From the NCBI RefSeq assembly GCF_003935375.1, contig NZ_RHQM01000019.1:1-64000 (forward strand): a DNA stretch of 64,000 bases. Direction: 5' to 3'. The notes under the pieces were generated by a model. It was not told where the DNA came from, made no database searches, and was given only the letters and a program-made list of their open reading frames with translations. The position numbers and the translations under genes were made by a program. This document shows, one piece after another, positions 1-64,000 of the stretch. The stretch's first letter is position 1; each line of letters starts with the position of its first letter. This stretch comes from Stutzerimonas xanthomarina. Lineage in GTDB: Bacteria > Pseudomonadota > Gammaproteobacteria > Pseudomonadales > Pseudomonadaceae.

Positions 1-31
1 ATGGTGTCCACCAAAAATAGGTGGACACCAT
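1..31. repeat. Perfect 12-bp inverted repeat at the window edge
   Basis: ATGGTGTCCACC (1-12) and GGTGGACACCAT (20-31) are exact reverse complements separated by a 7-base A/T-rich loop. The pair lies immediately upstream of the remnant of a large protein gene. It could be an insertion-sequence end or an intergenic hairpin; the window edge prevents a decision. The ATG at base 1 is part of the repeat and is unlikely to be a real start. Confidence 0.6.
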
Positions 32-661
32 GCCGTTATCTGGAAGAAGCGGGGAGACGGGTTCGGCGGACGGTTACGGCTATCGGACGAGGTGTTAGCG
101 TAGTCCCGCACCTGGCCACCCGCGCACTGGGCTGGACCTTGCTGATTGTTGGCGGGGTCATCGCCCGGCAATACACGCAAGACACGCCACTGGAAACCTG
201 GGTCAAGCGCACCCGCTTTGGCATCCGCCCTGCCGACTGGGCCGATAGTTACGAGCAATCGATGACCGAGCTTTATAGAATCGTCTTCCCCATCAGCTTC
301 CAGGCTTATCGTCTCAACGAGCTGAACCCCTATCGCGGCATGCAGACCATCACCTATGTACTACTGCGCCTACCGGGCAGGGATACTGACCGACGAGATG
401 ATCCACTTCAAAGGGTACGAAACCTGGGGCACCTTTCTGGGCTTCGGCGGCACCCGCAAGGCCGTGGAATGGACGGGCAAAGATTTTGATCATCACGGCG
501 GTACTCAAGTCAGAACCGAACCAGGGGTTGCAGTCTACCGCCGCGTTTACCATGAAAAAAACGGCGACGAACTCGATGCCATTCATGGCGAACTAAGCTA
601 TTCGCCCATTGAAGGCCTGACCCTGCCACCTATTGAAATCAAGGAACTCGCGTGGCTGTAA
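1..661 (+). pseudogene. Frameshifted 3' end of a large, possibly type VI effector-like protein
   Basis: Two overlapping reading frames look like one broken protein. The first frame, from about base 33, carries a hydrophobic stretch (TLLIVGGVIA) followed by PLETWVKRTRFGI and a segment ending around NPYRGMQTITYV. The sense of the protein then moves to the +2 frame near bases 326-380 and continues with YYCAYRAGILTDEMIHFKG to a TAA at 659-661. A membrane segment followed by a P-L-E-x-W-V-x-R-x-x-F-G motif recalls the C-termini of some VasX/BTH_I2691-like T6SS effectors, but this is from memory and tentative. The N-terminus is missing, lost outside the window or by an insertion at the inverted repeat. 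The shift could also be a base-calling error. Confidence 0.45.
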
Positions 662-1611
662 GCTACCTGATCCAGCAAGCCCGCGCCCGCTTCGGACAAG
701 CGCCCAGTGTGCTGTTGCGCGCCGACCAGTCCACGGGGGAAAAGCCTTGGGAGATGTTCGTTACCGAAGAACATACCGAACACTATCTGGCCTTAAAGGC
801 AGGAGGCGATACTGATAGGGGAATGCTTACTGGAGTAATGGGCGGTGTTGGAGGAGTAGCCACAATTCTCATGAGTGCCATTTTGATCCTGACTGGGAAG
901 ATAGAAGGCGTTTGGATGGGACTGGCATTGGCTGTCATTTTCTTCATCGTCCCTTTTCTCTGGGAAACCCGCCGCCCTCTCCCCCTGCCAATCCTCTTCA
1001 ACCGCCGTACCCGCGAGGTCTATTTCGATCACAACGGTGAGCTCTACCACAGCCCATGGGATGGTATTCAAGCGCTGGCCGGTGAGTACGTGATGGTCGG
1101 CCCCCATACCGGCGGTATGCGTAACGCTTCGCTGGAAGTTCTGGTGCGCCGGTTGGGGGAACCGGATAAGGCGCTGCTAGTCAGTCTCGGGCTGCCCATG
1201 GGCAAGACGTTGCAAATGCAAAAAGGCTTCTGGGAATGGCTGCGTGCCTATATGGACAACGGCCCCTGGTTTGATGAAAACGGCCAACGCAGCGATTCGG
1301 ATGCCTATATCAAGGAAATGCTCAAGGCCGGCAATATCAAAGGCACTGACTGGCACTCATTGACACTGGCCAAGATAGCCGAGAAGAAAGCCGCCAACGG
1401 CGGAAAGAACTACCTGGAGTGGACCGATGCTTTCATGCTGGCTTGGGAAGTGCTGTCTTACCCGACGAGCTGGCTACACGAGTACACCTATAGAATTGCC
1501 AAACGTCGCTCGCGCAATCGCTGGCCGCAGATTGTCACCGAACGTCTGCAAGCTGATGGCCCAACTACGCGACTGATCGACCTGGAGCGAGAGCGGGGAT
1601 TGGACGTGTGA
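652..1611 (+). CDS. Putative DUF6708-like membrane protein
   Basis: The protein has 319 residues. It starts with GTG and overlaps the stop of the preceding broken frame by 10 bases, which suggests translational coupling. Two adjacent hydrophobic helices lie at about residues 62-105 (GVGGVATILMSAILILTG and WMGLALAVIFFIVPFLW). They are followed by R-R-T-R-E-V-Y-F-D and W-D-G-I, a pattern I associate with DUF6708 proteins near type VI secretion genes in pseudomonads. The remaining 200 residues are soluble and rich in Trp and Lys. The function is unknown. Its position behind a possible effector makes an accessory, adaptor or immunity role conceivable, but nothing in the sequence proves this. Confidence 0.5.
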   Translation: MAVSYLIQQARARFGQAPSVLLRADQSTGEKPWEMFVTEEHTEHYLALKAGGDTDRGMLTGVMGGVGGVATILMSAILILTGKIEGVWMGLALAVIFFIVPFLWETRRPLPLPILFNRRTREVYFDHNGELYHSPWDGIQALAGEYVMVGPHTGGMRNASLEVLVRRLGEPDKALLVSLGLPMGKTLQMQKGFWEWLRAYMDNGPWFDENGQRSDSDAYIKEMLKAGNIKGTDWHSLTLAKIAEKKAANGGKNYLEWTDAFMLAWEVLSYPTSWLHEYTYRIAKRRSRNRWPQIVTERLQADGPTTRLIDLERERGLDV

Positions 1612-1701
1612 ACCAACCCTCGTACCCGACGGAAGAGGTAGTTGTCCGATTACTGCAATTGAGTTGTTTGGCTAATTGGCTTACTACCGAAACGTAATTT
1701 C

Positions 1702-3657
1702 TCACGGCAACTCCAACCCACCCCCAGCCTTGTGCAACCCACGCAGATGCTCGCCGATCTGCGCCAGGTTCACTTCGATCGCTTCGAGTTCCTCCCGCCG
1801 CTCGTCCCCCAGCAGCACCCGGACTTCCTGGTCCAGCTCTTCGCTCAGCTGATTCAGGCGTAGTTGGCGCTGTTCGCTCTCGCGTTCGAGGCGGGCCCAT
1901 TCGCTGGGTTGTGGCAGGCCGTAGCCTTGGCCGTCGAGCAGTTCGGCGGGGCGGCTGAGGTAGCCGCTGTTGGCGAGGATTTCCTGCAGGGCGCCGTCGG
2001 CTTTGTTCAGGCTGGCGTCGCGCCCGCGGCCGCCGAGGTAGCGGTTCTTCAGTTCGTCCTGGGCGAGCAGTAGCTGACGGCGCAGCGCGGCCTGTTCTAC
2101 TAGCAGCAGGGCGGCGGAGGCGCGTAGATCGGCGCGGTCGATCCATTGCTGACGGTCGGCGGCGCTGAGCTCCAGCCACTGTTCGACGCTGTCCTGCGGT
2201 AGACCGAGGCGCTCCTTGAGGATGGTGAACATGGCCTGGTAGCGGTTGCGATAGGAATCGAAACGATAGCCCAGGCGCAGCGCCTCGCGGGGGTCGTCGA
2301 GCACGCTGGCGTCGGCCAGGTCGCGGTGGATCAGCACCTCCAGCAGCCCGTTGGGCATGATGCTGTCCAGGGCTACGAGTTCGTCGCGTGTGGTTCCGCT
2401 GCGCAGCAGCTTGAGGGTTTCCACCGCGCAGTTGTTGGACAGGAAGTAGTAGTCGCCGTCGTAGCTCCAGTGCAGCTCGGCGCTACGCTCGACCAGTGCG
2501 CGAATCTCTTCGTGCTGCAGCTTCAACGGCACCGAGGCCAGCCCGCGCAGCTCCACCTTGGTGTATTCGTCGATCACCTGGCCCAGAGGCAGGATGAACA
2601 ACCGCGAGGGATAGACGCCGGTGAGGCCGTCCCAGCTGGACAGCTGCACATCGTCGACGAAGGCGCGGAAGGACAGCACCAGGTGGTGATCCAGATCCAG
2701 CCGGCAAGCGGGACCGGGCTCGCGGCCGGGCGCGCAGATCACCAGGCGCAGCATGCTGTGGCCCCAGCGGCTGACCCAGGCCTCGTTGGCTTCGGCGAAC
2801 AGATAGTCGACCTCGTAGACGCGCGACGGATCGAGGCTCAGCAGTGGCGTGCGGCCGAACTCGCGGCCCGCGTTCAGAAATGGGTAGTCATCGGCGCAAC
2901 CGGCAGCGTTTGCTGGCGCCCAACCGAAGTGTTCACGCAGGTAACGGTGCAGCGAAGGGCGACGGCAGGCGTAGCTGGGGTCAAGCAGGAAGTATTCGAG
3001 GTTCACCGCGACGAATTCCAGCGGGCTGGTCAGCTCGTACGGATCGGGACTGCGCGCCAGCTGCGCGTTGTCGTGTTCACGCAGGCCGCGCTTGCCGACC
3101 CGTTGCGGCCAGCCGGCCAGGTCGAGCAGGCGCGGGTCATCGCTGAGGGTGAAGCGGCGGTCGGTCTGCCCGCGGCAGTCGTCCGGCAGGCCGACCTGCC
3201 CGAGATTGCTGGCGCGCTGACGGCAATGGCCCTGCAGCAGGTGTTGATCCGGCGACCACAGGCGCGCGCGATCGTACAGATGCGCCACTTCATGAATGAC
3301 GGTGGCGAGCAGCTCGCGGCGTACCGTGCCGTGGGGTCGATTGGTCTTTTCCTCGGCAGCGCTGCCGTTGGTGAGCGCCGGCAGCAGGCGGCGGTTGAGT
3401 TCCAGGCGATTGCCACCGGCGCGGCCATAGGCTTGTTCCGGCAGATCATCGCGCCACTGCACGCGCACCTCGCGATCGAGGCTCTGCACCAGGCGGGGTG
3501 GCAGTGCGGCCATGGCTTCGTCCAGCAGCGCCTGGCTGGCGGCGCGTTGCTCGGCGTCCAGTGTGCGTGAGTCGAGAACCAGGCGCAGGTCGGCCTGGGC
3601 TACACCTGCAGCAAGGCTCAGGCAGCCTGCCAGCAGCCAGGCGCCGGGGCGTATCAC
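1702..3657 (-). CDS. DUF4105 family exported protein with HExxH motif
   Basis: The 651-residue protein begins with a clear signal peptide (WLLAGCLSLAAGVAQA), so it is probably periplasmic. HEVAH at residues 122-126 is a zinc-metalloprotease-type motif in an N-terminal domain. The DUF4105 part follows, with WGHSML near residue 300 and a conserved SNNC near 408; a His plus Cys in this kind of fold is compatible with a papain-like hydrolase. The last 120 residues are highly charged and probably coiled coil (an E-R-E-S-E-Q-R-Q type stretch). It starts at GTG, overlapping the stop of the upstream DUF2388 gene as GTGA, so the two are co-translated. The substrate is unknown. Confidence 0.8.
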   Translation of the reverse strand: MIRPGAWLLAGCLSLAAGVAQADLRLVLDSRTLDAEQRAASQALLDEAMAALPPRLVQSLDREVRVQWRDDLPEQAYGRAGGNRLELNRRLLPALTNGSAAEEKTNRPHGTVRRELLATVIHEVAHLYDRARLWSPDQHLLQGHCRQRASNLGQVGLPDDCRGQTDRRFTLSDDPRLLDLAGWPQRVGKRGLREHDNAQLARSPDPYELTSPLEFVAVNLEYFLLDPSYACRRPSLHRYLREHFGWAPANAAGCADDYPFLNAGREFGRTPLLSLDPSRVYEVDYLFAEANEAWVSRWGHSMLRLVICAPGREPGPACRLDLDHHLVLSFRAFVDDVQLSSWDGLTGVYPSRLFILPLGQVIDEYTKVELRGLASVPLKLQHEEIRALVERSAELHWSYDGDYYFLSNNCAVETLKLLRSGTTRDELVALDSIMPNGLLEVLIHRDLADASVLDDPREALRLGYRFDSYRNRYQAMFTILKERLGLPQDSVEQWLELSAADRQQWIDRADLRASAALLLVEQAALRRQLLLAQDELKNRYLGGRGRDASLNKADGALQEILANSGYLSRPAELLDGQGYGLPQPSEWARLERESEQRQLRLNQLSEELDQEVRVLLGDERREELEAIEVNLAQIGEHLRGLHKAGGGLELP

Positions 3658-3974
3658 AGGGCGAGGATGGCTTCGGCCAGTTGCAGGTCGCTGGCATTGC
3701 GCGCTGCAGGGAGTTCGCTGCGCAGGGTGCCGATCGCGGCTTCCAGATGCGCACCGCGAATCTCGCCGGCGCTGGCGACGAAGCTGGCGGCGTCTTCACG
3801 CGCTTCGACGACGACCTTCATGTCACTGATGCGGCTGGTCACATCGGAGGTGAAATTGATGCTTCGGTCCAGGGCACGCACGACGATGTTGCTGGTGGCG
3901 ACGAGGGTCTGTGCCTGGGCTGTGCCCGCGGCGACGGCCAGCGCCAGCGGGGCGGCGAGCAATAGCTTGTTCAT
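3654..3974 (-). CDS. DUF2388 small exported protein, copy 1
   Basis: This 106-residue protein has a signal peptide ending at about AGTAQA. The DUF2388 core is visible as an E-A-R-E-D-A-A-S-F-V-A-S-A-G motif and a C-terminal D-L-Q-L-A-E-A-I-L-A-L. DUF2388 proteins are small periplasmic Pseudomonas proteins of unknown function. It is the last of three paralogous copies read in the same direction and is translationally coupled to the DUF4105 gene, which implies a shared role. Some databases have labelled this family as a Holliday-junction helicase subunit; nothing in the sequence supports that. Confidence 0.85.
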   Translation of the reverse strand: MNKLLLAAPLALAVAAGTAQAQTLVATSNIVVRALDRSINFTSDVTSRISDMKVVVEAREDAASFVASAGEIRGAHLEAAIGTLRSELPAARNASDLQLAEAILAL

Positions 3975-4018
3975 CGGTTGGAATCTCTCACGGTCGGGGC
4001 ACCGGCAGGCCGGTGCGA

Positions 4019-4315
4019 TTATTGGACGAGGATCGCTTCGGCCAGTTCCAGGTCGCTGGCGGCAAGCTCCGGGTGTTCCTGGCGCAGCCGCGCCATGGCC
4101 GCTTGCAGGCGAGCCGCGTCGAGCTGGCCTTCGCTGGCGACGAAGCCGGCCGCGTCTTCGCGGGCCTCGGCGATCAGCTTGTTGTCGAAGGGAGCGCTGG
4201 TCAGCTGGCTGCTGACATAGCTGGTCTGCACGCCACCTGCGGTGGTGACATCGAACGCCTGGGCGGTGCCAGCTGTGAGGCCGAGAAATAAGAGAACGAT
4301 TGAATACGAACGCAT
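4019..4315 (-). CDS. DUF2388 small exported protein, copy 2
   Basis: This 98-residue protein has an N-terminal signal peptide (IVLLFLGLTAGTAQA). It shares the DUF2388 signature with its neighbours: E-A-R-E-D-A-A-G-F-V-A-S-E-G, then D-L-E-L-A-E-A-I-L. It lies 44 bases upstream of copy 1 and about 110 bases downstream of copy 3, so the three probably arose by tandem duplication. There are no cysteines and no obvious catalytic residues. The function is unknown. Confidence 0.83.
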   Translation of the reverse strand: MRSYSIVLLFLGLTAGTAQAFDVTTAGGVQTSYVSSQLTSAPFDNKLIAEAREDAAGFVASEGQLDAARLQAAMARLRQEHPELAASDLELAEAILVQ

Positions 4316-4427
4316 GCGGAACCTGTTGCCGGGAAAAACGGCGCCAAGGCTAGCGAAACGCCGGCTGTAGAGCCAGCGCTCGGTTGCTTCCGCAGGTTGC
4401 AGCAGCGCTCATGCGCTGCTGCACGCA

Positions 4428-4745
4428 TCAGAGCGCCAGAATCGCCTGAGCCAGTTGCAGATCGCTGGCGCCCAGTTCTGGCTGCTGGCTACGAATGTGG
4501 CGCAGCGCCGCTTCGAGGTGGGCGCCGCGCAGATCGCCCTGGCTGGCAACGAAACGCGCCGCATCGTCGCGAGCATCGAGCACCAGTTTGTCGTCGCGCA
4601 GCGACGAGGTCAGGTCCGAGGTTGCGTCCACGGTATTGATCAGGCCGCCGACCACCATGTCGGTGGTAGCGGTGAAGCTGGCAGCGGACGCGCCGCCGCT
4701 CAGCAGCAAGCCGGCAGCGAAGAAGGGGAGCAGGATTCGGGACAT
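4428..4745 (-). CDS. DUF2388 small exported protein, copy 3
   Basis: This 105-residue protein has a signal peptide ending near SGGASA. It carries the DUF2388 core (L-D-A-R-D-D-A-A-R-F-V-A-S-Q-G and D-L-Q-L-A-Q-A-I-L-A-L). It is preceded by a good ribosome site (GGAG seven bases before the ATG). It is the first gene of the DUF2388-DUF2388-DUF2388-DUF4105 run, so the promoter for the cluster probably lies between this gene and the DUF1127 gene. The function is unknown. Confidence 0.85.
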   Translation of the reverse strand: MSRILLPFFAAGLLLSGGASAASFTATTDMVVGGLINTVDATSDLTSSLRDDKLVLDARDDAARFVASQGDLRGAHLEAALRHIRSQQPELGASDLQLAQAILAL

Positions 4746-4853
4746 GGCAGATCTCCAGTGGTGAGGCTCTAGACCGCGCCATGGGTGCGACGTTCCCGTT
4801 GCTGCGGCCTTGTAGCACGCAGCATAGGCTCGAATCGGCGGGCGCGGAATGCC

Positions 4854-5054
4854 TCAGCGCCAGAACGGCTTGTCCAGCTCTGCCGAGCGGTCGCTATGGC
4901 TGATGCCGACATCCGCCAGCTGGCGGTCGTCAAGCTGCGCCAGTTGCTGGCGGGTACGGTAGTTGCGTTGCCAGCGCTGCAATACTTGCAGCAGCTGTAG
5001 CCAGTTGTGGCGGGCGCGGGTGGCGACATACGGACGAGACAGCGTGCGATCCAT
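4854..5054 (-). CDS. DUF1127 (YjiS-like) small protein
   Basis: This 66-residue basic protein has the DUF1127 pattern. A W-x-R-N-x-R-T-R-x-Q-L helix is followed by L-x-x-L-D-D-R-Q-L-A-D-V-G-I-S and a short tail. GGAG lies ten bases before the ATG. Some members of the family in other proteobacteria bind RNA or affect phosphate and carbon metabolism, but the role here is unknown. Confidence 0.85.
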   Translation of the reverse strand: MDRTLSRPYVATRARHNWLQLLQVLQRWQRNYRTRQQLAQLDDRQLADVGISHSDRSAELDKPFWR

Positions 5055-5219
5055 GCTGCGCTCCTTCCCGGTGTGACCGGGTACGGGTTATGGGAGAACA
5101 GGATCGCGCGCGTCAGCCAAGTGCAACAGCCACAGGGATTCTCGATTGTGCCGGTGCAGTTCCAGAAATGGATGCAACTGTATTGGTCGCTAACGCACCA
5201 ACTGTTTTCGCTGCGCTGC

Positions 5220-6020
5220 TTATCGGTCCGGTGTGCGTGCCAGAGCGCCTGGTGTGGTGCCGAACTGTTGCCCGAACGCGGCGATAAACGCCGAGATGGA
5301 TTCGTAGCCGCAGGCCAGCGCGACATCGGCAACCGGCTGGCCCTGCTCCAGCAGAGGGAGCGCGCTGAGCAGGCGCAGACGCTGGCGCCAGGCGCGGAAG
5401 CAGAGGCCGGTGTCACGCTGGAACTGGCGGGTCAGGGTTTTCTCCGAGACCTTGAGGCGCTCGCTCCATTGCTTCAGGCTGAGTGAAAGATCGGGCTGCT
5501 CATAGAGCGCTTCGCACAGCTGACGAAGCCGGGCATCCCCGGGCCAGGGCAGGGAATAGCAGATTGCCGGCGCCGCCCGCAGCTGGTCCAGCAGCACCGC
5601 TGCCAGGCGGCCTTCGGCACCTTGCTCGTCATACTCCGCCGGCAGCGCGCCAAAGGCGCGGATCAGCTCGCGCAGCAGTGGGCTGACCGCGAGTACCTGG
5701 CAATGCTCGGGCGCCCAGGCCACGGCGCGCTGGTCGATGTACAGGCTGCGCATCTCGGTATGCGGCGAGCTGATCACCTCGTGCAGCAGGCCCGGCGGAA
5801 TCAGGATGGCGCGCTGCGGCGGAGCGAGAAAGCGCCCGCGCTCGGTATGCACGCGCAGCACGCCGCTGATGGCGTAGGACAGCTGTGCCCAGGGATGGCT
5901 GTGGCGTGGCGTGGTGGTTCGTTCAGCTAGGGATTCGCTGCGGGCGAAGAGCGGGCGCGGCAGTGCATCCATGGCTGGGATGCTGCGTTGCACGAGGCTG
6001 CTTTGTCCTTTTCTCGACAT
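5220..6020 (-). CDS. AraC family transcriptional regulator (NimR-like)
   Basis: The 266-residue protein has an N-terminal cupin-type sensor domain with an H-S-H-P-W-A-Q motif and I-P-P-G-L-L-H. The C-terminal AraC double helix-turn-helix includes L-K-V-S-E-K-T-L-T-R-Q-F and V-A-L-A-C-G-Y-E-S-I-S-A-F. It is divergent from the SBF-like transporter at 6108, with an 87-base shared promoter region, so it probably controls that gene, as NimR-type regulators control neighbouring exporters. The chosen ATG lacks a strong ribosome site; an internal ATG at 5972 is the alternative. Confidence 0.82.
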   Translation of the reverse strand: MSRKGQSSLVQRSIPAMDALPRPLFARSESLAERTTTPRHSHPWAQLSYAISGVLRVHTERGRFLAPPQRAILIPPGLLHEVISSPHTEMRSLYIDQRAVAWAPEHCQVLAVSPLLRELIRAFGALPAEYDEQGAEGRLAAVLLDQLRAAPAICYSLPWPGDARLRQLCEALYEQPDLSLSLKQWSERLKVSEKTLTRQFQRDTGLCFRAWRQRLRLLSALPLLEQGQPVADVALACGYESISAFIAAFGQQFGTTPGALARTPDR

Positions 6021-6107
6021 TTGTCTGGCTTATGGCGTTAGTCGGATATGCAGCGCGACAGTAGACTCGCTGGCAACCTGCCGCAAGCCACACAATCAGG
6101 AGCGCCC

Positions 6108-7097
6108 ATGGCCAGACCTCGCCTGTTACCGGACAACTTCACTCTGGCCCTGCTCGGTGCGGTGGCCATCGCCACGCTGCTGCCAGCGCGGGGGCAGGGC
6201 GTGGCGGTATTCGAGTGGATCACCAACCTGGCCATCGGCCTGCTGTTCTTCATGCACGGCGCCAAGCTCTCGGGCAGTGCGATCCTCGCCGGCATGGGCC
6301 ATTGGCGCCTGCATCTCCTGGTGTTCAGCTGCACCTTCGTGCTGTTCCCGCTGCTCGGGCTGGCGCTGCGCCCGCTGCTGACGCCGATGATCGGCGCCGA
6401 ACTGTACCTGGGCATGCTCTACCTCTGTGCCTTGCCGGCCACGGTGCAGTCGGCCATCGCCTTCACCTCGCTGGCGCGCGGCAACATCCCTGCGGCGGTA
6501 TGCAGCGCGGCGGCTTCCAGCCTGATCGGCATCTTCCTCACGCCGCTGCTGGTACTGCTGCTGATGGGCGCGCAAGGCGAAGGCGGCTCGACGCTGGATG
6601 CCATCGGCAAGATCGTCGTGCAGCTGCTGCTGCCGTTCATCGCCGGGCAGATCGCGCGGCGCTGGATTGGCGACTGGGTGGCGCGCAACAAGGGCTGGCT
6701 AAAGAACGTCGACCAGAGCTCTATCCTGCTGGTGGTCTACACCGCGTTCAGCCATGCGGTGGTCGAGGGCATCTGGCAGCAGGTGCCGCTGCCGCAGCTG
6801 CTGGGTCTGGTGCTGGCCTGCTGTCTGCTGCTGGCGCTGGCCCTGCTGATCACCTGGCTGGTTGCGCGCTGGCTGGGCTTCGATCTGGAGGACCGCATCA
6901 CCATTCTCTTCGCCGGCTCGAAGAAGAGCCTGGCCACCGGCATCCCCATGGCGCAGGTGCTGTTCGCCGGCGGTGCGCTGGGCACGCTGATCCTGCCGTT
7001 GATGCTGTTCCACCAGATTCAGCTGATGGTCTGCGCGGTACTGGCGCAGCGCTATGCGTCGCGACCAGAAACAACAGCGGTCGCAAAAGCGGGCTGA
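6108..7097 (+). CDS. SBF-like bile acid:sodium symporter family transporter (YfeH-like)
   Basis: The 329-residue inner-membrane protein has about ten hydrophobic segments. The N-terminal N-L-A-I-G-L-L-F-F-M-H-G-A-K-L-S and the later G-S-K-K-S-L-A-T-G-I-P-M match the SBF-like (PF13593 type) transporter signatures. The start was moved from an upstream ATG to 6108 because AGGAG sits at 6098-6102, ideally spaced, and MARPRLLPDNF is a typical family N-terminus. The substrate is not deducible. The divergent AraC gene is the likely regulator. Confidence 0.85.
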   Translation: MARPRLLPDNFTLALLGAVAIATLLPARGQGVAVFEWITNLAIGLLFFMHGAKLSGSAILAGMGHWRLHLLVFSCTFVLFPLLGLALRPLLTPMIGAELYLGMLYLCALPATVQSAIAFTSLARGNIPAAVCSAAASSLIGIFLTPLLVLLLMGAQGEGGSTLDAIGKIVVQLLLPFIAGQIARRWIGDWVARNKGWLKNVDQSSILLVVYTAFSHAVVEGIWQQVPLPQLLGLVLACCLLLALALLITWLVARWLGFDLEDRITILFAGSKKSLATGIPMAQVLFAGGALGTLILPLMLFHQIQLMVCAVLAQRYASRPETTAVAKAG

Positions 7098-7217
7098 CTC
7101 GAAGCCAATCAGTGGCGTATTCGTGACTGCAGCGCAAAGATCATTTGCCCGTTACGGTCTGGGAGCGGTGCGCAGGGGTGGCTAAGCTGCGCGCCATTCT
7201 GTTGCTGAGGCGTTCCC

Positions 7218-7808
7218 ATGAAGAAGATTCTGCTACTCAATGGCGGCAAGGCCTTCGCCCATTCCGCCGGCCAGTACAACGCAACGCTGCATCAGACAGC
7301 CATCGAAACCCTGACCGCGGCCGGCTTCGAGGTCCGCACCACCGAGATCGACGCCGGCTACGACGTGCAGCAGGAAGTCGAGAAGATTCTCTGGGCGGAT
7401 GCGCTGATCTATCAGATGCCCGGCTGGTGGATGGGCGCACCCTGGACGGTGAAGAAATACCTGGACGAGGTGTTCACCGCCGGCCACGGCAGCCTCTACG
7501 CCAACGACGGTCGCACCCGCTCCGATGCCTCGCAGAAGTACGGCAGCGGCGGTCTGCTACAGGGCAAGCGCTACATGATTTCCGCCACCTGGAACGCGCC
7601 GCAGCAGGCCTTCGACGACCCCAGCGATTTCTTCGCCGGCAAGGGCGTGGATGCCGTCTACCTGCCGTTTCACAAGGCCAACGAGTTTCTCGGCATGCAG
7701 GGCTTGCCGACCTTCCTCAGTGTCGATGTGATGAAACGGCCGCAGATCGAGGCGGATGTCGCACGCTATCGGCGGCACCTGGGCGAGGTGTTCGGCTTCA
7801 GTGTCTGA
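7218..7808 (+). CDS. mdaB: MdaB-type NADPH:quinone reductase
   Basis: The 196-residue flavodoxin-fold protein starts MKKILLLNGGKAFAHSAGQ and contains Y-Q-M-P-G-W-W-M-G-A-P-W-T-V-K-K-Y, both diagnostic of MdaB. The family binds FAD and reduces quinones by two electrons with NADPH, limiting semiquinone and oxidative stress in the cytoplasm. The gene stands alone after the transporter and ends in a strong terminator shared with pntB. Confidence 0.93.
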   Translation: MKKILLLNGGKAFAHSAGQYNATLHQTAIETLTAAGFEVRTTEIDAGYDVQQEVEKILWADALIYQMPGWWMGAPWTVKKYLDEVFTAGHGSLYANDGRTRSDASQKYGSGGLLQGKRYMISATWNAPQQAFDDPSDFFAGKGVDAVYLPFHKANEFLGMQGLPTFLSVDVMKRPQIEADVARYRRHLGEVFGFSV

Positions 7809-7826
7809 CCTTCGCGTCAGGCAAAG

Positions 7827-7862
7827 AAAAACCCCTCGCGGCAAGGGCTGGGAGGGGTTTTT
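7827..7862. terminator. Bidirectional intrinsic terminator between mdaB and pntB
   Basis: AAAAACCCCTC (7827-7837) pairs perfectly with GAGGGGTTTTT (7852-7862) around a 14-base loop. The A-tract on one side and the T-tract on the other let it work for both convergent genes. Confidence 0.92.
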
Positions 7863-7880
7863 CGTCTCAGCGCGAGGCGA

Positions 7881-9317
7881 TCACTCCACGGCCTTGACCA
7901 TATCCTCGACCACCTTCTTGGCGTCGCCGAAGACCATCATGGTCTTGTCCATGTAGAACAGCTCGTTGTCCAGACCGGCATAGCCGCTGGCCATGGAGCG
8001 CTTGTTGACGATGACTGTCTTGGCCTTGTACGCCTCGAGGATCGGCATGCCGGCGATGGGCGACTTCGGATCGTTCTTCGCCGCCGGGTTGACCACGTCG
8101 TTGGCGCCAAGTACCAGCACCACGTCGGCCTGGCCGAACTCGGAGTTGATGTCTTCCATCTCGAAGACTTGCTCGTAGGGCACCTCGGCTTCGGCCAGCA
8201 GCACGTTCATGTGCCCCGGCATGCGGCCGGCGACCGGGTGGATCGCGTACTTCACGGTCACGCCCATGTGCGTCAGCTTCTCGGCCAGCTCCATCAGCGC
8301 GTGCTGCGCGCGGGCCACCGCCAGGCCGTAGCCGGGAACGATGATCACGGTGTCGGCGTTGGTCAGCAGGAAGGCGGCGTCGTCGGCCGAACCGGACTTC
8401 ACGTTGCGCTCCAGCTGGGCGCCTGCCGGGCCGCCGGCATCCGCGTCGGCACCGAAGCCGCCGAGGATCACGTTGAAGAACGAGCGGTTCATCGCCTTGC
8501 ACATGATGTACGAGAGGATCGCGCCGCTCGAGCCTACCAGCGAGCCGGCGATGATCAGCATCGAGTTGTTCAGCGAGAAGCCGATACCGGCGGCCGCCCA
8601 GCCCGAATACGAGTTGAGCATCGACACCACCACCGGCATGTCCGCACCGCCGATGGGAATGATGATCAGCACGCCGATGACGAAGGCCAGCGCCACCAGG
8701 ATGGCGAAGGCGCCGAGGTTGCCGGTGAAGGTGTAGACCAGGCCCAGGCCGACGATCGCCAGGCCCACGGCCAGGTTGACCATGTGCTGGCCCTTGAACA
8801 CCACCGGAGCGCCTTGGAACAGGCGAAACTTGTACTTGCCGGACAGCTTGCCGAAGGCGATCACCGAACCGGAGAAGGTGATGGCGCCGATGGCCGCACC
8901 GAGGAACAGCTCCAGGCGGTTGCCCACCGGAATGGCGTAGCCCATGTGCTCGACGATGCCCAGCGACTGCGGTTCGACCACCGCGGCAATCGCGATGAAC
9001 ACCGCGGCCAGGCCGATCATGCTGTGCATGAAGGCGACCAGCTCGGGCATCTTGGTCATCTCGACGCGCTTGGCCATGATGGTGCCGACGCTGCCGCCGA
9101 TCAGCAGGCCGACGATCACGTAGCCGATGCCGGTGGTGGCCAGCTCGCTGCCGAGCTTGAAGATCAGGCCCACGGTGGTCAGTACTGCCAGGCCCATGCC
9201 GATCATGCCGAACAGGTTGCCGCGACGTGAGGTGGTGGGGTGGGAGAGGCCCTTCAGCGCCTGGATGAAGCACACCGAGGCGACCAGATAGAGCAGGGTG
9301 ATCAGGTTCATGCTCAT
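7881..9317 (-). CDS. pntB: NAD(P) transhydrogenase subunit beta
   Basis: The 478-residue protein has an N-terminal membrane domain of about nine helices. The C-terminal NADP(H)-binding domain III contains V-P-G-Y-G-L-A-V-A-R-A-Q and K-R-S-M-A-S-G-Y-A-G. Together with PntA it couples hydride transfer between NADH and NADP+ to proton movement across the inner membrane and is a main NADPH source. It is the last gene of a three-gene operon, three bases from pntAB. ATG at 9311 is an equally good start. Confidence 0.96.
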   Translation of the reverse strand: MSMNLITLLYLVASVCFIQALKGLSHPTTSRRGNLFGMIGMGLAVLTTVGLIFKLGSELATTGIGYVIVGLLIGGSVGTIMAKRVEMTKMPELVAFMHSMIGLAAVFIAIAAVVEPQSLGIVEHMGYAIPVGNRLELFLGAAIGAITFSGSVIAFGKLSGKYKFRLFQGAPVVFKGQHMVNLAVGLAIVGLGLVYTFTGNLGAFAILVALAFVIGVLIIIPIGGADMPVVVSMLNSYSGWAAAGIGFSLNNSMLIIAGSLVGSSGAILSYIMCKAMNRSFFNVILGGFGADADAGGPAGAQLERNVKSGSADDAAFLLTNADTVIIVPGYGLAVARAQHALMELAEKLTHMGVTVKYAIHPVAGRMPGHMNVLLAEAEVPYEQVFEMEDINSEFGQADVVLVLGANDVVNPAAKNDPKSPIAGMPILEAYKAKTVIVNKRSMASGYAGLDNELFYMDKTMMVFGDAKKVVEDMVKAVE

Positions 9318-9320
9318 GGC

Positions 9321-9638
9321 TTACTTGCCCTCCGCCTTGGCCGCGCTGCGGTCCTTCTTCTTGAACATTTCCAGCATGCGACGGGTGACCAGGAAGCCCC
9401 CGAACACGTTGACCGCGGCCAGCGCCACGGCCAGGGTGCCCATGGCCTTGCCCAGCGGGGTGACGGTGAGCGCGGCGGCCAGCATGGCGCCGACGATGAC
9501 GATCGCCGAGATCGCGTTGGTGACCGCCATCAGCGGCGTGTGCAGGGCCGGGGTGACGTTCCAGACCACGTGGTAGCCGACGTAGATCGCCAGCACGAAG
9601 ATGATCAGGTTGTAGATGCCGTCCGAAATCAGATCCAT
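9321..9638 (-). CDS. pntAB: NAD(P) transhydrogenase subunit alpha, membrane part
   Basis: The 105-residue protein has about three hydrophobic helices and the sequence [12 protein letters not shown], typical of the short membrane part of split alpha subunits. In enterobacteria this part is fused to the soluble alpha domain; here, as in other pseudomonads, it is a separate gene between pntAA and pntB. The charged tail (K-K-K-D-R-S-A-A-K) is probably cytoplasmic. Confidence 0.94.
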
Positions 9639-9651
9639 GTTCGCGTCTCCC

Positions 9652-10773
9652 TTAACCGTTGGTCCGCACGACCTGGCCGTCGCGGCACATCAGGCACGCG
9701 GCGACGATGTCGTCTTCGAGGTTGAGCTGGAACTGGCCGTCCTTGTCGATGACCAGCTTGAGAAAATCCAGCAGGTTGCGGGCGTACAGCGCCGAGGCGT
9801 CGGCCGGCACCAGCGTCGCCAGGTTGGCGTGACCGACGATGGTCACGCCGTGGCGCACCACCACCTGGTCGATCTCGGTCAGTGGGCAGTTACCGCCGTG
9901 GCCGGCTGCCAGGTCGACGATCACCGAGCCGGGCTTCATCTGCTCGACGGTGGCTTCCTGCAGCAGCGTCGGCGCCTTGCGGCCCGGGATCAGCGCGGTG
10001 GTGATGACGATGTCCGACTGCAGCGCACGCTCGTGCACCGCCTGCGCCTGACGCGCCATCCACGAGGCCGGCATCGGCCGCGCATAGCCGCCGACGCCCT
10101 CGGCGCATTCGCGCTCCTCGTCGGTCTCAAGCGGCACGTCGACGAACTTGGCGCCGAGCGATTCGATCTGCTCCTTCACCGCCGGACGCACGTCCGAAGC
10201 CTCGACCACGGCACCCAGGCGCTTGGCTGTGGCGATGGCCTGCAGCCCGGCGACACCGGCACCGAGGATCAGCACGCGTGCGGCCTTCACGGTACCGGCG
10301 GCGGTCATCAGCATCGGCATGAAGCGCGGGTAGTGATGGGCACCGACCAGCACCGCCTTGTAGCCGGCGATGTTGGCCTGCGACGAGAGCACGTCCAGGC
10401 TCTGTGCACGGGACGTACGCGGCGCGGCCTCCAGGGCGAAGGCGGTGACGCCGCGGGCAGCCATGCGCGCGATGCAGTCATTGTCGAACGGGTTGAGCAT
10501 GCCCAGCAGCACGCTGCCGGACTGCATCTGCGCCAGTTCGGTCTCGTCCGGCGCATTGACCTTCAGCACCAGCTCGGCGGCGAAGGCCGCGGCGGCATCG
10601 CCGATGGTCGCGCCGACCGCTTCATAGGCGCTGTCCGGCACGCTGGAAAGCAACCCGGCGCCGCTTTGCAGCGTCACCCGGTGCCCTTGGCCGATCAGTT
10701 TCTTGACGGTTTCCGGGGTCGCGGCGACGCGCGTTTCCCCGGAGTGGGTTTCGAGAGGAACACCGATGTGCAT
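9652..10773 (-). CDS. pntAA: NAD(P) transhydrogenase subunit alpha, NAD-binding part
   Basis: The 373-residue protein begins [20 protein letters not shown], as in alanine dehydrogenase/PntAA proteins. It carries the Rossmann motif [13 protein letters not shown] and the R-Q-A-Q-A-V-H mobile-loop region, forming domain I that binds NAD(H). It is first in the operon, with AGGAG a few bases before the ATG. A long upstream region (10774-11295) probably contains its promoter and a candidate operator. Confidence 0.95.
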
Positions 10774-10942
10774 TGTTGTTGTTCTCCTGCGTGATCATGA
10801 CCGGTGCTGCGGCGAACCGCGCACCGACGTGCTTTTCACCCGCCCGCTGCTCTGGCGAACGGGGTATGGAACAGGTGAAGCCAGCCGGGCGATGCGCAAA
10901 AACGGATCGCCCCGCGCGGCATTCTGCAAGCCTTGAAAAAAT

Positions 10943-10975
10943 CAAACAACTGTTTCAATCAAACGATTGTATTTG
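10943..10975. promoter_or_regulatory. Tandem CAAAC-N4-GTTTC-like operator candidate upstream of pntAA
   Basis: CAAACAACTGTTTC at 10943-10956 matches the dyad I recall for the TetR-family regulator PsrA, (G/C)AAAC-N2-4-GTTT(G/C). A second, imperfect copy (CAAAC GATT GTATTTG) follows at 10960-10975. The pair sits about 170-200 bases upstream of pntAA in a locally AT-rich stretch. The regulator assignment is inference; another TetR protein could use it. Confidence 0.4.
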
Positions 10976-11211
10976 ACGCGCCGGTCGCAGGATGACTGCC
11001 TGTTTTCCGTGCTTCGCTGCAGATTGCGTCCTGTTTGGCTCTGCGTACGACCAATTCGTCCGCGCCAGGCACACGACACGGCCGCATCATGAATGACGCG
11101 CCATTGACGGGGTATTCGTCAGCGGTGCCAAGCATCTCCGACCTAGGTGTCGGGTTAAGTCGGGTATGCAGGAAAAACGCGCGTACGTTGAAATGTCATT
11201 CAATCCTTGTA

Positions 11212-11232
11212 GTCCAACTAGGCTGGTTGGAC
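11212..11232. repeat. 7-bp inverted repeat upstream of gspE
   Basis: GTCCAAC and GTTGGAC are separated by seven bases. The element is 64 bases before the gspE ATG and could be an operator or a leader hairpin. No known motif was recognised. Confidence 0.35.
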
Positions 11233-11295
11233 CCGATTGGAGTGTTTCGAGCGCAGTGACGTCGGGTCGCTGCGTATCGCTGGTGGAGCTGGACG

Positions 11296-12810
11296 ATGCC
11301 CGAACTCGATGTAAACGAAGTCACCACGCTGCTCGAACAGCCGGCCCAGCGCCGCTTGCCGTTCGCCTTTGCCCGCCGCCACGGCGTGATCCTGCTGGAG
11401 CGTGGCGGCGAGCTGCGCCTCGGCCTGCGCGAGGGCGCCGCGCTGACGGCGATGCAGGAGGCGCAGCGGGTCGTTGGTATGCGTCTGCCGATGCAATGGC
11501 TAGCGCAGGCTGATTTCGATCAGGCGCTCGGTGCCGCCTACCAGCACGATTCCTCGGCGGCGATGTTGATGGTCGAGGGGCTGGGCAACGACCTCGACCT
11601 GGCCAGCCTGGCCGACCAGATCCAGGAAACCGAGGACCTGCTGGAGCAGGAGGACGACGCGCCGATCATCCGCCTGATCAACGCCATCCTCGGCGAGGCG
11701 ATTGCCGAGAACGCCTCCGATATCCATATCGAAACCTTCGAGAAGCGCCTGGTGATCCGCTTTCGCGTCGACGGCATCCTCCGCGAAGTGGTGCAGCCCA
11801 AGCGCGAGCTGGCGGCGCTGCTGGTATCGCGGATCAAGGTCATGGCCAAGCTGGATATCGCCGAGAAGCGCATTCCGCAGGACGGGCGCATCTCGCTGCG
11901 GGTCGGCGGGCGTGAGGTCGACATCCGTGTCTCCACGCTGCCCTCGGCCAATGGCGAGCGGGTGGTGTTGCGTCTCCTGGACAAGCAGGCCGGGCGCCTG
12001 ACCCTGCGTCACCTGGGCATGAACGAGCAGGACCGCGACCACCTGGAACAGGCGGTGAAGAAGCCCCACGGCATCATTCTGGTCACCGGCCCCACCGGGT
12101 CGGGCAAGACCACCACGCTCTACGCCGCGCTGACCACGTTGAATGACCGCACGCGCAACATCCTCACCGTCGAGGACCCCATCGAGTACCACCTCGAAGG
12201 CATCGGCCAGACCCAGGTCAACACCAAGGTCGACATGACCTTCGCCCGCGGCCTGCGCGCCATCCTGCGCCAGGACCCGGACGTGGTGATGGTCGGCGAG
12301 ATCCGCGACCAGGAAACCGCCGACATGGCGGTGCAGGCCTCGCTCACCGGCCACCTGGTGCTTTCCACGCTGCACACCAACAGCGCCATCGGCGCCGTCA
12401 CGCGGCTGGTGGACATGGGCGTCGAGCCGTTCCTGATCTCCTCCTCGCTGCTCGGCGTACTGGCCCAGCGCCTCGTGCGGGTGTTGTGCAATGACTGCAA
12501 GCGCGCCTACGTTGCCGATGCCGCCGAGTGCGAGCTGCTCGGGGCCAGCCTGGCCGAGGCGCCGACGCTGTATCACGCCGAAGGCTGCGAGCAGTGCCGG
12601 GGCCTCGGTTACCGCGGGCGTACCGGCATCTATGAGCTTGTGCTGTTCGACGACGCCCTGCGCACCATGGTGCACACCCGCGCCAGCGAGCAGGACATGC
12701 TGCGCCATGCCCGTGAGCTGGGCCCGAGCATCCGCGAGGACGGGCTGCGCAAGGTGCGCGAGGGGGTGACCACCATCGAGGAAGTGCTGAGGGTGACGCG
12801 TGAGGAGTGA
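11296..12810 (+). CDS. gspE: Type II secretion ATPase GspE (XcpR)
   Basis: The 504-residue cytoplasmic ATPase powers pseudopilus assembly for type II secretion. The Walker A motif [10 protein letters not shown] is near residue 265, followed by the Asp box (T-V-E-D-P-I-E-Y-H), Walker B ([12 protein letters not shown]) and His box (S-T-L-H-T-N). A zinc-binding tetracysteine site (C-x-x-C ... C-x-x-C) lies near residues 397-434. The N-terminus ([13 protein letters not shown]) resembles XcpR-type GspE. It is the first gene of an E-F-G-H-I-J-K-L-M operon in the same order as xcpR-Z. Confidence 0.95.
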
Positions 12811-12960
12811 GGGGATGAGGTTGATTCCGACGCGCCCGCAGAGGCATCCGCAGCCTGACCGACATCGCATGGTGGTGCCATTCGCGGCTGCTCCCTCGGC
12901 TGTCCGGTGTCTGTGTAGCGGCGCTCTCGACCGCGGATCGCCGCTGTTGGAGACCGCCTG

Positions 12961-14175
12961 ATGGCCGCCTTCGAATACCTCGCCCTCGACCCGCGTGGCC
13001 GCGAGCAGAAGGGGCTGATCGAAGCCGACAGCCCGCGTCAGGCGCGGCAGTTGCTGCGCGAGAAGCAGTGGGCGCCGCTGGAGGTGAAGCAGGCCAAGTC
13101 CAAGGAAGACGTCAGCCGCGGCGGCCTTAGTTTCGGTCGTGGCTTGTCGGCGCGGGATCTGGCGTTGGTCACCCGGCAGCTGGCGACGCTGGTGCAGGCC
13201 GCGCTGCCGATCGAGGAGGCCCTGCGCGCAGCAGCGGCGCAGTCCACCTCGGCGAAGATCAAGTCGATGCTGCTGGCCGTGCGTGCGCGAGTGATGGAAG
13301 GCCACAGCCTGGCCGCGGCGCTGCGCGAATATCCGTCGGCCTTTCCCGAACTCTACCGCGCCACCGTGGCGGCCGGCGAACATGCCGGCCATCTCGGGCT
13401 GGTGCTCGACCAGCTGGCCGACTACACCGACCAGCGTCAGCAGTCGCGGCAGAAAATTCAGCTGGCGCTGCTCTATCCGGTGATCCTGATGGTCGCCTCG
13501 CTGGCCATCGTCGTGCTGCTGCTCGGCTATGTGGTGCCGGACGTGGTCAAGGTATTCGTCAACACCGGCCAGGAACTGCCGGCGCTGACCCGCGGGCTGA
13601 TCGCCACCAGCGACGTGGTGAAGAACTGGGGCTGGCTGATCGTGCTCGGCATTATCGCCGCCTTGCTGGCCATGCGCGCGGCATTGCGCGACCCGGCGCT
13701 GCGCCTGCGCTGGCATGCGTTCATTCTGCGGATACCGCTGATCGGTCGACTGAGTCGGGCGACCAATACGGCGCGCTTCGCCTCAACCCTGGCGATCCTC
13801 ACCAAGAGCGGCGTGCCGCTGGTGGAGGCGCTGTCCATCGCCGCCGCGGTGATCGCCAACCTGCGCATCCGCGAGCGGGTGGTGGAGGCGGCGCAGAAAG
13901 TGCGCGAAGGCAGCAGCCTGACCCGCGCGCTGGATGCCACCGGCGAATTCCCGCCGATGATGCTGCACATGATCGCCAGCGGCGAGAAATCCGGTGAACT
14001 GGATCAGATGCTGGCGCGAACCGCGCGCAATCAGGAGAACGACCTGGCCGCTCAGGTGTCTCTGCTGGTCGGCCTGTTCGAACCGTTCATGCTGGTGTTC
14101 ATGGGGGCTGTGGTGCTGGTCATCGTGCTGGCGATCCTGATGCCAATCCTCTCTCTCAACCAACTGGTGGGGTAA
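12961..14175 (+). CDS. gspF: Type II secretion inner-membrane protein GspF (XcpS)
   Basis: The 404-residue protein has two repeated T2SSF cytoplasmic domains and three membrane segments (about residues 167-190, 220-240 and 375-398). MAAFEYLALDPRGREQKG is the typical GspF N-terminus. It forms the inner-membrane platform with GspE, L and M. A 150-base gap separates it from gspE, unusual in an operon whose other genes touch or overlap. Confidence 0.95.
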   Translation: MAAFEYLALDPRGREQKGLIEADSPRQARQLLREKQWAPLEVKQAKSKEDVSRGGLSFGRGLSARDLALVTRQLATLVQAALPIEEALRAAAAQSTSAKIKSMLLAVRARVMEGHSLAAALREYPSAFPELYRATVAAGEHAGHLGLVLDQLADYTDQRQQSRQKIQLALLYPVILMVASLAIVVLLLGYVVPDVVKVFVNTGQELPALTRGLIATSDVVKNWGWLIVLGIIAALLAMRAALRDPALRLRWHAFILRIPLIGRLSRATNTARFASTLAILTKSGVPLVEALSIAAAVIANLRIRERVVEAAQKVREGSSLTRALDATGEFPPMMLHMIASGEKSGELDQMLARTARNQENDLAAQVSLLVGLFEPFMLVFMGAVVLVIVLAILMPILSLNQLVG

Positions 14176-14180
14176 CGACA

Positions 14181-14615
14181 ATGAAGTTGCAACGACGCAC
14201 GCAAGGGGGCTTCACCCTCATCGAAATCATGGTGGTGGTGGTCATCCTCGGCATCCTCGCCGCGCTAGTGGTGCCGCAGGTGATGAGCCGCCCGGATCAG
14301 GCCAAGGTCACCGTGGCCAAGGGCGACATCAAGGCCGTCGCCGCCGCGCTGGACATGTACAAGCTGGACAATTTCGCCTACCCGAGCACCCAGCAGGGGC
14401 TGGAGGCGCTGGTGAAGAAGCCTTCCGGCAACCCGCAGCCGAAGAACTGGAACCGCGACGGTTACCTCAAGCGCCTGCCCAAGGACCCGTGGGGCAACGA
14501 CTACCAGTACCTCTCGCCAGGCACCCAGGGCCAGTTCGACCTCTACTCCTTCGGCGCCGACGGCAAGCCCGGCGGCAGCGACCTCAACGCCGACATCGGT
14601 AACTGGGACCTCTAA
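14181..14615 (+). CDS. gspG: Major pseudopilin GspG (XcpT)
   Basis: The 144-residue protein has a type IV prepilin leader ending in Gly before F-T-L-I-E-I-M-V-V, with Glu at mature position 5. The C-terminal half has the GspG signature (L-K-R-L-P-K-D-P-W-G-N-D-Y-Q-Y) and the calcium-binding loop region S-F-G-A-D-G-K-P-G-G. It is processed by the prepilin peptidase (PilD/GspO), which is not in this window. Confidence 0.96.
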   Translation: MKLQRRTQGGFTLIEIMVVVVILGILAALVVPQVMSRPDQAKVTVAKGDIKAVAAALDMYKLDNFAYPSTQQGLEALVKKPSGNPQPKNWNRDGYLKRLPKDPWGNDYQYLSPGTQGQFDLYSFGADGKPGGSDLNADIGNWDL

Positions 14616-14618
14616 TCG

Positions 14619-15188
14619 ATGCGGAAGCGCGCCCGCGCCTTCACGCTGATCGAACTGCTGGTGGTGATCGTCCTGCTGGGCATTCTGGTCAGCGTGGCGG
14701 TGCTCAGCGTCGGCGGTTCGAGCACCTCGCGCGAGCTGCGTGACGAGGCGCGGCGACTGGCTGCGCTGATCGGCGTGCTCAGCGACGAGGCGGTACTCGA
14801 CAGTCGCGAATACGGTCTGCTGGTCAACAGCGAGGGCTATCGCGTACTGCGTTACGACGAAGCTGCCACGCGCTGGCTGGAAGTCGAACGGCGCAAGGTG
14901 CACAAGGTCCCGGACTGGATGCGCCTGGATCTGGAACTGGACGGCACGCCGCTGGAACTGGTGGCCCCAACCCAGCGCGAGGACGACCGTGCCGGGCTGT
15001 CGAGCGAAGGTGAGCGAACCGAACGTCGTGCGCCGCGGCTGGAGCCCCAGTTGCTGATTCTTTCCAGCGGCGAGCTGTCGCCGTTCAGCCTGCGCCTGTC
15101 CGAACGCAAGCCGCGCGGCGGTGGCTGGCTGGTCACCAGCGACGGCTTCCGTCTGCCTGAGGCAAAAGTCATCGAGGACAGGCGATGA
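14619..15188 (+). CDS. gspH: Minor pseudopilin GspH (XcpU)
   Basis: The 189-residue protein has a prepilin leader (R-A-F-T-L-I-E-L-L-V-V-I-V) cleaved before Phe and a soluble C-terminal GspH domain. It starts three bases after gspG, and its stop overlaps the gspI start. Ala instead of Gly at position -1 of the cleavage site is noteworthy, because the peptidase normally requires Gly. Confidence 0.92.
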   Translation: MRKRARAFTLIELLVVIVLLGILVSVAVLSVGGSSTSRELRDEARRLAALIGVLSDEAVLDSREYGLLVNSEGYRVLRYDEAATRWLEVERRKVHKVPDWMRLDLELDGTPLELVAPTQREDDRAGLSSEGERTERRAPRLEPQLLILSSGELSPFSLRLSERKPRGGGWLVTSDGFRLPEAKVIEDRR

Positions 15189-15604
15189 GCGGGCGCTCGG
15201 CCAGGGCCGGCCGCGGTTTCACCCTGCTGGAAGTGCTGGTGGCACTGGCGATTTTCGCCAGCGTGTCGGCCGTGGTGCTCACCGCGGCCGGGCGTAGCCT
15301 GACCAACGCCGGGCGGCTGGAGGAACTGACCCTGGCCGGCTGGATCGCCGACAACCGCATCAGCGAACTGCAGTTGCAGCAGACCCCACCTGCCATCGGC
15401 CGCGAAACCCAGGCGCTGGAGTACGGCAGCCGCCAGTGGCAAACGCTCAGCGAAATCGAGGCCAGCGCCGATCCGGGCCTGCTGCGGGTGACCGTCTGGG
15501 TTGCGCTGCAGACATCGCGTGGCCGCAGCGATCCGGTGCCCGACCGCGCGGTCACCAGCCTCACCGGATTCATCGGTGTCGGCCCGGGAGCCGCGCGCCA
15601 ATGA
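15185..15604 (+). CDS. gspI: Minor pseudopilin GspI (XcpV)
   Basis: The 139-residue protein has a prepilin leader with G-F-T-L-L-E-V-L-V-A-L-A-I-F. The I-A-D-N-R-I-S-E-L-Q-L region is typical of GspI, which forms the pseudopilus tip with J and K. The ATGA overlap with gspH and four-base overlap with gspJ show tight translational coupling. Confidence 0.94.
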   Translation: MSGRSARAGRGFTLLEVLVALAIFASVSAVVLTAAGRSLTNAGRLEELTLAGWIADNRISELQLQQTPPAIGRETQALEYGSRQWQTLSEIEASADPGLLRVTVWVALQTSRGRSDPVPDRAVTSLTGFIGVGPGAARQ

Positions 15605-16314
15605 ACGCTCACGCGCGCACCAGCGCCGGTTTCACCCTGCTCGAGCTGTTGATTGCCATCGCCCTGTTCGCGCTGCTTGGCCTCGGCACCTATCGCATGC
15701 TCGAAGCGGTGCTGCAAAGCGATGAGGCGGTGCGTGCCCAGGAGCTGCAGCTGCGCGAGCTGAGCCGCGCGGTGTGGGCCTTCGAACGTGACCTGCAGCA
15801 GGTGATCGGGCGGCCGATCCGTGATGAGTTCGGCGACGAGCGCAATGCCTTCATCGGTCAGCTCGATGGCGAAGACGGCGCGCCGGTGCTGGAGCTGACC
15901 CGTGCCGGCTGGCGCAATCCCACCGGGCTGCGCCGCGCCAATCTGCAGCGGGTGCGCTGGCGCCTGGCTGGCGACAACCTCGAGCGCGTCTACTGGGTGG
16001 TGCTGGACCGTGACCTCGACAGCGAGCCGCGCGTACAGCGGGTACTGGAAGACGTGCAGGGCCTGCAATTGCGCTACCAGGACGAGGAGGCGGTGTGGCA
16101 CGAGGAGTGGCCGCCGTTCGATTTCGGTCGCGGCAGCCCGGAGAACGCCGCCGAGCGCCTGCCGATCGCCCTGGAGCTGAATATCGAGCACGCCCGCTAC
16201 GGCCGTATCACCCGTCTGCTGCGCCTGCCCGACGCCGTCGAGCAGGCGACGCAGCAGGCGCTTCCCGGCGCCGAGGGCGTGCCCGAGCCGTTCGAAGGGG
16301 AGCTGCCGCAATGA
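15601..16314 (+). CDS. gspJ: Minor pseudopilin GspJ (XcpW)
   Basis: The 237-residue protein starts MNAHARTSAGFTLLELLIAIALFALLG when read from ATG 15601, which overlaps the gspI stop. The upstream open frame is discarded because it has no prepilin leader. The soluble domain contains W-A-F-E-R-D-L-Q-Q-V, a family hallmark. It is part of the tip complex with GspI and GspK. Confidence 0.94.
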   Translation: MNAHARTSAGFTLLELLIAIALFALLGLGTYRMLEAVLQSDEAVRAQELQLRELSRAVWAFERDLQQVIGRPIRDEFGDERNAFIGQLDGEDGAPVLELTRAGWRNPTGLRRANLQRVRWRLAGDNLERVYWVVLDRDLDSEPRVQRVLEDVQGLQLRYQDEEAVWHEEWPPFDFGRGSPENAAERLPIALELNIEHARYGRITRLLRLPDAVEQATQQALPGAEGVPEPFEGELPQ

Positions 16315-17291
16315 AGCACCAGCGCGGCGTAGCCCTGATCACCGTGCTGCTGGTGGTGGCCATCGTCACCGTGGTCAGCGCGGCAATGGTGGCGCGTCAG
16401 CAGCTCAGCATTCGTGCCAGCAGCAACCAGCTGCAGGCACGTCAGGCCTGGCACTACGCGCTGGGCGGCGAAGCGCTGGCCCAGACCATGCTCGCTCGCG
16501 ATCTGCGGGCTGGCGCGACGGGCGCCAATGGTGAGTCCGCGGCCATCGATCATCTGCTCGAGCCCTGGGCGCAGCCGCTGCCGGCGTTCGAGATCGATCA
16601 GGGCGAGATCCTCGTGCGTATCGAGGATCTCGCCGGACGCTTCAACCTCAACGACCTGCTGCGCGACCAGCAGCCCAACCCCGCCGCGGTCGAACAGTTC
16701 CGCCGGCTGCTGTTGCGCCTGCAGATCAGCGCGCCCTACGCTGAACGCCTGCTGGACTGGCTCGACCCGGACCAGCAACCGAGCGGCGAATATGGCGCCG
16801 AAGACAACGCCTATCTCGCGCTCGATCCGCCATATCGCAACGCCGGACGCCGGCTGCATGACTTGTCCGAACTGCGCCTGCTGCTGGACATGCGCGAAGA
16901 GGACTTCCAGCGCCTAGCACCCTATGTCGCCGCGCTGCCGCCCAACGTGCCGCTTAACGTCAACACGGCAAGCCCGATGGTGCTCTCCAGCCTGAGCGAC
17001 AACCTCAGCCTCGGCGCTGCCGAGTCGCTGGTCGAGCTGCGCCGCGTCGCACCGTTTCGCAACAGCGCAGCGTTTCTCGCGCAGCCGGCCATGGCCGGGA
17101 CTACGTTGCAGGGCACTGCGCTGGCGGTTGGCAGTCAATTCTTTCAGGCCACCAGCGAAGTGCGCCTGGGCGATCGCCGGCTGGCGCTGGTCAGCCTGTT
17201 GCAACGCGAGCAGGACGGCAGCGTGCGCGTGCTCGCGCGAAATCTTGGCCAGCCTGCCCGGTTGGCTCGCTCATCCGATGGAGAACGCTAG
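16311..17291 (+). CDS. gspK: Minor pseudopilin GspK (XcpX)
   Basis: The 326-residue protein starts at ATG 16311, overlapping gspJ. Its leader (Q-R-G-V-A-L-I-T-V-L-L-V-V-A-I) lacks the usual Glu at +5, as expected for the tip pseudopilin GspK. The large C-terminal domain contains N-L-N-D-L and P-L-N-V-N-T-A, typical of the family. It caps the pseudopilus. Confidence 0.94.
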   Translation: MKHQRGVALITVLLVVAIVTVVSAAMVARQQLSIRASSNQLQARQAWHYALGGEALAQTMLARDLRAGATGANGESAAIDHLLEPWAQPLPAFEIDQGEILVRIEDLAGRFNLNDLLRDQQPNPAAVEQFRRLLLRLQISAPYAERLLDWLDPDQQPSGEYGAEDNAYLALDPPYRNAGRRLHDLSELRLLLDMREEDFQRLAPYVAALPPNVPLNVNTASPMVLSSLSDNLSLGAAESLVELRRVAPFRNSAAFLAQPAMAGTTLQGTALAVGSQFFQATSEVRLGDRRLALVSLLQREQDGSVRVLARNLGQPARLARSSDGER

Positions 17292-17294
17292 ATC

Positions 17295-18428
17295 ATGGAT
17301 TGCCTGTTTCTGCCCGCCGACAGCCCTGCCAGGCTCGATGGCGATACGCGTGTCTATTGGCTGCCCAAGGACGGCCCTGGCCGCTGGCAGCCCCTGGCCG
17401 ACTGCAGCGGTGGCAGTGGCGCGATCAGCCTGATTCTGCCGGCCGAAGTCTGCAGCTTTTTCGCCGTCACTCTCCCGACCCGCAAGGCGCGCTGGATGCA
17501 GCAGGCGCTGGCCTACGCCGCCGAGGAGTTGCTTGCCGAAAACGTCGACGATCTGCATCTGGCGCTTGGTGAAACGCTGCCCGATGGCCGCCAGCGCGTC
17601 GTGGCGATCCGTCGCCAGCTGCTGGCCGGCTGGTTGGAGCAGCTGCGCGAGCTGGGGCTGCTGATCGTGGCGATCCACGTCGATGCCGATCTGCTGCCGC
17701 GGGAAGACGCACAGCTGCTGTTCATCGGCGAGCGTGGTTTGCTCGGCGGTGTCGGCGAGACGCGGCTGGCTTTCGCCACTCAGGATTGGCCGCAGCTTTC
17801 CGGCCTTTGCCCAGCGCCCTGGCACGCCCAGGGCAGCGAAAGCGAGCCGCCGCTGGCGCTCGACGGCTATCGGCAAGTGGATGATCCGTATGCCTTTCTC
17901 GTCGCCCAGCGCGCGGCGGCAGTCAATCTGGCTCAGGGCGACTTCGCCGTCGAGGTCGGCAACACCGGCCTCGGCTACTGGAAACCGCTGTTTGCCGTCG
18001 CCGGGCTGATCCTGCTGGTGCAGCTGGGTTTCAATCTAAGCCAGGCCTGGTACTTCCAGCGCCAAGGCGATGCCTATGCCGAGGCCAGTCTGGCGCTGTA
18101 TCGAGAGTTGTTCCCGGAGGACATCCGGATCGTAAACATGCGCGCACAATTCGATGATCACCTGGCGCGCGGCAGCGGCGGGCAGGCGGGCTTCCTGCGC
18201 TTGCTCGACCACGCTGCCGCAGCGCTGGAGGACGGCATTCCGGTCACCATCGGTCAGCTCGACTACAACCAGGATCGTGGCGATCTGGCGCTGCAGGTGC
18301 AGGCGATGGATTTCGCCACCCTGGAAACCCTGCGTCGGCGGCTGGGTGAGGCCGGCCAGAGTGTGCAGTTGGGTTCGGCCAGTCGCGAAGGTGACGGCGT
18401 GAGTGCCCGCGTGGTGATCGGAGGCTGA
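17295..18428 (+). CDS. gspL: Type II secretion protein GspL (XcpY)
   Basis: The 377-residue protein has an actin-like N-terminal cytoplasmic domain (L-F-L-P-A-D, Y-A-A-E-E-L-L-A-E). One membrane helix lies at about residues 232-250 (F-A-V-A-G-L-I-L-L-V-Q-L), with a periplasmic ferredoxin-like domain after it. It anchors GspE to the membrane and partners GspM. The stop overlaps the gspM start. Confidence 0.93.
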   Translation: MDCLFLPADSPARLDGDTRVYWLPKDGPGRWQPLADCSGGSGAISLILPAEVCSFFAVTLPTRKARWMQQALAYAAEELLAENVDDLHLALGETLPDGRQRVVAIRRQLLAGWLEQLRELGLLIVAIHVDADLLPREDAQLLFIGERGLLGGVGETRLAFATQDWPQLSGLCPAPWHAQGSESEPPLALDGYRQVDDPYAFLVAQRAAAVNLAQGDFAVEVGNTGLGYWKPLFAVAGLILLVQLGFNLSQAWYFQRQGDAYAEASLALYRELFPEDIRIVNMRAQFDDHLARGSGGQAGFLRLLDHAAAALEDGIPVTIGQLDYNQDRGDLALQVQAMDFATLETLRRRLGEAGQSVQLGSASREGDGVSARVVIGG

Positions 18429-18943
18429 TGATGAATCTCAAGCAACAATTGGCTGTGCGCCTCGCCGATTCACCGCTGTGGCAGCGCTGGCAACGGCTGG
18501 CGCCCCGCGAGCGTACCTCGCTGAGCCTGCTTGGCGCTTTCCTGCTCGCGGTGCTGTTCTACCTCTGGCTGTGGCTGCCGGCGCAACGCCAGGCCGCCGA
18601 CGCCCGCGAATACTACCAAGCGCAGCGCGAGATGCATGCCTACATGGAGCAGAACACCGAGCTGGCGCGGCAGATGGAGCGTAGCAATCAGGTCGAACTG
18701 GCGCCGGAGCAGCTGCAAGGGGTGATCACCGAAAGCGCGCAGCAGGGCAATCTACTGATCGAGAGCTTCGACAATGGCAGCGACGGTAGCCTCCAGGTGA
18801 GTCTGCCGGCGGCATCTTATGCGCTGCTGCTGCGTTGGTTCGACACGTTGCAGGGTCAAGGGGTGAGTGTCGCCGACGTCAGCCTGGAGCGTGCAGGGGA
18901 GGGGCTGGTCAATGCGCGGGTGAGCTTTCGAGCGGGAGGGTGA
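18428..18943 (+). CDS. gspM: Type II secretion protein GspM (XcpZ)
   Basis: The 171-residue protein has one N-terminal membrane helix (L-L-G-A-F-L-L-A-V-L-F-Y-L-W-L-W) after a short basic segment, and a periplasmic ferredoxin-like domain, as in GspM. It is the last gene of the operon; no gspN follows. ATG at 18431 is an alternative start. Confidence 0.92.
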   Translation: MMNLKQQLAVRLADSPLWQRWQRLAPRERTSLSLLGAFLLAVLFYLWLWLPAQRQAADAREYYQAQREMHAYMEQNTELARQMERSNQVELAPEQLQGVITESAQQGNLLIESFDNGSDGSLQVSLPAASYALLLRWFDTLQGQGVSVADVSLERAGEGLVNARVSFRAGG

Positions 18944-18958
18944 GAGGCTTGGTAGCCG

Positions 18959-18997
18959 TCACCGGGTCGGCACGTTCTGGTGCAGACCCGGCGGTGA
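18959..18997. terminator. Hairpin terminator between gspM and the HDOD gene
   Basis: CCGGGTC (18962-18968) pairs with GACCCGG (18985-18991), flanked by TCACC and GGTGA that extend the stem with a small bulge. It lies in the 60-base gap between convergent genes. It lacks a clear T-tract, so its efficiency is uncertain. Confidence 0.5.
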
Positions 18998-19003
18998 GGG
19001 CTA

Positions 19004-20407
19004 TCAGTGCGGCGGGTTGAACTGCATGGCCAATGCACGCAATGCGGCCTCTGCGGCAAGTACCTTGGATATCGCATCATCGGCCTTTTCACGGCTGATG
19101 CCGAGACGATCGAACAGCTGCTGCGGCACATCGCTGACCGGCTCCCCGCCGATGCCACGGCTGCGCAGTAGGCGCACGGCCAGACAGACCAGGTTCGGAT
19201 AAGCCGAGTGTTCGCCTGCGTAGTTCGGATCGCTCTGAAAGCGCAGGGCGACCGCGAGTTCTTCAGGCATGCCCCACAGACGCATTAACCAGGCGCCGAT
19301 CTGTTCGCGGGTGATACCCAGCAGGTGCTGCTCGACGTGGCTATGCGACAGGTGCGGGTTGGCTTCCAGATGTCGACAGATCAGCGAGAAATGCGGTGGG
19401 AAGACGTGGGCCAGCACCAGGTAGCCGAAACTGTGCAGCAGTCCGGCGAGGTAACTCAGGCCGGGCTCTGGGCGTTGTTCACGGGGAATGGCGCGGGTCA
19501 GCCCCTCTATCACGGCGGCGGTATAGATCGCCTGTTGCCAATAAGGTGTGGCGTCCTGTGGCTTGTCCTTGGGTAGGCTCAGCGTTTTGCCCAGCGCGAG
19601 GCCTAGGGCAAGGTTGATTACCAGGTCGAAGCCCAACACGCGAACGATGGCGTCTTCCACTGAGCGAATGCGCCCGGGCGCTGCGTAATAGGGTGAGGCC
19701 GCCCAACTGATCACCTGCGCCGCCAGTGCCGGGTCGGTTTCCACCACGCCGGTGATGTCGTCGACGGTGGCATCGGGATTGACCCGCAGCTTGATGATCT
19801 TCTGCGCCGTGTGCGGTAGCGGAGGAATCTCGATGGTCTCTTCCAGGCGCTTCTGGATACGTCGTGCGGTGAAGCTCTGCACCGCCTGGCTGATCTCTGC
19901 GCGGTCGTCGTCCGGACGGTCCAGGTTCGGCTGGATGCTGCTCAGCGGCACGGCGAAGCTACCTGCCGTAGCCTTGCTCAGCATGCGCTTGAAGTCGCCA
20001 CTGGCGACCTCTACCAGCAGCCCAGGCTGGCCGGACTCCACCAGCAGCCGTGGCTGTTGCATCAGGCATTCTTCATACAGGCAGGGCGAACTGGTCAGCG
20101 GCGGCAGGCCAGGCAGGCGGCTCAACTGGTGCTTGCCCAGCATCCGGGCCAGTCGCTCCGGCTTTACAGCTGCCAGCTCGCGGCCGGTAAGCTCGGCCAG
20201 GCGCGCGAGATCGAGCAGATGGTTCTGGGGGAAGAGCACCAGCATGGCGCCGATGCTGTCGTCCAGCAGCACTGCCTGAACCCGTTGGGCGGCGGGAAAA
20301 TTGGGGCGATCGCGCTGGATCTGATAACTCACACCGAGGTCTTTCAACAGCTTGGTGATCAGCAGGGGCAGTTCGGAGCAGCTTTCGGTGTCGACAGCAG
20401 AATTCAT
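19004..20407 (-). CDS. HDOD domain protein with N-terminal YbaK-like domain
   Basis: The 467-residue protein has two parts. Residues 1-150 resemble the YbaK/aminoacyl-tRNA deacylase fold (A-V-L-L-D-D-S, L-A-R-L-A-E-L-T-G-R-E-L). Residues 180-460 form an HDOD signalling domain with P-P-L-P-H-T-A-Q-K-I and R-V-L-G-F-D-L-V-I. HDOD proteins lack the HD catalytic residues and usually act in signalling or secretion control. ATG 20407 is preferred over an upstream GTG because a TATACT-like -10 sequence lies within that extension. It follows recG by 75 bases. Confidence 0.8.
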   Translation of the reverse strand: MNSAVDTESCSELPLLITKLLKDLGVSYQIQRDRPNFPAAQRVQAVLLDDSIGAMLVLFPQNHLLDLARLAELTGRELAAVKPERLARMLGKHQLSRLPGLPPLTSSPCLYEECLMQQPRLLVESGQPGLLVEVASGDFKRMLSKATAGSFAVPLSSIQPNLDRPDDDRAEISQAVQSFTARRIQKRLEETIEIPPLPHTAQKIIKLRVNPDATVDDITGVVETDPALAAQVISWAASPYYAAPGRIRSVEDAIVRVLGFDLVINLALGLALGKTLSLPKDKPQDATPYWQQAIYTAAVIEGLTRAIPREQRPEPGLSYLAGLLHSFGYLVLAHVFPPHFSLICRHLEANPHLSHSHVEQHLLGITREQIGAWLMRLWGMPEELAVALRFQSDPNYAGEHSAYPNLVCLAVRLLRSRGIGGEPVSDVPQQLFDRLGISREKADDAISKVLAAEAALRALAMQFNPPH

Positions 20408-20482
20408 ATGCGGACCCGTTATAGTGACCTGCCCGAGTATAGCGAAGCCGTCAGGCACGGACGTTGTGGCGACGAATGGTTG

Positions 20483-22555
20483 TCATACCTGGCCGTATTC
20501 CTGGCCATGACGCAGCCAACGCTCGAGCAGAGGGCTGACATGCTGCGGCCAGCGCGCCAACAGCTCCTGCGCGGCATCGCGTACCGCCGGGAGCAGCTCT
20601 GCATCGCGCATGAGGTCGGCGACCTTGAACTGCAAGAGGCCGGTCTGACGGGTGCCGAGCATCTCGCCGGGGCCTCGCAGCTCCAGGTCCTTTTCGGCGA
20701 TCAGGAAGCCGTCGCAGGTCTCGCGCATGATCGCCAGCCGCTCGCGGCCCAGTTGTGACAGCGGCGGATGGTACAGCAGCACGCAATGACTTGCCGCACT
20801 GCCGCGGCCGACCCGCCCGCGCAGCTGGTGCAGCTGGGCGAGGCCGAGGCGTTCTGGGTTTTCGATGATCATCAGGCTGGCGTTGGGCACGTCGACGCCC
20901 ACCTCGATCACTGTAGTGGCAACCAACAGCTGCAGCTCGCCGCGCTTGAACTGCTCCATCACCGCGGCCTTCTCGGCCGGCTTCATGCGCCCGTGGATCA
21001 GCCCGACACGTAGCCCGACGAGTGCTGCCGAAAGGTCCTCGAAGGTGGTTTCCGCGGCCTGACAGGTCAGCTCCTCGGATTCCTCGATCAGGGTGCACAC
21101 CCAGTACGCCTGGCGCCCCTCGTTGCAGGCGATGCGTACCCGCTCGATCACCTCCAGGCGGCGGCTGTCGGCAATCACCAGGGTGTTGACCGGCGTACGC
21201 CCTGGCGGCAGTTCGTCGAGGATCGAGGTATCGAGATCGGCGTAGGCGCTCATCGCCAGGGTGCGAGGGATTGGCGTGGCGGTCATGATCAGCTGGTGCG
21301 GGCAGAGTCGACCGTCGATGCCTTTCTGGCGCAGGGCCAGGCGCTGCTGCACGCCGAAGCGGTGCTGCTCGTCGATGATTACCAGCGCCAGGCGCTTGAA
21401 CACCACCTCGTCCTGAAACAGCGCGTGGGTGCCGACTACCATCGGGCAGCCGCCGGCTATCTGTTCCAGCGATGCGGCGCGGGCCTTGCCCTTGAGCTTG
21501 CCGGCGAGCCAGGCGACCTCGATGCCGAGCGGTTCGAGCCACTTGCTGAAGTTGAGAAAGTGCTGCTCGGCGAGGATTTCCGTCGGCGCCATCAGCGCCA
21601 CCTGGTAACCGGCTTCCAGCGCCTGCAAGGCAGCGAGGGCGGCGACCACCGTCTTGCCGGCACCGACATCGCCCTGCACCAGGCGCAGCATGGGCTCGTC
21701 CTGGGCCAGGTCATAGGCGATCTCGGCACCGACGCGTTGCTGCGCGCCGGTGGGGCTGAAACCTAGGTTGGCGAGAAAGCGCTGCGGCAAGGCTTTCGCC
21801 GGTGGCAGCGCCGGTGCCTGCTGGGCGCGTACCCGCTCGCGCAGGCGCTGCAGCGACAGCTGATGGGTCAGCAGTTCCTCAAAGGCCAGGCGGTGTTGCG
21901 CCCAGTGCCGACCTTCGGCGAGTTCTTCCAGATTGGCGTCGGCCGGTGGCCGGTGCAGGTAACGCAACGCTTGGTCCAGCGGGCCGAGGCGATAATCACG
22001 GGCCAGTTCGGCGGGCAGCCAGTCTGGCAGGCTGTGCGGGCCGAGACGGCTTAGCGCCTGCTCGCTGAGGTTGCGCAGGCGCTGTTGGGTCAAGCCTTCT
22101 GTGGTCGGGTAGATCGGCGTGAGGGTCTGTTCCACCGGTGCCGGCTCGCTGGTCAGTGCGCGGTATTCCGGGTGGTAGATCTCCAGCCCCGAGGCACCGG
22201 GACGCGCCTCGCCGTAGCAGCGCAGCTGGGTGCCGCGCTTCATGGCTTCCTTCTGCGCCTGGCTGAAATGGTAGAAGCGCAGGCTCAGGGTGCCGCTGCC
22301 GTCCTGCAGGCGCACCAGCAGGCTGCGGCGGCGACCCATGACGATATCGGCACCGGACACCACGCCTTCGATCACCGCGTCCTGCCCCGGGCGCAACGCG
22401 CCAATGGGCACCACGCGGGTGCGGTCCTGGTAGCGCAGCGGCAGGTGGAAGAGCACGTCCTGCAGGGTTTCCAGGCCGACCCTGGCGAGCTTTTCGGCCA
22501 GCGCGGCGCCGACGCCCTTGAGTGCGGTGACCGGAACGGTCGCCAGTTCGCTCAT
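20483..22555 (-). CDS. recG: ATP-dependent DNA helicase RecG
   Basis: The 690-residue protein has an N-terminal wedge (OB-fold) domain for branched DNA, followed by superfamily 2 helicase motifs. Walker A is GDVGAGKT near residue 295 and the DEQH box (I-I-D-E-Q-H-R-F-G-V) is near 395. RecG drives replication-fork reversal and branch migration of recombination intermediates. It begins five bases after oxyR ends, so the two form an operon as in other pseudomonads. Confidence 0.97.
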   Translation of the reverse strand: MSELATVPVTALKGVGAALAEKLARVGLETLQDVLFHLPLRYQDRTRVVPIGALRPGQDAVIEGVVSGADIVMGRRRSLLVRLQDGSGTLSLRFYHFSQAQKEAMKRGTQLRCYGEARPGASGLEIYHPEYRALTSEPAPVEQTLTPIYPTTEGLTQQRLRNLSEQALSRLGPHSLPDWLPAELARDYRLGPLDQALRYLHRPPADANLEELAEGRHWAQHRLAFEELLTHQLSLQRLRERVRAQQAPALPPAKALPQRFLANLGFSPTGAQQRVGAEIAYDLAQDEPMLRLVQGDVGAGKTVVAALAALQALEAGYQVALMAPTEILAEQHFLNFSKWLEPLGIEVAWLAGKLKGKARAASLEQIAGGCPMVVGTHALFQDEVVFKRLALVIIDEQHRFGVQQRLALRQKGIDGRLCPHQLIMTATPIPRTLAMSAYADLDTSILDELPPGRTPVNTLVIADSRRLEVIERVRIACNEGRQAYWVCTLIEESEELTCQAAETTFEDLSAALVGLRVGLIHGRMKPAEKAAVMEQFKRGELQLLVATTVIEVGVDVPNASLMIIENPERLGLAQLHQLRGRVGRGSAASHCVLLYHPPLSQLGRERLAIMRETCDGFLIAEKDLELRGPGEMLGTRQTGLLQFKVADLMRDAELLPAVRDAAQELLARWPQHVSPLLERWLRHGQEYGQV

Positions 22556-22559
22556 GGCC

Positions 22560-23480
22560 TCAGGCTTTCGCCGACGGCGGCTTGCCTACCGAACACAGGC
22601 GGATCGAGTCGGCGAGGATCTCGATGGCCTTGGGCCGCGGAAAGCTGGCGCGCCAGGCGATCGCCACGGTGCGGAACGGCACCGGCGGCGTCAGGGGGCG
22701 GGTCTCCAGCACACCGGGGGAGTAGTGGTGGCTCTCCACCGCCGACAGCGGCAGGATCGACACGCCGAGGCCCGAGGCGACCATGTGGCGGATGGTTTCC
22801 AACGAGCTGGATTCCACCGTGGTGTGGCTCGGCGCCTCGCCCTTGCGGGTGGTCGGACAGGCTTCGAGCACCTGATCGCGGAAGCAGTGGCCTTCACCGA
22901 GCAGCAGCAGGCTCTTGTCGTTGAGCATCTCGGCGTCGATGGTTTCCTTTGCCGTCCACGGATGGTCGGCCGGCATCAGTACGTAGAACGGCTCGTCGTA
23001 GAGCGGCTTGGTCAGCACGTCGGCTTCCTGGAACGGCAGCGCAACGATGATCGCGTCCAGCTCGCCGGTACGCAGCTTGTCGCGCAGGATGTGGGTGAAG
23101 TTCTCTTCGATGTACAGCGGCATATCCGGCGCCACGCGATGCAGCTGCGGAATCAGGTGCGGGAACATGTAAGGGCCGACGGTGTAGATGGCGCCGACCT
23201 TGAGTGGTGCGGCGAGCTGATTCTTGCCGACCTGGGCCAGCTCGCGGATGCTCTGCGCTTGCTCCAGCACCTTCTGCGCCTGGGTCACGATGCCTTCGCC
23301 GACCGGCGTGAGGCGCACCGCGCTCTTGGTCCGCTCGAAGATCAGCACACCGAGCTCGTCCTCGAGCTTCTTCACACCGACCGAAAGGGTCGGCTGACTG
23401 ACGTGGCAGCGTTCAGCGGCGCGGCCGAAGTGCTGTTCCTGGGCAAGGGTCACGATGTAGCGCAATTCGGTCAGAGTCAT
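22560..23480 (-). CDS. oxyR: Hydrogen peroxide sensor-regulator OxyR
   Basis: The 306-residue LysR-family activator starts MTLTELRYIVTLAQEQHFGRAA. Both redox cysteines are present at residues 199 and 208 in G-H-C-F-R-D-Q-V-L-E-A-C, which form the peroxide-induced disulfide. The winged helix-turn-helix occupies residues 1-60. ATG 23480 is chosen over an ATG three codons upstream to match the family N-terminus. It is the first gene of the oxyR-recG operon. Confidence 0.97.
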   Translation of the reverse strand: MTLTELRYIVTLAQEQHFGRAAERCHVSQPTLSVGVKKLEDELGVLIFERTKSAVRLTPVGEGIVTQAQKVLEQAQSIRELAQVGKNQLAAPLKVGAIYTVGPYMFPHLIPQLHRVAPDMPLYIEENFTHILRDKLRTGELDAIIVALPFQEADVLTKPLYDEPFYVLMPADHPWTAKETIDAEMLNDKSLLLLGEGHCFRDQVLEACPTTRKGEAPSHTTVESSSLETIRHMVASGLGVSILPLSAVESHHYSPGVLETRPLTPPVPFRTVAIAWRASFPRPKAIEILADSIRLCSVGKPPSAKA

Positions 23481-23616
23481 AGTCAGCATCCATCAATGTG
23501 CCGGCAAGCATAGCCTTTCGCGCAGCGCAGAACCAACCGGTCGGCCAGGCTTCGAAAGTCGGTACACTCCAGTTTCGTGCGGCCCGCGCGGCGGGTTACA
23601 ACTGAGGGAGCAGAAC

Positions 23617-24477
23617 ATGGGCAAGCGCCTAAGCGTATTGATCGCAGGCTGTGGCGACCTTGGCAGTCGTCTCGGTCTGCAACTGAGTCGGGACGGCTGG
23701 ACGGTGTATGGCCTGCGGCGCAACGCCGCCCAGCTGGCAGTGCCGATCCTGCCGGTCAACGGCGACCTTTCCGAACCGACCTGTCCGCGCTGCTGGCCCA
23801 ACGGCTCGCTGGACTATCTGGTCTATGCGGCATCCGCCACCGAACATGACGAAGCCGGCTATCGCCAGGCCTATGTCGAAGGCCTGCGCAATGTGCTCGG
23901 TTGGTTACAGCAGCGCGGCCAGCGCCCTCGGCGGCTGCTGTTCGTTTCCAGCACCGGTGTGTATGCCCAGCGCGACGGCGAGTGGATCGACGAGGACTCG
24001 GCCACCGAGCCCGGCGGCTTCACCGGTCGGGTGATGCTCGAGGCCGAACAGCTGGCGCTCGACAGCGCCCTGCCGGTAACGCGGGTGCGTCTGGGTGGGC
24101 TGTACGACCCGAAGCGCCCCTGGCTGCAGAATCAGGTGCGCGCCGGTTTGCGTGTCGAGCGCGATCCGCCGCAGTACAGCAACCGCATCCATCGCGACGA
24201 CGCCGCCGGGCTGCTGGCGTTTCTGCTGCAGAGCGATGCCAGTGGCGTCGCTCTGGATGATTGCTACCTGGGCGTCGACGATGATCCGGCGCCGCTGCAT
24301 GAGGTGGTCGACTGGCTGCGCGAGCGCCTGGGCGTCACCCACTGGGCCGAGCAGAGCATGACCCGCCGCGCCGGCAGCAAGCGCTGCAGCAATGCCCGCG
24401 CCCGTGCGCTGGGCTGGAAACCCAGGTACCCCAGCTATCGCGACGGTTACGCTTCGCTGGATCGCAATCGGCATTAG
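23617..24477 (+). CDS. NAD-dependent epimerase/dehydratase family SDR protein (YeeZ-like)
   Basis: The 286-residue extended short-chain dehydrogenase has an N-terminal nucleotide-binding motif (I-A-G-C-G-D-L-G-S-R-L-G). F-V-S-S-T-G-V-Y corresponds to the catalytic Ser/Tyr region. The C-terminus (S-K-R-C-S-N-A-R-A-R-A-L-G-W) is typical of YeeZ-like proteins. The substrate is not known. GGAG lies upstream of the ATG, and the gene is divergent from oxyR. Confidence 0.85.
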   Translation: MGKRLSVLIAGCGDLGSRLGLQLSRDGWTVYGLRRNAAQLAVPILPVNGDLSEPTCPRCWPNGSLDYLVYAASATEHDEAGYRQAYVEGLRNVLGWLQQRGQRPRRLLFVSSTGVYAQRDGEWIDEDSATEPGGFTGRVMLEAEQLALDSALPVTRVRLGGLYDPKRPWLQNQVRAGLRVERDPPQYSNRIHRDDAAGLLAFLLQSDASGVALDDCYLGVDDDPAPLHEVVDWLRERLGVTHWAEQSMTRRAGSKRCSNARARALGWKPRYPSYRDGYASLDRNRH

Positions 24478-24625
24478 TGCAGCCCGTCGGTAATCGGGCA
24501 ACTCTGGTGCGGCGCTGCTTACTAAAACCCTGACAGCACGCCGCACCGTGACAGAGGAGCAACAGCGAGGCAGCAAAGGAGAATCACCGAGACGGCGTTT
24601 CCGAAACCCGACCAGGAGATTGTCC

Positions 24626-25798
24626 ATGAGAGCCCTCCGCTGGCACGGCAAGCACGATATCCGCTGCGACAACCACGTCCCCGATCCCTCCATCGAAGAC
24701 CCTCGCGACGCCATCATCAAGGTGTCGTCCTGCGCCATCTGCGGCTCCGACCTGCACCTGTACGACGGCTTCATGCCCGGCATGCAGCACGGCGACATCA
24801 TGGGCCACGAGTTCATGGGCGAGGTGATGGAGGTCGGCTCGGCGAACAAGAAGCTCAAGGTGGGCGACCGCGTGGTGGTGCCCTTCACCATTGTCTGCGG
24901 CGAGTGCGACCAGTGCCGGCGCGGCAATTTCTCGGTGTGCGAGCGCACCAACCGCAACAAGGACGTGGCTGACAAAGTCTTTGGCCACACCACCGCCGGC
25001 CTCTATGGCTATACCCACCTCACCGGCGGTTATGCCGGTGGTCAGGCCGAGTACGTCCGCGTGCCCTACGCCGATGTCGGTCCCGTGGTGATCCCCAATG
25101 GTCTGACTGACGAGCAGGTATTGTTCCTCGGCGACATTCTCCCCACCGGCTGGCAGGCCGCGGCGCAATGCGACATCCAGCCCACCGACACCGTGGCAGT
25201 CTGGGGTGCCGGGCCGGTCGGCCAGTTCGCCGTCCGCAGCGCGGTGATGATGGGCGCCGAGCAGGTCATCTGTATCGACAACGTGCCCGAGCGGCTGTCC
25301 ATGGCCCGCGCCGGCGGCGCCATCACCATCAACTTCGATGAAGAAAGCGTGCTCGAACGCCTCAAGGAACTGACCCGTGGCAAGGGCCCGGAGAAATGCA
25401 TCGATTCGGTTGGGATGGAGGCGCACGCGGCGCGTTCGATCGACTCGATGTACGACCGCGCCAAGCAGGCAATGATGCTCGAGAGCGACCGGCCGCACGT
25501 GCTGCGCGAGATGATCTACGTCTGCCGTCCGGCCGGCATCATCTCCATTCCCGGCGTCTACGGCGGGCTGATCGACAAGATTCCGTTTGGCGCGGCGATG
25601 AACAAGGGCCTGACCTTCCGCATGGGGCAGACCCACGTCAATCGCTGGACTGACGATCTGCTGCGGCGCATCCAGGAAGGCGAGATCGACCCGAGCTTCG
25701 TCATCACCCACAGCGTCAGCCTCGAGCAGGGTCCGGAAATGTACAAGACCTTCCGCGACAAGCATGACGGCTGCATCAAGGTCGTTCTCAAACCCTGA
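24626..25798 (+). CDS. Zinc-dependent alcohol dehydrogenase
   Basis: The 390-residue medium-chain dehydrogenase has catalytic zinc ligands ([15 protein letters not shown]), a structural zinc loop ([15 protein letters not shown]) and an NAD motif (W-G-A-G-P-V-G-Q). Its length and long substrate domain resemble glutathione-independent formaldehyde or aldehyde dismutase-type enzymes, but the substrate is inferred only. AGGAG at 24614-24618 fixes the start. It forms an apparent operon with the small membrane protein gene 66 bases downstream. Confidence 0.88.
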
Positions 25799-25864
25799 AG
25801 CCTGCAGATCGCCGATCCCTACGGTAGGGATCGGCCGAGCCAAGCTATCGAGCGAGGAGTCTTT

Positions 25865-26383
25865 ATGAGCATTCCACGTCAAGTTACCCGGCCCAATCAT
25901 TCCGCACGCTCGCTGGCGCGTGGGCTGGGCTGGTTCAGTATCGGCCTGGGCGTCGTCCAGCTGGTGGCACCGCGGCAGGTTGCGCGCTTTATCGGGATGT
26001 CCGGCAGCGAAGGGGTGGTCCGTGCTTGCGGGCTGCGCGAGATCGCCACCGGTGTCGGCATCCTGCTGGCGGATGATCCGAAACCCTGGATCTACGGCCG
26101 TATCGGCGGCGATGCGCTGGATCTGGCCGGTCTCGGCTGGAGCATTGAGCACGGCAACGAGCCGGCCAATGCCGCCATCGCTGCCGGCGCGGTGGCCGGT
26201 ATCACCGCGCTGGACCTGAGCTGCGCCAAGGGTCTGGATGCCGAGCAGGTGCCGGTGGTCGAATGGGACTACAGCGACCGCAGCGGTTTCCCCGGCGGCA
26301 CTGCGCAAATGCGTGGCAGCGTCGAGGCCGAGTTCGCCGCCGCGCGGGCCGAGCCCAACGGCTATTCGCCGTCGCTTCATTGA
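25865..26383 (+). CDS. Small membrane protein linked to alcohol dehydrogenase
   Basis: The 172-residue protein has two or three hydrophobic stretches (L-G-W-F-S-I-G-L-G-V-V-Q-L; I-A-T-G-V-G-I-L-L; A-A-G-A-V-A-G-I-T-A). The N-terminal half looks like the membrane part found in cyclase/dehydrase-like proteins of pseudomonads, without the START-like cyclase domain. Residues 120-172 are soluble and acidic. GAGGAG lies just before the ATG. Its repeated pairing with zinc alcohol dehydrogenases is from general recollection; the function is unknown. Confidence 0.65.
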   Translation: MSIPRQVTRPNHSARSLARGLGWFSIGLGVVQLVAPRQVARFIGMSGSEGVVRACGLREIATGVGILLADDPKPWIYGRIGGDALDLAGLGWSIEHGNEPANAAIAAGAVAGITALDLSCAKGLDAEQVPVVEWDYSDRSGFPGGTAQMRGSVEAEFAAARAEPNGYSPSLH

Positions 26384-26512
26384 GCTGAAACCCAGGATCG
26401 GCTGGGTAGTGCCTGGTCGACTCTGAGCGCGACGATCCGCCGCATTTGCTATGGTGGCCGGCCGTTTTGGTCCAGGCCTCGTGCCGCGCCGCCAGTTTGC
26501 AGATGAGAGTCC

Positions 26513-27445
26513 ATGTCTTCGGTCGTCAATGTCGTCCTGCCCGTCTTTGCGCTGATCCTGCTCGGTTACCTGTGCCGCCGTAGCGGGCGGATGGGGCCAA
26601 CCGGCGCTTCCGAACTCAATCGGTTCGTGGTCTGGCTGGGCCTGCCGGCGCTGCTTTTCAGCGTCGTTGCCACCTCGACCTGGGGGCAGCTCTGGCAACC
26701 CGGCTTTATCGCCGCGTTCGCCATCGGCTGCCTCGGCGTGTTCGCCTTCACTCTTGCGTATCGCATGTTGCAGGAGCAGCCGCTGGTCGACGCCAGCCTG
26801 GACGCGCTGGGTGCGTCCTACGCCAACACCGGCTATGTCGGGATTCCGCTGTGCATGCTGGTGCTGGGCGACGAGGCGCTGCAGCCGGCGATGGTCGCCT
26901 CGATCGTAGTGGTCTGTGTGCTGTTCGCCATCGCCCTGGCCTGCGTCGAGACCGGCCTGCATGCCGGGCAGGGCGTTTTGCGCACGCTGGGCAAAGTCAG
27001 TAGTGCGCTGGTACGCAATCCACTGGTGATCGCGCCGCTGCTCGGTGCGCTGTGGGCGGCGACTAGGCTGCAATTGCCGGTGCCGCTGGCGACATTGCTC
27101 AAGCTGCTGGGCGCGGCGGCGGCGCCCTGCGCACTGGTGTCGCTGGGGCTGTTCCTCGCCCAGCCACAGCCCGGAGGACGGGTGCAGGGGGTGTGGCCGC
27201 TGGTGGGGTTGAAGCTGGTGGTGCAGCCGCTGATTACCTGGTATCTGGCTTTTCAGGTATTCGAGCTGCCAACGCTGTGGGCCTATTCGGCGTTGCTGCT
27301 CGCCGCGCTGCCGACCGGGACTGGCCCCTACATGCTTGCCGAATTCTATGGGCGCGAGGGCTCGCGGGTGTCGCGGGTGGTGCTGCTGTCGACGCTGGGT
27401 TCGCTAATCACTCTGTCACTGATCTTGGTGCTATTGCCGGTCTGA
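26513..27445 (+). CDS. AEC family transporter (auxin efflux carrier-like)
   Basis: The 310-residue inner-membrane protein has about ten helices. The N-terminal V-N-V-V-L-P-V-F-A-L-I-L-L-G-Y and A-S-Y-A-N-T-G-Y-V-G-I-P-L, together with P-T-G-T-G-P-Y-M-L-A near the end, are the standard AEC motifs. AEC transporters move organic anions such as malonate or malate. It stands alone; no substrate can be named. Confidence 0.9.
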   Translation: MSSVVNVVLPVFALILLGYLCRRSGRMGPTGASELNRFVVWLGLPALLFSVVATSTWGQLWQPGFIAAFAIGCLGVFAFTLAYRMLQEQPLVDASLDALGASYANTGYVGIPLCMLVLGDEALQPAMVASIVVVCVLFAIALACVETGLHAGQGVLRTLGKVSSALVRNPLVIAPLLGALWAATRLQLPVPLATLLKLLGAAAAPCALVSLGLFLAQPQPGGRVQGVWPLVGLKLVVQPLITWYLAFQVFELPTLWAYSALLLAALPTGTGPYMLAEFYGREGSRVSRVVLLSTLGSLITLSLILVLLPV

Positions 27446-27464
27446 TAAGGGCGCTGACTTGCGC

Positions 27465-27490
27465 GTGGATAAGCCTGCGGCGTTATCCAC
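27465..27490. repeat. Inverted repeat GTGGATAA / TTATCCAC
   Basis: GTGGATAA (27465-27472) and TTATCCAC (27483-27490) are exact reverse complements around a 10-base loop. They sit in the gap between two convergent genes and are of the kind of short intergenic palindrome common in pseudomonads. Confidence 0.6.
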
Positions 27491-27512
27491 CCTACGCCTG
27501 GCCGGTCGTTGG

Positions 27513-27538
27513 GGGGAAAACCGCGAAGCGTTTTCCTC
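27513..27538. terminator. Hairpin terminator after the AEC transporter gene
   Basis: GGAAAAC (27515-27521) pairs with GTTTTCC (27530-27536) around an 8-base loop. It lies between two convergent genes, 20 bases from the methyltransferase stop, and could act in both directions. Confidence 0.6.
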
Positions 27539-27558
27539 GGGCGAACCTCCCCCTACTG

Positions 27559-28506
27559 TCAGCCCATCGCCCGCGTCACTTCCAGCACCACGGCAGCGAT
27601 GCGATCGCACTGGGTGTAGGCCCCGCCAAGCAGCTCCTCGCCGAACACGTCCGGGTCGATCTCACGGTAGCCCCACTGCAGGTCGGTACGCTCCAGGCGC
27701 TGGCGCACCTCGGCCAGGAAGGGGTCCTGGTTGTCGATCATGGCGACCCCGGTATACAGCAGTAGCGTGCCGCCCGGCGCCAGCCGGCCGAGCGCGGCAT
27801 CCAGAATCGCCAGCGACAGGCCGGCGCCGAGCGGGCCACCGCCGTGCCGATAGGCGCGCTGGTCGGCATCGACCAGATAGGGCGGATTGGCCAAGACCAG
27901 ATCGAACTCGCCCTGCGCGTTGCTCAGCAGATCGCTGCGTTCGGCGCGCAGGTTGTCCGCTCCAGCCAGCGCCGCGTTGATGCGGGTCAGGCGCAGCGCT
28001 TCCGGATTGATATCCACCGCCAGCACTTCGGCTTGCGGTCGCGCCAGGGCAGTGAGAATCGCGCCGGCACCCGAGCCGCAGCCAATGTCCACCACGCGGC
28101 GGATTTCGCCGGCATGCTGATTCAAGTGGCTGCAGATGGCGCTGGCGAAGCGGTAGGTGTCCGGGCCGAAGAACACCGCATCGCTGGCTTCGGTGGGAAA
28201 GGCCGAATGCAGGAACAGCTGCCCGTCGAGGCTGGACAGGCGCACCTTGGAGCGCCAGCGCGAGCCATAGGGTTCCAGCACGTCAGCCTGATCCATCAGG
28301 CTGAACAGCGGTGGTGGCAGCAGTTCGTGCTGGAAAGGGCGACTCCAGCCGAAGACCCCTGGCAGGTCGTCGGCGAGCGCATTTTCCGGGCGCTGATTGA
28401 CCCGTTCATGGGTCAGCGGCGTGGGGGTGATGAAGTGATAGCCGCGATCCCGCAGGGCCTGGCCCAGGTGCAGCAGCGCGCGGTCCTGCGCATTGTCCAT
28501 GATCAT
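27559..28506 (-). CDS. Class I SAM-dependent methyltransferase (PrmC/HemK-like)
   Basis: The 315-residue protein has the SAM-binding motif V-V-D-I-G-C-G-S-G-A-G near residue 140 and N-P-P-Y further on. N-P-P-Y marks methylation of a polar amide or amine, as in PrmC and N6-adenine enzymes. Start 28506 is used because AAGGA lies eight bases upstream; ATG 28500 is the alternative. It is 22 bases downstream of the haem-oxygenase-like gene, so the two are probably co-transcribed. The substrate is unknown. Confidence 0.82.
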   Translation of the reverse strand: MIMDNAQDRALLHLGQALRDRGYHFITPTPLTHERVNQRPENALADDLPGVFGWSRPFQHELLPPPLFSLMDQADVLEPYGSRWRSKVRLSSLDGQLFLHSAFPTEASDAVFFGPDTYRFASAICSHLNQHAGEIRRVVDIGCGSGAGAILTALARPQAEVLAVDINPEALRLTRINAALAGADNLRAERSDLLSNAQGEFDLVLANPPYLVDADQRAYRHGGGPLGAGLSLAILDAALGRLAPGGTLLLYTGVAMIDNQDPFLAEVRQRLERTDLQWGYREIDPDVFGEELLGGAYTQCDRIAAVVLEVTRAMG

Positions 28507-28528
28507 CGTCGCGTTCCTTGGTGTGCCT

Positions 28529-29950
28529 TCAGTTGAACAGTCCGTTGAACAGCCGCGTGGCCAGCAGGCCGGCGGCAGTGTGGTGGCGTTGCGGGGCGAG
28601 AAGCGGCAGCAGCAGGCGCATGCGCGCGGCGCGATCGGGCAAGCGTGCAATCTGTTGCTCGAGCAGCTGCAGTTCCTCGTCGAAATCGTTGCCGCTGACG
28701 CTTTCCGCCGGTTGCAGCGCACCCGGCTCCTGCGGCACACGCCGGGCGTTGAACAGCGCTTGGCGCTGCAGCAACGCACCGCGCGGGCTGCGCTTGCTGT
28801 CGGCCTGCCAGTCGCCAGCGATCCAGTCATGGATCATCTGCTGCTCGTAAGCGCTGAAGACGCCGAACATCGGCGCCTGTTCGCCGGCGATCAGCTGCCA
28901 GAAGCGGCTTTCCTGCGGGTCATGGCCGCGCTTGATCCAGCCGCGCTTGTCCAGCACTGCGAGAAACTGTTCGACGTCTTCGGCCAGCCACTGATTGACC
29001 GTGCGGCCTTCGAAACGGCAGTAGTCGGAGTGCACGAACTGGCCGACCGCCGCCTTCTTCTCGAGGATGCGCTGCACCTCCCGGGACAGATCGAATTCGC
29101 CGATCACCGAGACGGTGCTGGCGCCGAGGTCGTTGAGCCGGTAGCCGTTGCGCACCCGTCGATAGAACTCCGCGCTGTCGCCGACCTGCGGCAAAGCATC
29201 CAGCACGCCCTGCACGGCTTTCTTGGCGTGGCCGTTGTCGGCGTTGTCGACGGTGACATGCAGGGTGAAGTAGTAGGGATCGATGCCCAGCTCGGTCAGC
29301 TCGTAGGAGGTGATCAGCAGGTGCAGCGGCAACTGTTCGTAGCCCAGGTTGAAGCCGATCACTTCCGGCAGGAACTGCTCGGCATGCTCGGCCAGTGCCA
29401 GCTGGATGGCCCCCTGGACGAAGTGCTCGTCGTCCAGCTCCTGCCAGTCATCGCAGCCTTGGCCGGCCAGCAGCTTGCGGTAGAGCACCACATGGTTCTT
29501 CTCCGGCAGGCCTTCGCCGAGCTCTTCCAGATAGGTCTGGATCAGCGCGGTGAAGCGCGCATCATCCCAGCGCTGCAGCAGGCCATAGAGCCAGGCGCCA
29601 TCGACCAGCTTGGTCGGCGCCACCCCGCGCAGGAAATGCAGTGCATGGGCCTTGCTGGCGAAATAGTGGCGCGGACCGCCGGCACGGCGCTGGTCCAGGT
29701 AAGCCTGATACTGGCGTCCGACCGCTTCGGTGCGCCGCATGACCCAGGCTTCCAGGCTGGCCGGGTCCTCCGGCAGGTCGGACGGCAGCGCAGCGGCGGC
29801 CTCGAGCTGCGCACGCAGGTACTCCGCAGCGCTATCGCGTGATTGCGCGTCGACCTCGCGGGCAAGGGCGAAGTACAGCGCCCGTGAGGGCTGATCCTGC
29901 GCTGGGTGAAGGGCAGGAGTGATCGGCAGGCTGCGAGAAGTCAGTTGCAT
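28529..29950 (-). CDS. Iron-containing redox enzyme family protein (haem-oxygenase-like fold)
   Basis: The 473-residue protein has the signature of the haem-oxygenase-like diiron group (Haem_oxygenas_2): E-L-T-E-L-G-I-D-P-Y-Y-F-T-L-H followed by D-N-A-D-N-G-H-A-K-K. The acidic and His residues are candidate iron ligands. Such enzymes can oxidise, cleave or decarboxylate small molecules. The gene is followed by a methyltransferase with which it probably forms a two-gene unit. The substrate and product are unknown; there is no signal peptide, so it is cytoplasmic. Confidence 0.8.
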   Translation of the reverse strand: MQLTSRSLPITPALHPAQDQPSRALYFALAREVDAQSRDSAAEYLRAQLEAAAALPSDLPEDPASLEAWVMRRTEAVGRQYQAYLDQRRAGGPRHYFASKAHALHFLRGVAPTKLVDGAWLYGLLQRWDDARFTALIQTYLEELGEGLPEKNHVVLYRKLLAGQGCDDWQELDDEHFVQGAIQLALAEHAEQFLPEVIGFNLGYEQLPLHLLITSYELTELGIDPYYFTLHVTVDNADNGHAKKAVQGVLDALPQVGDSAEFYRRVRNGYRLNDLGASTVSVIGEFDLSREVQRILEKKAAVGQFVHSDYCRFEGRTVNQWLAEDVEQFLAVLDKRGWIKRGHDPQESRFWQLIAGEQAPMFGVFSAYEQQMIHDWIAGDWQADSKRSPRGALLQRQALFNARRVPQEPGALQPAESVSGNDFDEELQLLEQQIARLPDRAARMRLLLPLLAPQRHHTAAGLLATRLFNGLFN

Positions 29951-30141
29951 GATTCTGTTCTATGGCAGTTCTAGTGCAGTTTTGGCTGCCGGGCCTGTGG
30001 TTTAGTTCAGCTGCACCGCTGAGCGGCCATCGGTCCAGAAAAGCGCCTTTACGCTGCAACTTCCGCCGCCACGTCTCCTCCCAATCGATAGAGCCACCCG
30101 GACAGGCCGGGGCGTGGCCACAGATACGCGAGGAGCAGCTG

Positions 30142-30354
30142 ATGAGTCAGAACGACCAGGGTCGCGAGAGCATCGAGTCCATCGACCAGAGCGGCGATGC
30201 CCACGAGCAGAATCCGGAAACCACGTCCACCCAGGGCGAGGTCGCCGGTGGTGACGAAGCCGACGTACCCGGCGGCGCCTACAACGTGCCGCCGGGCCTG
30301 GCCGAGGAGGTGAGCGAAGAGGACGCCTCGCGCGAGTCGCAACGCAAGCCTTGA
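30142..30354 (+). CDS. Small acidic hypothetical protein
   Basis: This 70-residue, strongly acidic, hydrophilic protein begins MSQNDQGRESIESIDQ and is rich in Glu, Asp, Gln and Gly. It has no membrane segment or known domain and is probably disordered. The start at 30142 has AGGAG eight bases upstream; the longer upstream frame reads through non-coding sequence. The function is unknown. Confidence 0.6.
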   Translation: MSQNDQGRESIESIDQSGDAHEQNPETTSTQGEVAGGDEADVPGGAYNVPPGLAEEVSEEDASRESQRKP

Positions 30355-30424
30355 TGTGAGCGCCGATGTCAGGCTCAGCCGGCACGCGGTCCGGCTGGCC
30401 TGCTGCTAATACCGCCGCTCGGCT

Positions 30425-31618
30425 TCAGGGTTTGGCGAAAAACTTGATGTCCGACGGGCGCTCGACCGGCAGGGTCTGCAGCGTCTCGCCGAGCTTTCCG
30501 CTGTCCGGATCGCGCCCGATCACTACCACGTCATCACTCAGCTGATTGGCGATCAGCAGGAAACGCCCGTCTGGAGCGATGGCAAATTCTCGTGGTTCGC
30601 GGCCTTCAGTGGGGCGGCGCTGGATTTCCCGCAGGGCGCCGTCGCTGTCGATGGCGAAGACGATGATGTGGTTGTAGTCGCCGCGGTCGCTGACATAGAG
30701 GAAACGGCCATCGGCCGAGGTGTGGATCGCCCCCGGTGAATGATGCACCTCGCTAGCGGCATCTTTCAGGTCCAGCAGTTGCCGGCGGATCAGGTTGCCG
30801 TTCGTGTAGTCGAAGCTCGCCACCTGGGCGCTCAGCTCGAGGGCGAGATAGGCGTGCTTGCCATTGGGGTGGAAGACCAGATGGCGCGGGCCGCTGCCCG
30901 CTGGCAGCTCGATGCTGGCGGGTTCGTCGGGTTGCAGGGGACGTTCGGCATTGCGCGGGTCGTAGCGGTAGACGAATACCCGATCGGCGCCCAGGTCGCT
31001 GACCAGCAGGCGCTTGTCGTCCGGGCTCGGTACGGCGGAGTGCACATGCGCGGCCTGCTGTCGCTCGGGGTGCACGCCGCTCGACTGATGCGCAAGAAGC
31101 TGCGTGACCGGCAACGGCTGGCCATCCTCGGCCAGCGGCATCACCGCCAGGCTGCCGCCCGGGTTCGGTCGCGCCCCGTAATTGCTGATGAACAGGTAGC
31201 GCCCGTCATGGCTGAGGCTGGCATGGGTCGGTTCGTCGCCCAGGCTGATGTTCTGCCCGATCAGCTGGTGCTCGCCGCTGCTGTCGAGTTGCCAGGCGCT
31301 GACACGACCGACCGGGTCGGCGTGCGTTGGGCTGTTCTCGTTGGTGGCATAGAGGCGTCCGCGTTGCTCATCCAGCACCAGCCAGGAGGGATTGTGGCTG
31401 GCAAGTGTCTGCAGCGGCTTCGGGTCGATCTGGCCTTTGGCTGGATCGAAGCGCAGGCGCAAAACGCCTGGGCTGTCGCTGTCATGCGTGTAGCTGCCGA
31501 TAAGTATGTGCATGTCGTTGGTCTCGGCGCGCGCGCCCGCAGACGCCACCGCGCCAAGTAGCAGGGCGAGAGCGAGGCGACGCAGGGTGGGCCGATTGCC
31601 CCTGATCAATGTAGTCAT
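30425..31618 (-). CDS. Exported lactonase-family beta-propeller protein
   Basis: The 397-residue protein has a signal peptide (L-A-L-A-L-L-L-G-A-V-A-S-A-G-A-R-A). Repeated blades follow, with motifs such as G-S-Y-T-H-D-S-D-S-P-G, S-H-D-G-R-Y-L-F-I-S-N-Y-G, S-P-D-D-K-R-L-L-V-S-D-L-G and G-P-R-H-L-V-F-H-P-N. These match the seven-bladed Lactonase family that includes 6-phosphogluconolactonase (Pgl). Because it is exported, a role in the pentose phosphate pathway is doubtful. The ATG at 31618 is preferred to an upstream TTG. Confidence 0.87.
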   Translation of the reverse strand: MTTLIRGNRPTLRRLALALLLGAVASAGARAETNDMHILIGSYTHDSDSPGVLRLRFDPAKGQIDPKPLQTLASHNPSWLVLDEQRGRLYATNENSPTHADPVGRVSAWQLDSSGEHQLIGQNISLGDEPTHASLSHDGRYLFISNYGARPNPGGSLAVMPLAEDGQPLPVTQLLAHQSSGVHPERQQAAHVHSAVPSPDDKRLLVSDLGADRVFVYRYDPRNAERPLQPDEPASIELPAGSGPRHLVFHPNGKHAYLALELSAQVASFDYTNGNLIRRQLLDLKDAASEVHHSPGAIHTSADGRFLYVSDRGDYNHIIVFAIDSDGALREIQRRPTEGREPREFAIAPDGRFLLIANQLSDDVVVIGRDPDSGKLGETLQTLPVERPSDIKFFAKP

Positions 31619-31745
31619 GCGACTATGACCGCGGTTGTTGCACAACGCTCCCGCGAGATGCGCGATCAGAACATTACCTGACTGTTACGGTCTGATATCC
31701 ACCCGCCCGGATGGATGCCGGCCTCCTTTGATTTCAGGAAGATTA

Positions 31746-32903
31746 ATGGACCATTTGCTCCCCGTTCAGCTTGTCGAATTGCAGAGTACCGCCGCCAATG
31801 TGGCTGAAACTCAAATCGCTCCCCTGGCGGCTGAGGTAGATGCTGAGTGCCGTTGGCCGGCTCACTCCATGCAGGCGCTCGCCGAGGCCGGCTTGCTCGG
31901 GCTGCAGGTGCCGAGTGAATTGGGTGGCCTTGGGCAGGGGCTGCTGGGTCTTTGCGTACTCACCGAAACCATCGCTCGCGCCTGCCCGTCGTCGGCGTTG
32001 TGCTACGGCATGCATTGCGTGGCCACCGCGGTGATCGCCGCCAAGGCCACCGATCATCAGCGCGAGCACTACTTGCGGGAGATCGCCCAGGGCCGACATA
32101 TCACCACCCTGGCTTTGTCCGAGCATGGCACGGGCGCGCATTTCTACCTGCCGGAAACCCGGCTGGATGCCGACGGTGAGGACTTTATCGTCGATGGCAC
32201 CAAGCAGTTCGTCACCAATGGCGGGCATGCCGACTCCTACGTCGTATCCACCGTGGCTGCCGACGGCGAGGCCGGTGATTTCAGCTGCCTGATCGTCGAC
32301 AACAACAGCAACGGCATGCACTGGCTCGACGCCTGGGCAGGCTTCGGCATGCGCGGCAACTCCTCACGCCCGCTGCAGCTCGATCGCGTGCGGGTGCCGG
32401 CGCGCAATCTGCTCGGTGAGCCGGGTGATCAGGTCTGGTATGTGTTCGAAGTCGTCGCGCCGTTCTTCCTCATGGCCATGGCCGGCACCTACCTCGGTGT
32501 TGCCCAGGCTGCACTGGATGAGGCGGGGCTGCACCTGCGCTCGCGTCGCTACAGCCATTCCGGTGAATCTCTGAGCGATGTCGAAAGCCTGCAAATTCGC
32601 TACGGCGAGCTCTGGACCGAACTGGTCAAGACGCGCGCACTGGTGCGTGAAGCCGCACGCCGCGGCGATGGGGCACATCCCGAAGCGCTGCCATTCATCC
32701 TGGCGTGCAAGGCTGATGCGGCGGAAACCGCCGTGCGCCTGGCGAACGAGGCAATGTCCCTTTGCGGCGGTGCGGCGTATCGAGAAAACAGCCGCGTTGC
32801 CCGTCTGCTGCGCGATGCGCGAGCAGGGCATGTCATGACGCCCACTACGGGCCTGCTCAAACTCTGGACTGGCCGCAGCCTGCTGGGGCTGCCACTGCTA
32901 TGA
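31746..32903 (+). CDS. Acyl-CoA dehydrogenase-like flavoprotein, atypical
   Basis: The 385-residue protein has the acyl-CoA dehydrogenase fold: L-G-L-Q-V-P-S-E-L-G-G in the N-terminal helical part, a FAD-binding middle domain with L-S-E-H-G-T-G and G-T-K-Q-F-V-T-N-G, and the C-terminal L-C-G-G-A-A-Y-R-E-N. The usual Y-E-G-T tail with the catalytic glutamate is replaced by V-M-T-P-T-T, so ordinary dehydrogenation is doubtful. AGGAAG precedes ATG 31746. Its stop overlaps the start of a hybrid histidine kinase as ATGA, indicating translational coupling. Confidence 0.85.
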   Translation: MDHLLPVQLVELQSTAANVAETQIAPLAAEVDAECRWPAHSMQALAEAGLLGLQVPSELGGLGQGLLGLCVLTETIARACPSSALCYGMHCVATAVIAAKATDHQREHYLREIAQGRHITTLALSEHGTGAHFYLPETRLDADGEDFIVDGTKQFVTNGGHADSYVVSTVAADGEAGDFSCLIVDNNSNGMHWLDAWAGFGMRGNSSRPLQLDRVRVPARNLLGEPGDQVWYVFEVVAPFFLMAMAGTYLGVAQAALDEAGLHLRSRRYSHSGESLSDVESLQIRYGELWTELVKTRALVREAARRGDGAHPEALPFILACKADAAETAVRLANEAMSLCGGAAYRENSRVARLLRDARAGHVMTPTTGLLKLWTGRSLLGLPLL

Positions 32904-35689
32904 GCGAGCTGCTGCTCGACCAGGTTGTGCTGCTGGAGGCGGGCGACGCTGCCCTGCGTGAGCAGGTCGGTAGCTGGGCTGTATCACAGGGCCTGCAGCT
33001 GCGCTGCTTCGGGTCTGATGCACTGCTGGCCGATGAGAGCCAGCCGGCACTGGTGCTGCTCGGCCCCAATCTGCCGCGTCCAGTGGCATTGGCTCGCCAG
33101 CTGCGCAGTCATTGGAAGACGGCCCAGTTGCTGTTTCTATGCAACGAAGGGCAGTCAAGCGCGCTGCACCGCGAGCTGGGCCCTGCGCCCTTGCTTGGCC
33201 CCTGTTGGTCCGTCGTTTCCGTTGGCGGCATATCGCTGGAGCAGCAGCTCGATCAGGCGCTGGCTGGCGTACGCCGTCGGGCGCGGTTGCGTACCACCCT
33301 GGCACGAGTCAATGCTGCCGTCGAAGGTACCCAGGCGGCCACGCGTCCGTCGGCCACGGCGGACCTTTACCTGCATCACTTCATCGACGCGGCGCGCGAC
33401 GCCATCGTCGGCCTCGACCGTGCGGGAGCGGTGCTTTACTGGAGTGCCGGTGCCGCCGAGTTGTTTGGCCTGGCCCGTGCCGAGGTATTGAGGCGATCTG
33501 CGAGCGCACTGCCGTTCTGGAGTGCTGAACTGGGTCAAGCATTGGCCCGCGTACAGGATTGCGACACCACGCTGACCCTGCAGCAGGACGACACGGCCCG
33601 CGGGCGGACGTTGGAAATCGTCGTGGCCGCGGTCTGCTCCGCAGATGGTGCGGTGGTCGGCGCAGCCCTGACCCTGCGCGATGTTTCGGCACTGGTTGCC
33701 GAGCGCCGTGCCAGTGAATTGCACGGGCGACAGGTCAGCGAGGAGCGCGCCCACCTGCAACGCCTGTTTGACCAGGCCCCCGGCTTTATCGCGATCACCG
33801 AAGGCCCGATGCACGAGTTGAAGATCGCCAATCGCGCCTTCTACCAGTTGGTTGGCTCACGCGAGCTGCTGGGGCGTCCGGCTCTCAAGGCCTTTCCACA
33901 GCTCGAAAGCCGCGCGCTCTCCGATTTGCTGCAGCAGGTCTATGTCACTGGCCGGCCCTACCTCGGGCGCGACATCGCCGTGCGCGTGCGCCCTCAGGCA
34001 GGCGGCAAGGCTGAGCGACGCTATGTGAATTTCGTCTTTCAGCCAGTTTTCAGCGAGGACGAGCAGGTCAGCGGCATTTTCTGCCAAGGCCATGACGTTA
34101 CCGCTCAGGTACTGGCACAGCAGGCGCTGCAGCGCTCCAGCGAACGGCTGCAGGAACTGGTCGAGGAGCGCACCCGCGAACTCGAACTCAGCCGCCAGGC
34201 GCTGTATCAGTCGCAGAAACTCGAAGCGATCGGCAAGCTCACCGGTGGTGTGGCCCACGACTTCAACAACGTGCTGCAAGTGATTGCCGGCAACCTGCAA
34301 TTGCTGCAGCCATTGGTAGAAGACAATCGCTCCGCTGCCAAACGGGTCGATGCTGCCGGTTCGGCCGTCGAACGCGGCGCCAAGCTCGCGCGACAACTAC
34401 TGGCCTTTGCTCGCCGCCAGCCGTTGCGTCCGCAGCCGACCAATCTCGGCAGGCTGCTGCGGGATCTCGACGAGTTGCTGCGTCAGGCGCTGGGCGAGCG
34501 CATCGAGATCGAAACCGTGGTAGCGGGTGGGCTGTGGACCACCATGGTCGACCCCAATCAGCTGGAACAGGTCGTGCTCAACCTGGCGATCAACGCCCGC
34601 GATGCCATGCCCGAGGGCGGCAAGCTGACCCTGGAGCTGGGTAACGCGATGCTCGACGAGTACTACACCGGCACTCAGATCGACGTTGCGCCCGGCCAGT
34701 ACGTGCTGCTGGCGGTATCCGACACCGGCGTCGGCATGCCCGCTGAAGTCATCGAGCAGGCCTTCGAACCATTCTTCACCACCAAGCCCGAAGGCCACGG
34801 CACCGGGCTGGGGCTGAGCATGGCGTACGGCTTCGCCAAGCAGAGTGGCGGGCATATCCACCTGTACAGCGAGCCGGGCGCCGGCACGAGCGTAAAGCTC
34901 TACCTGCCGCGCACCGAGCAGCCCGAAATGCAGGTCCAGCAGTCCACCGTCGGGCCGGTGGTGGGTGGTAGTGAAACCATTCTGGTGGTCGAAGATGATC
35001 TGCCGGTGCAGGCCACGGTGATCGAGCTGCTGACCGGCCTTGGCTACTCGGTGCTGCGCGCCAACGATGCGCAGAGCGCCTTGAGCATCCTGCAGAGCGG
35101 CCTTCCCATTGATCTTCTATTCACCGATGTGGTCATGCCCGGGCCGTTGAGCAGCACCGAACTGGCGCGTCAGGCGCGTCTGCTGCTGCCGGAAATCGCC
35201 GTGCTGTTCACCTCCGGCTACACGCGCAATGCCATCGTGCATGGTGGGCGCCTTGATCCGGGCGTGGAGTTGCTGAGCAAGCCCTATCGGCAGGAGGACC
35301 TGGCGCGCAAGGTGCGCCAGTTGCTGGGCACGCAGCACAGCGACGACAAACCCATCGAGCAGCAGTGGGTAATGGTGGTGGAGGACCAGCCGCAGCTGCT
35401 CACGCTGGCCTGCGAAATGGTCGAAGAGCTGGGCTACCGCGCTTGCGGCTATCCCAACGCGGAAGCGGCCGCGCAGGGGCTGCACGAGCAGCGTTTCGAT
35501 TACCTGTTGCTGGACGTCAATCTGCCAGGCCGATCCGGCCCCGACTTCGCAGCCGAGGCCCTAAGAACTCAACCATGGCTGCGGCTGGTATTCGTCTCCG
35601 GTGAAGGCCGTATCGACAGCAACCTGCCGGCGCGCTCGCTGCCCAAGCCGTTCAGCTTCGACCAGCTCGCCGAGATGTTGCAGCCGTAA
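32900..35689 (+). CDS. Hybrid sensor histidine kinase with two PAS and two receiver domains
   Basis: The 929-residue protein has an N-terminal region of about 130 residues resembling a degenerate receiver. PAS domains lie at about 155-265 and 285-395, followed by a coiled segment (Q-E-L-V-E-E-R-T-R-E-L-E-L). The HisKA domain has the phospho-His in G-G-V-A-H-D-F-N-N, and HATPase_c has N-A-R-D-A-M-P, D-T-G-V-G-M-P and G-T-G-L-G-L-S-M-A-Y-G. Two receivers end the protein, each with the acceptor Asp (L-L-F-T-D-V-V-M-P-G, L-L-L-D-V-N-L-P-G). No membrane segment is visible, so it senses a cytoplasmic signal. No partner output regulator is adjacent. Confidence 0.92.
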   Translation: MSELLLDQVVLLEAGDAALREQVGSWAVSQGLQLRCFGSDALLADESQPALVLLGPNLPRPVALARQLRSHWKTAQLLFLCNEGQSSALHRELGPAPLLGPCWSVVSVGGISLEQQLDQALAGVRRRARLRTTLARVNAAVEGTQAATRPSATADLYLHHFIDAARDAIVGLDRAGAVLYWSAGAAELFGLARAEVLRRSASALPFWSAELGQALARVQDCDTTLTLQQDDTARGRTLEIVVAAVCSADGAVVGAALTLRDVSALVAERRASELHGRQVSEERAHLQRLFDQAPGFIAITEGPMHELKIANRAFYQLVGSRELLGRPALKAFPQLESRALSDLLQQVYVTGRPYLGRDIAVRVRPQAGGKAERRYVNFVFQPVFSEDEQVSGIFCQGHDVTAQVLAQQALQRSSERLQELVEERTRELELSRQALYQSQKLEAIGKLTGGVAHDFNNVLQVIAGNLQLLQPLVEDNRSAAKRVDAAGSAVERGAKLARQLLAFARRQPLRPQPTNLGRLLRDLDELLRQALGERIEIETVVAGGLWTTMVDPNQLEQVVLNLAINARDAMPEGGKLTLELGNAMLDEYYTGTQIDVAPGQYVLLAVSDTGVGMPAEVIEQAFEPFFTTKPEGHGTGLGLSMAYGFAKQSGGHIHLYSEPGAGTSVKLYLPRTEQPEMQVQQSTVGPVVGGSETILVVEDDLPVQATVIELLTGLGYSVLRANDAQSALSILQSGLPIDLLFTDVVMPGPLSSTELARQARLLLPEIAVLFTSGYTRNAIVHGGRLDPGVELLSKPYRQEDLARKVRQLLGTQHSDDKPIEQQWVMVVEDQPQLLTLACEMVEELGYRACGYPNAEAAAQGLHEQRFDYLLLDVNLPGRSGPDFAAEALRTQPWLRLVFVSGEGRIDSNLPARSLPKPFSFDQLAEMLQP

Positions 35690-35873
35690 CGTTGCCGCCG
35701 CGCCGCTGATGGCGCGCGCCGCAGCGCGACAAACCATGCAGGCCGATGATGACGGGAGCTGCCAGAGCCAGCCAGCTCAGCCAGTCGCCCGCGCCTTCGG
35801 AGACCAGCCCGGCGATCAGCCCGAGCGTGGACAGCACGCCGATCAGCACCGGCCACAACCAGATGCGCATCAT
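35652..35873 (-). CDS. Small membrane protein of the PepSY/TonB operon
   Basis: This 73-residue protein has two hydrophobic helices (W-P-V-L-I-G-V-L-S-T-L-G-L-I-A-G and L-S-W-L-A-L-A-A-P-V-I-I-G-L) and a basic tail. The start at 35873 overlaps the PepSY gene stop as ATGA. Its 3' end overlaps the end of the hybrid kinase gene by 38 bases on the other strand. It is the last gene of the iron-uptake operon; similar small proteins follow PepSY genes in other pseudomonads. The function is unknown. Confidence 0.75.
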   Translation of the reverse strand: MMRIWLWPVLIGVLSTLGLIAGLVSEGAGDWLSWLALAAPVIIGLHGLSRCGARHQRRGGNVTAATSRRAGRS

Positions 35874-36997
35874 GAGCGCACCTCCGTCGCGCCGCGTTTG
35901 AGCCACAGGTACAGGCCGCTGCCGAGCACGACGATGGTGAGGATGTCCAACAGCCCCCAGAGGATTTTCAGCGGCAGGCCGCCGTAATCGCCGAAATGCA
36001 GCGGTTCGGACAACTGCAGCGCGGTGACATACCAGGGGCGGGCGCCGGCTTCGAGCACCTCGCCGTCGGCCGGGTCGACCAGCAGCGCCTGGGTCAGGCG
36101 CGAGGTCAGCGGCGTGTCGCCGCGCAGGATCACCGCAACGTGGTCCGGCGTGGCGCGCAGCGTGCCGGGGTAAGCGATCATTGCTATCGCCATGTCTGGA
36201 GCAGCGGCCAGTACACGGTCGACTGCAGTCTGCAGCGAGCCGTCCGCAGCGGGTGCATCACCGGCATCGGCGGCCAGCAGTACCCGCGTTTTGCCGGCTT
36301 GAAGCGCCGCGACCTGCTCAGCCTGCCAGGCCTGGAAGATCAGGTCCGCCCAGGTATTGATCACACCGGTAAAGCCAACCGCCAGCGCCCATACCAGGGT
36401 GACGATGCCGAGCAGGTTGTGCAGATCCAGCCAGCGGGTGCGGGTGGTACGTTCCTGGCGCACTTCGCCGAAGCGCAGCTTGCGCATGAAGGGCGCGTAG
36501 AGCACCACGCCGGAGACGATCGCCACCATCAGCAGCAGCCCCATGAAGCCGAGAAACAGCTTGCCGGCGAGCCCCGCGTAGAGGTCCACGTGCAGGCGGT
36601 ACATCACGCTCATGAAGCCTTCGTCGAAGTTCGGCGCGCCGAGTACCTCGGCGGTGCGGGCATCGGAGAGGATCAGCGTCGATTCGCTTTCATCGGTGTC
36701 GACGCGGGTATCGAGCTTGACGTACCAGACGTCCGGCGCGTCTTCCTCGGCGAAGAAGTACAGCGGCACCAGACCGGGGTAGGCCTTAACAGCTTCGGCC
36801 GCAACCCGGTCGACCGCAGCGCGCGGCGTGCCCTCGGGCATCGCCGGCGCCTCGATCTCGTTGCCGCTGAGGTGATCGATCTCGTGGGAGAAGATCAGCG
36901 GCAGGCCGGTCAGGCACAGCATCAGGATGAACAGCGTGCAGATGAGGCTGGACCACTTGTGAACCCAGCCCCACCGCCGCAGGGTGACTGCCTGCAT
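35870..36997 (-). CDS. PepSY-associated transmembrane protein
   Basis: The 375-residue inner-membrane protein has the PepSY_TM layout. An N-terminal helix (S-L-I-C-T-L-F-I-L-M-L-C-L-T-G-L-P-L-I-F) is followed by a periplasmic PepSY-like region, two middle helices and a C-terminal helix (L-D-I-L-T-I-V-V-L-G-S-G-L-Y-L-W). Relatives reduce iron-siderophore complexes or support siderophore uptake (FoxB, FpvG types). It is adjacent to the TonB receptor (1-base overlap), which points to the same role here. Confidence 0.9.
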   Translation of the reverse strand: MQAVTLRRWGWVHKWSSLICTLFILMLCLTGLPLIFSHEIDHLSGNEIEAPAMPEGTPRAAVDRVAAEAVKAYPGLVPLYFFAEEDAPDVWYVKLDTRVDTDESESTLILSDARTAEVLGAPNFDEGFMSVMYRLHVDLYAGLAGKLFLGFMGLLLMVAIVSGVVLYAPFMRKLRFGEVRQERTTRTRWLDLHNLLGIVTLVWALAVGFTGVINTWADLIFQAWQAEQVAALQAGKTRVLLAADAGDAPAADGSLQTAVDRVLAAAPDMAIAMIAYPGTLRATPDHVAVILRGDTPLTSRLTQALLVDPADGEVLEAGARPWYVTALQLSEPLHFGDYGGLPLKILWGLLDILTIVVLGSGLYLWLKRGATEVRS

Positions 36998-39204
36998 CAG
37001 AAATCGACCGTAGCGCTGACCGAGAGCGTGCGCGGGGCGCCGAGGACGAGGTAGTTGGAGCCCGGATAGCCCCCGGTCGAGGCCCAGTAATCGCGGCCGG
37101 TGGCGTTGTCGAGCCCGGCCCGAAGCGTGACGTCACGGTCTTCGATGGTCATGCGATAGCGTGCGCCCAGATCCAGGCGGGTCCACGATGGCAGGCGGAG
37201 GTCGTTGCTGGCGCTGGCGTACTGCTTGCCGGTATGCACAACCTGGCTGGTCAGCGTCAGCCCCTGCATACCGGGCACGTCCCATTCGCCGCCGAGGTTG
37301 GCCTGCAGCTTGGGAACGCCGATGGCATCGTTGCCGTCGTTGGCGCCGTTGAGCGTCTTCCTCTGCTCGGCATCCAGCAGAGTGACGCCACCCAGCAGAC
37401 GCACGCCGTAGACGGGCTCGCCGAACACCGACAGTTCTATGCCGCGGTTGCGTTGCTCCCCGCCTTCGCGGAAGACCTGATTTTCAACAATGCCGAAGGG
37501 TCGCTCGGTACTGAAAACCGCAATACTGCCGCCCAGATTGCCGCCATCATATTTAAGACCGATTTCTGTCTGTTTTGCGACATATGGCGCCAGCGAGGTT
37601 CCGGCATTAAGTACGGGCAGATTATTGGCCGTCGCCGTTGCGGTATCGCCCTTGGTCAGCCCCTCAATGTAGTTGGCATAAACCGATAGGTCGTTGTTCA
37701 GCTGGTAAACGATGCCGGCCACCGGAGTGGTTTCATAGGCGTCGTAACGATCGACGCGATTGCCCGTAGCGGCCGCGTAGCTTCTGGTTTCGATGCCTTG
37801 ACGGCGGGCGCCCAGCGTGACCTGCAGGCGATCATCGAGAAAGCCCAGGGTGTCGGCTATCGCCAGACTCTGCGTGCTGACCTGTTCAGTGCGTTTTGGA
37901 TCAGAAAGTTCCCCTCCGGGGAAGGTCACCGTCGTTGGTAGCGGCGCAGCGAACGGGTCGTGGATATTGCCGATCACAGGACCGAAGAAGGTGAAGGCAT
38001 TCTTCTCCTCGAAGTCGTGCATTGCGGCCGAGGTCACGATCTCATGTGAGACCGTTCCGGTTTGCACACGGAAACGCATGCCGATCTCACCTGTGTAAAC
38101 GCGGTCTTTGCGGTGATTGTCGAACCGCGACGCCGTAGTTGAGCCGTCGGAGGTAGCCCTAGGGTTGGAGAGCCGATTCTGTTCTTCTCCGTCACGTACG
38201 CCAGCGGCCGCCCAGCCGGTGATCGAGTCGGCGAAATCATATTCGGCGCGGAAGGTGCCGAAGGTCTGCTTCTCTTTCGAGTAGGTCCAGGGCTGTGCAA
38301 AGTTGTCGTCGGCATCCGGAGCGCTGGGAATTCCACCATTTGGCGTCACGCTCGGCCTAGGATTGTCGAGGAAGTGGTACTGATGGCCGATGTCTGCCGA
38401 CAAGCGCAGGCGGTCACCCTGGTAGTCCAGACCCAGCGCGAACATGTCCAGCGTCTGGTCTTCTTCATCAACGCCTGTCTCGCCGGCGCGCTTGGCTGCG
38501 TTAAGACGAACACCGAACTGGTTCTGCTCACCGAAGCGGCGACCCAGGTCCGCGGCAACCGTGCCCTGGCCGCCGGAGCTGGCGCCAAATGTCATGCGCG
38601 TCAGGGGCTCGTTCGGCGCACGCTTGGGCAGCAGATTGATAGCACCGCCAAGGCCGGTCCCACCCGGTGCGGCGCCATTGAGAAAGGCGCTTGCACCACG
38701 GAATACCTCCGCGCGCTCGATGAACTCCGCGGCCACATACTGGCGCGGCAGCAGACCGTAGAGTCCGTTGTAGGAAATATCATCGGAATACAGCGGGAAT
38801 CCGCGCACGACGTACAGCTCCTGCATGTTGCCGAAGCCACGCGCCACGCGCACCGAAGGATCGTTCTGCACGATGTCGGACACGCTGCGCGCCTGCTGAT
38901 CCTGGATCAGCTGCGAGGTATAGGACGTCGAGGTGAACGGCGTTTCCATGTAGTCGCGATTGCCGAGAATCCCTACTCGCCCACCACGCGCAACCTGTTC
39001 GCCGGCGTAGGGTTGCGTCAGGCCATCGGCCGAGGCGTCGGCGCTGGCGGTGATTTCCACCGATTGCAGTTCGACTGGCTCGGCGGCAGTGCCTTGAGAT
39101 TGATCTTCGAGTTGCTCCTGAGCCATGAGCGGCGAGCCAGCGAAGCTGGCGGCAAGGCAAACGGGCAGCAGTGCGGTTTTACGCGGGAAGCGAAGAGTGG
39201 GCAT
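36997..39204 (-). CDS. TonB-dependent siderophore receptor
   Basis: The 735-residue outer-membrane receptor has a signal peptide (V-C-L-A-A-S-F-A-G-S-P-L-M-A), a possible TonB box (S-V-E-I-T-A), a plug domain (S-V-S-D-I-V-Q-N-D-P-S-V-R-V-A-R-G-F-G-N) and a C-terminal barrel ending in Phe (S-V-S-A-T-V-D-F). The plug sequence is typical of ferric-siderophore receptors. The ligand is unknown. ATG 39204 is chosen; an upstream frame lacks a signal peptide. A Fur-box-like promoter lies about 90 bases upstream. Confidence 0.92.
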   Translation of the reverse strand: MPTLRFPRKTALLPVCLAASFAGSPLMAQEQLEDQSQGTAAEPVELQSVEITASADASADGLTQPYAGEQVARGGRVGILGNRDYMETPFTSTSYTSQLIQDQQARSVSDIVQNDPSVRVARGFGNMQELYVVRGFPLYSDDISYNGLYGLLPRQYVAAEFIERAEVFRGASAFLNGAAPGGTGLGGAINLLPKRAPNEPLTRMTFGASSGGQGTVAADLGRRFGEQNQFGVRLNAAKRAGETGVDEEDQTLDMFALGLDYQGDRLRLSADIGHQYHFLDNPRPSVTPNGGIPSAPDADDNFAQPWTYSKEKQTFGTFRAEYDFADSITGWAAAGVRDGEEQNRLSNPRATSDGSTTASRFDNHRKDRVYTGEIGMRFRVQTGTVSHEIVTSAAMHDFEEKNAFTFFGPVIGNIHDPFAAPLPTTVTFPGGELSDPKRTEQVSTQSLAIADTLGFLDDRLQVTLGARRQGIETRSYAAATGNRVDRYDAYETTPVAGIVYQLNNDLSVYANYIEGLTKGDTATATANNLPVLNAGTSLAPYVAKQTEIGLKYDGGNLGGSIAVFSTERPFGIVENQVFREGGEQRNRGIELSVFGEPVYGVRLLGGVTLLDAEQRKTLNGANDGNDAIGVPKLQANLGGEWDVPGMQGLTLTSQVVHTGKQYASASNDLRLPSWTRLDLGARYRMTIEDRDVTLRAGLDNATGRDYWASTGGYPGSNYLVLGAPRTLSVSATVDF

Positions 39205-39289
39205 ACGGACCTGACCGGACGTTGAGCTGTGAGGGTGGCGGATGACGGCGCGGCGGGTAGTTGAGAGCCTGTGCCATCTGAGAGCCACT

Positions 39290-39317
39290 ATCATATTTCA
39301 ATGCTAACAATTCGCAA
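39290..39317 (-). promoter_or_regulatory. Sigma-70-like promoter overlapped by Fur-box-like sequence
   Basis: Reading toward the receptor gene, -35 TTGCGA (39317-39312) and -10 TATGAT (39295-39290) are 16 bases apart. The spacer contains ATTGTTAGCATT, a partial match to the Fur box. Repression by iron-loaded Fur would fit a siderophore receptor operon. The match is imperfect, so this is an inference. Confidence 0.4.
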
Positions 39318-39482
39318 CCGTATTCCGCCCGATGGAGCCGCGGTGTGCTCGCGCGCCGCCGGCGCAGGGCGTCTGGCATGCGGGCCGCGCCTGCGTAGAA
39401 AAAACTGATTGGGTCTGTCGATTCTGGAAGTCGCCGAACGACTAGTTGGTGAACCCCGTTCACCCGATCAGAGGAGAAGGAC

Positions 39483-39941
39483 ATGAACAGCCAGAACAGC
39501 CAGGACGAGAGCGCCATTCGCCAGCTGCACAAAACGTTTGAACAGGCCACCAAGGCCAAGGATCTCGACCGGATCATGGCGCAGTACGCCGACGACGTAG
39601 TCGCCTTCGATGCGGTCGGCGCACTGCAATTCAAGGGCGTTGAGGAATACCGGGCGCACTGGCAGCGCTGCTTCGAGTTCTGCCAGGGCGAAGGTTTCTT
39701 CGAGACCCATGAACTGCATGTGGATGTCGGCGGCGAGCTGGCCTGCAGCCGCATGCTTACCCATTGTGGCGGACCCAATGCCGAAGGCGAGATGCAAACG
39801 GCCTGGATGCGCGGCACGCGGGTCTGGGCGCGGCGCAACGGTGAGTGGAAGGTGATCCACGAGCACTTTTCGATGCCTTTCGACATGCAGACCGGCCAGG
39901 TATGCATGGATCAGACACCATCGCAGCAACAGACCGGTTGA
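39483..39941 (+). CDS. SnoaL/NTF2-like family protein
   Basis: The 152-residue protein shows the SnoaL/DUF4440-type NTF2 fold: I-R-Q-L-H-K-T-F-E-Q-A-T-K-A-K-D-L-D-R-I-M, then Y-A-D-D-V-V-A-F-D, with W-K-V-I-H-E-H-F-S at the end. GAGGAG precedes the ATG. It lies 89 bases upstream of a YCII protein and an ECF42-type sigma factor, so the three may form one stress-response unit. The enzymatic function, if any, is unknown. Confidence 0.82.
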   Translation: MNSQNSQDESAIRQLHKTFEQATKAKDLDRIMAQYADDVVAFDAVGALQFKGVEEYRAHWQRCFEFCQGEGFFETHELHVDVGGELACSRMLTHCGGPNAEGEMQTAWMRGTRVWARRNGEWKVIHEHFSMPFDMQTGQVCMDQTPSQQQTG

Positions 39942-40029
39942 GTCTGGCCCGCGGTCTTCGTCGCGCGATCGGGCGAGGTCGTTCAATGGCTGCTAGCTTT
40001 GCTGCGTTGCCGGCAGACGGAGCCCCGCC

Positions 40030-40386
40030 ATGAACTACCTGTGCCTGATTTATTACGATGAACAGCGTGTGGATGCGATGACCGACGAACAGTGGCATGC
40101 GCTGGTCGCGCGTTGCGTGAGTTGCGGCGAGGAGCTGCGCGCCAGTGGCCACATGCTCGCCGGCGAACCGCTGCAGTCGGTGCGAACCGCACGCACGGTG
40201 CGCGTGCGTGATGGTGTTACCTCGGTGGTCGACGGCCCGTTCGCCGAAACCCGCGAGCAGCTGGCGGGCTTCTACCTGATCGAGGCGGCGGACCAGCAGG
40301 AAGCCGAGGCCATCGCGGCGAAGATTCCGCCGGCCAGTCTTGGCTGCGTCGAGGTCCGGCCGTTGCGCCAGCTGCCGCAGCGCTGA
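40030..40386 (+). CDS. YCII-related (DGPF) protein
   Basis: The 118-residue protein carries V-V-D-G-P-F-A-E-T-R-E-Q-L, the DGPF hallmark of YCII-like proteins, and starts MNYLCLIYYDE. The family is found beside ECF42-type sigma factors. The next gene is exactly that, two bases downstream, so this protein is probably a regulator or partner of the sigma factor. Its biochemical role is not established. Confidence 0.9.
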   Translation: MNYLCLIYYDEQRVDAMTDEQWHALVARCVSCGEELRASGHMLAGEPLQSVRTARTVRVRDGVTSVVDGPFAETREQLAGFYLIEAADQQEAEAIAAKIPPASLGCVEVRPLRQLPQR

Positions 40387-40388
40387 GC

Positions 40389-41630
40389 ATGCCGCTGACC
40401 GGACATTTCACGGCGGCGCGGGTAGAGGCGGTCTACCGCAGCGAATCGCGGCGCGTGCTGGCCACGCTGATTCGTCTGCTGGGCGACTTCGATCGTGCCG
40501 AAGAGGCCTTGCACGATGCGTTCGCCGCGGCCTTGCAGCAGTGGCCGCACGATGGTGTTCCAGACAATCCGCGCGCCTGGCTGGTTTCCGCCGGCCGCTT
40601 CAAGGCCATCGATGCCCTGCGCCGCCGGGCGCGCTTCGATGCCTCGTTGCGGCTGCTGGCCGAACAGCTGGAAGACGCAGCCGAGGCAGCGGAGGTGGAC
40701 GAGATGGAAGACGATCGCCTGCGGCTGATCTTCACTTGCTGCCATCCCGCCCTGCCGGCCGATGGTCGGGTGGCACTGACCCTGCGTGAGGTCTGCGACC
40801 TGACCACCGAGGAAATCGCCCGCGCCTTTCTCGCTCCGCCGGCCACCATTGCCCAGCGTATCGTGCGCGCCAAGGCGAAGATCCGTGACGCCCAGTTGCC
40901 CTATCGAGTGCCGGAGCGCGACGAGCTGCCGGCGCGGCTGGAGAGCGTGCTGCGGGTGGTCTATCTGGTGTTCAACGAGGGCTACACCGCATCGGCCGGC
41001 GCCGAGCTGACCCGCGCCGACCTCTGTGCCGAGGCGATTCGCCTGGGCCGACTGCTCCTCGAGCTGCTGCCTAACGCCGAGGTGATGGGGCTGCTGGCGC
41101 TGATGCTGCTGCACGATGCCCGCCGGGCTGCGCGTACCGATGCGGCCGGGGAGCTAGTGCGCTTAGACGAACAGGACCGCAGCCTGTGGAGCCGCCAGCA
41201 GATTGCCGAAGGATCGCAGCTGGTGCAGCTGGCGTTGACCAGTCGCGCGTTCGGCCCCTATTCGTTGCAGGCCGCCATCGTCGCGGTGCATGCCGAGGCG
41301 CCGAGCGCCGCGCAGACCGACTGGCTGCAGATCGTCCGGCTCTACGATGTGCTGCTGCAGTTGAGCCCGTCGCCGGTGGTGGAACTGAACCGCGCGGTGG
41401 CCGTGGCCATGCGCGACGGGCCCGAGGCCGGCCTGCTGTTGGTGGAGGAACTCCTCGGGCGCGGCGATCTGCAGGACTACCACCTCAGCCATGCAACCCG
41501 CGCCGATCTATTGCGCCGGCTGGCGCGCATCGACGAGGCCTGCGAGGCCTATCGCAGCGCGCTGCGCCTGGTACAGCTGGAGCCGGAGCGGCGTTTCCTG
41601 CAGCGCCAGCTGGACGAGCTGGGCGACTGA
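40389..41630 (+). CDS. ECF42-type RNA polymerase sigma factor with C-terminal extension
   Basis: The 413-residue protein has an N-terminal sigma-2/sigma-4 pair (D-F-D-R-A-E-E-A-L-H-D-A-F-A-A-A and A-L-T-L-R-E-V-C-D-L-T-T-E-E-I-A). A long C-terminal helical, TPR-like part of about 200 residues follows (V-E-L-N-R-A-V-A-V-A-M-R-D-G-P). That extension, and the preceding DGPF protein, are characteristic of ECF42. Such factors lack a classical membrane anti-sigma; the extension is thought to control activity. The target genes are unknown. Confidence 0.9.
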   Translation: MPLTGHFTAARVEAVYRSESRRVLATLIRLLGDFDRAEEALHDAFAAALQQWPHDGVPDNPRAWLVSAGRFKAIDALRRRARFDASLRLLAEQLEDAAEAAEVDEMEDDRLRLIFTCCHPALPADGRVALTLREVCDLTTEEIARAFLAPPATIAQRIVRAKAKIRDAQLPYRVPERDELPARLESVLRVVYLVFNEGYTASAGAELTRADLCAEAIRLGRLLLELLPNAEVMGLLALMLLHDARRAARTDAAGELVRLDEQDRSLWSRQQIAEGSQLVQLALTSRAFGPYSLQAAIVAVHAEAPSAAQTDWLQIVRLYDVLLQLSPSPVVELNRAVAVAMRDGPEAGLLLVEELLGRGDLQDYHLSHATRADLLRRLARIDEACEAYRSALRLVQLEPERRFLQRQLDELGD

Positions 41631-41648
41631 CTGTATCCAGAACCCTTT

Positions 41649-41672
41649 TGTGGGAGCGGTCTTGACCGCGAA
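41649..41672. repeat. REP-like palindrome (GTGGGAGCGG type)
   Basis: TGTGGGAGCGGTCTTGACCGCGAA contains GCGGTC (41656-41661) and GACCGC (41664-41669) as a short hairpin. This is the form of the REP elements common in intergenic regions of Pseudomonas genomes. It lies between the sigma factor gene and dctD. Confidence 0.75.
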
Positions 41673-41733
41673 AGGCGCGCGGTACGCGGTGTAATCACAT
41701 CTAGGCAAGCCTTTAGCCCAGCCGGCGCACGCG

Positions 41734-41766
41734 CTTCGTGGCCAAGGCCGCTTGCGCGAGTCGTGC
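41734..41766. repeat. Degenerate second REP-like copy in opposite orientation
   Basis: TTCGTGGCCAAGGCCGCTTGCGCGAGTCG resembles the reverse complement of a REP element (GCGGCCAAGGCCGC core) about 75 bases from the first copy. Two inverted REPs close together would form a REPIN-like unit. The match is imperfect. Confidence 0.45.
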
Positions 41767-41837
41767 GGAAAGCGAAGCTGAATGCGCAGCGCTTGGCCTT
41801 CAGGGGTTGGTGGCTTCCACTCCTGCGTGACGGCTGC

Positions 41838-43181
41838 TCAGGTCTCGGTGCTGCCCGCCGGCAAGTAATCGCTGCGGCTCAGACCGTGGCGTTGCATCTT
41901 CTCGTTGAGGGTGCGGCGCGGCAGCTGCAGCTGGGTCATGACCTCGGCGATGTTGCCTTTGCACTGTTGCAGGGCGTTGTGCAGGCATTGCGCCTCAAAG
42001 GCTTCCATCTGTTCGGCCAGCGAATGGCCGCCGCGGCTCGCCGTGGCCGGGGCGCTGAGGCCGAGGGCGTGGCGTTCGGCGGCGTTGATCAGTTCGCGCA
42101 CGTTGCCCGGCCAGTCGTGGGCGAGCAGTTGCGTCAGCTCGCCGGGCGTCATTGGCGGAGCGGCACGGCCGTGGCGCTGGGCGGCCTGGCTGGCGAAGTG
42201 TTCGAACAGCAGCGGAATGTCCTCGCGGCGCTCGCGCAATGGCGGGATATGCAGCTCGGCGACGTTCAGCCGGTACAACAAATCTTCGCGGAAGCGGCCG
42301 CCGCGCACTTCTTCCAGCAGGTCCGGCTTGGCCGCGCTGATCACCCGCAGGTCGACCTCGATGCTGCGGTTCGAGCCCAGGCGCTCCAGGGTCTTTTCCT
42401 GCAGCACGCGCAGCAGCTTGACCTGCTGGGCCAGCGGCATGCTTTCGATCTCGTCGAGGAACAGTGTGCCGCCGGCGGCATGTTCGATGCGACCGATGCG
42501 CTTGCCCTGGGCGCCGGTGAAGGCGCCGCTCTCGTGACCGAACAGCTCGCTCTCGAAGATGGTTTCCGGAATCGCCGCGCAGTTCAGCGCCACGAACGGT
42601 CCGCCGGCGCGCGGGCTGAAGTCGTGCAGGCAGCGCGCGACCTGCTCCTTGCCGCTGCCGGTCTCACCACGGATCAGCACGTTGACGTCGGTACCGGCCA
42701 GCTCAAGCACCTGCCGGCGCAGGTTGACCATCGCCCGTGACACGCCGAGCAGCTGCGATTCGATACGACCCTTGCGGGCGAACTGTTCGCGCAGCTGGCG
42801 GTTCTCGCAGACCAGCCGGCGCTTGTCCATGGCACGGCGCACGCTGTCCAGCAGGCGCTCGGGGGTGAAGGGCTTCTCGATGAAGTCGTAGGCGCCCTGG
42901 CGCAGTGCCTGCACCGCCATCGGCACGTCGCCGTGGCCGGTAACCATGATCACCGGCAGGTCGGCGTCCAGCGCCACCAGCTGCTCGAGCAGGCCGAGGC
43001 CGTCGAGATCGGGCATGCGTACGTCACTGATCAGCACGCCGGGGAAGTCGCGATCCAGCGCGGTCAGCGCCTCGCGGGCGCGGGAGAAGGTGTGCACCTG
43101 AAAGCCGGACAGCTCCAGCCACTGCTGCACTGCCTGGCGGATTGCCGCCTCGTCGTCGATGAAGATTACCTGCCCGCTCAT
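41838..43181 (-). CDS. dctD: C4-dicarboxylate sigma-54-dependent response regulator
   Basis: The 447-residue protein has a receiver domain (acceptor Asp53 in I-S-D-V-R-M-P-D-L-D-G), a sigma-54 AAA+ domain with G-E-T-G-S-G-K-E near residue 173 and E-S-G-A-F-T-G-A, and a Fis-type C-terminal helix-turn-helix. It resembles DctD. A longer upstream frame is rejected because the receiver begins right after ATG 43181 with GAGGAG before it. It activates sigma-54 promoters of C4-dicarboxylate transporter genes, none of which is in the window. The assignment to the Dct system rests on the partner kinase next to it. Confidence 0.88.
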   Translation of the reverse strand: MSGQVIFIDDEAAIRQAVQQWLELSGFQVHTFSRAREALTALDRDFPGVLISDVRMPDLDGLGLLEQLVALDADLPVIMVTGHGDVPMAVQALRQGAYDFIEKPFTPERLLDSVRRAMDKRRLVCENRQLREQFARKGRIESQLLGVSRAMVNLRRQVLELAGTDVNVLIRGETGSGKEQVARCLHDFSPRAGGPFVALNCAAIPETIFESELFGHESGAFTGAQGKRIGRIEHAAGGTLFLDEIESMPLAQQVKLLRVLQEKTLERLGSNRSIEVDLRVISAAKPDLLEEVRGGRFREDLLYRLNVAELHIPPLRERREDIPLLFEHFASQAAQRHGRAAPPMTPGELTQLLAHDWPGNVRELINAAERHALGLSAPATASRGGHSLAEQMEAFEAQCLHNALQQCKGNIAEVMTQLQLPRRTLNEKMQRHGLSRSDYLPAGSTET

Positions 43182-43362
43182 TGCCTGCTCCTCGCGGTCG
43201 CGTCGCGGCAGTTTACTCGGCGACGTGCCCTTCGGGGCAGCTGGTAAAAGATCGGCGAGACAGCCAGGGCAAGGCAAAAGCAGGGGGGAAAGCGCAGTTC
43301 ACGAGGTGTAAACCAGCATGTCGAGTCTGCATTTAACGCGGCGTTGACAGCGTAGATGGTTG

Positions 43363-45120
43363 CTAACGCTGCTCCTCGGCAGCCGGCAGCGTCAGGGTGA
43401 ACACCGCGCCCTGTTCATCGTTGCTGACTTCCAGCGTGCCGCCCATCTCACGGACGATGCCGTACGACACCGCCAGCCCGAGGCCGAGGCCCTGGCCGAC
43501 CGGTTTGGTGGTGAAGAAGGGCTCGAACACCTGATCCAGATGTTCGCTGGCGATACCGCCGCCGTTGTCGCCCACGCTGAGCTGCCAGCGATCGCCGTCG
43601 AGCTGGCAGAGGATGCGCAGGCGCCGCTGCGGACGTTCGGCCATGGCATCCAGCGCGTTGTGCAGCAGATTGATCAGCACCTGCTCGAGGCGGATGGCGT
43701 CGCCGCTGACCGCGGCCTCGGCCGGTACCTGGCGGAATACCTCGACCTGCTCGCTGCGAATGCGCGGCGAGAGCAGCTGCAGGGCCTGCTCCAGCACCTC
43801 GGCCAGGCTCAGACGCTGGCGCAGCCCGGCCGGGCTCTTGCGAGCGAAGGTCTTCAGGTGGCCGGTCAGCGCCGCCATGCGTTCGAGCAGGCCTTCGACA
43901 TGCCCGAGGCCTTCGCGCACCTCGCCGTCGCGGCCGCTGTCGAGCAGCAGGCGAAGGCTGGCGAGCTGCATGCGCAATGCGGTCAGCGGCTGGTTGATCT
44001 CGTGGGCGAGGGCGGCGGACATCTGCCCCAGCGCGGCCATGCGCGCCGCATGCACCAGTTCGTCCTGGGCGGTGTGCAGCTCGCGGGTGCGCTCGTGCAC
44101 CAGGCGCTCCAGCTCGTTGCGGCTGCGCTGTTCGACGCGGCGGGTCTTGCCGCGTTGCGCCAGGTAGAGCAGCAGAAAGGCCAGGGTCATCCACACGCCC
44201 GCTGCGGCCAGGCGATAGCTGCGCACGCTGGCGACCACCATCTGTGGGTCGTGCAGCAGGTGCAGGGTCCAGTCGTCTTCCGGCAGCGCCAGGCGTTGCC
44301 AGAGGTATTCGCGGTGGCCGTCCGGGCCATCCACCAGGCGTCGCTCGCTGCCCTCGGCGAGTTGCTGCACGCGGCTGCTCGGCAGCGGCTGCAGCGTCTG
44401 TTCGGCATAGCGCCGGGCATCGATCAGGCGGCTGCGCACCTCGTCGCTGAGCGGGCGCAGATAGCGGAAGCGCCAGGCCGGGCGGTTGGTGAGGATGACG
44501 ATATCCAGCGAGTCGGCGATCAGCAGGATGCCCGGCTGGCCTACCCAGTCGCGCTGCATCTCTTCCAGCTCGAGCTTGACTACCAGCACGCCGAGCACCT
44601 CGCCGTCGGCATTCTTCACCGAGCTGGAGAGGAAGTAGCCGGGAATGCCGGTGGTGACGCCGACGGCGAAGTAGCGCCCGCTGTCGTTGCTCACCGCATC
44701 GCGGAAATACGGGCGGAAGGCGTAGTTGTTGCCGACGAAGCTGCTCCAGTCGCGCCAGTTGCTGGCGGCGATGGTCTCGCCGTCGCGGTCGAGCAGGTAC
44801 AGCACCGAGGAGCCGGCTGCGTGGTTCTGCTGTTCCAGGCGCTGGTTGAGCTGGCGGCGCAGCGCGCGGTTGCCCGGTTCGGCGAGCAGCGCCTGGATGT
44901 CGCTGTCCAGCGCCAGTAGGGCCGGCACCGAGCGGAAGCGTTCGACCTGCGTGTGGATCGCCTGGGCATAGAGTTCCAGCTGCCCCTGCGCTTCCTGGGC
45001 ACGCTCGGCCCAGGCGCGCTGCTCGGCTAGGCGCCCGGCCCAGTACATGCTCAGCAGCAGGCCGATGAGGATCAGCGTAACGATCAGGGTTACCCGCAGG
45101 CGGTTGGACGGTGCTGGCAT
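43363..45120 (-). CDS. dctB: C4-dicarboxylate sensor histidine kinase DctB
   Basis: The 585-residue kinase has an N-terminal helix (T-L-I-V-T-L-I-L-I-G-L-L-L-S-M-Y-W), a periplasmic double-PDC sensor of about 260 residues, a second helix (M-T-L-A-F-L-L-L-Y-L-A) and a coiled segment (L-E-R-L-V-H-E-R-T-R-E-L). HisKA (A-L-A-H-E-I-N-Q-P-L, His near residue 370) and HATPase_c (N-L-L-H-N-A-L-D-A-M, G-L-G-L-G-L-A-V-S-Y) complete it. The architecture matches DctB. It lies upstream of dctD in the same direction, 181 bases apart. Confidence 0.9.
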   Translation of the reverse strand: MPAPSNRLRVTLIVTLILIGLLLSMYWAGRLAEQRAWAERAQEAQGQLELYAQAIHTQVERFRSVPALLALDSDIQALLAEPGNRALRRQLNQRLEQQNHAAGSSVLYLLDRDGETIAASNWRDWSSFVGNNYAFRPYFRDAVSNDSGRYFAVGVTTGIPGYFLSSSVKNADGEVLGVLVVKLELEEMQRDWVGQPGILLIADSLDIVILTNRPAWRFRYLRPLSDEVRSRLIDARRYAEQTLQPLPSSRVQQLAEGSERRLVDGPDGHREYLWQRLALPEDDWTLHLLHDPQMVVASVRSYRLAAAGVWMTLAFLLLYLAQRGKTRRVEQRSRNELERLVHERTRELHTAQDELVHAARMAALGQMSAALAHEINQPLTALRMQLASLRLLLDSGRDGEVREGLGHVEGLLERMAALTGHLKTFARKSPAGLRQRLSLAEVLEQALQLLSPRIRSEQVEVFRQVPAEAAVSGDAIRLEQVLINLLHNALDAMAERPQRRLRILCQLDGDRWQLSVGDNGGGIASEHLDQVFEPFFTTKPVGQGLGLGLAVSYGIVREMGGTLEVSNDEQGAVFTLTLPAAEEQR

Positions 45121-45320
45121 GACGGCGCTCGCGACAGGACCCGACGATGGTAAGCGATAGTCGGCAGCGGTGGCGCATTGGCGAGCCTTGGCATAGCACC
45201 AAAGTCTTGATCTACCCCAATAGAGGCATAGTGCCATCATCGCTACACTGTGGGGAGTTACCATCAGCTCAGCAGGGATCGCTAGTACGGAACGGCCCGC
45301 CGCTCCAGTCGAGGTCCGCC

Positions 45321-46535
45321 TTGCTCAGAAAAATCCTTGTCAGCCAACTCCGCTTCGGCATGTACGTCCATGGGCTGGACGGCAGCTGGTTCGATCATTC
45401 CTTCTGGCGCAGCAAATTCTTGCTCACAGACCCCGCCGACCTGCAGGCGCTGCGCAGCAGCGGCGTCAAGGCGCTGTGGATCGATACGGGCAAGGGCGTC
45501 GATGTCGAAACGGCAACGCCCCCGGCCGCCGAGTCTCCACAGCTGGTCTCCGACGCCGTGCCGGTTGCGCCTCGGCCGACCGCCGCGTCGGCCCAGCAAT
45601 GCAACGTTCAGGAAGAAATGCAGCGCGCCGCGCAGGTGCTCAAGCGTTCCAAGCAGCAGGTGACCTCGCTGTTCAACGAGGCGCGCCTGGGCAAGGCCGT
45701 CGACCCGCAGCAGTGCCTGCCACTGGTCGAGCAGATTTCCGCATCCCTGGCGCGCAACGGCTCGGCATTGCTCAGCCTGGCGCGGCTGAAGACCAAGGAC
45801 GAGTACACCTACATGCATTCGGTGGCGGTCTGCGCGCTGATGGTCGCGCTGGGCCGGCAGCTGGGCCTGAGCGAACAGGAAGTCCAGGAAGCCGGCTTTG
45901 CCGGGCTGCTGCACGACATCGGCAAGATGGCCATGCCGCTGGATGTGCTGAACAAGCCGGGCAAGCTCAGCGACGACGAATACGCCGTCATGCGCAGCCA
46001 CCCCGAGCGTGGTCACGCGCTCCTGCTCGGCGCAGGAGCGGCCGTGTCCGAGGCGGTCCTGGATGTCTGCCTGCATCATCACGAGAAGATGGACGGCACC
46101 GGCTATCCGCACCGGCTGGCCGGCGAGCAGATCAGCCGGCTGGCGCGCATGGGCGCGATCTGCGACGTCTATGACGCCATCACCTCGGATCGCCCGTACA
46201 AAACCGCCTGGGATGCCTCGGGCTCGCTGGCGCGCATGGCGCAGTGGCAGGGGCACTTCGATACCCAGATCCTGCATGCTTTCGTGCGCACGGTGGGCAT
46301 CTACCCGCTGGGCTCGCTGGTACGGCTGCAGTCGGGCCGGCTCGGCGTGGTCATCGAACACAACGCGCAGCAGCTGACGGCGCCGCGCCTGAAACTGTTC
46401 TATTCCACCCGCGCCCGCGCGACGATCGTGCCGGTGGAGCTGGACCTCTCCAGCCCGCAATGCAGCGACCGCATCGTCGGCCGCGAGGACCCCGCCGCCT
46501 GGGGTTTCAGCAACCTGGATACGCTCTGGAGCTAG
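45321..46535 (+). CDS. HD-GYP domain cyclic di-GMP phosphodiesterase
   Basis: The 404-residue protein has an N-terminal DUF3391-like region (L-R-F-G-M-Y-V-H-G-L-D-G-S-W) and a C-terminal HD-GYP domain. The motifs H-D-I-G-K (near residue 198) and H-H-H-E-K-M-D-G-T-G-Y-P are both intact, so it should hydrolyse cyclic di-GMP. The start TTG at 45321 has GAGGT five bases upstream; longer upstream frames lack ribosome sites. No transmembrane segment is seen. Confidence 0.88.
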   Translation: MLRKILVSQLRFGMYVHGLDGSWFDHSFWRSKFLLTDPADLQALRSSGVKALWIDTGKGVDVETATPPAAESPQLVSDAVPVAPRPTAASAQQCNVQEEMQRAAQVLKRSKQQVTSLFNEARLGKAVDPQQCLPLVEQISASLARNGSALLSLARLKTKDEYTYMHSVAVCALMVALGRQLGLSEQEVQEAGFAGLLHDIGKMAMPLDVLNKPGKLSDDEYAVMRSHPERGHALLLGAGAAVSEAVLDVCLHHHEKMDGTGYPHRLAGEQISRLARMGAICDVYDAITSDRPYKTAWDASGSLARMAQWQGHFDTQILHAFVRTVGIYPLGSLVRLQSGRLGVVIEHNAQQLTAPRLKLFYSTRARATIVPVELDLSSPQCSDRIVGREDPAAWGFSNLDTLWS

Positions 46536-46566
46536 ATTGGCGGTCGTAAACAGGGGGCGATGCGAC

Positions 46567-46572
46567 TAGAAT
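46567..46572 (+). promoter_or_regulatory. Possible -10 element (TAGAAT) upstream of the sulP leader
   Basis: TAGAAT lies 58 bases before the leader ATG and 261 bases before sulP. No well-spaced -35 box is obvious. It would place the leader ORF inside the mRNA, but the assignment is weak. Confidence 0.25.
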
Positions 46573-46624
46573 GCCGCCCCCCGAATGCGATTCGCCCGGC
46601 GAGTCGCTCAGAGAAGAGTTCGTA

Positions 46625-46657
46625 ATGCCCATGACCTGGCTGCCTGGTCCGCCATAG
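46625..46657 (+). CDS. Candidate leader peptide upstream of sulP
   Basis: A 10-codon reading frame, MPMTWLPGPP followed by TAG, has a ribosome site AGAAGAG (46612-46618) six bases before its ATG. It ends in Pro-Pro directly before the stop, a combination known to slow ribosomes. It lies 170 bases upstream of the SulP transporter gene. CCCATGAC inside it (46628-46635) is exactly complementary to GTCATGGG downstream, so translation could alter mRNA folding. This is a prediction only; conservation was not tested. Confidence 0.45.
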   Translation: MPMTWLPGPP

Positions 46658-46827
46658 CGCTCCGCACCCTCGCGTCACTTTGCGACTGCCTGTCATGGGG
46701 TGGTCGTGCGCTGCTGTCCGTGCGTTTAGCCGACTGACAGCCGAATCAATCACACCAAAAATCTCGCCTTGTATCGCTGCCGGCCGCCCGTGGTCTGCAT
46801 GGCGGTGCTTTTGCTCTGGATAGCCCG

Positions 46828-48315
46828 ATGCTGCAATCGATCAACCAAAACTGGTTCTCCAATGTCCGTGGCGATGTGCTGTCCGGCCTCGTCGTCGCGC
46901 TGGCACTGATTCCCGAAGCCATCGCCTTCTCCATCATTGCTGGGGTTGATCCGCGGGTCGGCCTCTATGCCTCCTTCTGTATCGCCGTGGTGATCGCCTT
47001 CGTCGGCGGCCGACCGGGAATGATCTCCGCGGCGACCGGCGCCATGGCGCTGTTAATGGTGACGCTGGTGCGCGAGCACGGCTTGCAGTACCTGCTGGCG
47101 GCAACGCTGCTCTGCGGTGTACTGCAGATCGGCGCCGGCTACCTGCGCCTCGGCTCGCTGATGCGCTTCGTCTCGCGCTCGGTGGTCACCGGCTTCGTCA
47201 ATGCGCTGGCGATTCTGATTTTCATGGCGCAGCTGCCGGAACTGACGAACGTCACCTGGCACGTCTACGCCATGACCGCCGCGGGCCTCGGCATCATCTA
47301 CCTGTTCCCCTATGTGCCGAAGCTCGGCAAGGTCATCCCGTCGCCACTGGTGTGCATTCTCTCGATGACGGCGGTGGCCATGTATTTCGGTCTGGATATC
47401 CGCACCGTCGCCGACATGGGTGACCTGCCCGACACCCTGCCGGTCTTTCTCTGGCCGGAAGTGCCGCTGACCTTCGAAACCCTGGCGATCATCTTCCCGT
47501 ATTCCGCCGCGCTGGCCGTGGTTGGCCTGCTGGAGTCGCTGATGACCGCGACCATCGTCGACGACCTCACCGACACCGGCAGCGACAAGAACCGCGAATG
47601 CAAAGGGCAGGGCGTTTCCAACATCGTCTCCGGCCTGTTCGGCGGCATGGCCGGCTGCGCGATGATCGGCCAGTCGGTGATCAACGTGAAATCCGGCGGC
47701 CGTACCCGGCTGTCGACGCTGATCGCCGGCGTGGTGCTGCTGCTGATGGTGGTGTTCTTAAGTGACTGGGTCGGGCAGATCCCCATGGCCGCGCTGGTGG
47801 CGGTGATGATCATGGTGTCGATCGGCACCTTCAGCTGGGATTCGCTGCGCAACCTCAAGCGCTACCCGCTTTCCACCAACATCGTCATGGTCGTCACCGT
47901 GGTGGTGGTGGTCTTCACCCACAACCTGGCCTACGGTGTTCTGGCGGGCGTGCTGCTGGCGGCGATGTTCTTCGCCAACAAGGTCGGCCACTACCTGCAC
48001 ATCGGTTCGGAGCTGGATGCCGCCGGTAATCAGCGCACCTACAGGGTGGTCGGGCAGGTATTCTTCAGCTCATCGGACAAATTCACCGGTGCGTTCGATT
48101 TCAAGGAAGCGCTTGGCAAGGTCACCATCGACCTGTCCCGCGCACATTTCTGGGACATCACCGCCGTGGCGGCGCTGGACAAGGTGGTCATCAAGTTCCG
48201 CCGCGAAGGCACGGAGGTCGATGTGCTGGGTCTGAACGAAGCCAGCGCGACCATCGTTGACCGCTTCGGTGTGCATGACAAACCCGAGGCCATCGACAAG
48301 CTCATGAGCCACTGA
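46828..48315 (+). CDS. SulP family inorganic anion transporter
   Basis: The 495-residue protein has ten or more hydrophobic segments and starts with the SulP N-terminus ([15 protein letters not shown]). A C-terminal STAS domain of about 90 residues ([15 protein letters not shown]) follows the last helix. SulP proteins move sulfate, bicarbonate or other anions; this type resembles BicA-like bicarbonate or sulfate carriers. It is followed 14 bases later by a universal stress protein. Confidence 0.93.
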
Positions 48316-48329
48316 CCAGGAGAACGACA

Positions 48330-49181
48330 ATGACCCACGTAATGGCTTGTATCGACGGATCACCGCAGGCCGCGGCGGTTTGCGACTGTTCGGCCTGGGC
48401 CAGCAAGCGCCTGGATGCGCCCCTGACGCTGCTGCATGTGCTCGACCGCCAGCAGTATCCGGTGTCGGGCGACCTGAGCGGCATCATCGGCCTCGGCAGC
48501 CGCGAATTCCTTCTGCAGGAGCTGGCCACGCTGGACGAGAAACGCGCCAAGCTGGCGCTGGAGGAGGGCCGCATGATGCTCGATTCGGCACGTCAGCGGG
48601 CGATCTCCGCCGGCGTCGCCCAGCCCGAGTGTCGGCAGCGCCACGGTGATCTGGTCGAGTCCCTGCGTGATTTGCAGGACGAAACACGCCTGCTGGTCAT
48701 CGGTCGTCAGGGCGAGGACAGCGGCGATGCCATCCAGCACATCGGCAGCCAGCTGGAAAACGTCATCCGCACCATGCAGCGGCCGATCCTGGTCGCGCCC
48801 GGCGACTTCAGCGCACCGCAAAGCGTGATGCTTGCCTTCGACGGTAGCGCCACCAGCCGCAAGGGCGTGGAAATGCTCGCCGGCAGCCCGCTGTTCAAGG
48901 GCATGCCGATTCATCTGGTAATGGTCGCGGCCGACACCGCCGACAATCAGGCCCAGCTGGAAAATGCCCGCGGCGTGCTGACCACCGCCGGTTTCAACGT
49001 GGAAATCGCCATCCGCGCCGGTGAAGTCGAGCCGACCCTGCATGCCTATCAGGCCGAGCACGGTATCGACCTGCTGGTGATGGGCGCCTACGGCCACTCG
49101 CGCATTCGCCAGTTTTTCGTCGGCAGCACCACCACCAACATGATCCGCACCACATCCACGCCGCTGCTGTTGCTGCGCTGA
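48330..49181 (+). CDS. Tandem universal stress protein
   Basis: The 283-residue cytoplasmic protein has two UspA domains: V-M-A-C-I-D-G-S-P-Q-A in the first half and L-A-F-D-G-S-A-T-S-R-K in the second. ATP-binding-type G-A-Y-G-H-S-R lies near the end. UspA-like proteins often follow SulP genes in pseudomonads, hinting that it modulates transport or reports stress; this is an inference. GGAG precedes the ATG. Confidence 0.9.
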   Translation: MTHVMACIDGSPQAAAVCDCSAWASKRLDAPLTLLHVLDRQQYPVSGDLSGIIGLGSREFLLQELATLDEKRAKLALEEGRMMLDSARQRAISAGVAQPECRQRHGDLVESLRDLQDETRLLVIGRQGEDSGDAIQHIGSQLENVIRTMQRPILVAPGDFSAPQSVMLAFDGSATSRKGVEMLAGSPLFKGMPIHLVMVAADTADNQAQLENARGVLTTAGFNVEIAIRAGEVEPTLHAYQAEHGIDLLVMGAYGHSRIRQFFVGSTTTNMIRTTSTPLLLLR

Positions 49182-49220
49182 TCGCCATCCGCTGCGCGCC
49201 CGTCTCGGGCGCGGCAGCCG

Positions 49221-50402
49221 TCAGCTATAAAGGTCCGCCCGGCTCCAGGGCAGCTCGTGTGAGCCATCCGCCAGCGGCTTGCTGGCGAGGATCTGGTGCA
49301 GGTTGATCCAGTTGTGGCGGAAGCCGTAGGCGCAACCGGCCAGATAGAGGCGCCAGATGCGCAACGCGCGTTCGGGAACCATCCGTTTTGCCTGCTCCAG
49401 CTGCTCTTCCAGCCGCTCACTCCAGAATTCCAGCGTACGCGCGTAGTGCAGGCGCAGGCTTTCCACGTCGACGATTTCCAGCCCGGCATCGCTGATGCAG
49501 CTGCTGATGTTCACCAGGTGCGGCAGCTCGCCGTGGGGGAATACGTAGCGGTTGATGAACTCGCCGGCGCCATGTCCGACCGGGCGGCCGTCGATGTGCC
49601 GGGCGGTGATGCCGTGGTTCATCACCAGCCCGCCGGGGCGCACGGCGTCGAACAGCCGCTGGCAGTACAGCGGCAGGTTGGCGTGGCCGACATGCTCGAA
49701 CATGCCGACGCTGACGACCTTGTCGAAGCGGCCATCCTGCGGCATATCGCGGTAGTCCATCAGCTCCAGAGTGATCTGCTTTGCTAGGCCTTCCTCGACC
49801 ACCCGTTCGCGAGCCAGTTCGAGCTGCTCGCGGCTCAAGGTGATGCCGAACACCTTCGCGCCGAACTCGCGTGCGGCATAGCGAGCCAGGCCGCCCCAGC
49901 CGCAGCCGACATCCAGCAGGCGCTCGCCAGGCTTGAGCCGCAATTTGCGGCATAGGTGGCGCAGCTTGGCCTGCTGCGCCTGTTCCAGATCCTCGCTGCC
50001 GGTTTCGAAATAGGCGCAGGAATAGACCATGTCCCTATCCAGCCAGAGCCGGTAGAAATCGTTGGACAGGTCGTAGTGATAGGAAATGGCTTCGGCGTCG
50101 GTCGCCTTGTCATGCGCCTCGCGCGAAGGCAGCGGAAAATCGTCCTGGCCCAGCGCCCTTGTGATCACATCGCCGATCCGAATGACCTCACCCACTGGCC
50201 CAAGCAGGTCGATCTGCCCCTCGACGTAGGCCGCGCCGAGCACGTCCAGGCTCGGCTGCCTCAGCCGGGTAACAAGGCTGGGGTCCTTGATCACCAGCGT
50301 GACGCAGGGAGTAGGGCCGATCTCGATCTCGTTGCCATCCCATAGCTGCAGCTTCAACGGCAGGGCGAGTTCTTTAAGGGCCGGTAGCAAGGTTGCCAAC
50401 AT
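49221..50402 (-). CDS. Cyclopropane-fatty-acyl-phospholipid synthase-like methyltransferase
   Basis: The 393-residue protein has the CFA synthase layout. A short N-terminal lipid-binding region is followed by a SAM-binding core with D-V-G-C-G-W-G-G near residue 165, and Y-H-Y-D-L-S-N-D-F-Y. The conserved G-M-F-E-H-V-G motif is present. CFA synthases methylenate unsaturated phospholipid acyl chains, usually late in growth. It is likely a cytoplasmic peripheral membrane enzyme. The gene is divergent from the DsrE-like gene. Confidence 0.9.
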   Translation of the reverse strand: MLATLLPALKELALPLKLQLWDGNEIEIGPTPCVTLVIKDPSLVTRLRQPSLDVLGAAYVEGQIDLLGPVGEVIRIGDVITRALGQDDFPLPSREAHDKATDAEAISYHYDLSNDFYRLWLDRDMVYSCAYFETGSEDLEQAQQAKLRHLCRKLRLKPGERLLDVGCGWGGLARYAAREFGAKVFGITLSREQLELARERVVEEGLAKQITLELMDYRDMPQDGRFDKVVSVGMFEHVGHANLPLYCQRLFDAVRPGGLVMNHGITARHIDGRPVGHGAGEFINRYVFPHGELPHLVNISSCISDAGLEIVDVESLRLHYARTLEFWSERLEEQLEQAKRMVPERALRIWRLYLAGCAYGFRHNWINLHQILASKPLADGSHELPWSRADLYS

Positions 50403-50551
50403 GCTCGATCTCCTTTTCAGTGCACGAAGAAAATCCTAGACCATCAAACGGCAACCGGTAGGCTATGGTGATGATAGTTTCGCGCTATGGTTCGAACGGC
50501 GGCGAACGTGCATTTGACGGCTTAACTCGCCGGGCTACCGCATGAGGGCTT

Positions 50552-50926
50552 ATGGAACACAACGATTCACAACGCGTACTGATTCTGGTCGCCAGCGGCC
50601 CCAGTACCCCGGCGCGCTGCGCCGCGCCTTTTCATATCGCCACGCTGCTGGCCTGCATGGATGCCGGGGTAACTCTCTACCTCACCGGTGAAGGCACGCA
50701 GTTGGCGCGCCGCGAGGTGGCCGAATCGCTGCGCGCGGTGGAAGGTGGCGAGCCGCTGCTGCACTTCATCCGCAACGCCAAGCAGGCTGGCGCGCGCTTG
50801 CTGATGTGCCGCCAGCCCGGGGTTCAGCTCGACCCCGCCACGCTGATCGCCGAGCTGGATGAAATCTCCAGCGGCGGCGAACTGGCGCAGATGATCCTCG
50901 AATACGAACGGGTGCTGACCCTATGA
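50552..50926 (+). CDS. DsrE-like protein
   Basis: The 124-residue protein has the DsrE fold: V-L-I-L-V-A-S-G-P-S at the start, A-T-L-L-A-C-M-D-A-G-V in the middle and a single conserved-position Cys86 in A-R-L-L-M-C-R-Q-P. A Cys there is typical of DsrE-type sulfur-carrier proteins. Its stop overlaps the start of a GcvH-like gene (ATGA), indicating joint function. It may handle protein-bound sulfur, but no dsr or sHdr genes are in the window. Confidence 0.8.
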   Translation: MEHNDSQRVLILVASGPSTPARCAAPFHIATLLACMDAGVTLYLTGEGTQLARREVAESLRAVEGGEPLLHFIRNAKQAGARLLMCRQPGVQLDPATLIAELDEISSGGELAQMILEYERVLTL

Positions 50927-51387
50927 ATGTGCACGGCCTGGAATTCCCCGACTCGCTGCGCTACGCCCCGGAGCACAGCCTGTGGCTGCGCGAGGAGGCC
51001 GACGGCAGCCTGACCATCGGCCTGACCGCCTACGGCTGCGCGCTGTACGGCCAGATCTTCGCCTTCACCCCCAAGCGCGTCGGCGCACGTATCGAGCGCG
51101 AGCGCAGCTTTGGCGTGGTCGAGTTCGCCAAGGCTGCCTCGTCGGCGCGCAGCCCGGTGAGCGGTGAACTGCTGGCGGTGAACGAAGCACTGCTCGAGCG
51201 TCCGGCGCTAATCAATCAGGATTGTTATGGGGAGGGCTGGATGGTCCGCCTGCAACCCGCGGACTGGGTCACCGTGCGCGACCGATTCCCACTGGGCGAA
51301 GCCGCCGAAGCCGCCATCGCCGAACGTATGCGGCTGGACAACTTCGATCCTGCCAACGCCCATGTGCAGGCGTTGCGGTGGAAATAG
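50923..51387 (+). CDS. GcvH-like lipoyl-carrier protein
   Basis: The 154-residue protein resembles glycine cleavage H protein: L-R-Y-A-P-E-H-S-L-W-L at residues 12-22 and F-G-V-V-E-F-A-K-A-A-S-S at 63-74. Lys70 is the expected lipoylation site, in place of the usual E-S-V-K-A-A-S. It is not next to gcvP or gcvT but to dsrE, and differs from classic GcvH in its C-terminus. In lipoate-dependent sulfur oxidation (sHdr) LbpA proteins are GcvH-like and accompany DsrE, so a related sulfur role is possible. Confidence 0.75.
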   Translation: MNVHGLEFPDSLRYAPEHSLWLREEADGSLTIGLTAYGCALYGQIFAFTPKRVGARIERERSFGVVEFAKAASSARSPVSGELLAVNEALLERPALINQDCYGEGWMVRLQPADWVTVRDRFPLGEAAEAAIAERMRLDNFDPANAHVQALRWK

Positions 51388-51482
51388 TGGGCGCTTGAGA
51401 CGGGTTAGGAGCGGAGGCTTTCAGCCCGCCGCCCGGACGCTATGCCAGGGCGCAATGCTGGCAATTGCCGCGGGACAGGCGC

Positions 51483-51800
51483 TCAGGGCTTGTCCGGTGT
51501 CGACAGGTCGAGCACTTTCACACAGCTCGCCTTGATCGCATGGTCCAGCTGGCGGATGCAGATATCGATCGCCATATTGCGCGTGCGCTTGTTCGTCCAC
51601 TCCAGCTCGGCCAGCGTCTCGATCAGATCCTGATGGCCGCTCTCGTTGACCAGCATGCCGTGCTGCACCGTCAGCGTCCGGCCCTGAAAGCTCAGCTGCA
51701 CCGGGTCGCGCCCGACGAGGGATGCACCTTCAGCCAGCAGGCAATCGATATGGTCACGCAGCGCGTGCAATGCACGGCGCTCATCTGGCGGGTTACCCAC
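51483..51800 (-). CDS. Conserved hypothetical protein
   Basis: The 105-residue soluble protein starts at GTG with GGAGAGG upstream. It contains L-S-F-Q-G-R-T-L-T-V-Q-H-G-M-L-V and T-R-N-M-A-I-D-I-C-I-R-Q-L-D-H-A. I do not recognise the family. It lies between the DsrE/GcvH-like pair and selC, transcribed in the same direction as selC and selB. Confidence 0.65.
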   Translation of the reverse strand: MGNPPDERRALHALRDHIDCLLAEGASLVGRDPVQLSFQGRTLTVQHGMLVNESGHQDLIETLAELEWTNKRTRNMAIDICIRQLDHAIKASCVKVLDLSTPDKP

Positions 51801-51930
51801 GACACCTCTCCTTCCCTGGAAAGAAAAGCCGCGATTGTGACGCGCTTCGCGCTAGAGCGCGATGGCTTTTTGATATTGCGAAGTGAGGCGGGCTGTCGCA
51901 GGGTGGTGGCGAGGGGTAGAGGGAGGTAGA

Positions 51931-52026
51931 TGGCGGAAGGCAGTGAGAGTCGAACTCACCCGGGAACGGCTGCCGCCCCCAACCGGGTTTGAAGCCCGGC
52001 CGCACCACCGGGTGCGATTGCCTTCC
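51931..52026 (-). tRNA. selC: tRNA-Sec (UCA)
   Basis: The 96-base gene ends in an encoded CCA. Read on the minus strand it has the tRNA-Sec features: an 8-bp acceptor stem starting GGAAGGCA, a long variable arm, and an anticodon stem CCGGG/CCCGG enclosing CTTCAAA with anticodon TCA. It is charged with serine and converted by SelA. It lies 38 bases downstream of selB, in the same direction. The T-arm loop reads TTCGACT. Confidence 0.96.
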
Positions 52027-52064
52027 TTATTTGGTCGAGACGCCAAAGGGAAGCGGCGACCAGC

Positions 52065-53981
52065 CTACCCCAGGCCTGACTGGATCGCCAAGGCGCTGTC
52101 CTGGCGGACTTTGCGTTCGTTGCCGAAGCGGCGGGTGAGGCCGATGCGGTCGAAGTGTTCGAGCAGCTGGATGCTGCGTTTGCGGCCGAGCTGGATGCGG
52201 TCGCGGAAGGCGGCGGCGCGGATCACGCCGCTTTGCGCTTCCAGTTGCAGTAAATGCCCCGCGAGTTGGCGAATGGTGAACTCGGGGTAGAACAAATCTT
52301 TCACCACCTGTTGCAACAGGCCGAGGCGGGCGAGCTTGCGGAGCAGGTTGCGCATCTGCGTTTCGTCGACACCGAGGTCGCGGGCCAGGTCGCGGACCCA
52401 GGGCGGGTCGAACTGGCCGGCTTCGAGCAGCGGCCACAGGCGTTCCTTCAAACCTTCTTCCGTATCGCTCAGGCGCACCCGGTGATCGGGGCGGTGCAGC
52501 CACGGGCCGCTGGTTTCGATGGCGCCGGCGGCCAGTGCCTGTTCCAGTAGAGCGATGAACACGGGCCGTTCCAGCTGCGGCAGGGCATAGCGGCGCAGGC
52601 GGTCGCGGTCGGGACCGAGTTCGTCGGGTTGTTCTTCGTGAAAACGCTGCAGGGCGGCGAGCAGGGTGGCTTCGAGTTCGCTCCAGCGGGCCTGATCGAA
52701 TAGCCGTGGCCCAAGCCGAGTGCCAATCTCCAGTACGCCTTGCGGCAGCTGCCAACCTTGGCGCGGGCGGTTGAATTGGCGTTCCAGGCTTTGCGGATCG
52801 ATGCCATTGGTGGCGCTGGCGAGCAGCGGCGGCAATGCATGCTCCAGGCTTGGCTGGTCCAGCGCTCGCAATTGCTCCAGTCGCGCGACGCGGCGGCGAT
52901 TGCGCGGTGGTGCGTACGGGTCGAGCACGCGGCCGCCGCCGAGGGTGCGCTGGGCGGACTGATCGCGCAGGACGATACGGTCGCCATGCACGGCGTGGCT
53001 CGGTGCATTCAGCAGCAGTTGGGCGAAAGCATGTTCGCCCGGTGCCAGGCTCGCATCTTCGAGCAGGGCGACGCGCGCGGTGACGTCCTGGGCGCCGAGG
53101 TGCACGTGCACGGGCGTCCAGTGATTGAGCTCGTGGGCTTCGCCGGGCAGCAGCTGGAAGTCGACGTCGATGCGTTGGGTCGGTGCGTGCAGCAGTGGGT
53201 GCAGCAGCCAGTCGCCGCGATGGATCTGCTCCACGGCCAGCCGCTCGCCGGCAAGATTCAGGGCCACGCGCTGGCCGGCATGGGCTTCGTCCGCTTCGCG
53301 GTTCTGTGCGTGCAGGCCGCGGACGCGCACGCGTTTGCCGGCGGGGCCGAGCAGCAGTTCGTCGCCGATTCGCACGCGCCCGGCAAAGGCGGTGCCGGTG
53401 ACCACCACGCCAGCGCCGGTGACGCTGAAGGCGCGGTCGATGGCCAGGCGGAAGTGGCCGCTGTCGCTGCGGGCGGCGGTGCGCGCGGCTTCGTCGATCA
53501 GCGCGGCGCGCAGGGCGTCGATGCCATCGCCGCGGATGCTGGAAACCGGAAATATCGGCGCTCCGGCCAGTGCTCCGGCGGCCAGCAGGTTTTCGATCTG
53601 TTGCTCGACTTCGGCGATGCGCGCCGGCTCGACGCGATCGATCTTGGTCAGCGCCACCAGTGCCCGGCGGATGCCGAGCAACTCGACGATGGCCAGGTGT
53701 TCACGGGTCTGCGGCATCACGCCGTCATCGGCAGCCACCACCAGCAGTACGCAGTCGATGCCGCTGGCGCCGGCCAGCATGTTGTGCACGAAGCGCTCGT
53801 GGCCCGGCACGTCGATAAAACCGGTGAGGCTGCCTTCGCCGAGGTCGGCGTAGAGGTAGCCGAGGTCGATGGTGATGCCACGCTCGCGCTCCTCGCGACG
53901 GCGGTCGCCTTGTTGCCCGGTGAGGGCGTGGAGCAGTGCGGTCTTGCCATGATCGATATGGCCGGCGGTCCCGACGATCAA
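52065..53981 (-). CDS. selB: Selenocysteine-specific elongation factor SelB
   Basis: The 638-residue protein has an N-terminal GTPase domain ([10 protein letters not shown]; later V-P-G-H-E-R-F-V and T-K-I-D), EF-Tu-like domains II and III, and a C-terminal run of winged-helix domains that bind the SECIS hairpin. The start is TTG at 53981, whose bases overlap the selA stop (TTGA), with GAGGAG upstream; the longer frame within selA is rejected. It delivers Sec-tRNA to UGA codons. Confidence 0.95.
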
Positions 53982-55387
53982 CGGGCCAGCTCCTCTTGCA
54001 GGTGCGCCAGTTGCTGGAGGAAGGCCGGTTCGTCGTCCAGTTGGCGCAGGTCGAGCCAGAGGGCGTCGTCGTCGATGCGCCCGAGCACAGGAATCGGCAG
54101 GCAGCGCAGGGCTTCTTCCAGCTGGCGCAGGCTGCGGCCGCGCAGGCGCTTGGGCTGCTGCGGGCGGATGCACAGCGCTGCGCTGGGTAGGCGTGCCACC
54201 GGCTGCGCGCCGCTGCCGATCATGCCCAGGGCATCGGTTACTGCGACTTGCCAGGTTTCGCCGAGCACGGCCGTCAGCGCCGGCGCGATGCGTTCAGCCT
54301 GGGTACGAATGTCGGCCTGCGGGCGGCTGAGCAGGCGCAGGCTGGTGAGGCGTTCGGCCAGGCGGTCGGGATCGCGATAGAGGTTGAGCACCGCTTCCAG
54401 CGCGGCAAGGGTCAGCTTGTCGACGCGCAGGGCGCGCTTGAGCGGGTTCTTCTTGATCTTCTGGATCAGCGCCTTGCTGCCGACGATCAGCCCGGCCTGC
54501 GGGCCGCCGAGCAGCTTGTCGCCGCTGAAGGTGACGATGTCGGCGCCGTCGCGCAGCGCTTCCTGCACCGTGGGTTCCTTCGGCAGGCCCCAACGAGAGA
54601 GATCGAGCAGGCTGCCGCTGCCGAGGTCTTCCAGCAGCGGCAGATCGTGGGCATGGGCGATGCGCGCCAGTTCGGTGGTGGCGACGCTGGCGGTGAAGCC
54701 CTGCACGCTGTAATTGCTGGTGTGCACACGCATCAACAGGCCCGAGCGCGGGTTGATCGCCGCTTCGTAATCCTTGGCGTGGGTGCGGTTGGTGGTGCCG
54801 ACTTCATGCAGCTTCACGCCGGCGCGGGCCATGATGTCGGGGATGCGGAAGGCACCGCCGATCTCGATCAGCTCGCCGCGGGAAATGATGCCTTCCTTCC
54901 GTGCGCCGAGACTGTTCAAGGCCAGCAGCACGGCGGCGGCGTTGTTGTTGACCACGGTGACGGCCTCGGCGCCGGTCAGTTCGCGGATCAGCCCTTCGAT
55001 GAGGTCGTCGCGGTCGCCGCGCTTGCCAGTGGCGAGATCGAATTCCAGATTGAGCGGGTAACGTGCGGCGAGGGTGATCGCCTCGATGGCTTCATCCGGC
55101 AGCAAGGCGCGGCCGAGATTGGTGTGCAGCACCGTGCCGGTGAGGTTGAACACCCGGCGCACGCGGCTGCGGTGCTGGCTGGCCAGGCGTTCGCCGGCGC
55201 GCCCGGCGAGTACCGCTTCGGACAATTCCAGTGCAGCCAGCTGGCCGTGGCGGGCCGGTTCTCGCAGTTCATCGAGCAGGTCGCGCAGGGTGCTCAGCAA
55301 TGCCTGACGGCCGTAGCGCTGCTGCAGCGGCTGACAGGCTGGGTCGCGCAGCAGCTTGTCGACCGAGGGCAGGTGGCTGCTGCTCAT
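53978..55387 (-). CDS. selA: L-seryl-tRNA(Sec) selenium transferase SelA
   Basis: The 469-residue PLP enzyme converts Ser-tRNA(Sec) to Sec-tRNA(Sec) with selenophosphate. The family N-terminus ([11 protein letters not shown]) and the PLP lysine motif [11 protein letters not shown] near residue 291 are clear, as is [14 protein letters not shown]. The start ATG 55387 overlaps the fdhE stop. Selenophosphate synthetase (selD) is not in this window. Confidence 0.96.
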
Positions 55388-56301
55388 GCATCGCCCCCCG
55401 GTGCCAGCAGCAGGTTGGGGGCCTGGCGCTGAAAGCCCTGCTCGGACAGCAGCATGTCCAGGTCGAGGGTGGCGAGGTCGGCGGAGAGGCTTTCGCCATC
55501 CGGCGCCAGGTCCAGGTAGAGCTGCTTGAGGTAGCCATTGCACTCAGGGCAGACCTCGGCCTTGACGCCTTGCGGCGAGCCTTCGAAGTGCAGGTAGTCG
55601 AGTTTCTTGGTGCTGCGGCAGAGGCTGCATTTGACGCGCACGTAATGCCACTCGCAGGCGCACAGCGAGCAGACCAGATAACGCAAGCCGTTGAGCTGGC
55701 CGCGATGGCGGATGATGCCTGCCATCGGTGGCGCACCGCAGCAGGGGCAGTGGGTCTGGTCTTCGCGCTCGCGCATGTCGGAGAGGTCGAGCTGCAGCAG
55801 CCAGTGGCTCCAGGCCAGCTGCAGGGCGGCGCCGAGGAAGGGCACCAGTGCTGGCGGCAGGCTGTCGTACTGGCCACTGACCAGTGCCACGGCCCATGCC
55901 TTGCGCTGGCCGCTTTCGGCCTCACGCAGTTGCTCGATGGCAGCCACTACCGCGGGGCTTTCCGGCGCCACGAAGGCATCCAGCCAGGCATCCAGCATCG
56001 TCAGCCAGGCATCGTCGCGCACCAGGGTATCGGCAGCCAGCGGCGGCAGGTTGTGCCTGAGACTTTCGCGGGTGCGGTGTTCGTCCAGCGGCACGATTGT
56101 CGGCGGGTTGTCCAGCACCTGCTGTTGCGCCTGGCACATCGCTGCCAGCAGGCGCAGGTAGTCGGCGAACGGATGGCCTTCGGCGAGCCTGGTCAGGCGC
56201 TCGCTGCGCAGGGCGAACAGGTTGCGCGGTGGCAGGTTGAGGAAGGGTGGTTTGCTGGCAGCGGCTTCGATCTGCCCGGGTTCGAGAATGGTGCCTGCCA
56301 C
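55384..56301 (-). CDS. fdhE: Formate dehydrogenase accessory protein FdhE
   Basis: The 305-residue cytoplasmic protein has four C-x-x-C pairs (C-P-C-C, C-S-L-C, C-S-L-C, C-P-E-C) in its middle and C-terminal region, as in FdhE, which binds metal and helps assemble formate dehydrogenases. The start GTG 56301 is preferred because AAGGAG lies six bases upstream and [10 protein letters not shown] matches the family start. It lies between fdnI and selA. Confidence 0.94.
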
Positions 56302-56383
56302 GCAGGACTCCTTATTCTTGGGGTTGTGCCGAACAGCATAGTCCGTCACTGGCTGTCGCTCGGCTTTCGATGATGCGCGAGGT

Positions 56384-56416
56384 CGAAGATTCCCGCGCGT
56401 GTGCGGGGAATCTTCG
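56384..56416. repeat. Hairpin between fdnI and fdhE
   Basis: CGAAGATTCCC (56384-56394) is an exact reverse complement of GGGAATCTTCG (56406-56416), around an 11-base loop. There is no T-tract, so it may stabilise the fdnI 3' end or attenuate fdhE rather than terminate strongly. Confidence 0.65.
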
Positions 56417-56432
56417 GCTTACAGCGGTGTGC

Positions 56433-57056
56433 TTATTTGCGCTCGGTGATCTCCCGATACCAGGCCGGATGGTGCTTGCGCGCCCAGGCTCGGCTGACAG
56501 TGCCGTAGAGCATGGCGCCCATCGAGCCCTTGAGCCAGATGGCGGCGTAAATGTGCACGATGATGCTGACGATCAGCACAAAGGCGGCGATGGCATGCAG
56601 CAGGCTTGCCCAGCGCAGCGAGACGATGCCGAAGAAGCTGCTGAAGTACTCGCGCCAGATGACGATGCCGCTGAGCAGCAACACCAGCATGCTGACGATC
56701 AGCACCCAGAACAGCACCTTTTGCCCGGCGTTGTAGCGGCCGACTTCCGGCAGTTTTTCCTCGCGGTTGTGCACCACGTCGTTGATCTGCCTGAGCCACT
56801 GGCGGTCGCGTGCTTCGATGCGGTTATGCCCGGCGAAGCGGATCGCCAGCCAGAGGAAGAAGACGAACATCGCGACCCCGATGAAGGGGTGCAGGATGCG
56901 CGTCCAGGTGCCGCCGCCGAACAGCCCGGAGAGGCCGAACAGCGCCGGATGGAACAGCGCCAGGCCGGACAGCGCGGCGAGTACGAAGAGGATGGCAACG
57001 ATCCAGTGATTGGTCCGCTGCGAGGGGTTGTAGCGTTCGATGTCGTTGTTATTCAT
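56433..57056 (-). CDS. fdnI: Formate dehydrogenase cytochrome b subunit FdnI
   Basis: The 207-residue protein has four membrane helices (I-V-A-I-L-F-V-L-A-A-L-S-G-L-A; V-A-M-F-V-F-F-L-W-L; L-I-V-S-M-L-V-L-L-L-S-G-I-V-I-W; and A-A-F-V-L-I-V-S-I-I-V-H-I-Y). Haem-ligating histidines are expected in N-H-W and in helix 4. It passes electrons from the beta subunit to quinone. It is 58 bases downstream of fdnH. Confidence 0.93.
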   Translation of the reverse strand: MNNNDIERYNPSQRTNHWIVAILFVLAALSGLALFHPALFGLSGLFGGGTWTRILHPFIGVAMFVFFLWLAIRFAGHNRIEARDRQWLRQINDVVHNREEKLPEVGRYNAGQKVLFWVLIVSMLVLLLSGIVIWREYFSSFFGIVSLRWASLLHAIAAFVLIVSIIVHIYAAIWLKGSMGAMLYGTVSRAWARKHHPAWYREITERK

Positions 57057-57113
57057 CGTTGGCTCCTTGAGCGATCGACTCCGAGGATGGCCCCGCGAAC
57101 GGGGCCGCCGGAT

Positions 57114-58055
57114 TCAGGGTCGCGGCTCCTTGGGGTCGACCACATGCACCGAAGGATCGACCTGGTGCACCACGGACTCGCTGAGTTCGGCCTTGTCGTC
57201 CTCTTCCTCGACGCGAATAGGACCCACCCGCGTGTAGTGGAAGAACCCGGCCAGCACCGCCGCGCCCATGCCCAGCAGAGCGAGGGGCTTGGTCACGCCT
57301 TTCCACAGGCCGACCAGTGGGCTGATGGTCGGCTCGTTCGGCAGGTCGTTGTACAGCGAGGGCTGATCGGCATGGTGCAGCACGTACATCACGTGCGTAC
57401 CGCCGACGCCATCGGGGTCGTACAGGCCGGCCTGGTCGAAACCGCGTTCCTTCAGATCGGCGATACGCCCGGCCGCGTGATCCTTCATGTCCTCCTTGCT
57501 GCCGAAGACGATGGCTCCGGTGGGGCAGGTCTTCACGCAGGCCGGCTCGAGCCCGACCGACACGCGGTCGGAACAGAGCGTGCACTTGTAGGCCTTCTTG
57601 TCCTTCTCGGAGATACGCGGGATGTCGAACGGGCAACCGGTGATGCAGTAGCCGCAGCCGATGCAGTGGTCCTGGTTGAAGTCGACGATGCCGTTGGCGT
57701 ACTTCACGATGGCCCCCGGCGCCGGGCAGGCCTTGAGGCAGCCAGGGTCGGCGCAGTGCATGCAGCCGTCCTTGCGGATCAGCCACTCGAGGTTGCCGCT
57801 GCCGGGGTTCTCGTACTCGGCGAACTTCATCACCGTCCAGGATTCGGCGGTGAGGTCGATCGGGTTGTCGTAGGTCCCGTTGCTGGTGCCGACTTCATCA
57901 CGCAGGTCGTTCCATTCCGAACACGCCACCTGGCAGGCCTTGCAGCCGATGCACTTGGAGACGTCGATCAGTTTCGCCACCTCGCCGATCTCGCGGATCG
58001 ACGGCCGCTCGGTGGTCGTGGCGGAGCGGGCAATCACGTCTTGAGTAGCCATCAT
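57114..58055 (-). CDS. fdnH: Formate dehydrogenase iron-sulfur subunit FdnH
   Basis: The 313-residue protein has four 4Fe-4S clusters' worth of cysteines ([42 protein letters not shown]) and a C-terminal membrane helix ([14 protein letters not shown]). It carries electrons from FdnG to FdnI across the periplasmic face. Its start overlaps the fdnG stop. Confidence 0.95.
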
Positions 58056-61000
58056 GCCTTCTCCACGTTGACCAGGAACGACTTGAACTCCGGCGTCTGG
58101 GTGTTGGCGTCACCGACGAACGGCGTTAGCGTGTTGGTCAGGTAACCGTTGCGCGCCACCCCGGCGAAGCCCCAGTGCAGCGGGATGCCGATGTGATGAA
58201 CGGTCTGGCCGTCCACCGTCAGCGGCTTGATGCGCTTGGTCACCACCGCCACCGCCTTGATGTAGCCGCGGTTGGACGACACCTTGACCCGCTCGCCGGC
58301 CTTGATGCCCAGCTCGTTGGCCAGCACCTCGCCGATCTCGACGAACTGCTCGGGCTGGGTGATCGCGTTGAGCCGGCAATGTTTGGTCCAGAAGTGGAAG
58401 TGCTCCGTCAGCCGGTAGGTGGTGGCCGCGTAGGGGAAGTCCTCCGCGGTGCCGAACAGCTCCATGTCGTTCTTGAACACCCGCGCGGCCGGATTGCTGA
58501 TGGCCTGGACGTTATCCGGGTGCATGGGATTGCGGCCGATGGGCGTCTCGAACGGCTCGTAATGCTCGGGGAATGGCCCCTCGTTCATCTTGTCCACGGC
58601 GAACAGCCGCGCCACCCCTTCGGGGTTCATGATGAACGGGTTCATGCCTTCCTCTGGGCGCGAGTCGACCTTGAAGTCCGGCACGTCGGTGCCGCCCCAC
58701 TTGGTGCCGTCCCACCAGACCAGGCGTTTCTTCTGCGGGTCCCACGGGTCGCCGGCCGGGTCGGCCGAAGCGCGGTTGTAGAGGATGCGCCGGTTGGCTG
58801 GCCAGGCCCATGCCCAGCCCAGCGTCTGGCCCATGCCGTAGGGGTCGGCATTGTCGCGTCGGGCCATCTGGTTGCCGGCCTGGGTCCAGGAGCCACACCA
58901 GATCCAGCAGCCGCTGGAGGTGGTGCCGTCGGCACGCAGCAGACCGAAGCCTGGCAGCAGCTCGCCGGCCTTGGCCACCTGCGCTCCGGTCTGCAGGTCG
59001 AACACATCGCTCAGGGCCTTTCCGTTGTACTCCTGGGCGATTTCCTCGGCGGTCGGTTCTTCCGGCTGGCGATAGCCCCAGTCGATGTTGAGCAGCGGCT
59101 CGGCGTAGGCGCCGCCTTCCTTGCGATACAGCTCGCGCAGGCGATGGAACAGCCCTCCCATGATCACCACGTCGGTCTGCGCCTGGCCCGGCGGCTCGGC
59201 GGCCTTCCAGTGCCATTGCAGCCAGCGGCCGCTGTTGACCAGCGAGCCGTCCTCCTCGGCGAAGCAGGTGGTCGGCAGGCGGAACACCGTGGTCTGGATG
59301 CTGGCGGTGTCGACGTCGTTGTACTCGCCGGCGTTGCGCCAGAACTCCGAGGTCTCGGTGGCCAGCGGGTCCATGATCACCAGGTACTTGAGCTTGGCTA
59401 GCGCGGCGCTGACCTTGGCCTTGTTGGGGAACGAGGCGATGGGGTTGAAGCCCTGGCAGAAATAGCCGTTGACCTGCCCCTGGTACATCATGTCGAACAC
59501 CTTGAGCACGTCGTAGCCGGGGATATCCAGCTTCGGCAGCCAGTCGTAGCCCCAGTTGTTCTCCGCCGTGGCGTTCTTGCCGTACCAGGCCTTCATCAGG
59601 CTGACGTGGAATTTCTCGTAGTGCTGCCAGTAGGACAGCTGCCCCGGGCGCAGCGGCTTGGCGGTGCGCTTGGCGATGTAGGCCGCATAGTCCTGCTCGG
59701 CTTCCAGCGGCAGTGTCATGTAGCCCGGCAGCAGGTTGGAGAGCAGGCCGAGATCGGTCAGGCCCTGGATATTGGAGTGCCCGCGCAGCGCATTCATGCC
59801 GCCGCCGGGCATGCCGATGTTGCCGAGCAGCAGCTGCACCATGGCGCCGGTGCGGATCATCTGCGAACCGGTCGAATGCTGCGTCCAGCCCAGGGCGTAC
59901 ATGATGGTCATGACCTTGCCCGGTGCCGAGGTTTCGGCGATGGTCTCCCACACCTGCAGCATCTTGTCCTGCGGTGTGCCGCAGATGTTGCTGACCAGTT
60001 CCGGCGTGTAACGGCTGTAGTGCTGCTTGAGCAGATTAAACACGCAGCGCGGGTGGGTGAGGCTCTTGTCGACGCGGGCGAAGCCTTCTTCGTCCAGCTC
60101 GTAGCTCCAGCTGGCCTTGTCCGTATAGGTACGCCGATCGCCGTCGTAGCCGTTGAACAGACCGTTCTCGAAGCCGAAGCCTTCCTTCACGATGAACGAG
60201 ACGTCGGTGTAGTTGACCACGTATTCGTGCTGGATCTTGTCGTTTTCCAGCAGGTAGTTGATCAGCCCGCCGAGGAAGGCGATGTCGGTGCCGGTGCGGA
60301 TCGGCGCATACATGTCGGCCACCGAGGCCGAACGGGTGAAGCGCGGATCGACCACCACCAGCCGCGCCTTGTTGCGCGCCTTGGCCTCGGTGACCCATTT
60401 GAAGCCGCACGGGTGCGCTTCGGCGGCGTTACCGCCCATGATCAGGACCAGGTCAGCGTTCTGGATATCGGACCAGTGATTGGTCATGGCTCCACGGCCA
60501 AACGTCGGGGCAAGACTTGCCACCGTCGGGCCATGTCAGACACGTGCCTGGTTATCGAATCCCAGAATGCCGAGTGAACGAACCACCTTGTGGGTGATGT
60601 AACCCGCCTCGTTGGATGATGCCGAGGCGGCGAGGAAACCGGTGCTCAGCCAGCGGTTGACCGTCTGACCCTCTTCGTTGCGTTCGACGAAGTTGGCGTC
60701 GCGGTCGTCCTTCATCAGCCGGGCGATGCGGTCGAGGGCGTCGCTCCACTCGATGCGCTTCCACTCGTTGCTGCCGGCTTCGCGGACTTCCGGGTGGGTC
60801 AGGCGGTTGGGGCTATGGACGAAGTCGAGCAGGCCGGCGCCTTTCGGGCACAGGGTGCCGCGGTTGACCGGGTGATCGGAGTCGCCTTCGATGTGGATGA
60901 TGTTCTGCGCAACGTTTTTGCCGCCGCTGCCCTGGCTGTAGATGATCAGCCCGCAACCGACGGAGCAGTAGGGACAGGTGTTGCGAGTTTCGCGCGTGTT

Positions 61001-61126
61001 GGTCAGTTTGAAATGCCGGATCGACTCGGCATACGCCGTCGGTGGGGCCATACCCAATGCCGCCATGCTCGACGCCCCAAGGCCCACACCGCAGACCTTG
61101 AAGAACTGTCGACGGTTCATATCCAT
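58052..61126 (-). CDS. fdnG: Selenocysteine-containing formate dehydrogenase-N/O alpha subunit
   Basis: Two frames join across an in-frame TGA (60538-60536) into a 1024-residue protein in which residue 197 is selenocysteine. The context ([20 protein letters not shown]) matches E. coli FdnG/FdoG. The N-terminus has a Tat signal (N-R-R-Q-F-F-K), and Cys51, 54, 58 and 93 bind a 4Fe-4S cluster. Molybdenum bis-MGD domains follow. It oxidises formate in the periplasm as part of the FdnGHI complex. Annotating the TGA as a stop would wrongly split the gene. Confidence 0.97.
60503..60538 (-). promoter_or_regulatory. SECIS hairpin after the fdnG UGA
   Basis: In the mRNA, downstream of the UGA, GG-U-GGCA-AGUCU-UGCC-CC forms an upper stem with a bulged U and a five-base loop. 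This is the minimal SelB-binding form known from E. coli fdnG and fdhF. GGCC tracts on both sides extend the lower stem. The stem runs within coding sequence. Confidence 0.93.
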
Positions 61127-61163
61127 CGGAGGTTCTCCTTCTTATCAGGCTGGTACGCCGATG

Positions 61164-61207
61164 CTTTGCCGGCGTCTGCTAAGCAGCTTAGTCAACAATC
61201 GGCAAAG
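61164..61207. repeat. Concentric inverted repeats upstream of fdnG
   Basis: CTTTGCCG (61164-61171) and CGGCAAAG (61200-61207) are exact reverse complements that flank a 13-base palindrome CTAAGCAGCTTAG (61179-61191), with nearly the same centre (185.5 against 185). The element is about 40 bases upstream of the fdnG ATG. It could be an operator or an RNA hairpin. No known box is matched. Confidence 0.6.
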
Positions 61208-61276
61208 TGAAGGACTAATTCCACGTTCCGCTGTGTCTGGCTGCACCGATGAAGGCGCCAGGGTCGAGGCAGGCAT

Positions 61277-62113
61277 TCAGGCACCGGCGGCCATGGCCAG
61301 CTGCTTTTTCCACTCCCGCGGCGAATGCCCGGCGTGCGCCTTGAACGCCCGGGAGAACGCGGCTTCGCTGCCGTAGCCCACTTCGAACGCGATCATCTTG
61401 ATCGGCCGTCCGCGACGCAGGGCCTTCTGCGCCAGGCGGACGCGCCAGCCCTGCAGATACTGGCCCGGCGTAGTGCCGACGGTCTCGCGGAAGGCCGTGG
61501 CGAACACGCTGCGGGACATCCCGGCAACGCTGGCCAGCTCCTCGAGCGTCCAGTCCTGCGCCGGCGCCTCGTGCATCGCCACCAGAGCATTGCGCAGGCG
61601 CGGGTGCGCAAGCCCGGAGAGCAACCCGCCATTCACCTCGTCGCTTTCCATCAGCTGGCGCAGGACCTGGATCATCACCACTTCGAGCAACCGCTCGACC
61701 AATGCCACGCGCCCGCAGCGTTGCTCGAAGGCCTCCTCGAACAGCAGCGAGAGGATCGGCTCGGCGCCCCAGACCTGATCCAGCGGCAGGCAGACGACAT
61801 CGGCCAGCGCCGAGGCGATCGGGTTGCTGGTGCCGCCTTCGAACGACAGGTTTGCGCAGACCATGTCGGCGTTCTGCCCGGGGGCGATGATGAAACGGTG
61901 CGTCAGCGGGCGCGGAAACAGCAGCAGGCTCGGTCGCTCGACCTGCAGCGACTCCCTGCCATAGCGCACCTCCAGCGTGCCGCTGCGCACCAGATGCAGC
62001 TGCCCGTGCACGCCATCGCTTTGCAGCGTGTTGATGCCGCACAGGGGGCCGGTATTGAACACCTGTGCGCTCATCGGGAAGTGGGTCATCAGCGCAGCGA
62101 GCCGGTCGGCCAT
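61277..62113 (-). CDS. AraC family transcriptional regulator
   Basis: The 278-residue protein has an N-terminal cupin_6-type domain (L-F-P-R-P-L-T-H-R-F) and a C-terminal AraC domain with M-S-R-S-V-F-A-T-A-F and V-G-Y-G-S-E-A-A-F-S-R-A-F. The start at ATG 62113 has AGGAG seven bases upstream. It is divergent from ohr and may regulate ohr and the following hydrolase gene, or formate metabolism; no proof exists. Confidence 0.87.
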   Translation of the reverse strand: MADRLAALMTHFPMSAQVFNTGPLCGINTLQSDGVHGQLHLVRSGTLEVRYGRESLQVERPSLLLFPRPLTHRFIIAPGQNADMVCANLSFEGGTSNPIASALADVVCLPLDQVWGAEPILSLLFEEAFEQRCGRVALVERLLEVVMIQVLRQLMESDEVNGGLLSGLAHPRLRNALVAMHEAPAQDWTLEELASVAGMSRSVFATAFRETVGTTPGQYLQGWRVRLAQKALRRGRPIKMIAFEVGYGSEAAFSRAFKAHAGHSPREWKKQLAMAAGA

Positions 62114-62166
62114 CTTCGTACTCCTGATCATGTTTTCCGGATTCTACGTCACCAATAGTTTTTTCT

Positions 62167-62188
62167 GGTGAGCAGAATAGCTCTCACC
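62167..62188. repeat. GGTGAG-CTCACC inverted repeat in the ohr/AraC intergenic region
   Basis: GGTGAG (62167-62172) and CTCACC (62183-62188) are reverse complements with a 10-base spacer, in the 119-base divergent promoter region. It could be a binding site for the adjacent AraC regulator. Confidence 0.35.
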
Positions 62189-62232
62189 GGGCAACAACGC
62201 CCTGGCCTACCAACAGAACAGGAACCGTAGCC

Positions 62233-62661
62233 ATGACCATCGAAAAGATTCTCTACACCGCCGCTGCAACCGCCACCGGCGGCCGTGAAGGTCGCGCCAG
62301 CTCCTCCGATCAGGCGCTCGACGTGCAGCTGTCCACGCCGCGTGAACTGGGTGGCGCCGGCGGCCCCGGCACCAACCCCGAGCAGCTGTTCGCTGCCGGC
62401 TACTCGGCCTGCTTTCTCGGCGCGCTGAAGTTCGTCGCCGGCAAGCAGAAGGTCGCCCTGCCGGCCGACACCCGCATCACCGGCAAGGTCGGCATCGGCC
62501 AGATCCCCACCGGCTTCGGCATCGAAGCCGAGCTGACCATTAGCGCGCCCGGCATTGCCCACGACGTGTTGCAGGAGCTGGTCAACCAGGCCCACGTGGT
62601 CTGCCCGTACTCCAATGCCACCCGCGGCAACATCGACGTAACGCTGATCCTCGCCGACTGA
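62233..62661 (+). CDS. ohr: Organic hydroperoxide resistance protein
   Basis: The 142-residue OsmC/Ohr-family peroxidase has both catalytic cysteines, Cys60 (Y-S-A-C-F-L-G) and Cys124 ([11 protein letters not shown]). L-F-A-A-G-Y-S-A and R-G-N-I-D-V are typical of Ohr rather than OsmC. It reduces organic hydroperoxides with lipoyl-linked thiols as electron donor. It is followed 38 bases later by an alpha/beta hydrolase, with a good ribosome site between. No ohrR gene is adjacent. Confidence 0.95.
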
Positions 62662-62699
62662 TCCAGCCCACCGTACCTAACTAACAGGAGACACACGCC

Positions 62700-63650
62700 A
62701 TGAATGCCATCATCCGCACCTTCACCCTCCCGCTGCTGGCCATCGCGATGCAGCCAGTTTTCGCCGCGCAGCCGGAGCAGACCACGCAACCGACATCCAG
62801 TATCGCCAGCGCTCGCACCGCCAGCACCATCACCACGGCTGACGGCGTGCAGCTCTACTACAAGGACTGGGGCCCGAAGGACGGCCCGGTGGTCACCTTC
62901 AGCCATGGCTGGCCGCTCAACTCGGATAGCTGGGAATCACAGATGCTGTTCCTCGCATCCGAGGGCTACCGAGTGGTCGCTCATGACCGCCGCGGCCATG
63001 GCCGCTCCAGCCAGCCGTGGGAAGGCAACGACATGGATCACTACGCCGACGACCTGGCCGCGGTGATCGAGGCGCTGGACCTGAAGGATGTCACCCTGGT
63101 GGGCTTCTCCACCGGTGGCGGCGAGGTGGCGCGCTACATCGGCCGCCACGGCACCGAACGGGTGAAGAAGGCCGTGCTGGTCAGCGCCGTGCCGCCGATG
63201 ATGCTGAAAACCGCGGATAACCCGGGTGGGCTGCCGCTGGAAGTGTTCGACGGCATCCGCAAGGCATCGCTGGAGGACCGCGCGCAGCTGTACCTCGACT
63301 TCGCCTCCGGCCCGTTCTATGGCTTCAATCGTCCGGGGGCGAAGGTCTCCCAGGGGTTGATCGACAGCTGGCGTGCCCAAGGGCTGCAGGCCGGGCACAA
63401 GAACACCTACGACTCCATCGCCGCGTTCTCGGCCACCGATTTTCGCGGCGACCTGAAGAAGTTCGATGTGCCGACGCTGGTGATCCACGGCGACGATGAC
63501 CAGATCGTGCCGCTGGACAGCTCGGGCAAGGCATCCGCAGCGCTGATCAAGGATGCGAAGCTGATCGTCTATCCCGGCGCGCCGCACGGCCTGACCGACA
63601 CCCACAAGAAGCGCTTCAACAACGATCTGCTGGCCTTTCTCAAAGAGTGA
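62700..63650 (+). CDS. Exported alpha/beta hydrolase (chloroperoxidase-like)
   Basis: The 316-residue protein has a signal peptide ([14 protein letters not shown]). The catalytic nucleophile Ser lies in V-G-F-S-T-G-G-G near residue 136, with D-D-D-Q-I-V-P-L-D and the final His in G-A-P-H-G-L. The sequence resembles non-haem chloroperoxidase or arylesterase-like hydrolases. AGGAG precedes the ATG. Its link to ohr suggests that both respond to peroxide or xenobiotic stress. Confidence 0.88.
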
Positions 63651-63708
63651 TGCGCAGCGGCTTTATCGAGCGGCTCGCAGCACCGCGTCACTTGCCGCTC
63701 AGAAACGA

Positions 63709-63734
63709 CAAACCCCGCCATCTGGCGGGGTTTG
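63709..63734. terminator. Bidirectional intrinsic terminator after the hydrolase gene
   Basis: CAAACCCCGCCA (63709-63720) pairs with TGGCGGGGTTTG (63723-63734) with a very small loop. It serves the hydrolase and the convergent Tim44-like gene. Confidence 0.9.
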
Positions 63735-63780
63735 TCTGTGGACTGCGCTCAGGCAGACCAGACTTTCTATACGACGTTGA

Positions 63781-64000
63781 TCAGGCGTTCTGGCGGATAC
63801 CAGCGACCAGCCAAGGCTGGTTCTCGCCCTGGGCACGTTCCATGCGCCAGCTTTCGCTGAACGGCTCGCCCTGGTCGAAGCGAGAAGTCTTCGCGGTGCC
63901 GGTGAAGGTCAGGGTCGCGGTGGTCTTCTCGGCATCGTCGTCGACGCCGTCGAGCTGGATTTGCAGATCGTCGATGTAGGTCGACTGATAGGCATCACCG
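63781..64000 (-). CDS. Tim44-like domain protein, 3' end (partial)
   Basis: The stop TGA lies at 63783-63781 and the rest of the gene runs off the window. The visible 73 codons include a beta-rich domain and end S-W-R-M-E-R-A-Q-G-E-N-Q-P-W-L-V-A-G-I-R. This is characteristic of the C-terminus of bacterial Tim44-like proteins. The length and N-terminus cannot be seen. Confidence 0.8.
   Translation of the reverse strand, partial: GDAYQSTYIDDLQIQLDGVDDDAEKTTATLTFTGTAKTSRFDQGEPFSESWRMERAQGENQPWLVAGIRQNA

What the first reader, a model, noticed from the sequence alone, without database searches (positions are those of the whole stretch)
58052..61126. Formate dehydrogenase alpha is a selenoprotein read through an in-frame UGA
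The reading frame continues across the TGA at 60538-60536 with the same flanking residues (R-V-U-H-G-P-T) as E. coli FdnG. A bulged-U SECIS hairpin follows directly. Automatic annotation would call two genes or a pseudogene. The translation and hairpin are seen in the sequence; Sec insertion follows from known biology.
Basis: partly seen in the sequence, partly recalled or inferred. Interest (0 to 1): 0.75.

Follow-up and report, generated by a model that had tools for sequence, protein, structure and literature searches.

The report
Ordinary selenocysteine-containing formate dehydrogenase gene
This is the well-known bacterial enzyme formate dehydrogenase N, whose gene reads one internal stop codon as the rare amino acid selenocysteine; the helper genes sit close by, and the same arrangement was already described in print for this group of bacteria.

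Summary
On the minus strand an fdnG gene (61126-58052) is interrupted at codon 197 by TGA (60538-60536), and a SECIS hairpin (Rfam SECIS_3, 82.2 bits, cut-off 63) covers 60541-60483. The joined 1,024-residue protein matches E. coli FdnG end to end (1kqf) and NCBIfam TIGR01553 (1485.8 bits, cut-off 814.2). Downstream on the same strand lie fdnH, fdnI, fdhE, selA, selB and the selenocysteine tRNA gene. selD, apparently a cysteine form, is elsewhere in the assembly. Of 111 loci read at codon level (30 from the family search with the window's own, 80 named, 1 E. coli; 97 distinct genes without E. coli), 111 have TGA there. In the hairpin 11 of 13 testable codons have invariant third bases, against 173 of 690 elsewhere. 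The UGA is thus very probably decoded as selenocysteine; protein evidence is missing. The aside that automatic annotation splits the gene at the UGA did not hold in the three records opened. The arrangement was published in 2006 (PMC1794560). Ordinary and already known.

The parts
58052..61126 (-). fdnG: formate dehydrogenase-N alpha subunit, 1,024 aa with selenocysteine at residue 197; begins [10 protein letters not shown], a twin-arginine-type signal (motif recognised from memory)
   Evidence: TIGR01553 1485.8 bits, cut-off 814.2; 1kqf_A over residues 1-1024
60536..60538 (-). in-frame TGA read as selenocysteine (codon 197)
   Evidence: aligned with the X of E. coli FdnG 1kqf; TGA in 111 of 111 loci read
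60483..60541 (-). bacterial SECIS element (Rfam RF01989 SECIS_3), bulged U at 60522
   Evidence: U present in 38 of 38 distinct hairpins
57114..58055 (-). fdnH: iron-sulfur beta subunit; its ATG overlaps the fdnG stop
   Evidence: TIGR01582 461.7 bits, cut-off 334.7
56433..57056 (-). fdnI: cytochrome b gamma subunit
   Evidence: TIGR01583 200.9 bits, cut-off 115.85; the narrower models NF007924 and NF007558 match below their cut-offs (232.8 of 341, 216.4 of 339)
55384..56349 (-). fdhE: formate dehydrogenase accessory protein (GTG start, or GTG at codon 17)
   Evidence: TIGR01562 347 bits, cut-off 187.65; the narrower NF002925 is below its cut-off (215.1 of 426); start codons
53978..55387 (-). 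selA: L-seryl-tRNA(Sec) selenium transferase; probable ATG at codon 53 of the listed frame, overlapping the fdhE stop
   Evidence: TIGR00474 604.5 bits, cut-off 267.9; start codons
52065..53981 (-). selB: selenocysteine-specific elongation factor with C-terminal winged helices; probable TTG start overlapping the selA stop
   Evidence: TIGR00475 469.4 bits, cut-off 242.25, match from residue 65 of the listed frame; Pfam SelB winged-helix domains; start codons
51935..52026 (-). selC: selenocysteine tRNA, anticodon TCA
   Evidence: RF01852 79.6 bits, cut-off 47; ARAGORN; the only match over the cut-off among 150 scored of 672 candidates in the genome

Best explanation
This is a respiratory formate dehydrogenase-N gene set (fdnGHI plus fdhE) followed by the selenocysteine decoding genes selA, selB and selC in a Stutzerimonas-type bacterium. 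SelB carries Sec-tRNA to the ribosome, binds the SECIS hairpin directly after the UGA and makes the ribosome insert selenocysteine at residue 197, which would serve as the active-site ligand of the molybdenum or tungsten cofactor, as in E. coli FdnG. Gene content, hairpin and conservation are shown here; insertion, cofactor ligation and export are inferred from known biology.
For: The joined protein matches E. coli FdnG over its whole length with the TGA opposite the X of the solved chain and exceeds the TIGR01553 cut-off. SECIS_3 matches over the full model with a bulged U. selA, selB and tRNA-Sec follow on the same strand; selD is over its cut-off elsewhere in the assembly. TGA at the site in 111 of 111 loci read: 30 of 30 from the family search including the window's own, 80 of 80 named genome-contig loci and 1 of 1 E. 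coli gene, with 97 distinct genes in the first two sets, the window's included. All 150 match rows shown of the 298-genome search have one internal stop, a TGA; further matches were not listed. Third-base variation is lowest at codons 196-210 of 691 sliding windows.
Against: No protein or ribosome-profiling data were available. The hairpin is not fully paired in all relatives: among 38 distinct hairpins pair 8-48 is A-C in 9 and A-A in 4, pair 16-41 is A-A in 16, and pairs 11-45 and 12-44 fail in 1 each. Covariation is thin: pair 21-33 goes from G-C to A-U in 2 of 38, and pair 15-42 is G-U, G-C or A-U (28, 9, 1). The low third-base variation is not unique to the hairpin: the window at codons 1011-1023 is nearly as low (0.019 against 0.013). 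128 of 298 family genomes gave no match at E 1e-200, so the gene is not universal.
Confidence: 0.98

Rival explanations
1. The TGA is a nonsense mutation or sequencing error in a decayed gene that originally had Cys.
For: Under the standard code the frame is split in two.
Against: TGA at the same place in 111 of 111 loci read, each open for at least 190 codons before and 790 after it; SECIS directly after it; selA, selB, selC and selD present.
Confidence: 0.01
2. Translation stops at the UGA and the second frame (GTG at 60523) is translated on its own.
For: An in-frame GTG starts 12 bases after the TGA.
Against: The two halves together match one FdnG chain without a break, with the TGA at its X residue; the hairpin across the junction matches a known SECIS family and its third bases vary little.
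Confidence: 0.01

Closest known systems
E. coli formate dehydrogenase N alpha subunit FdnG (PDB 1kqf/1kqg), and the fdnG-named gene before fdoH in E. coli PCN033 (L132)
   Same: Full-length collinear match to 1kqf with the X at the TGA site; in L132 the TGA and a hairpin with the bulged U in the same place.
   Different: Here fdhE, selA, selB and selC follow fdnGHI; in the E. coli record fdhD lies before the gene and fdoH after it. That the E. coli sel genes lie elsewhere is recalled, not tested.
selA-selB-selC operon with neighbouring fdhA of Pseudomonadales (Genome Biol. 2006, PMC1794560)
   Same: Same gene set and neighbourhood; fdhA described as the only selenoprotein in Pseudomonadales; selD and ybbB paired in an operon (passages seen), as here.
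   Different: No difference was seen in the passages read; the paper's figures and data files were not seen.

Membership tests
Formate dehydrogenase-N alpha subunit (FdnG, TIGR01553) | Score over the curated cut-off along the whole model | tested here: met
   1485.8 bits against 814.2, model 2-1009 of 1009
Formate dehydrogenase-N alpha subunit (FdnG, TIGR01553) | Neighbouring iron-sulfur beta and cytochrome b gamma subunits | tested here: met
   TIGR01582 and TIGR01583 over cut-off; the narrower gamma models NF007558 and NF007924 below theirs
Bacterial selenoprotein gene | In-frame UGA at a conserved active-site position | tested here: met
   111 of 111 loci
Bacterial selenoprotein gene | SECIS hairpin directly 3' of the UGA | tested here: met
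   RF01989 82.2 bits, cut-off 63; fold z -3.06
Bacterial selenoprotein gene | selA, selB, selC and selD in the genome | tested here: met
Bacterial selenoprotein gene | Selenium present in the protein | not testable with these tools
   needs mass spectrometry or 75Se labelling

The most novel reading that the evidence does not exclude
The most that the evidence leaves open is a compact fdnGHI-fdhE-selABC unit that holds the only SECIS_3 element found in the genome next to its decoding machinery, a self-contained package suited to transfer between genomes; even this was proposed in 2006 (PMC1794560, passages). A 75%-identical fdnG on a conjugative Pseudomonas putida plasmid shows that relatives of the gene do sit on mobile DNA; whether sel genes lie with it was not looked at.
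Probability: 0.5. Interest if true: 0.12.

Novelty: already known. Interest (0 to 1): 0.06.

Why it matters
It matters mainly for annotation: the gene must be kept as one 1,024-residue selenoprotein. It adds one more case of the known link between fdnG and the selenocysteine decoding genes, and the third-base conservation is consistent with selection on the hairpin as RNA.

Tried and rejected
A Cys-containing FdnG copy in the same genome was sought: 8 other matches, 28-42% identical over part of the length, in frames without internal stop. Three were scanned: L003 is NapA-like (832.8 bits for the 436 residues given, cut-off 904); L002 scores best with TIGR01591 but below its cut-off (561.1 of 666.25; its frame runs off the locus) and follows a frame that I take by eye for a nitrite or sulfite reductase; L004 is an unresolved molybdopterin enzyme of which 244 residues were given. 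L005 and L006 are further pieces of the L002 gene by position; L007 to L009 were not scanned.

Nonsense mutation, sequencing error and true termination were considered and rejected on the conservation of TGA plus hairpin. Viral carriage: one scan of viral contigs gave no relative. Plasmid relatives exist: 1,315 records with a match, 148 with at least 80% of the query covered in one place.

Calls that led nowhere: the first script did not turn the loci to the gene's strand and crashed (redone, where 29 of 30 genes entered the third-base test because L048 is three bases shorter). The motif missed L070 (H-A-P-T instead of H-G-P-T; TGA shown), so its pair counts leave out L070 and the loci. A recount with a looser motif at first hit a chance site in L078, which printed one ATA and one C in place of the bulged U; one search resolved this with frame checks, and the counts in this report are those. 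A pattern search for other SECIS-like sites had its spacer two bases off, hit the true site only with 3 mismatches, and gave 48 sites against 34 for the reversed control; it says nothing. One search translated a small frame beside selC out of frame and was not pursued.

Papers: the searches (1 paper; 5 papers) gave none that I saw to measure selenium in this protein in Stutzerimonas or P. stutzeri. I saw passages of PMC8538045 (it assays E. coli formate dehydrogenase), PMC1794560 and PMC5029168; of the rest, among them the other papers in the list (15 of 21 listed), only the listing. No supplement or figure was seen.

Full report
What is in the sequence. The minus strand from 61126 to 58052 holds one long frame broken only by TGA at 60538-60536. 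Read with TGA as selenocysteine it gives 1,024 residues, Sec at 197, in the context DNQARV-U-HGPTVAS. The final codon is also TGA (58054-58052); no SECIS match at gathering score follows it, and the ATG of the next gene overlaps it.

Identity. NCBIfam TIGR01553, formate dehydrogenase-N subunit alpha, scores 1485.8 bits against a cut-off of 814.2 over model positions 2-1009 of 1009. In the PDB the best of 53 distinct sequences matched is E. coli nitrate-inducible formate dehydrogenase (1kqf) over residues 1-1024 with 1572.6 bits, and the TGA residue falls on its X (that X stands for selenocysteine is recalled). Chains named selenocysteine-containing formate dehydrogenase alpha subunit follow at 869-877 bits.

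The hairpin. Rfam SECIS_3 matches 60541-60483 over all 59 model positions (82.2 bits, cut-off 63). The fold of 60541-60490 has -23.9 kcal/mol against a shuffled mean of -16.1 (z -3.06; 0 of 200 shuffles as stable) and leaves U at hairpin position 20 (60522) unpaired between two stems. Counted from the U of the UGA this is base 17, the place of the bulged U in E. coli SECIS elements (the E. coli numbering is recalled). The U is present in 38 of 38 distinct hairpins.

Conservation. In 298 genomes of the family, 170 have a match at E up to 1e-200 and 128 have none; 150 match rows are shown and 150 of 150 have exactly one internal stop, a TGA; further matches were not listed. The loci handed out for the best 30, the window's own included, were read at codon level: 30 of 30 have TGA at codon 197 and no other internal stop. 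Of the 80 genome-contig loci, 80 have TGA at the site; one of them, L070, has H-A-P-T in place of H-G-P-T. The E. coli PCN033 gene has TGA too. The two sets of relatives overlap: together they hold 97 distinct genes, the window's included, judged by the part from the hairpin to the stop. No Cys codon was seen at this site in what was read.

Selection on the RNA. Among 29 genes of equal length, 703 codons have an invariant degenerate amino acid. Of the 13 such codons at 198-211, 11 have an invariant third base, against 173 of 690 elsewhere; mean minor-base frequency 0.032 against 0.127 (Mann-Whitney p = 0.0002). Of 691 overlapping windows of 13 such codons the lowest is 196-210 (0.013), but 1011-1023 is close (0.019), and 288-306 and 5-20 are also low (0.029). 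Neighbouring codons are not independent and the genes are related, so the p value is only indicative. Among 38 distinct hairpins pair 21-33 changes from G-C to A-U in 2, pair 15-42 is G-U, G-C or A-U, while pair 8-48 is not a standard pair in 13 and pair 16-41 in 16.

Surroundings. On the same strand follow fdnH, fdnI, fdhE, selA, selB and tRNA-Sec with anticodon TCA. Stops and starts overlap at fdnG/fdnH, and at fdhE/selA and selA/selB if the starts shown are right, which suggests one transcript; this was not tested. The tRNA is the only one over the tRNA-Sec cut-off in the genome, 150 of 672 candidates being scored (over the cut-off in 5 of 14 control genomes). selD lies on another contig, over its cut-off (449 bits against 125; over the cut-off in 2 of 14 controls), without an internal stop, with C-G-C in its N-terminal region, next to an mnmH (ybbB) gene. 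That this Cys stands where selenocysteine occurs in other SelD proteins is recalled. Two fdhD genes are present. The SECIS_3 element is the only one reported in the genome, 150 of 2,225 candidates being scored. This agrees with FdnG being its only selenoprotein of this type; other SECIS types were searched only in the window, by Rfam.

Place of the organism. The closest named matches are Stutzerimonas chloritidismutans AW-1 (100% protein identity as printed), S. kunmingensis (98-99%) and S. stutzeri BAL361 (99%). The window thus most likely comes from that group; this is an inference from one protein.

What is known. PMC1794560 (passages seen) describes for Pseudomonadales the selA-selB-selC operon with fdhA next to it, fdhA as the only selenoprotein, and selD with ybbB in an operon, and proposes that the decoding genes and fdhA came by horizontal transfer. 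A later survey, PMC5029168 (passages seen), lists Pseudomonas stutzeri A1501 as donor of the selenocysteine trait to a Marinobacter. The case here fits that description.

Annotation. Three records were opened. E. coli PCN033 and a Pseudomonas putida plasmid have one CDS across the site. E. coli 98198 has fdnG in two incomplete pieces, broken at about codon 940, far from the UGA. In the 20 plasmid rows shown, 9 name fdnG under the match and 11 list no gene; that table is incomplete by its own description, so the 11 do not tell.

Verdict. The observation and the interpretation are both right; the feature is ordinary and already known.

Noticed in passing
G148, G152, G172, G183, G189, G217 and G088 (same genus), second matches: These relatives carry a second fdnG-like gene, about 65% identical to this one, also with a single internal TGA; the window's genome has one match at that threshold.
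   Followed up: no
L142 (NZ_CP142112.1, Pseudomonas putida WBC-3 plasmid unnamed2): A 75%-identical fdnG with fdxH on a 46-kb plasmid typed as conjugative.
   Followed up: partly
G000:C22:32381-33082 and G000:C9:13391-14092: Two fdhD genes in the genome, both over the family cut-off; the one on C9 lies beside a frame with weak similarity to FdnG at 14590-15402.
   Followed up: no
window 11296-18428, plus strand: Type II secretion genes: an E-type ATPase, F, K and L proteins by Pfam.
   Followed up: no
window 24584-27073, minus strand: An 829-aa frame without a Pfam match at 1e-5; it may not be a real gene, since long chance frames are common in this G+C-rich DNA.
   Followed up: no
window 61277-62131, minus strand: An AraC-type regulator (cupin plus helix-turn-helix; best named model RclR, 105.5 bits, below its cut-off of 400) lies 150 bases upstream of fdnG on the same strand.
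   Followed up: no
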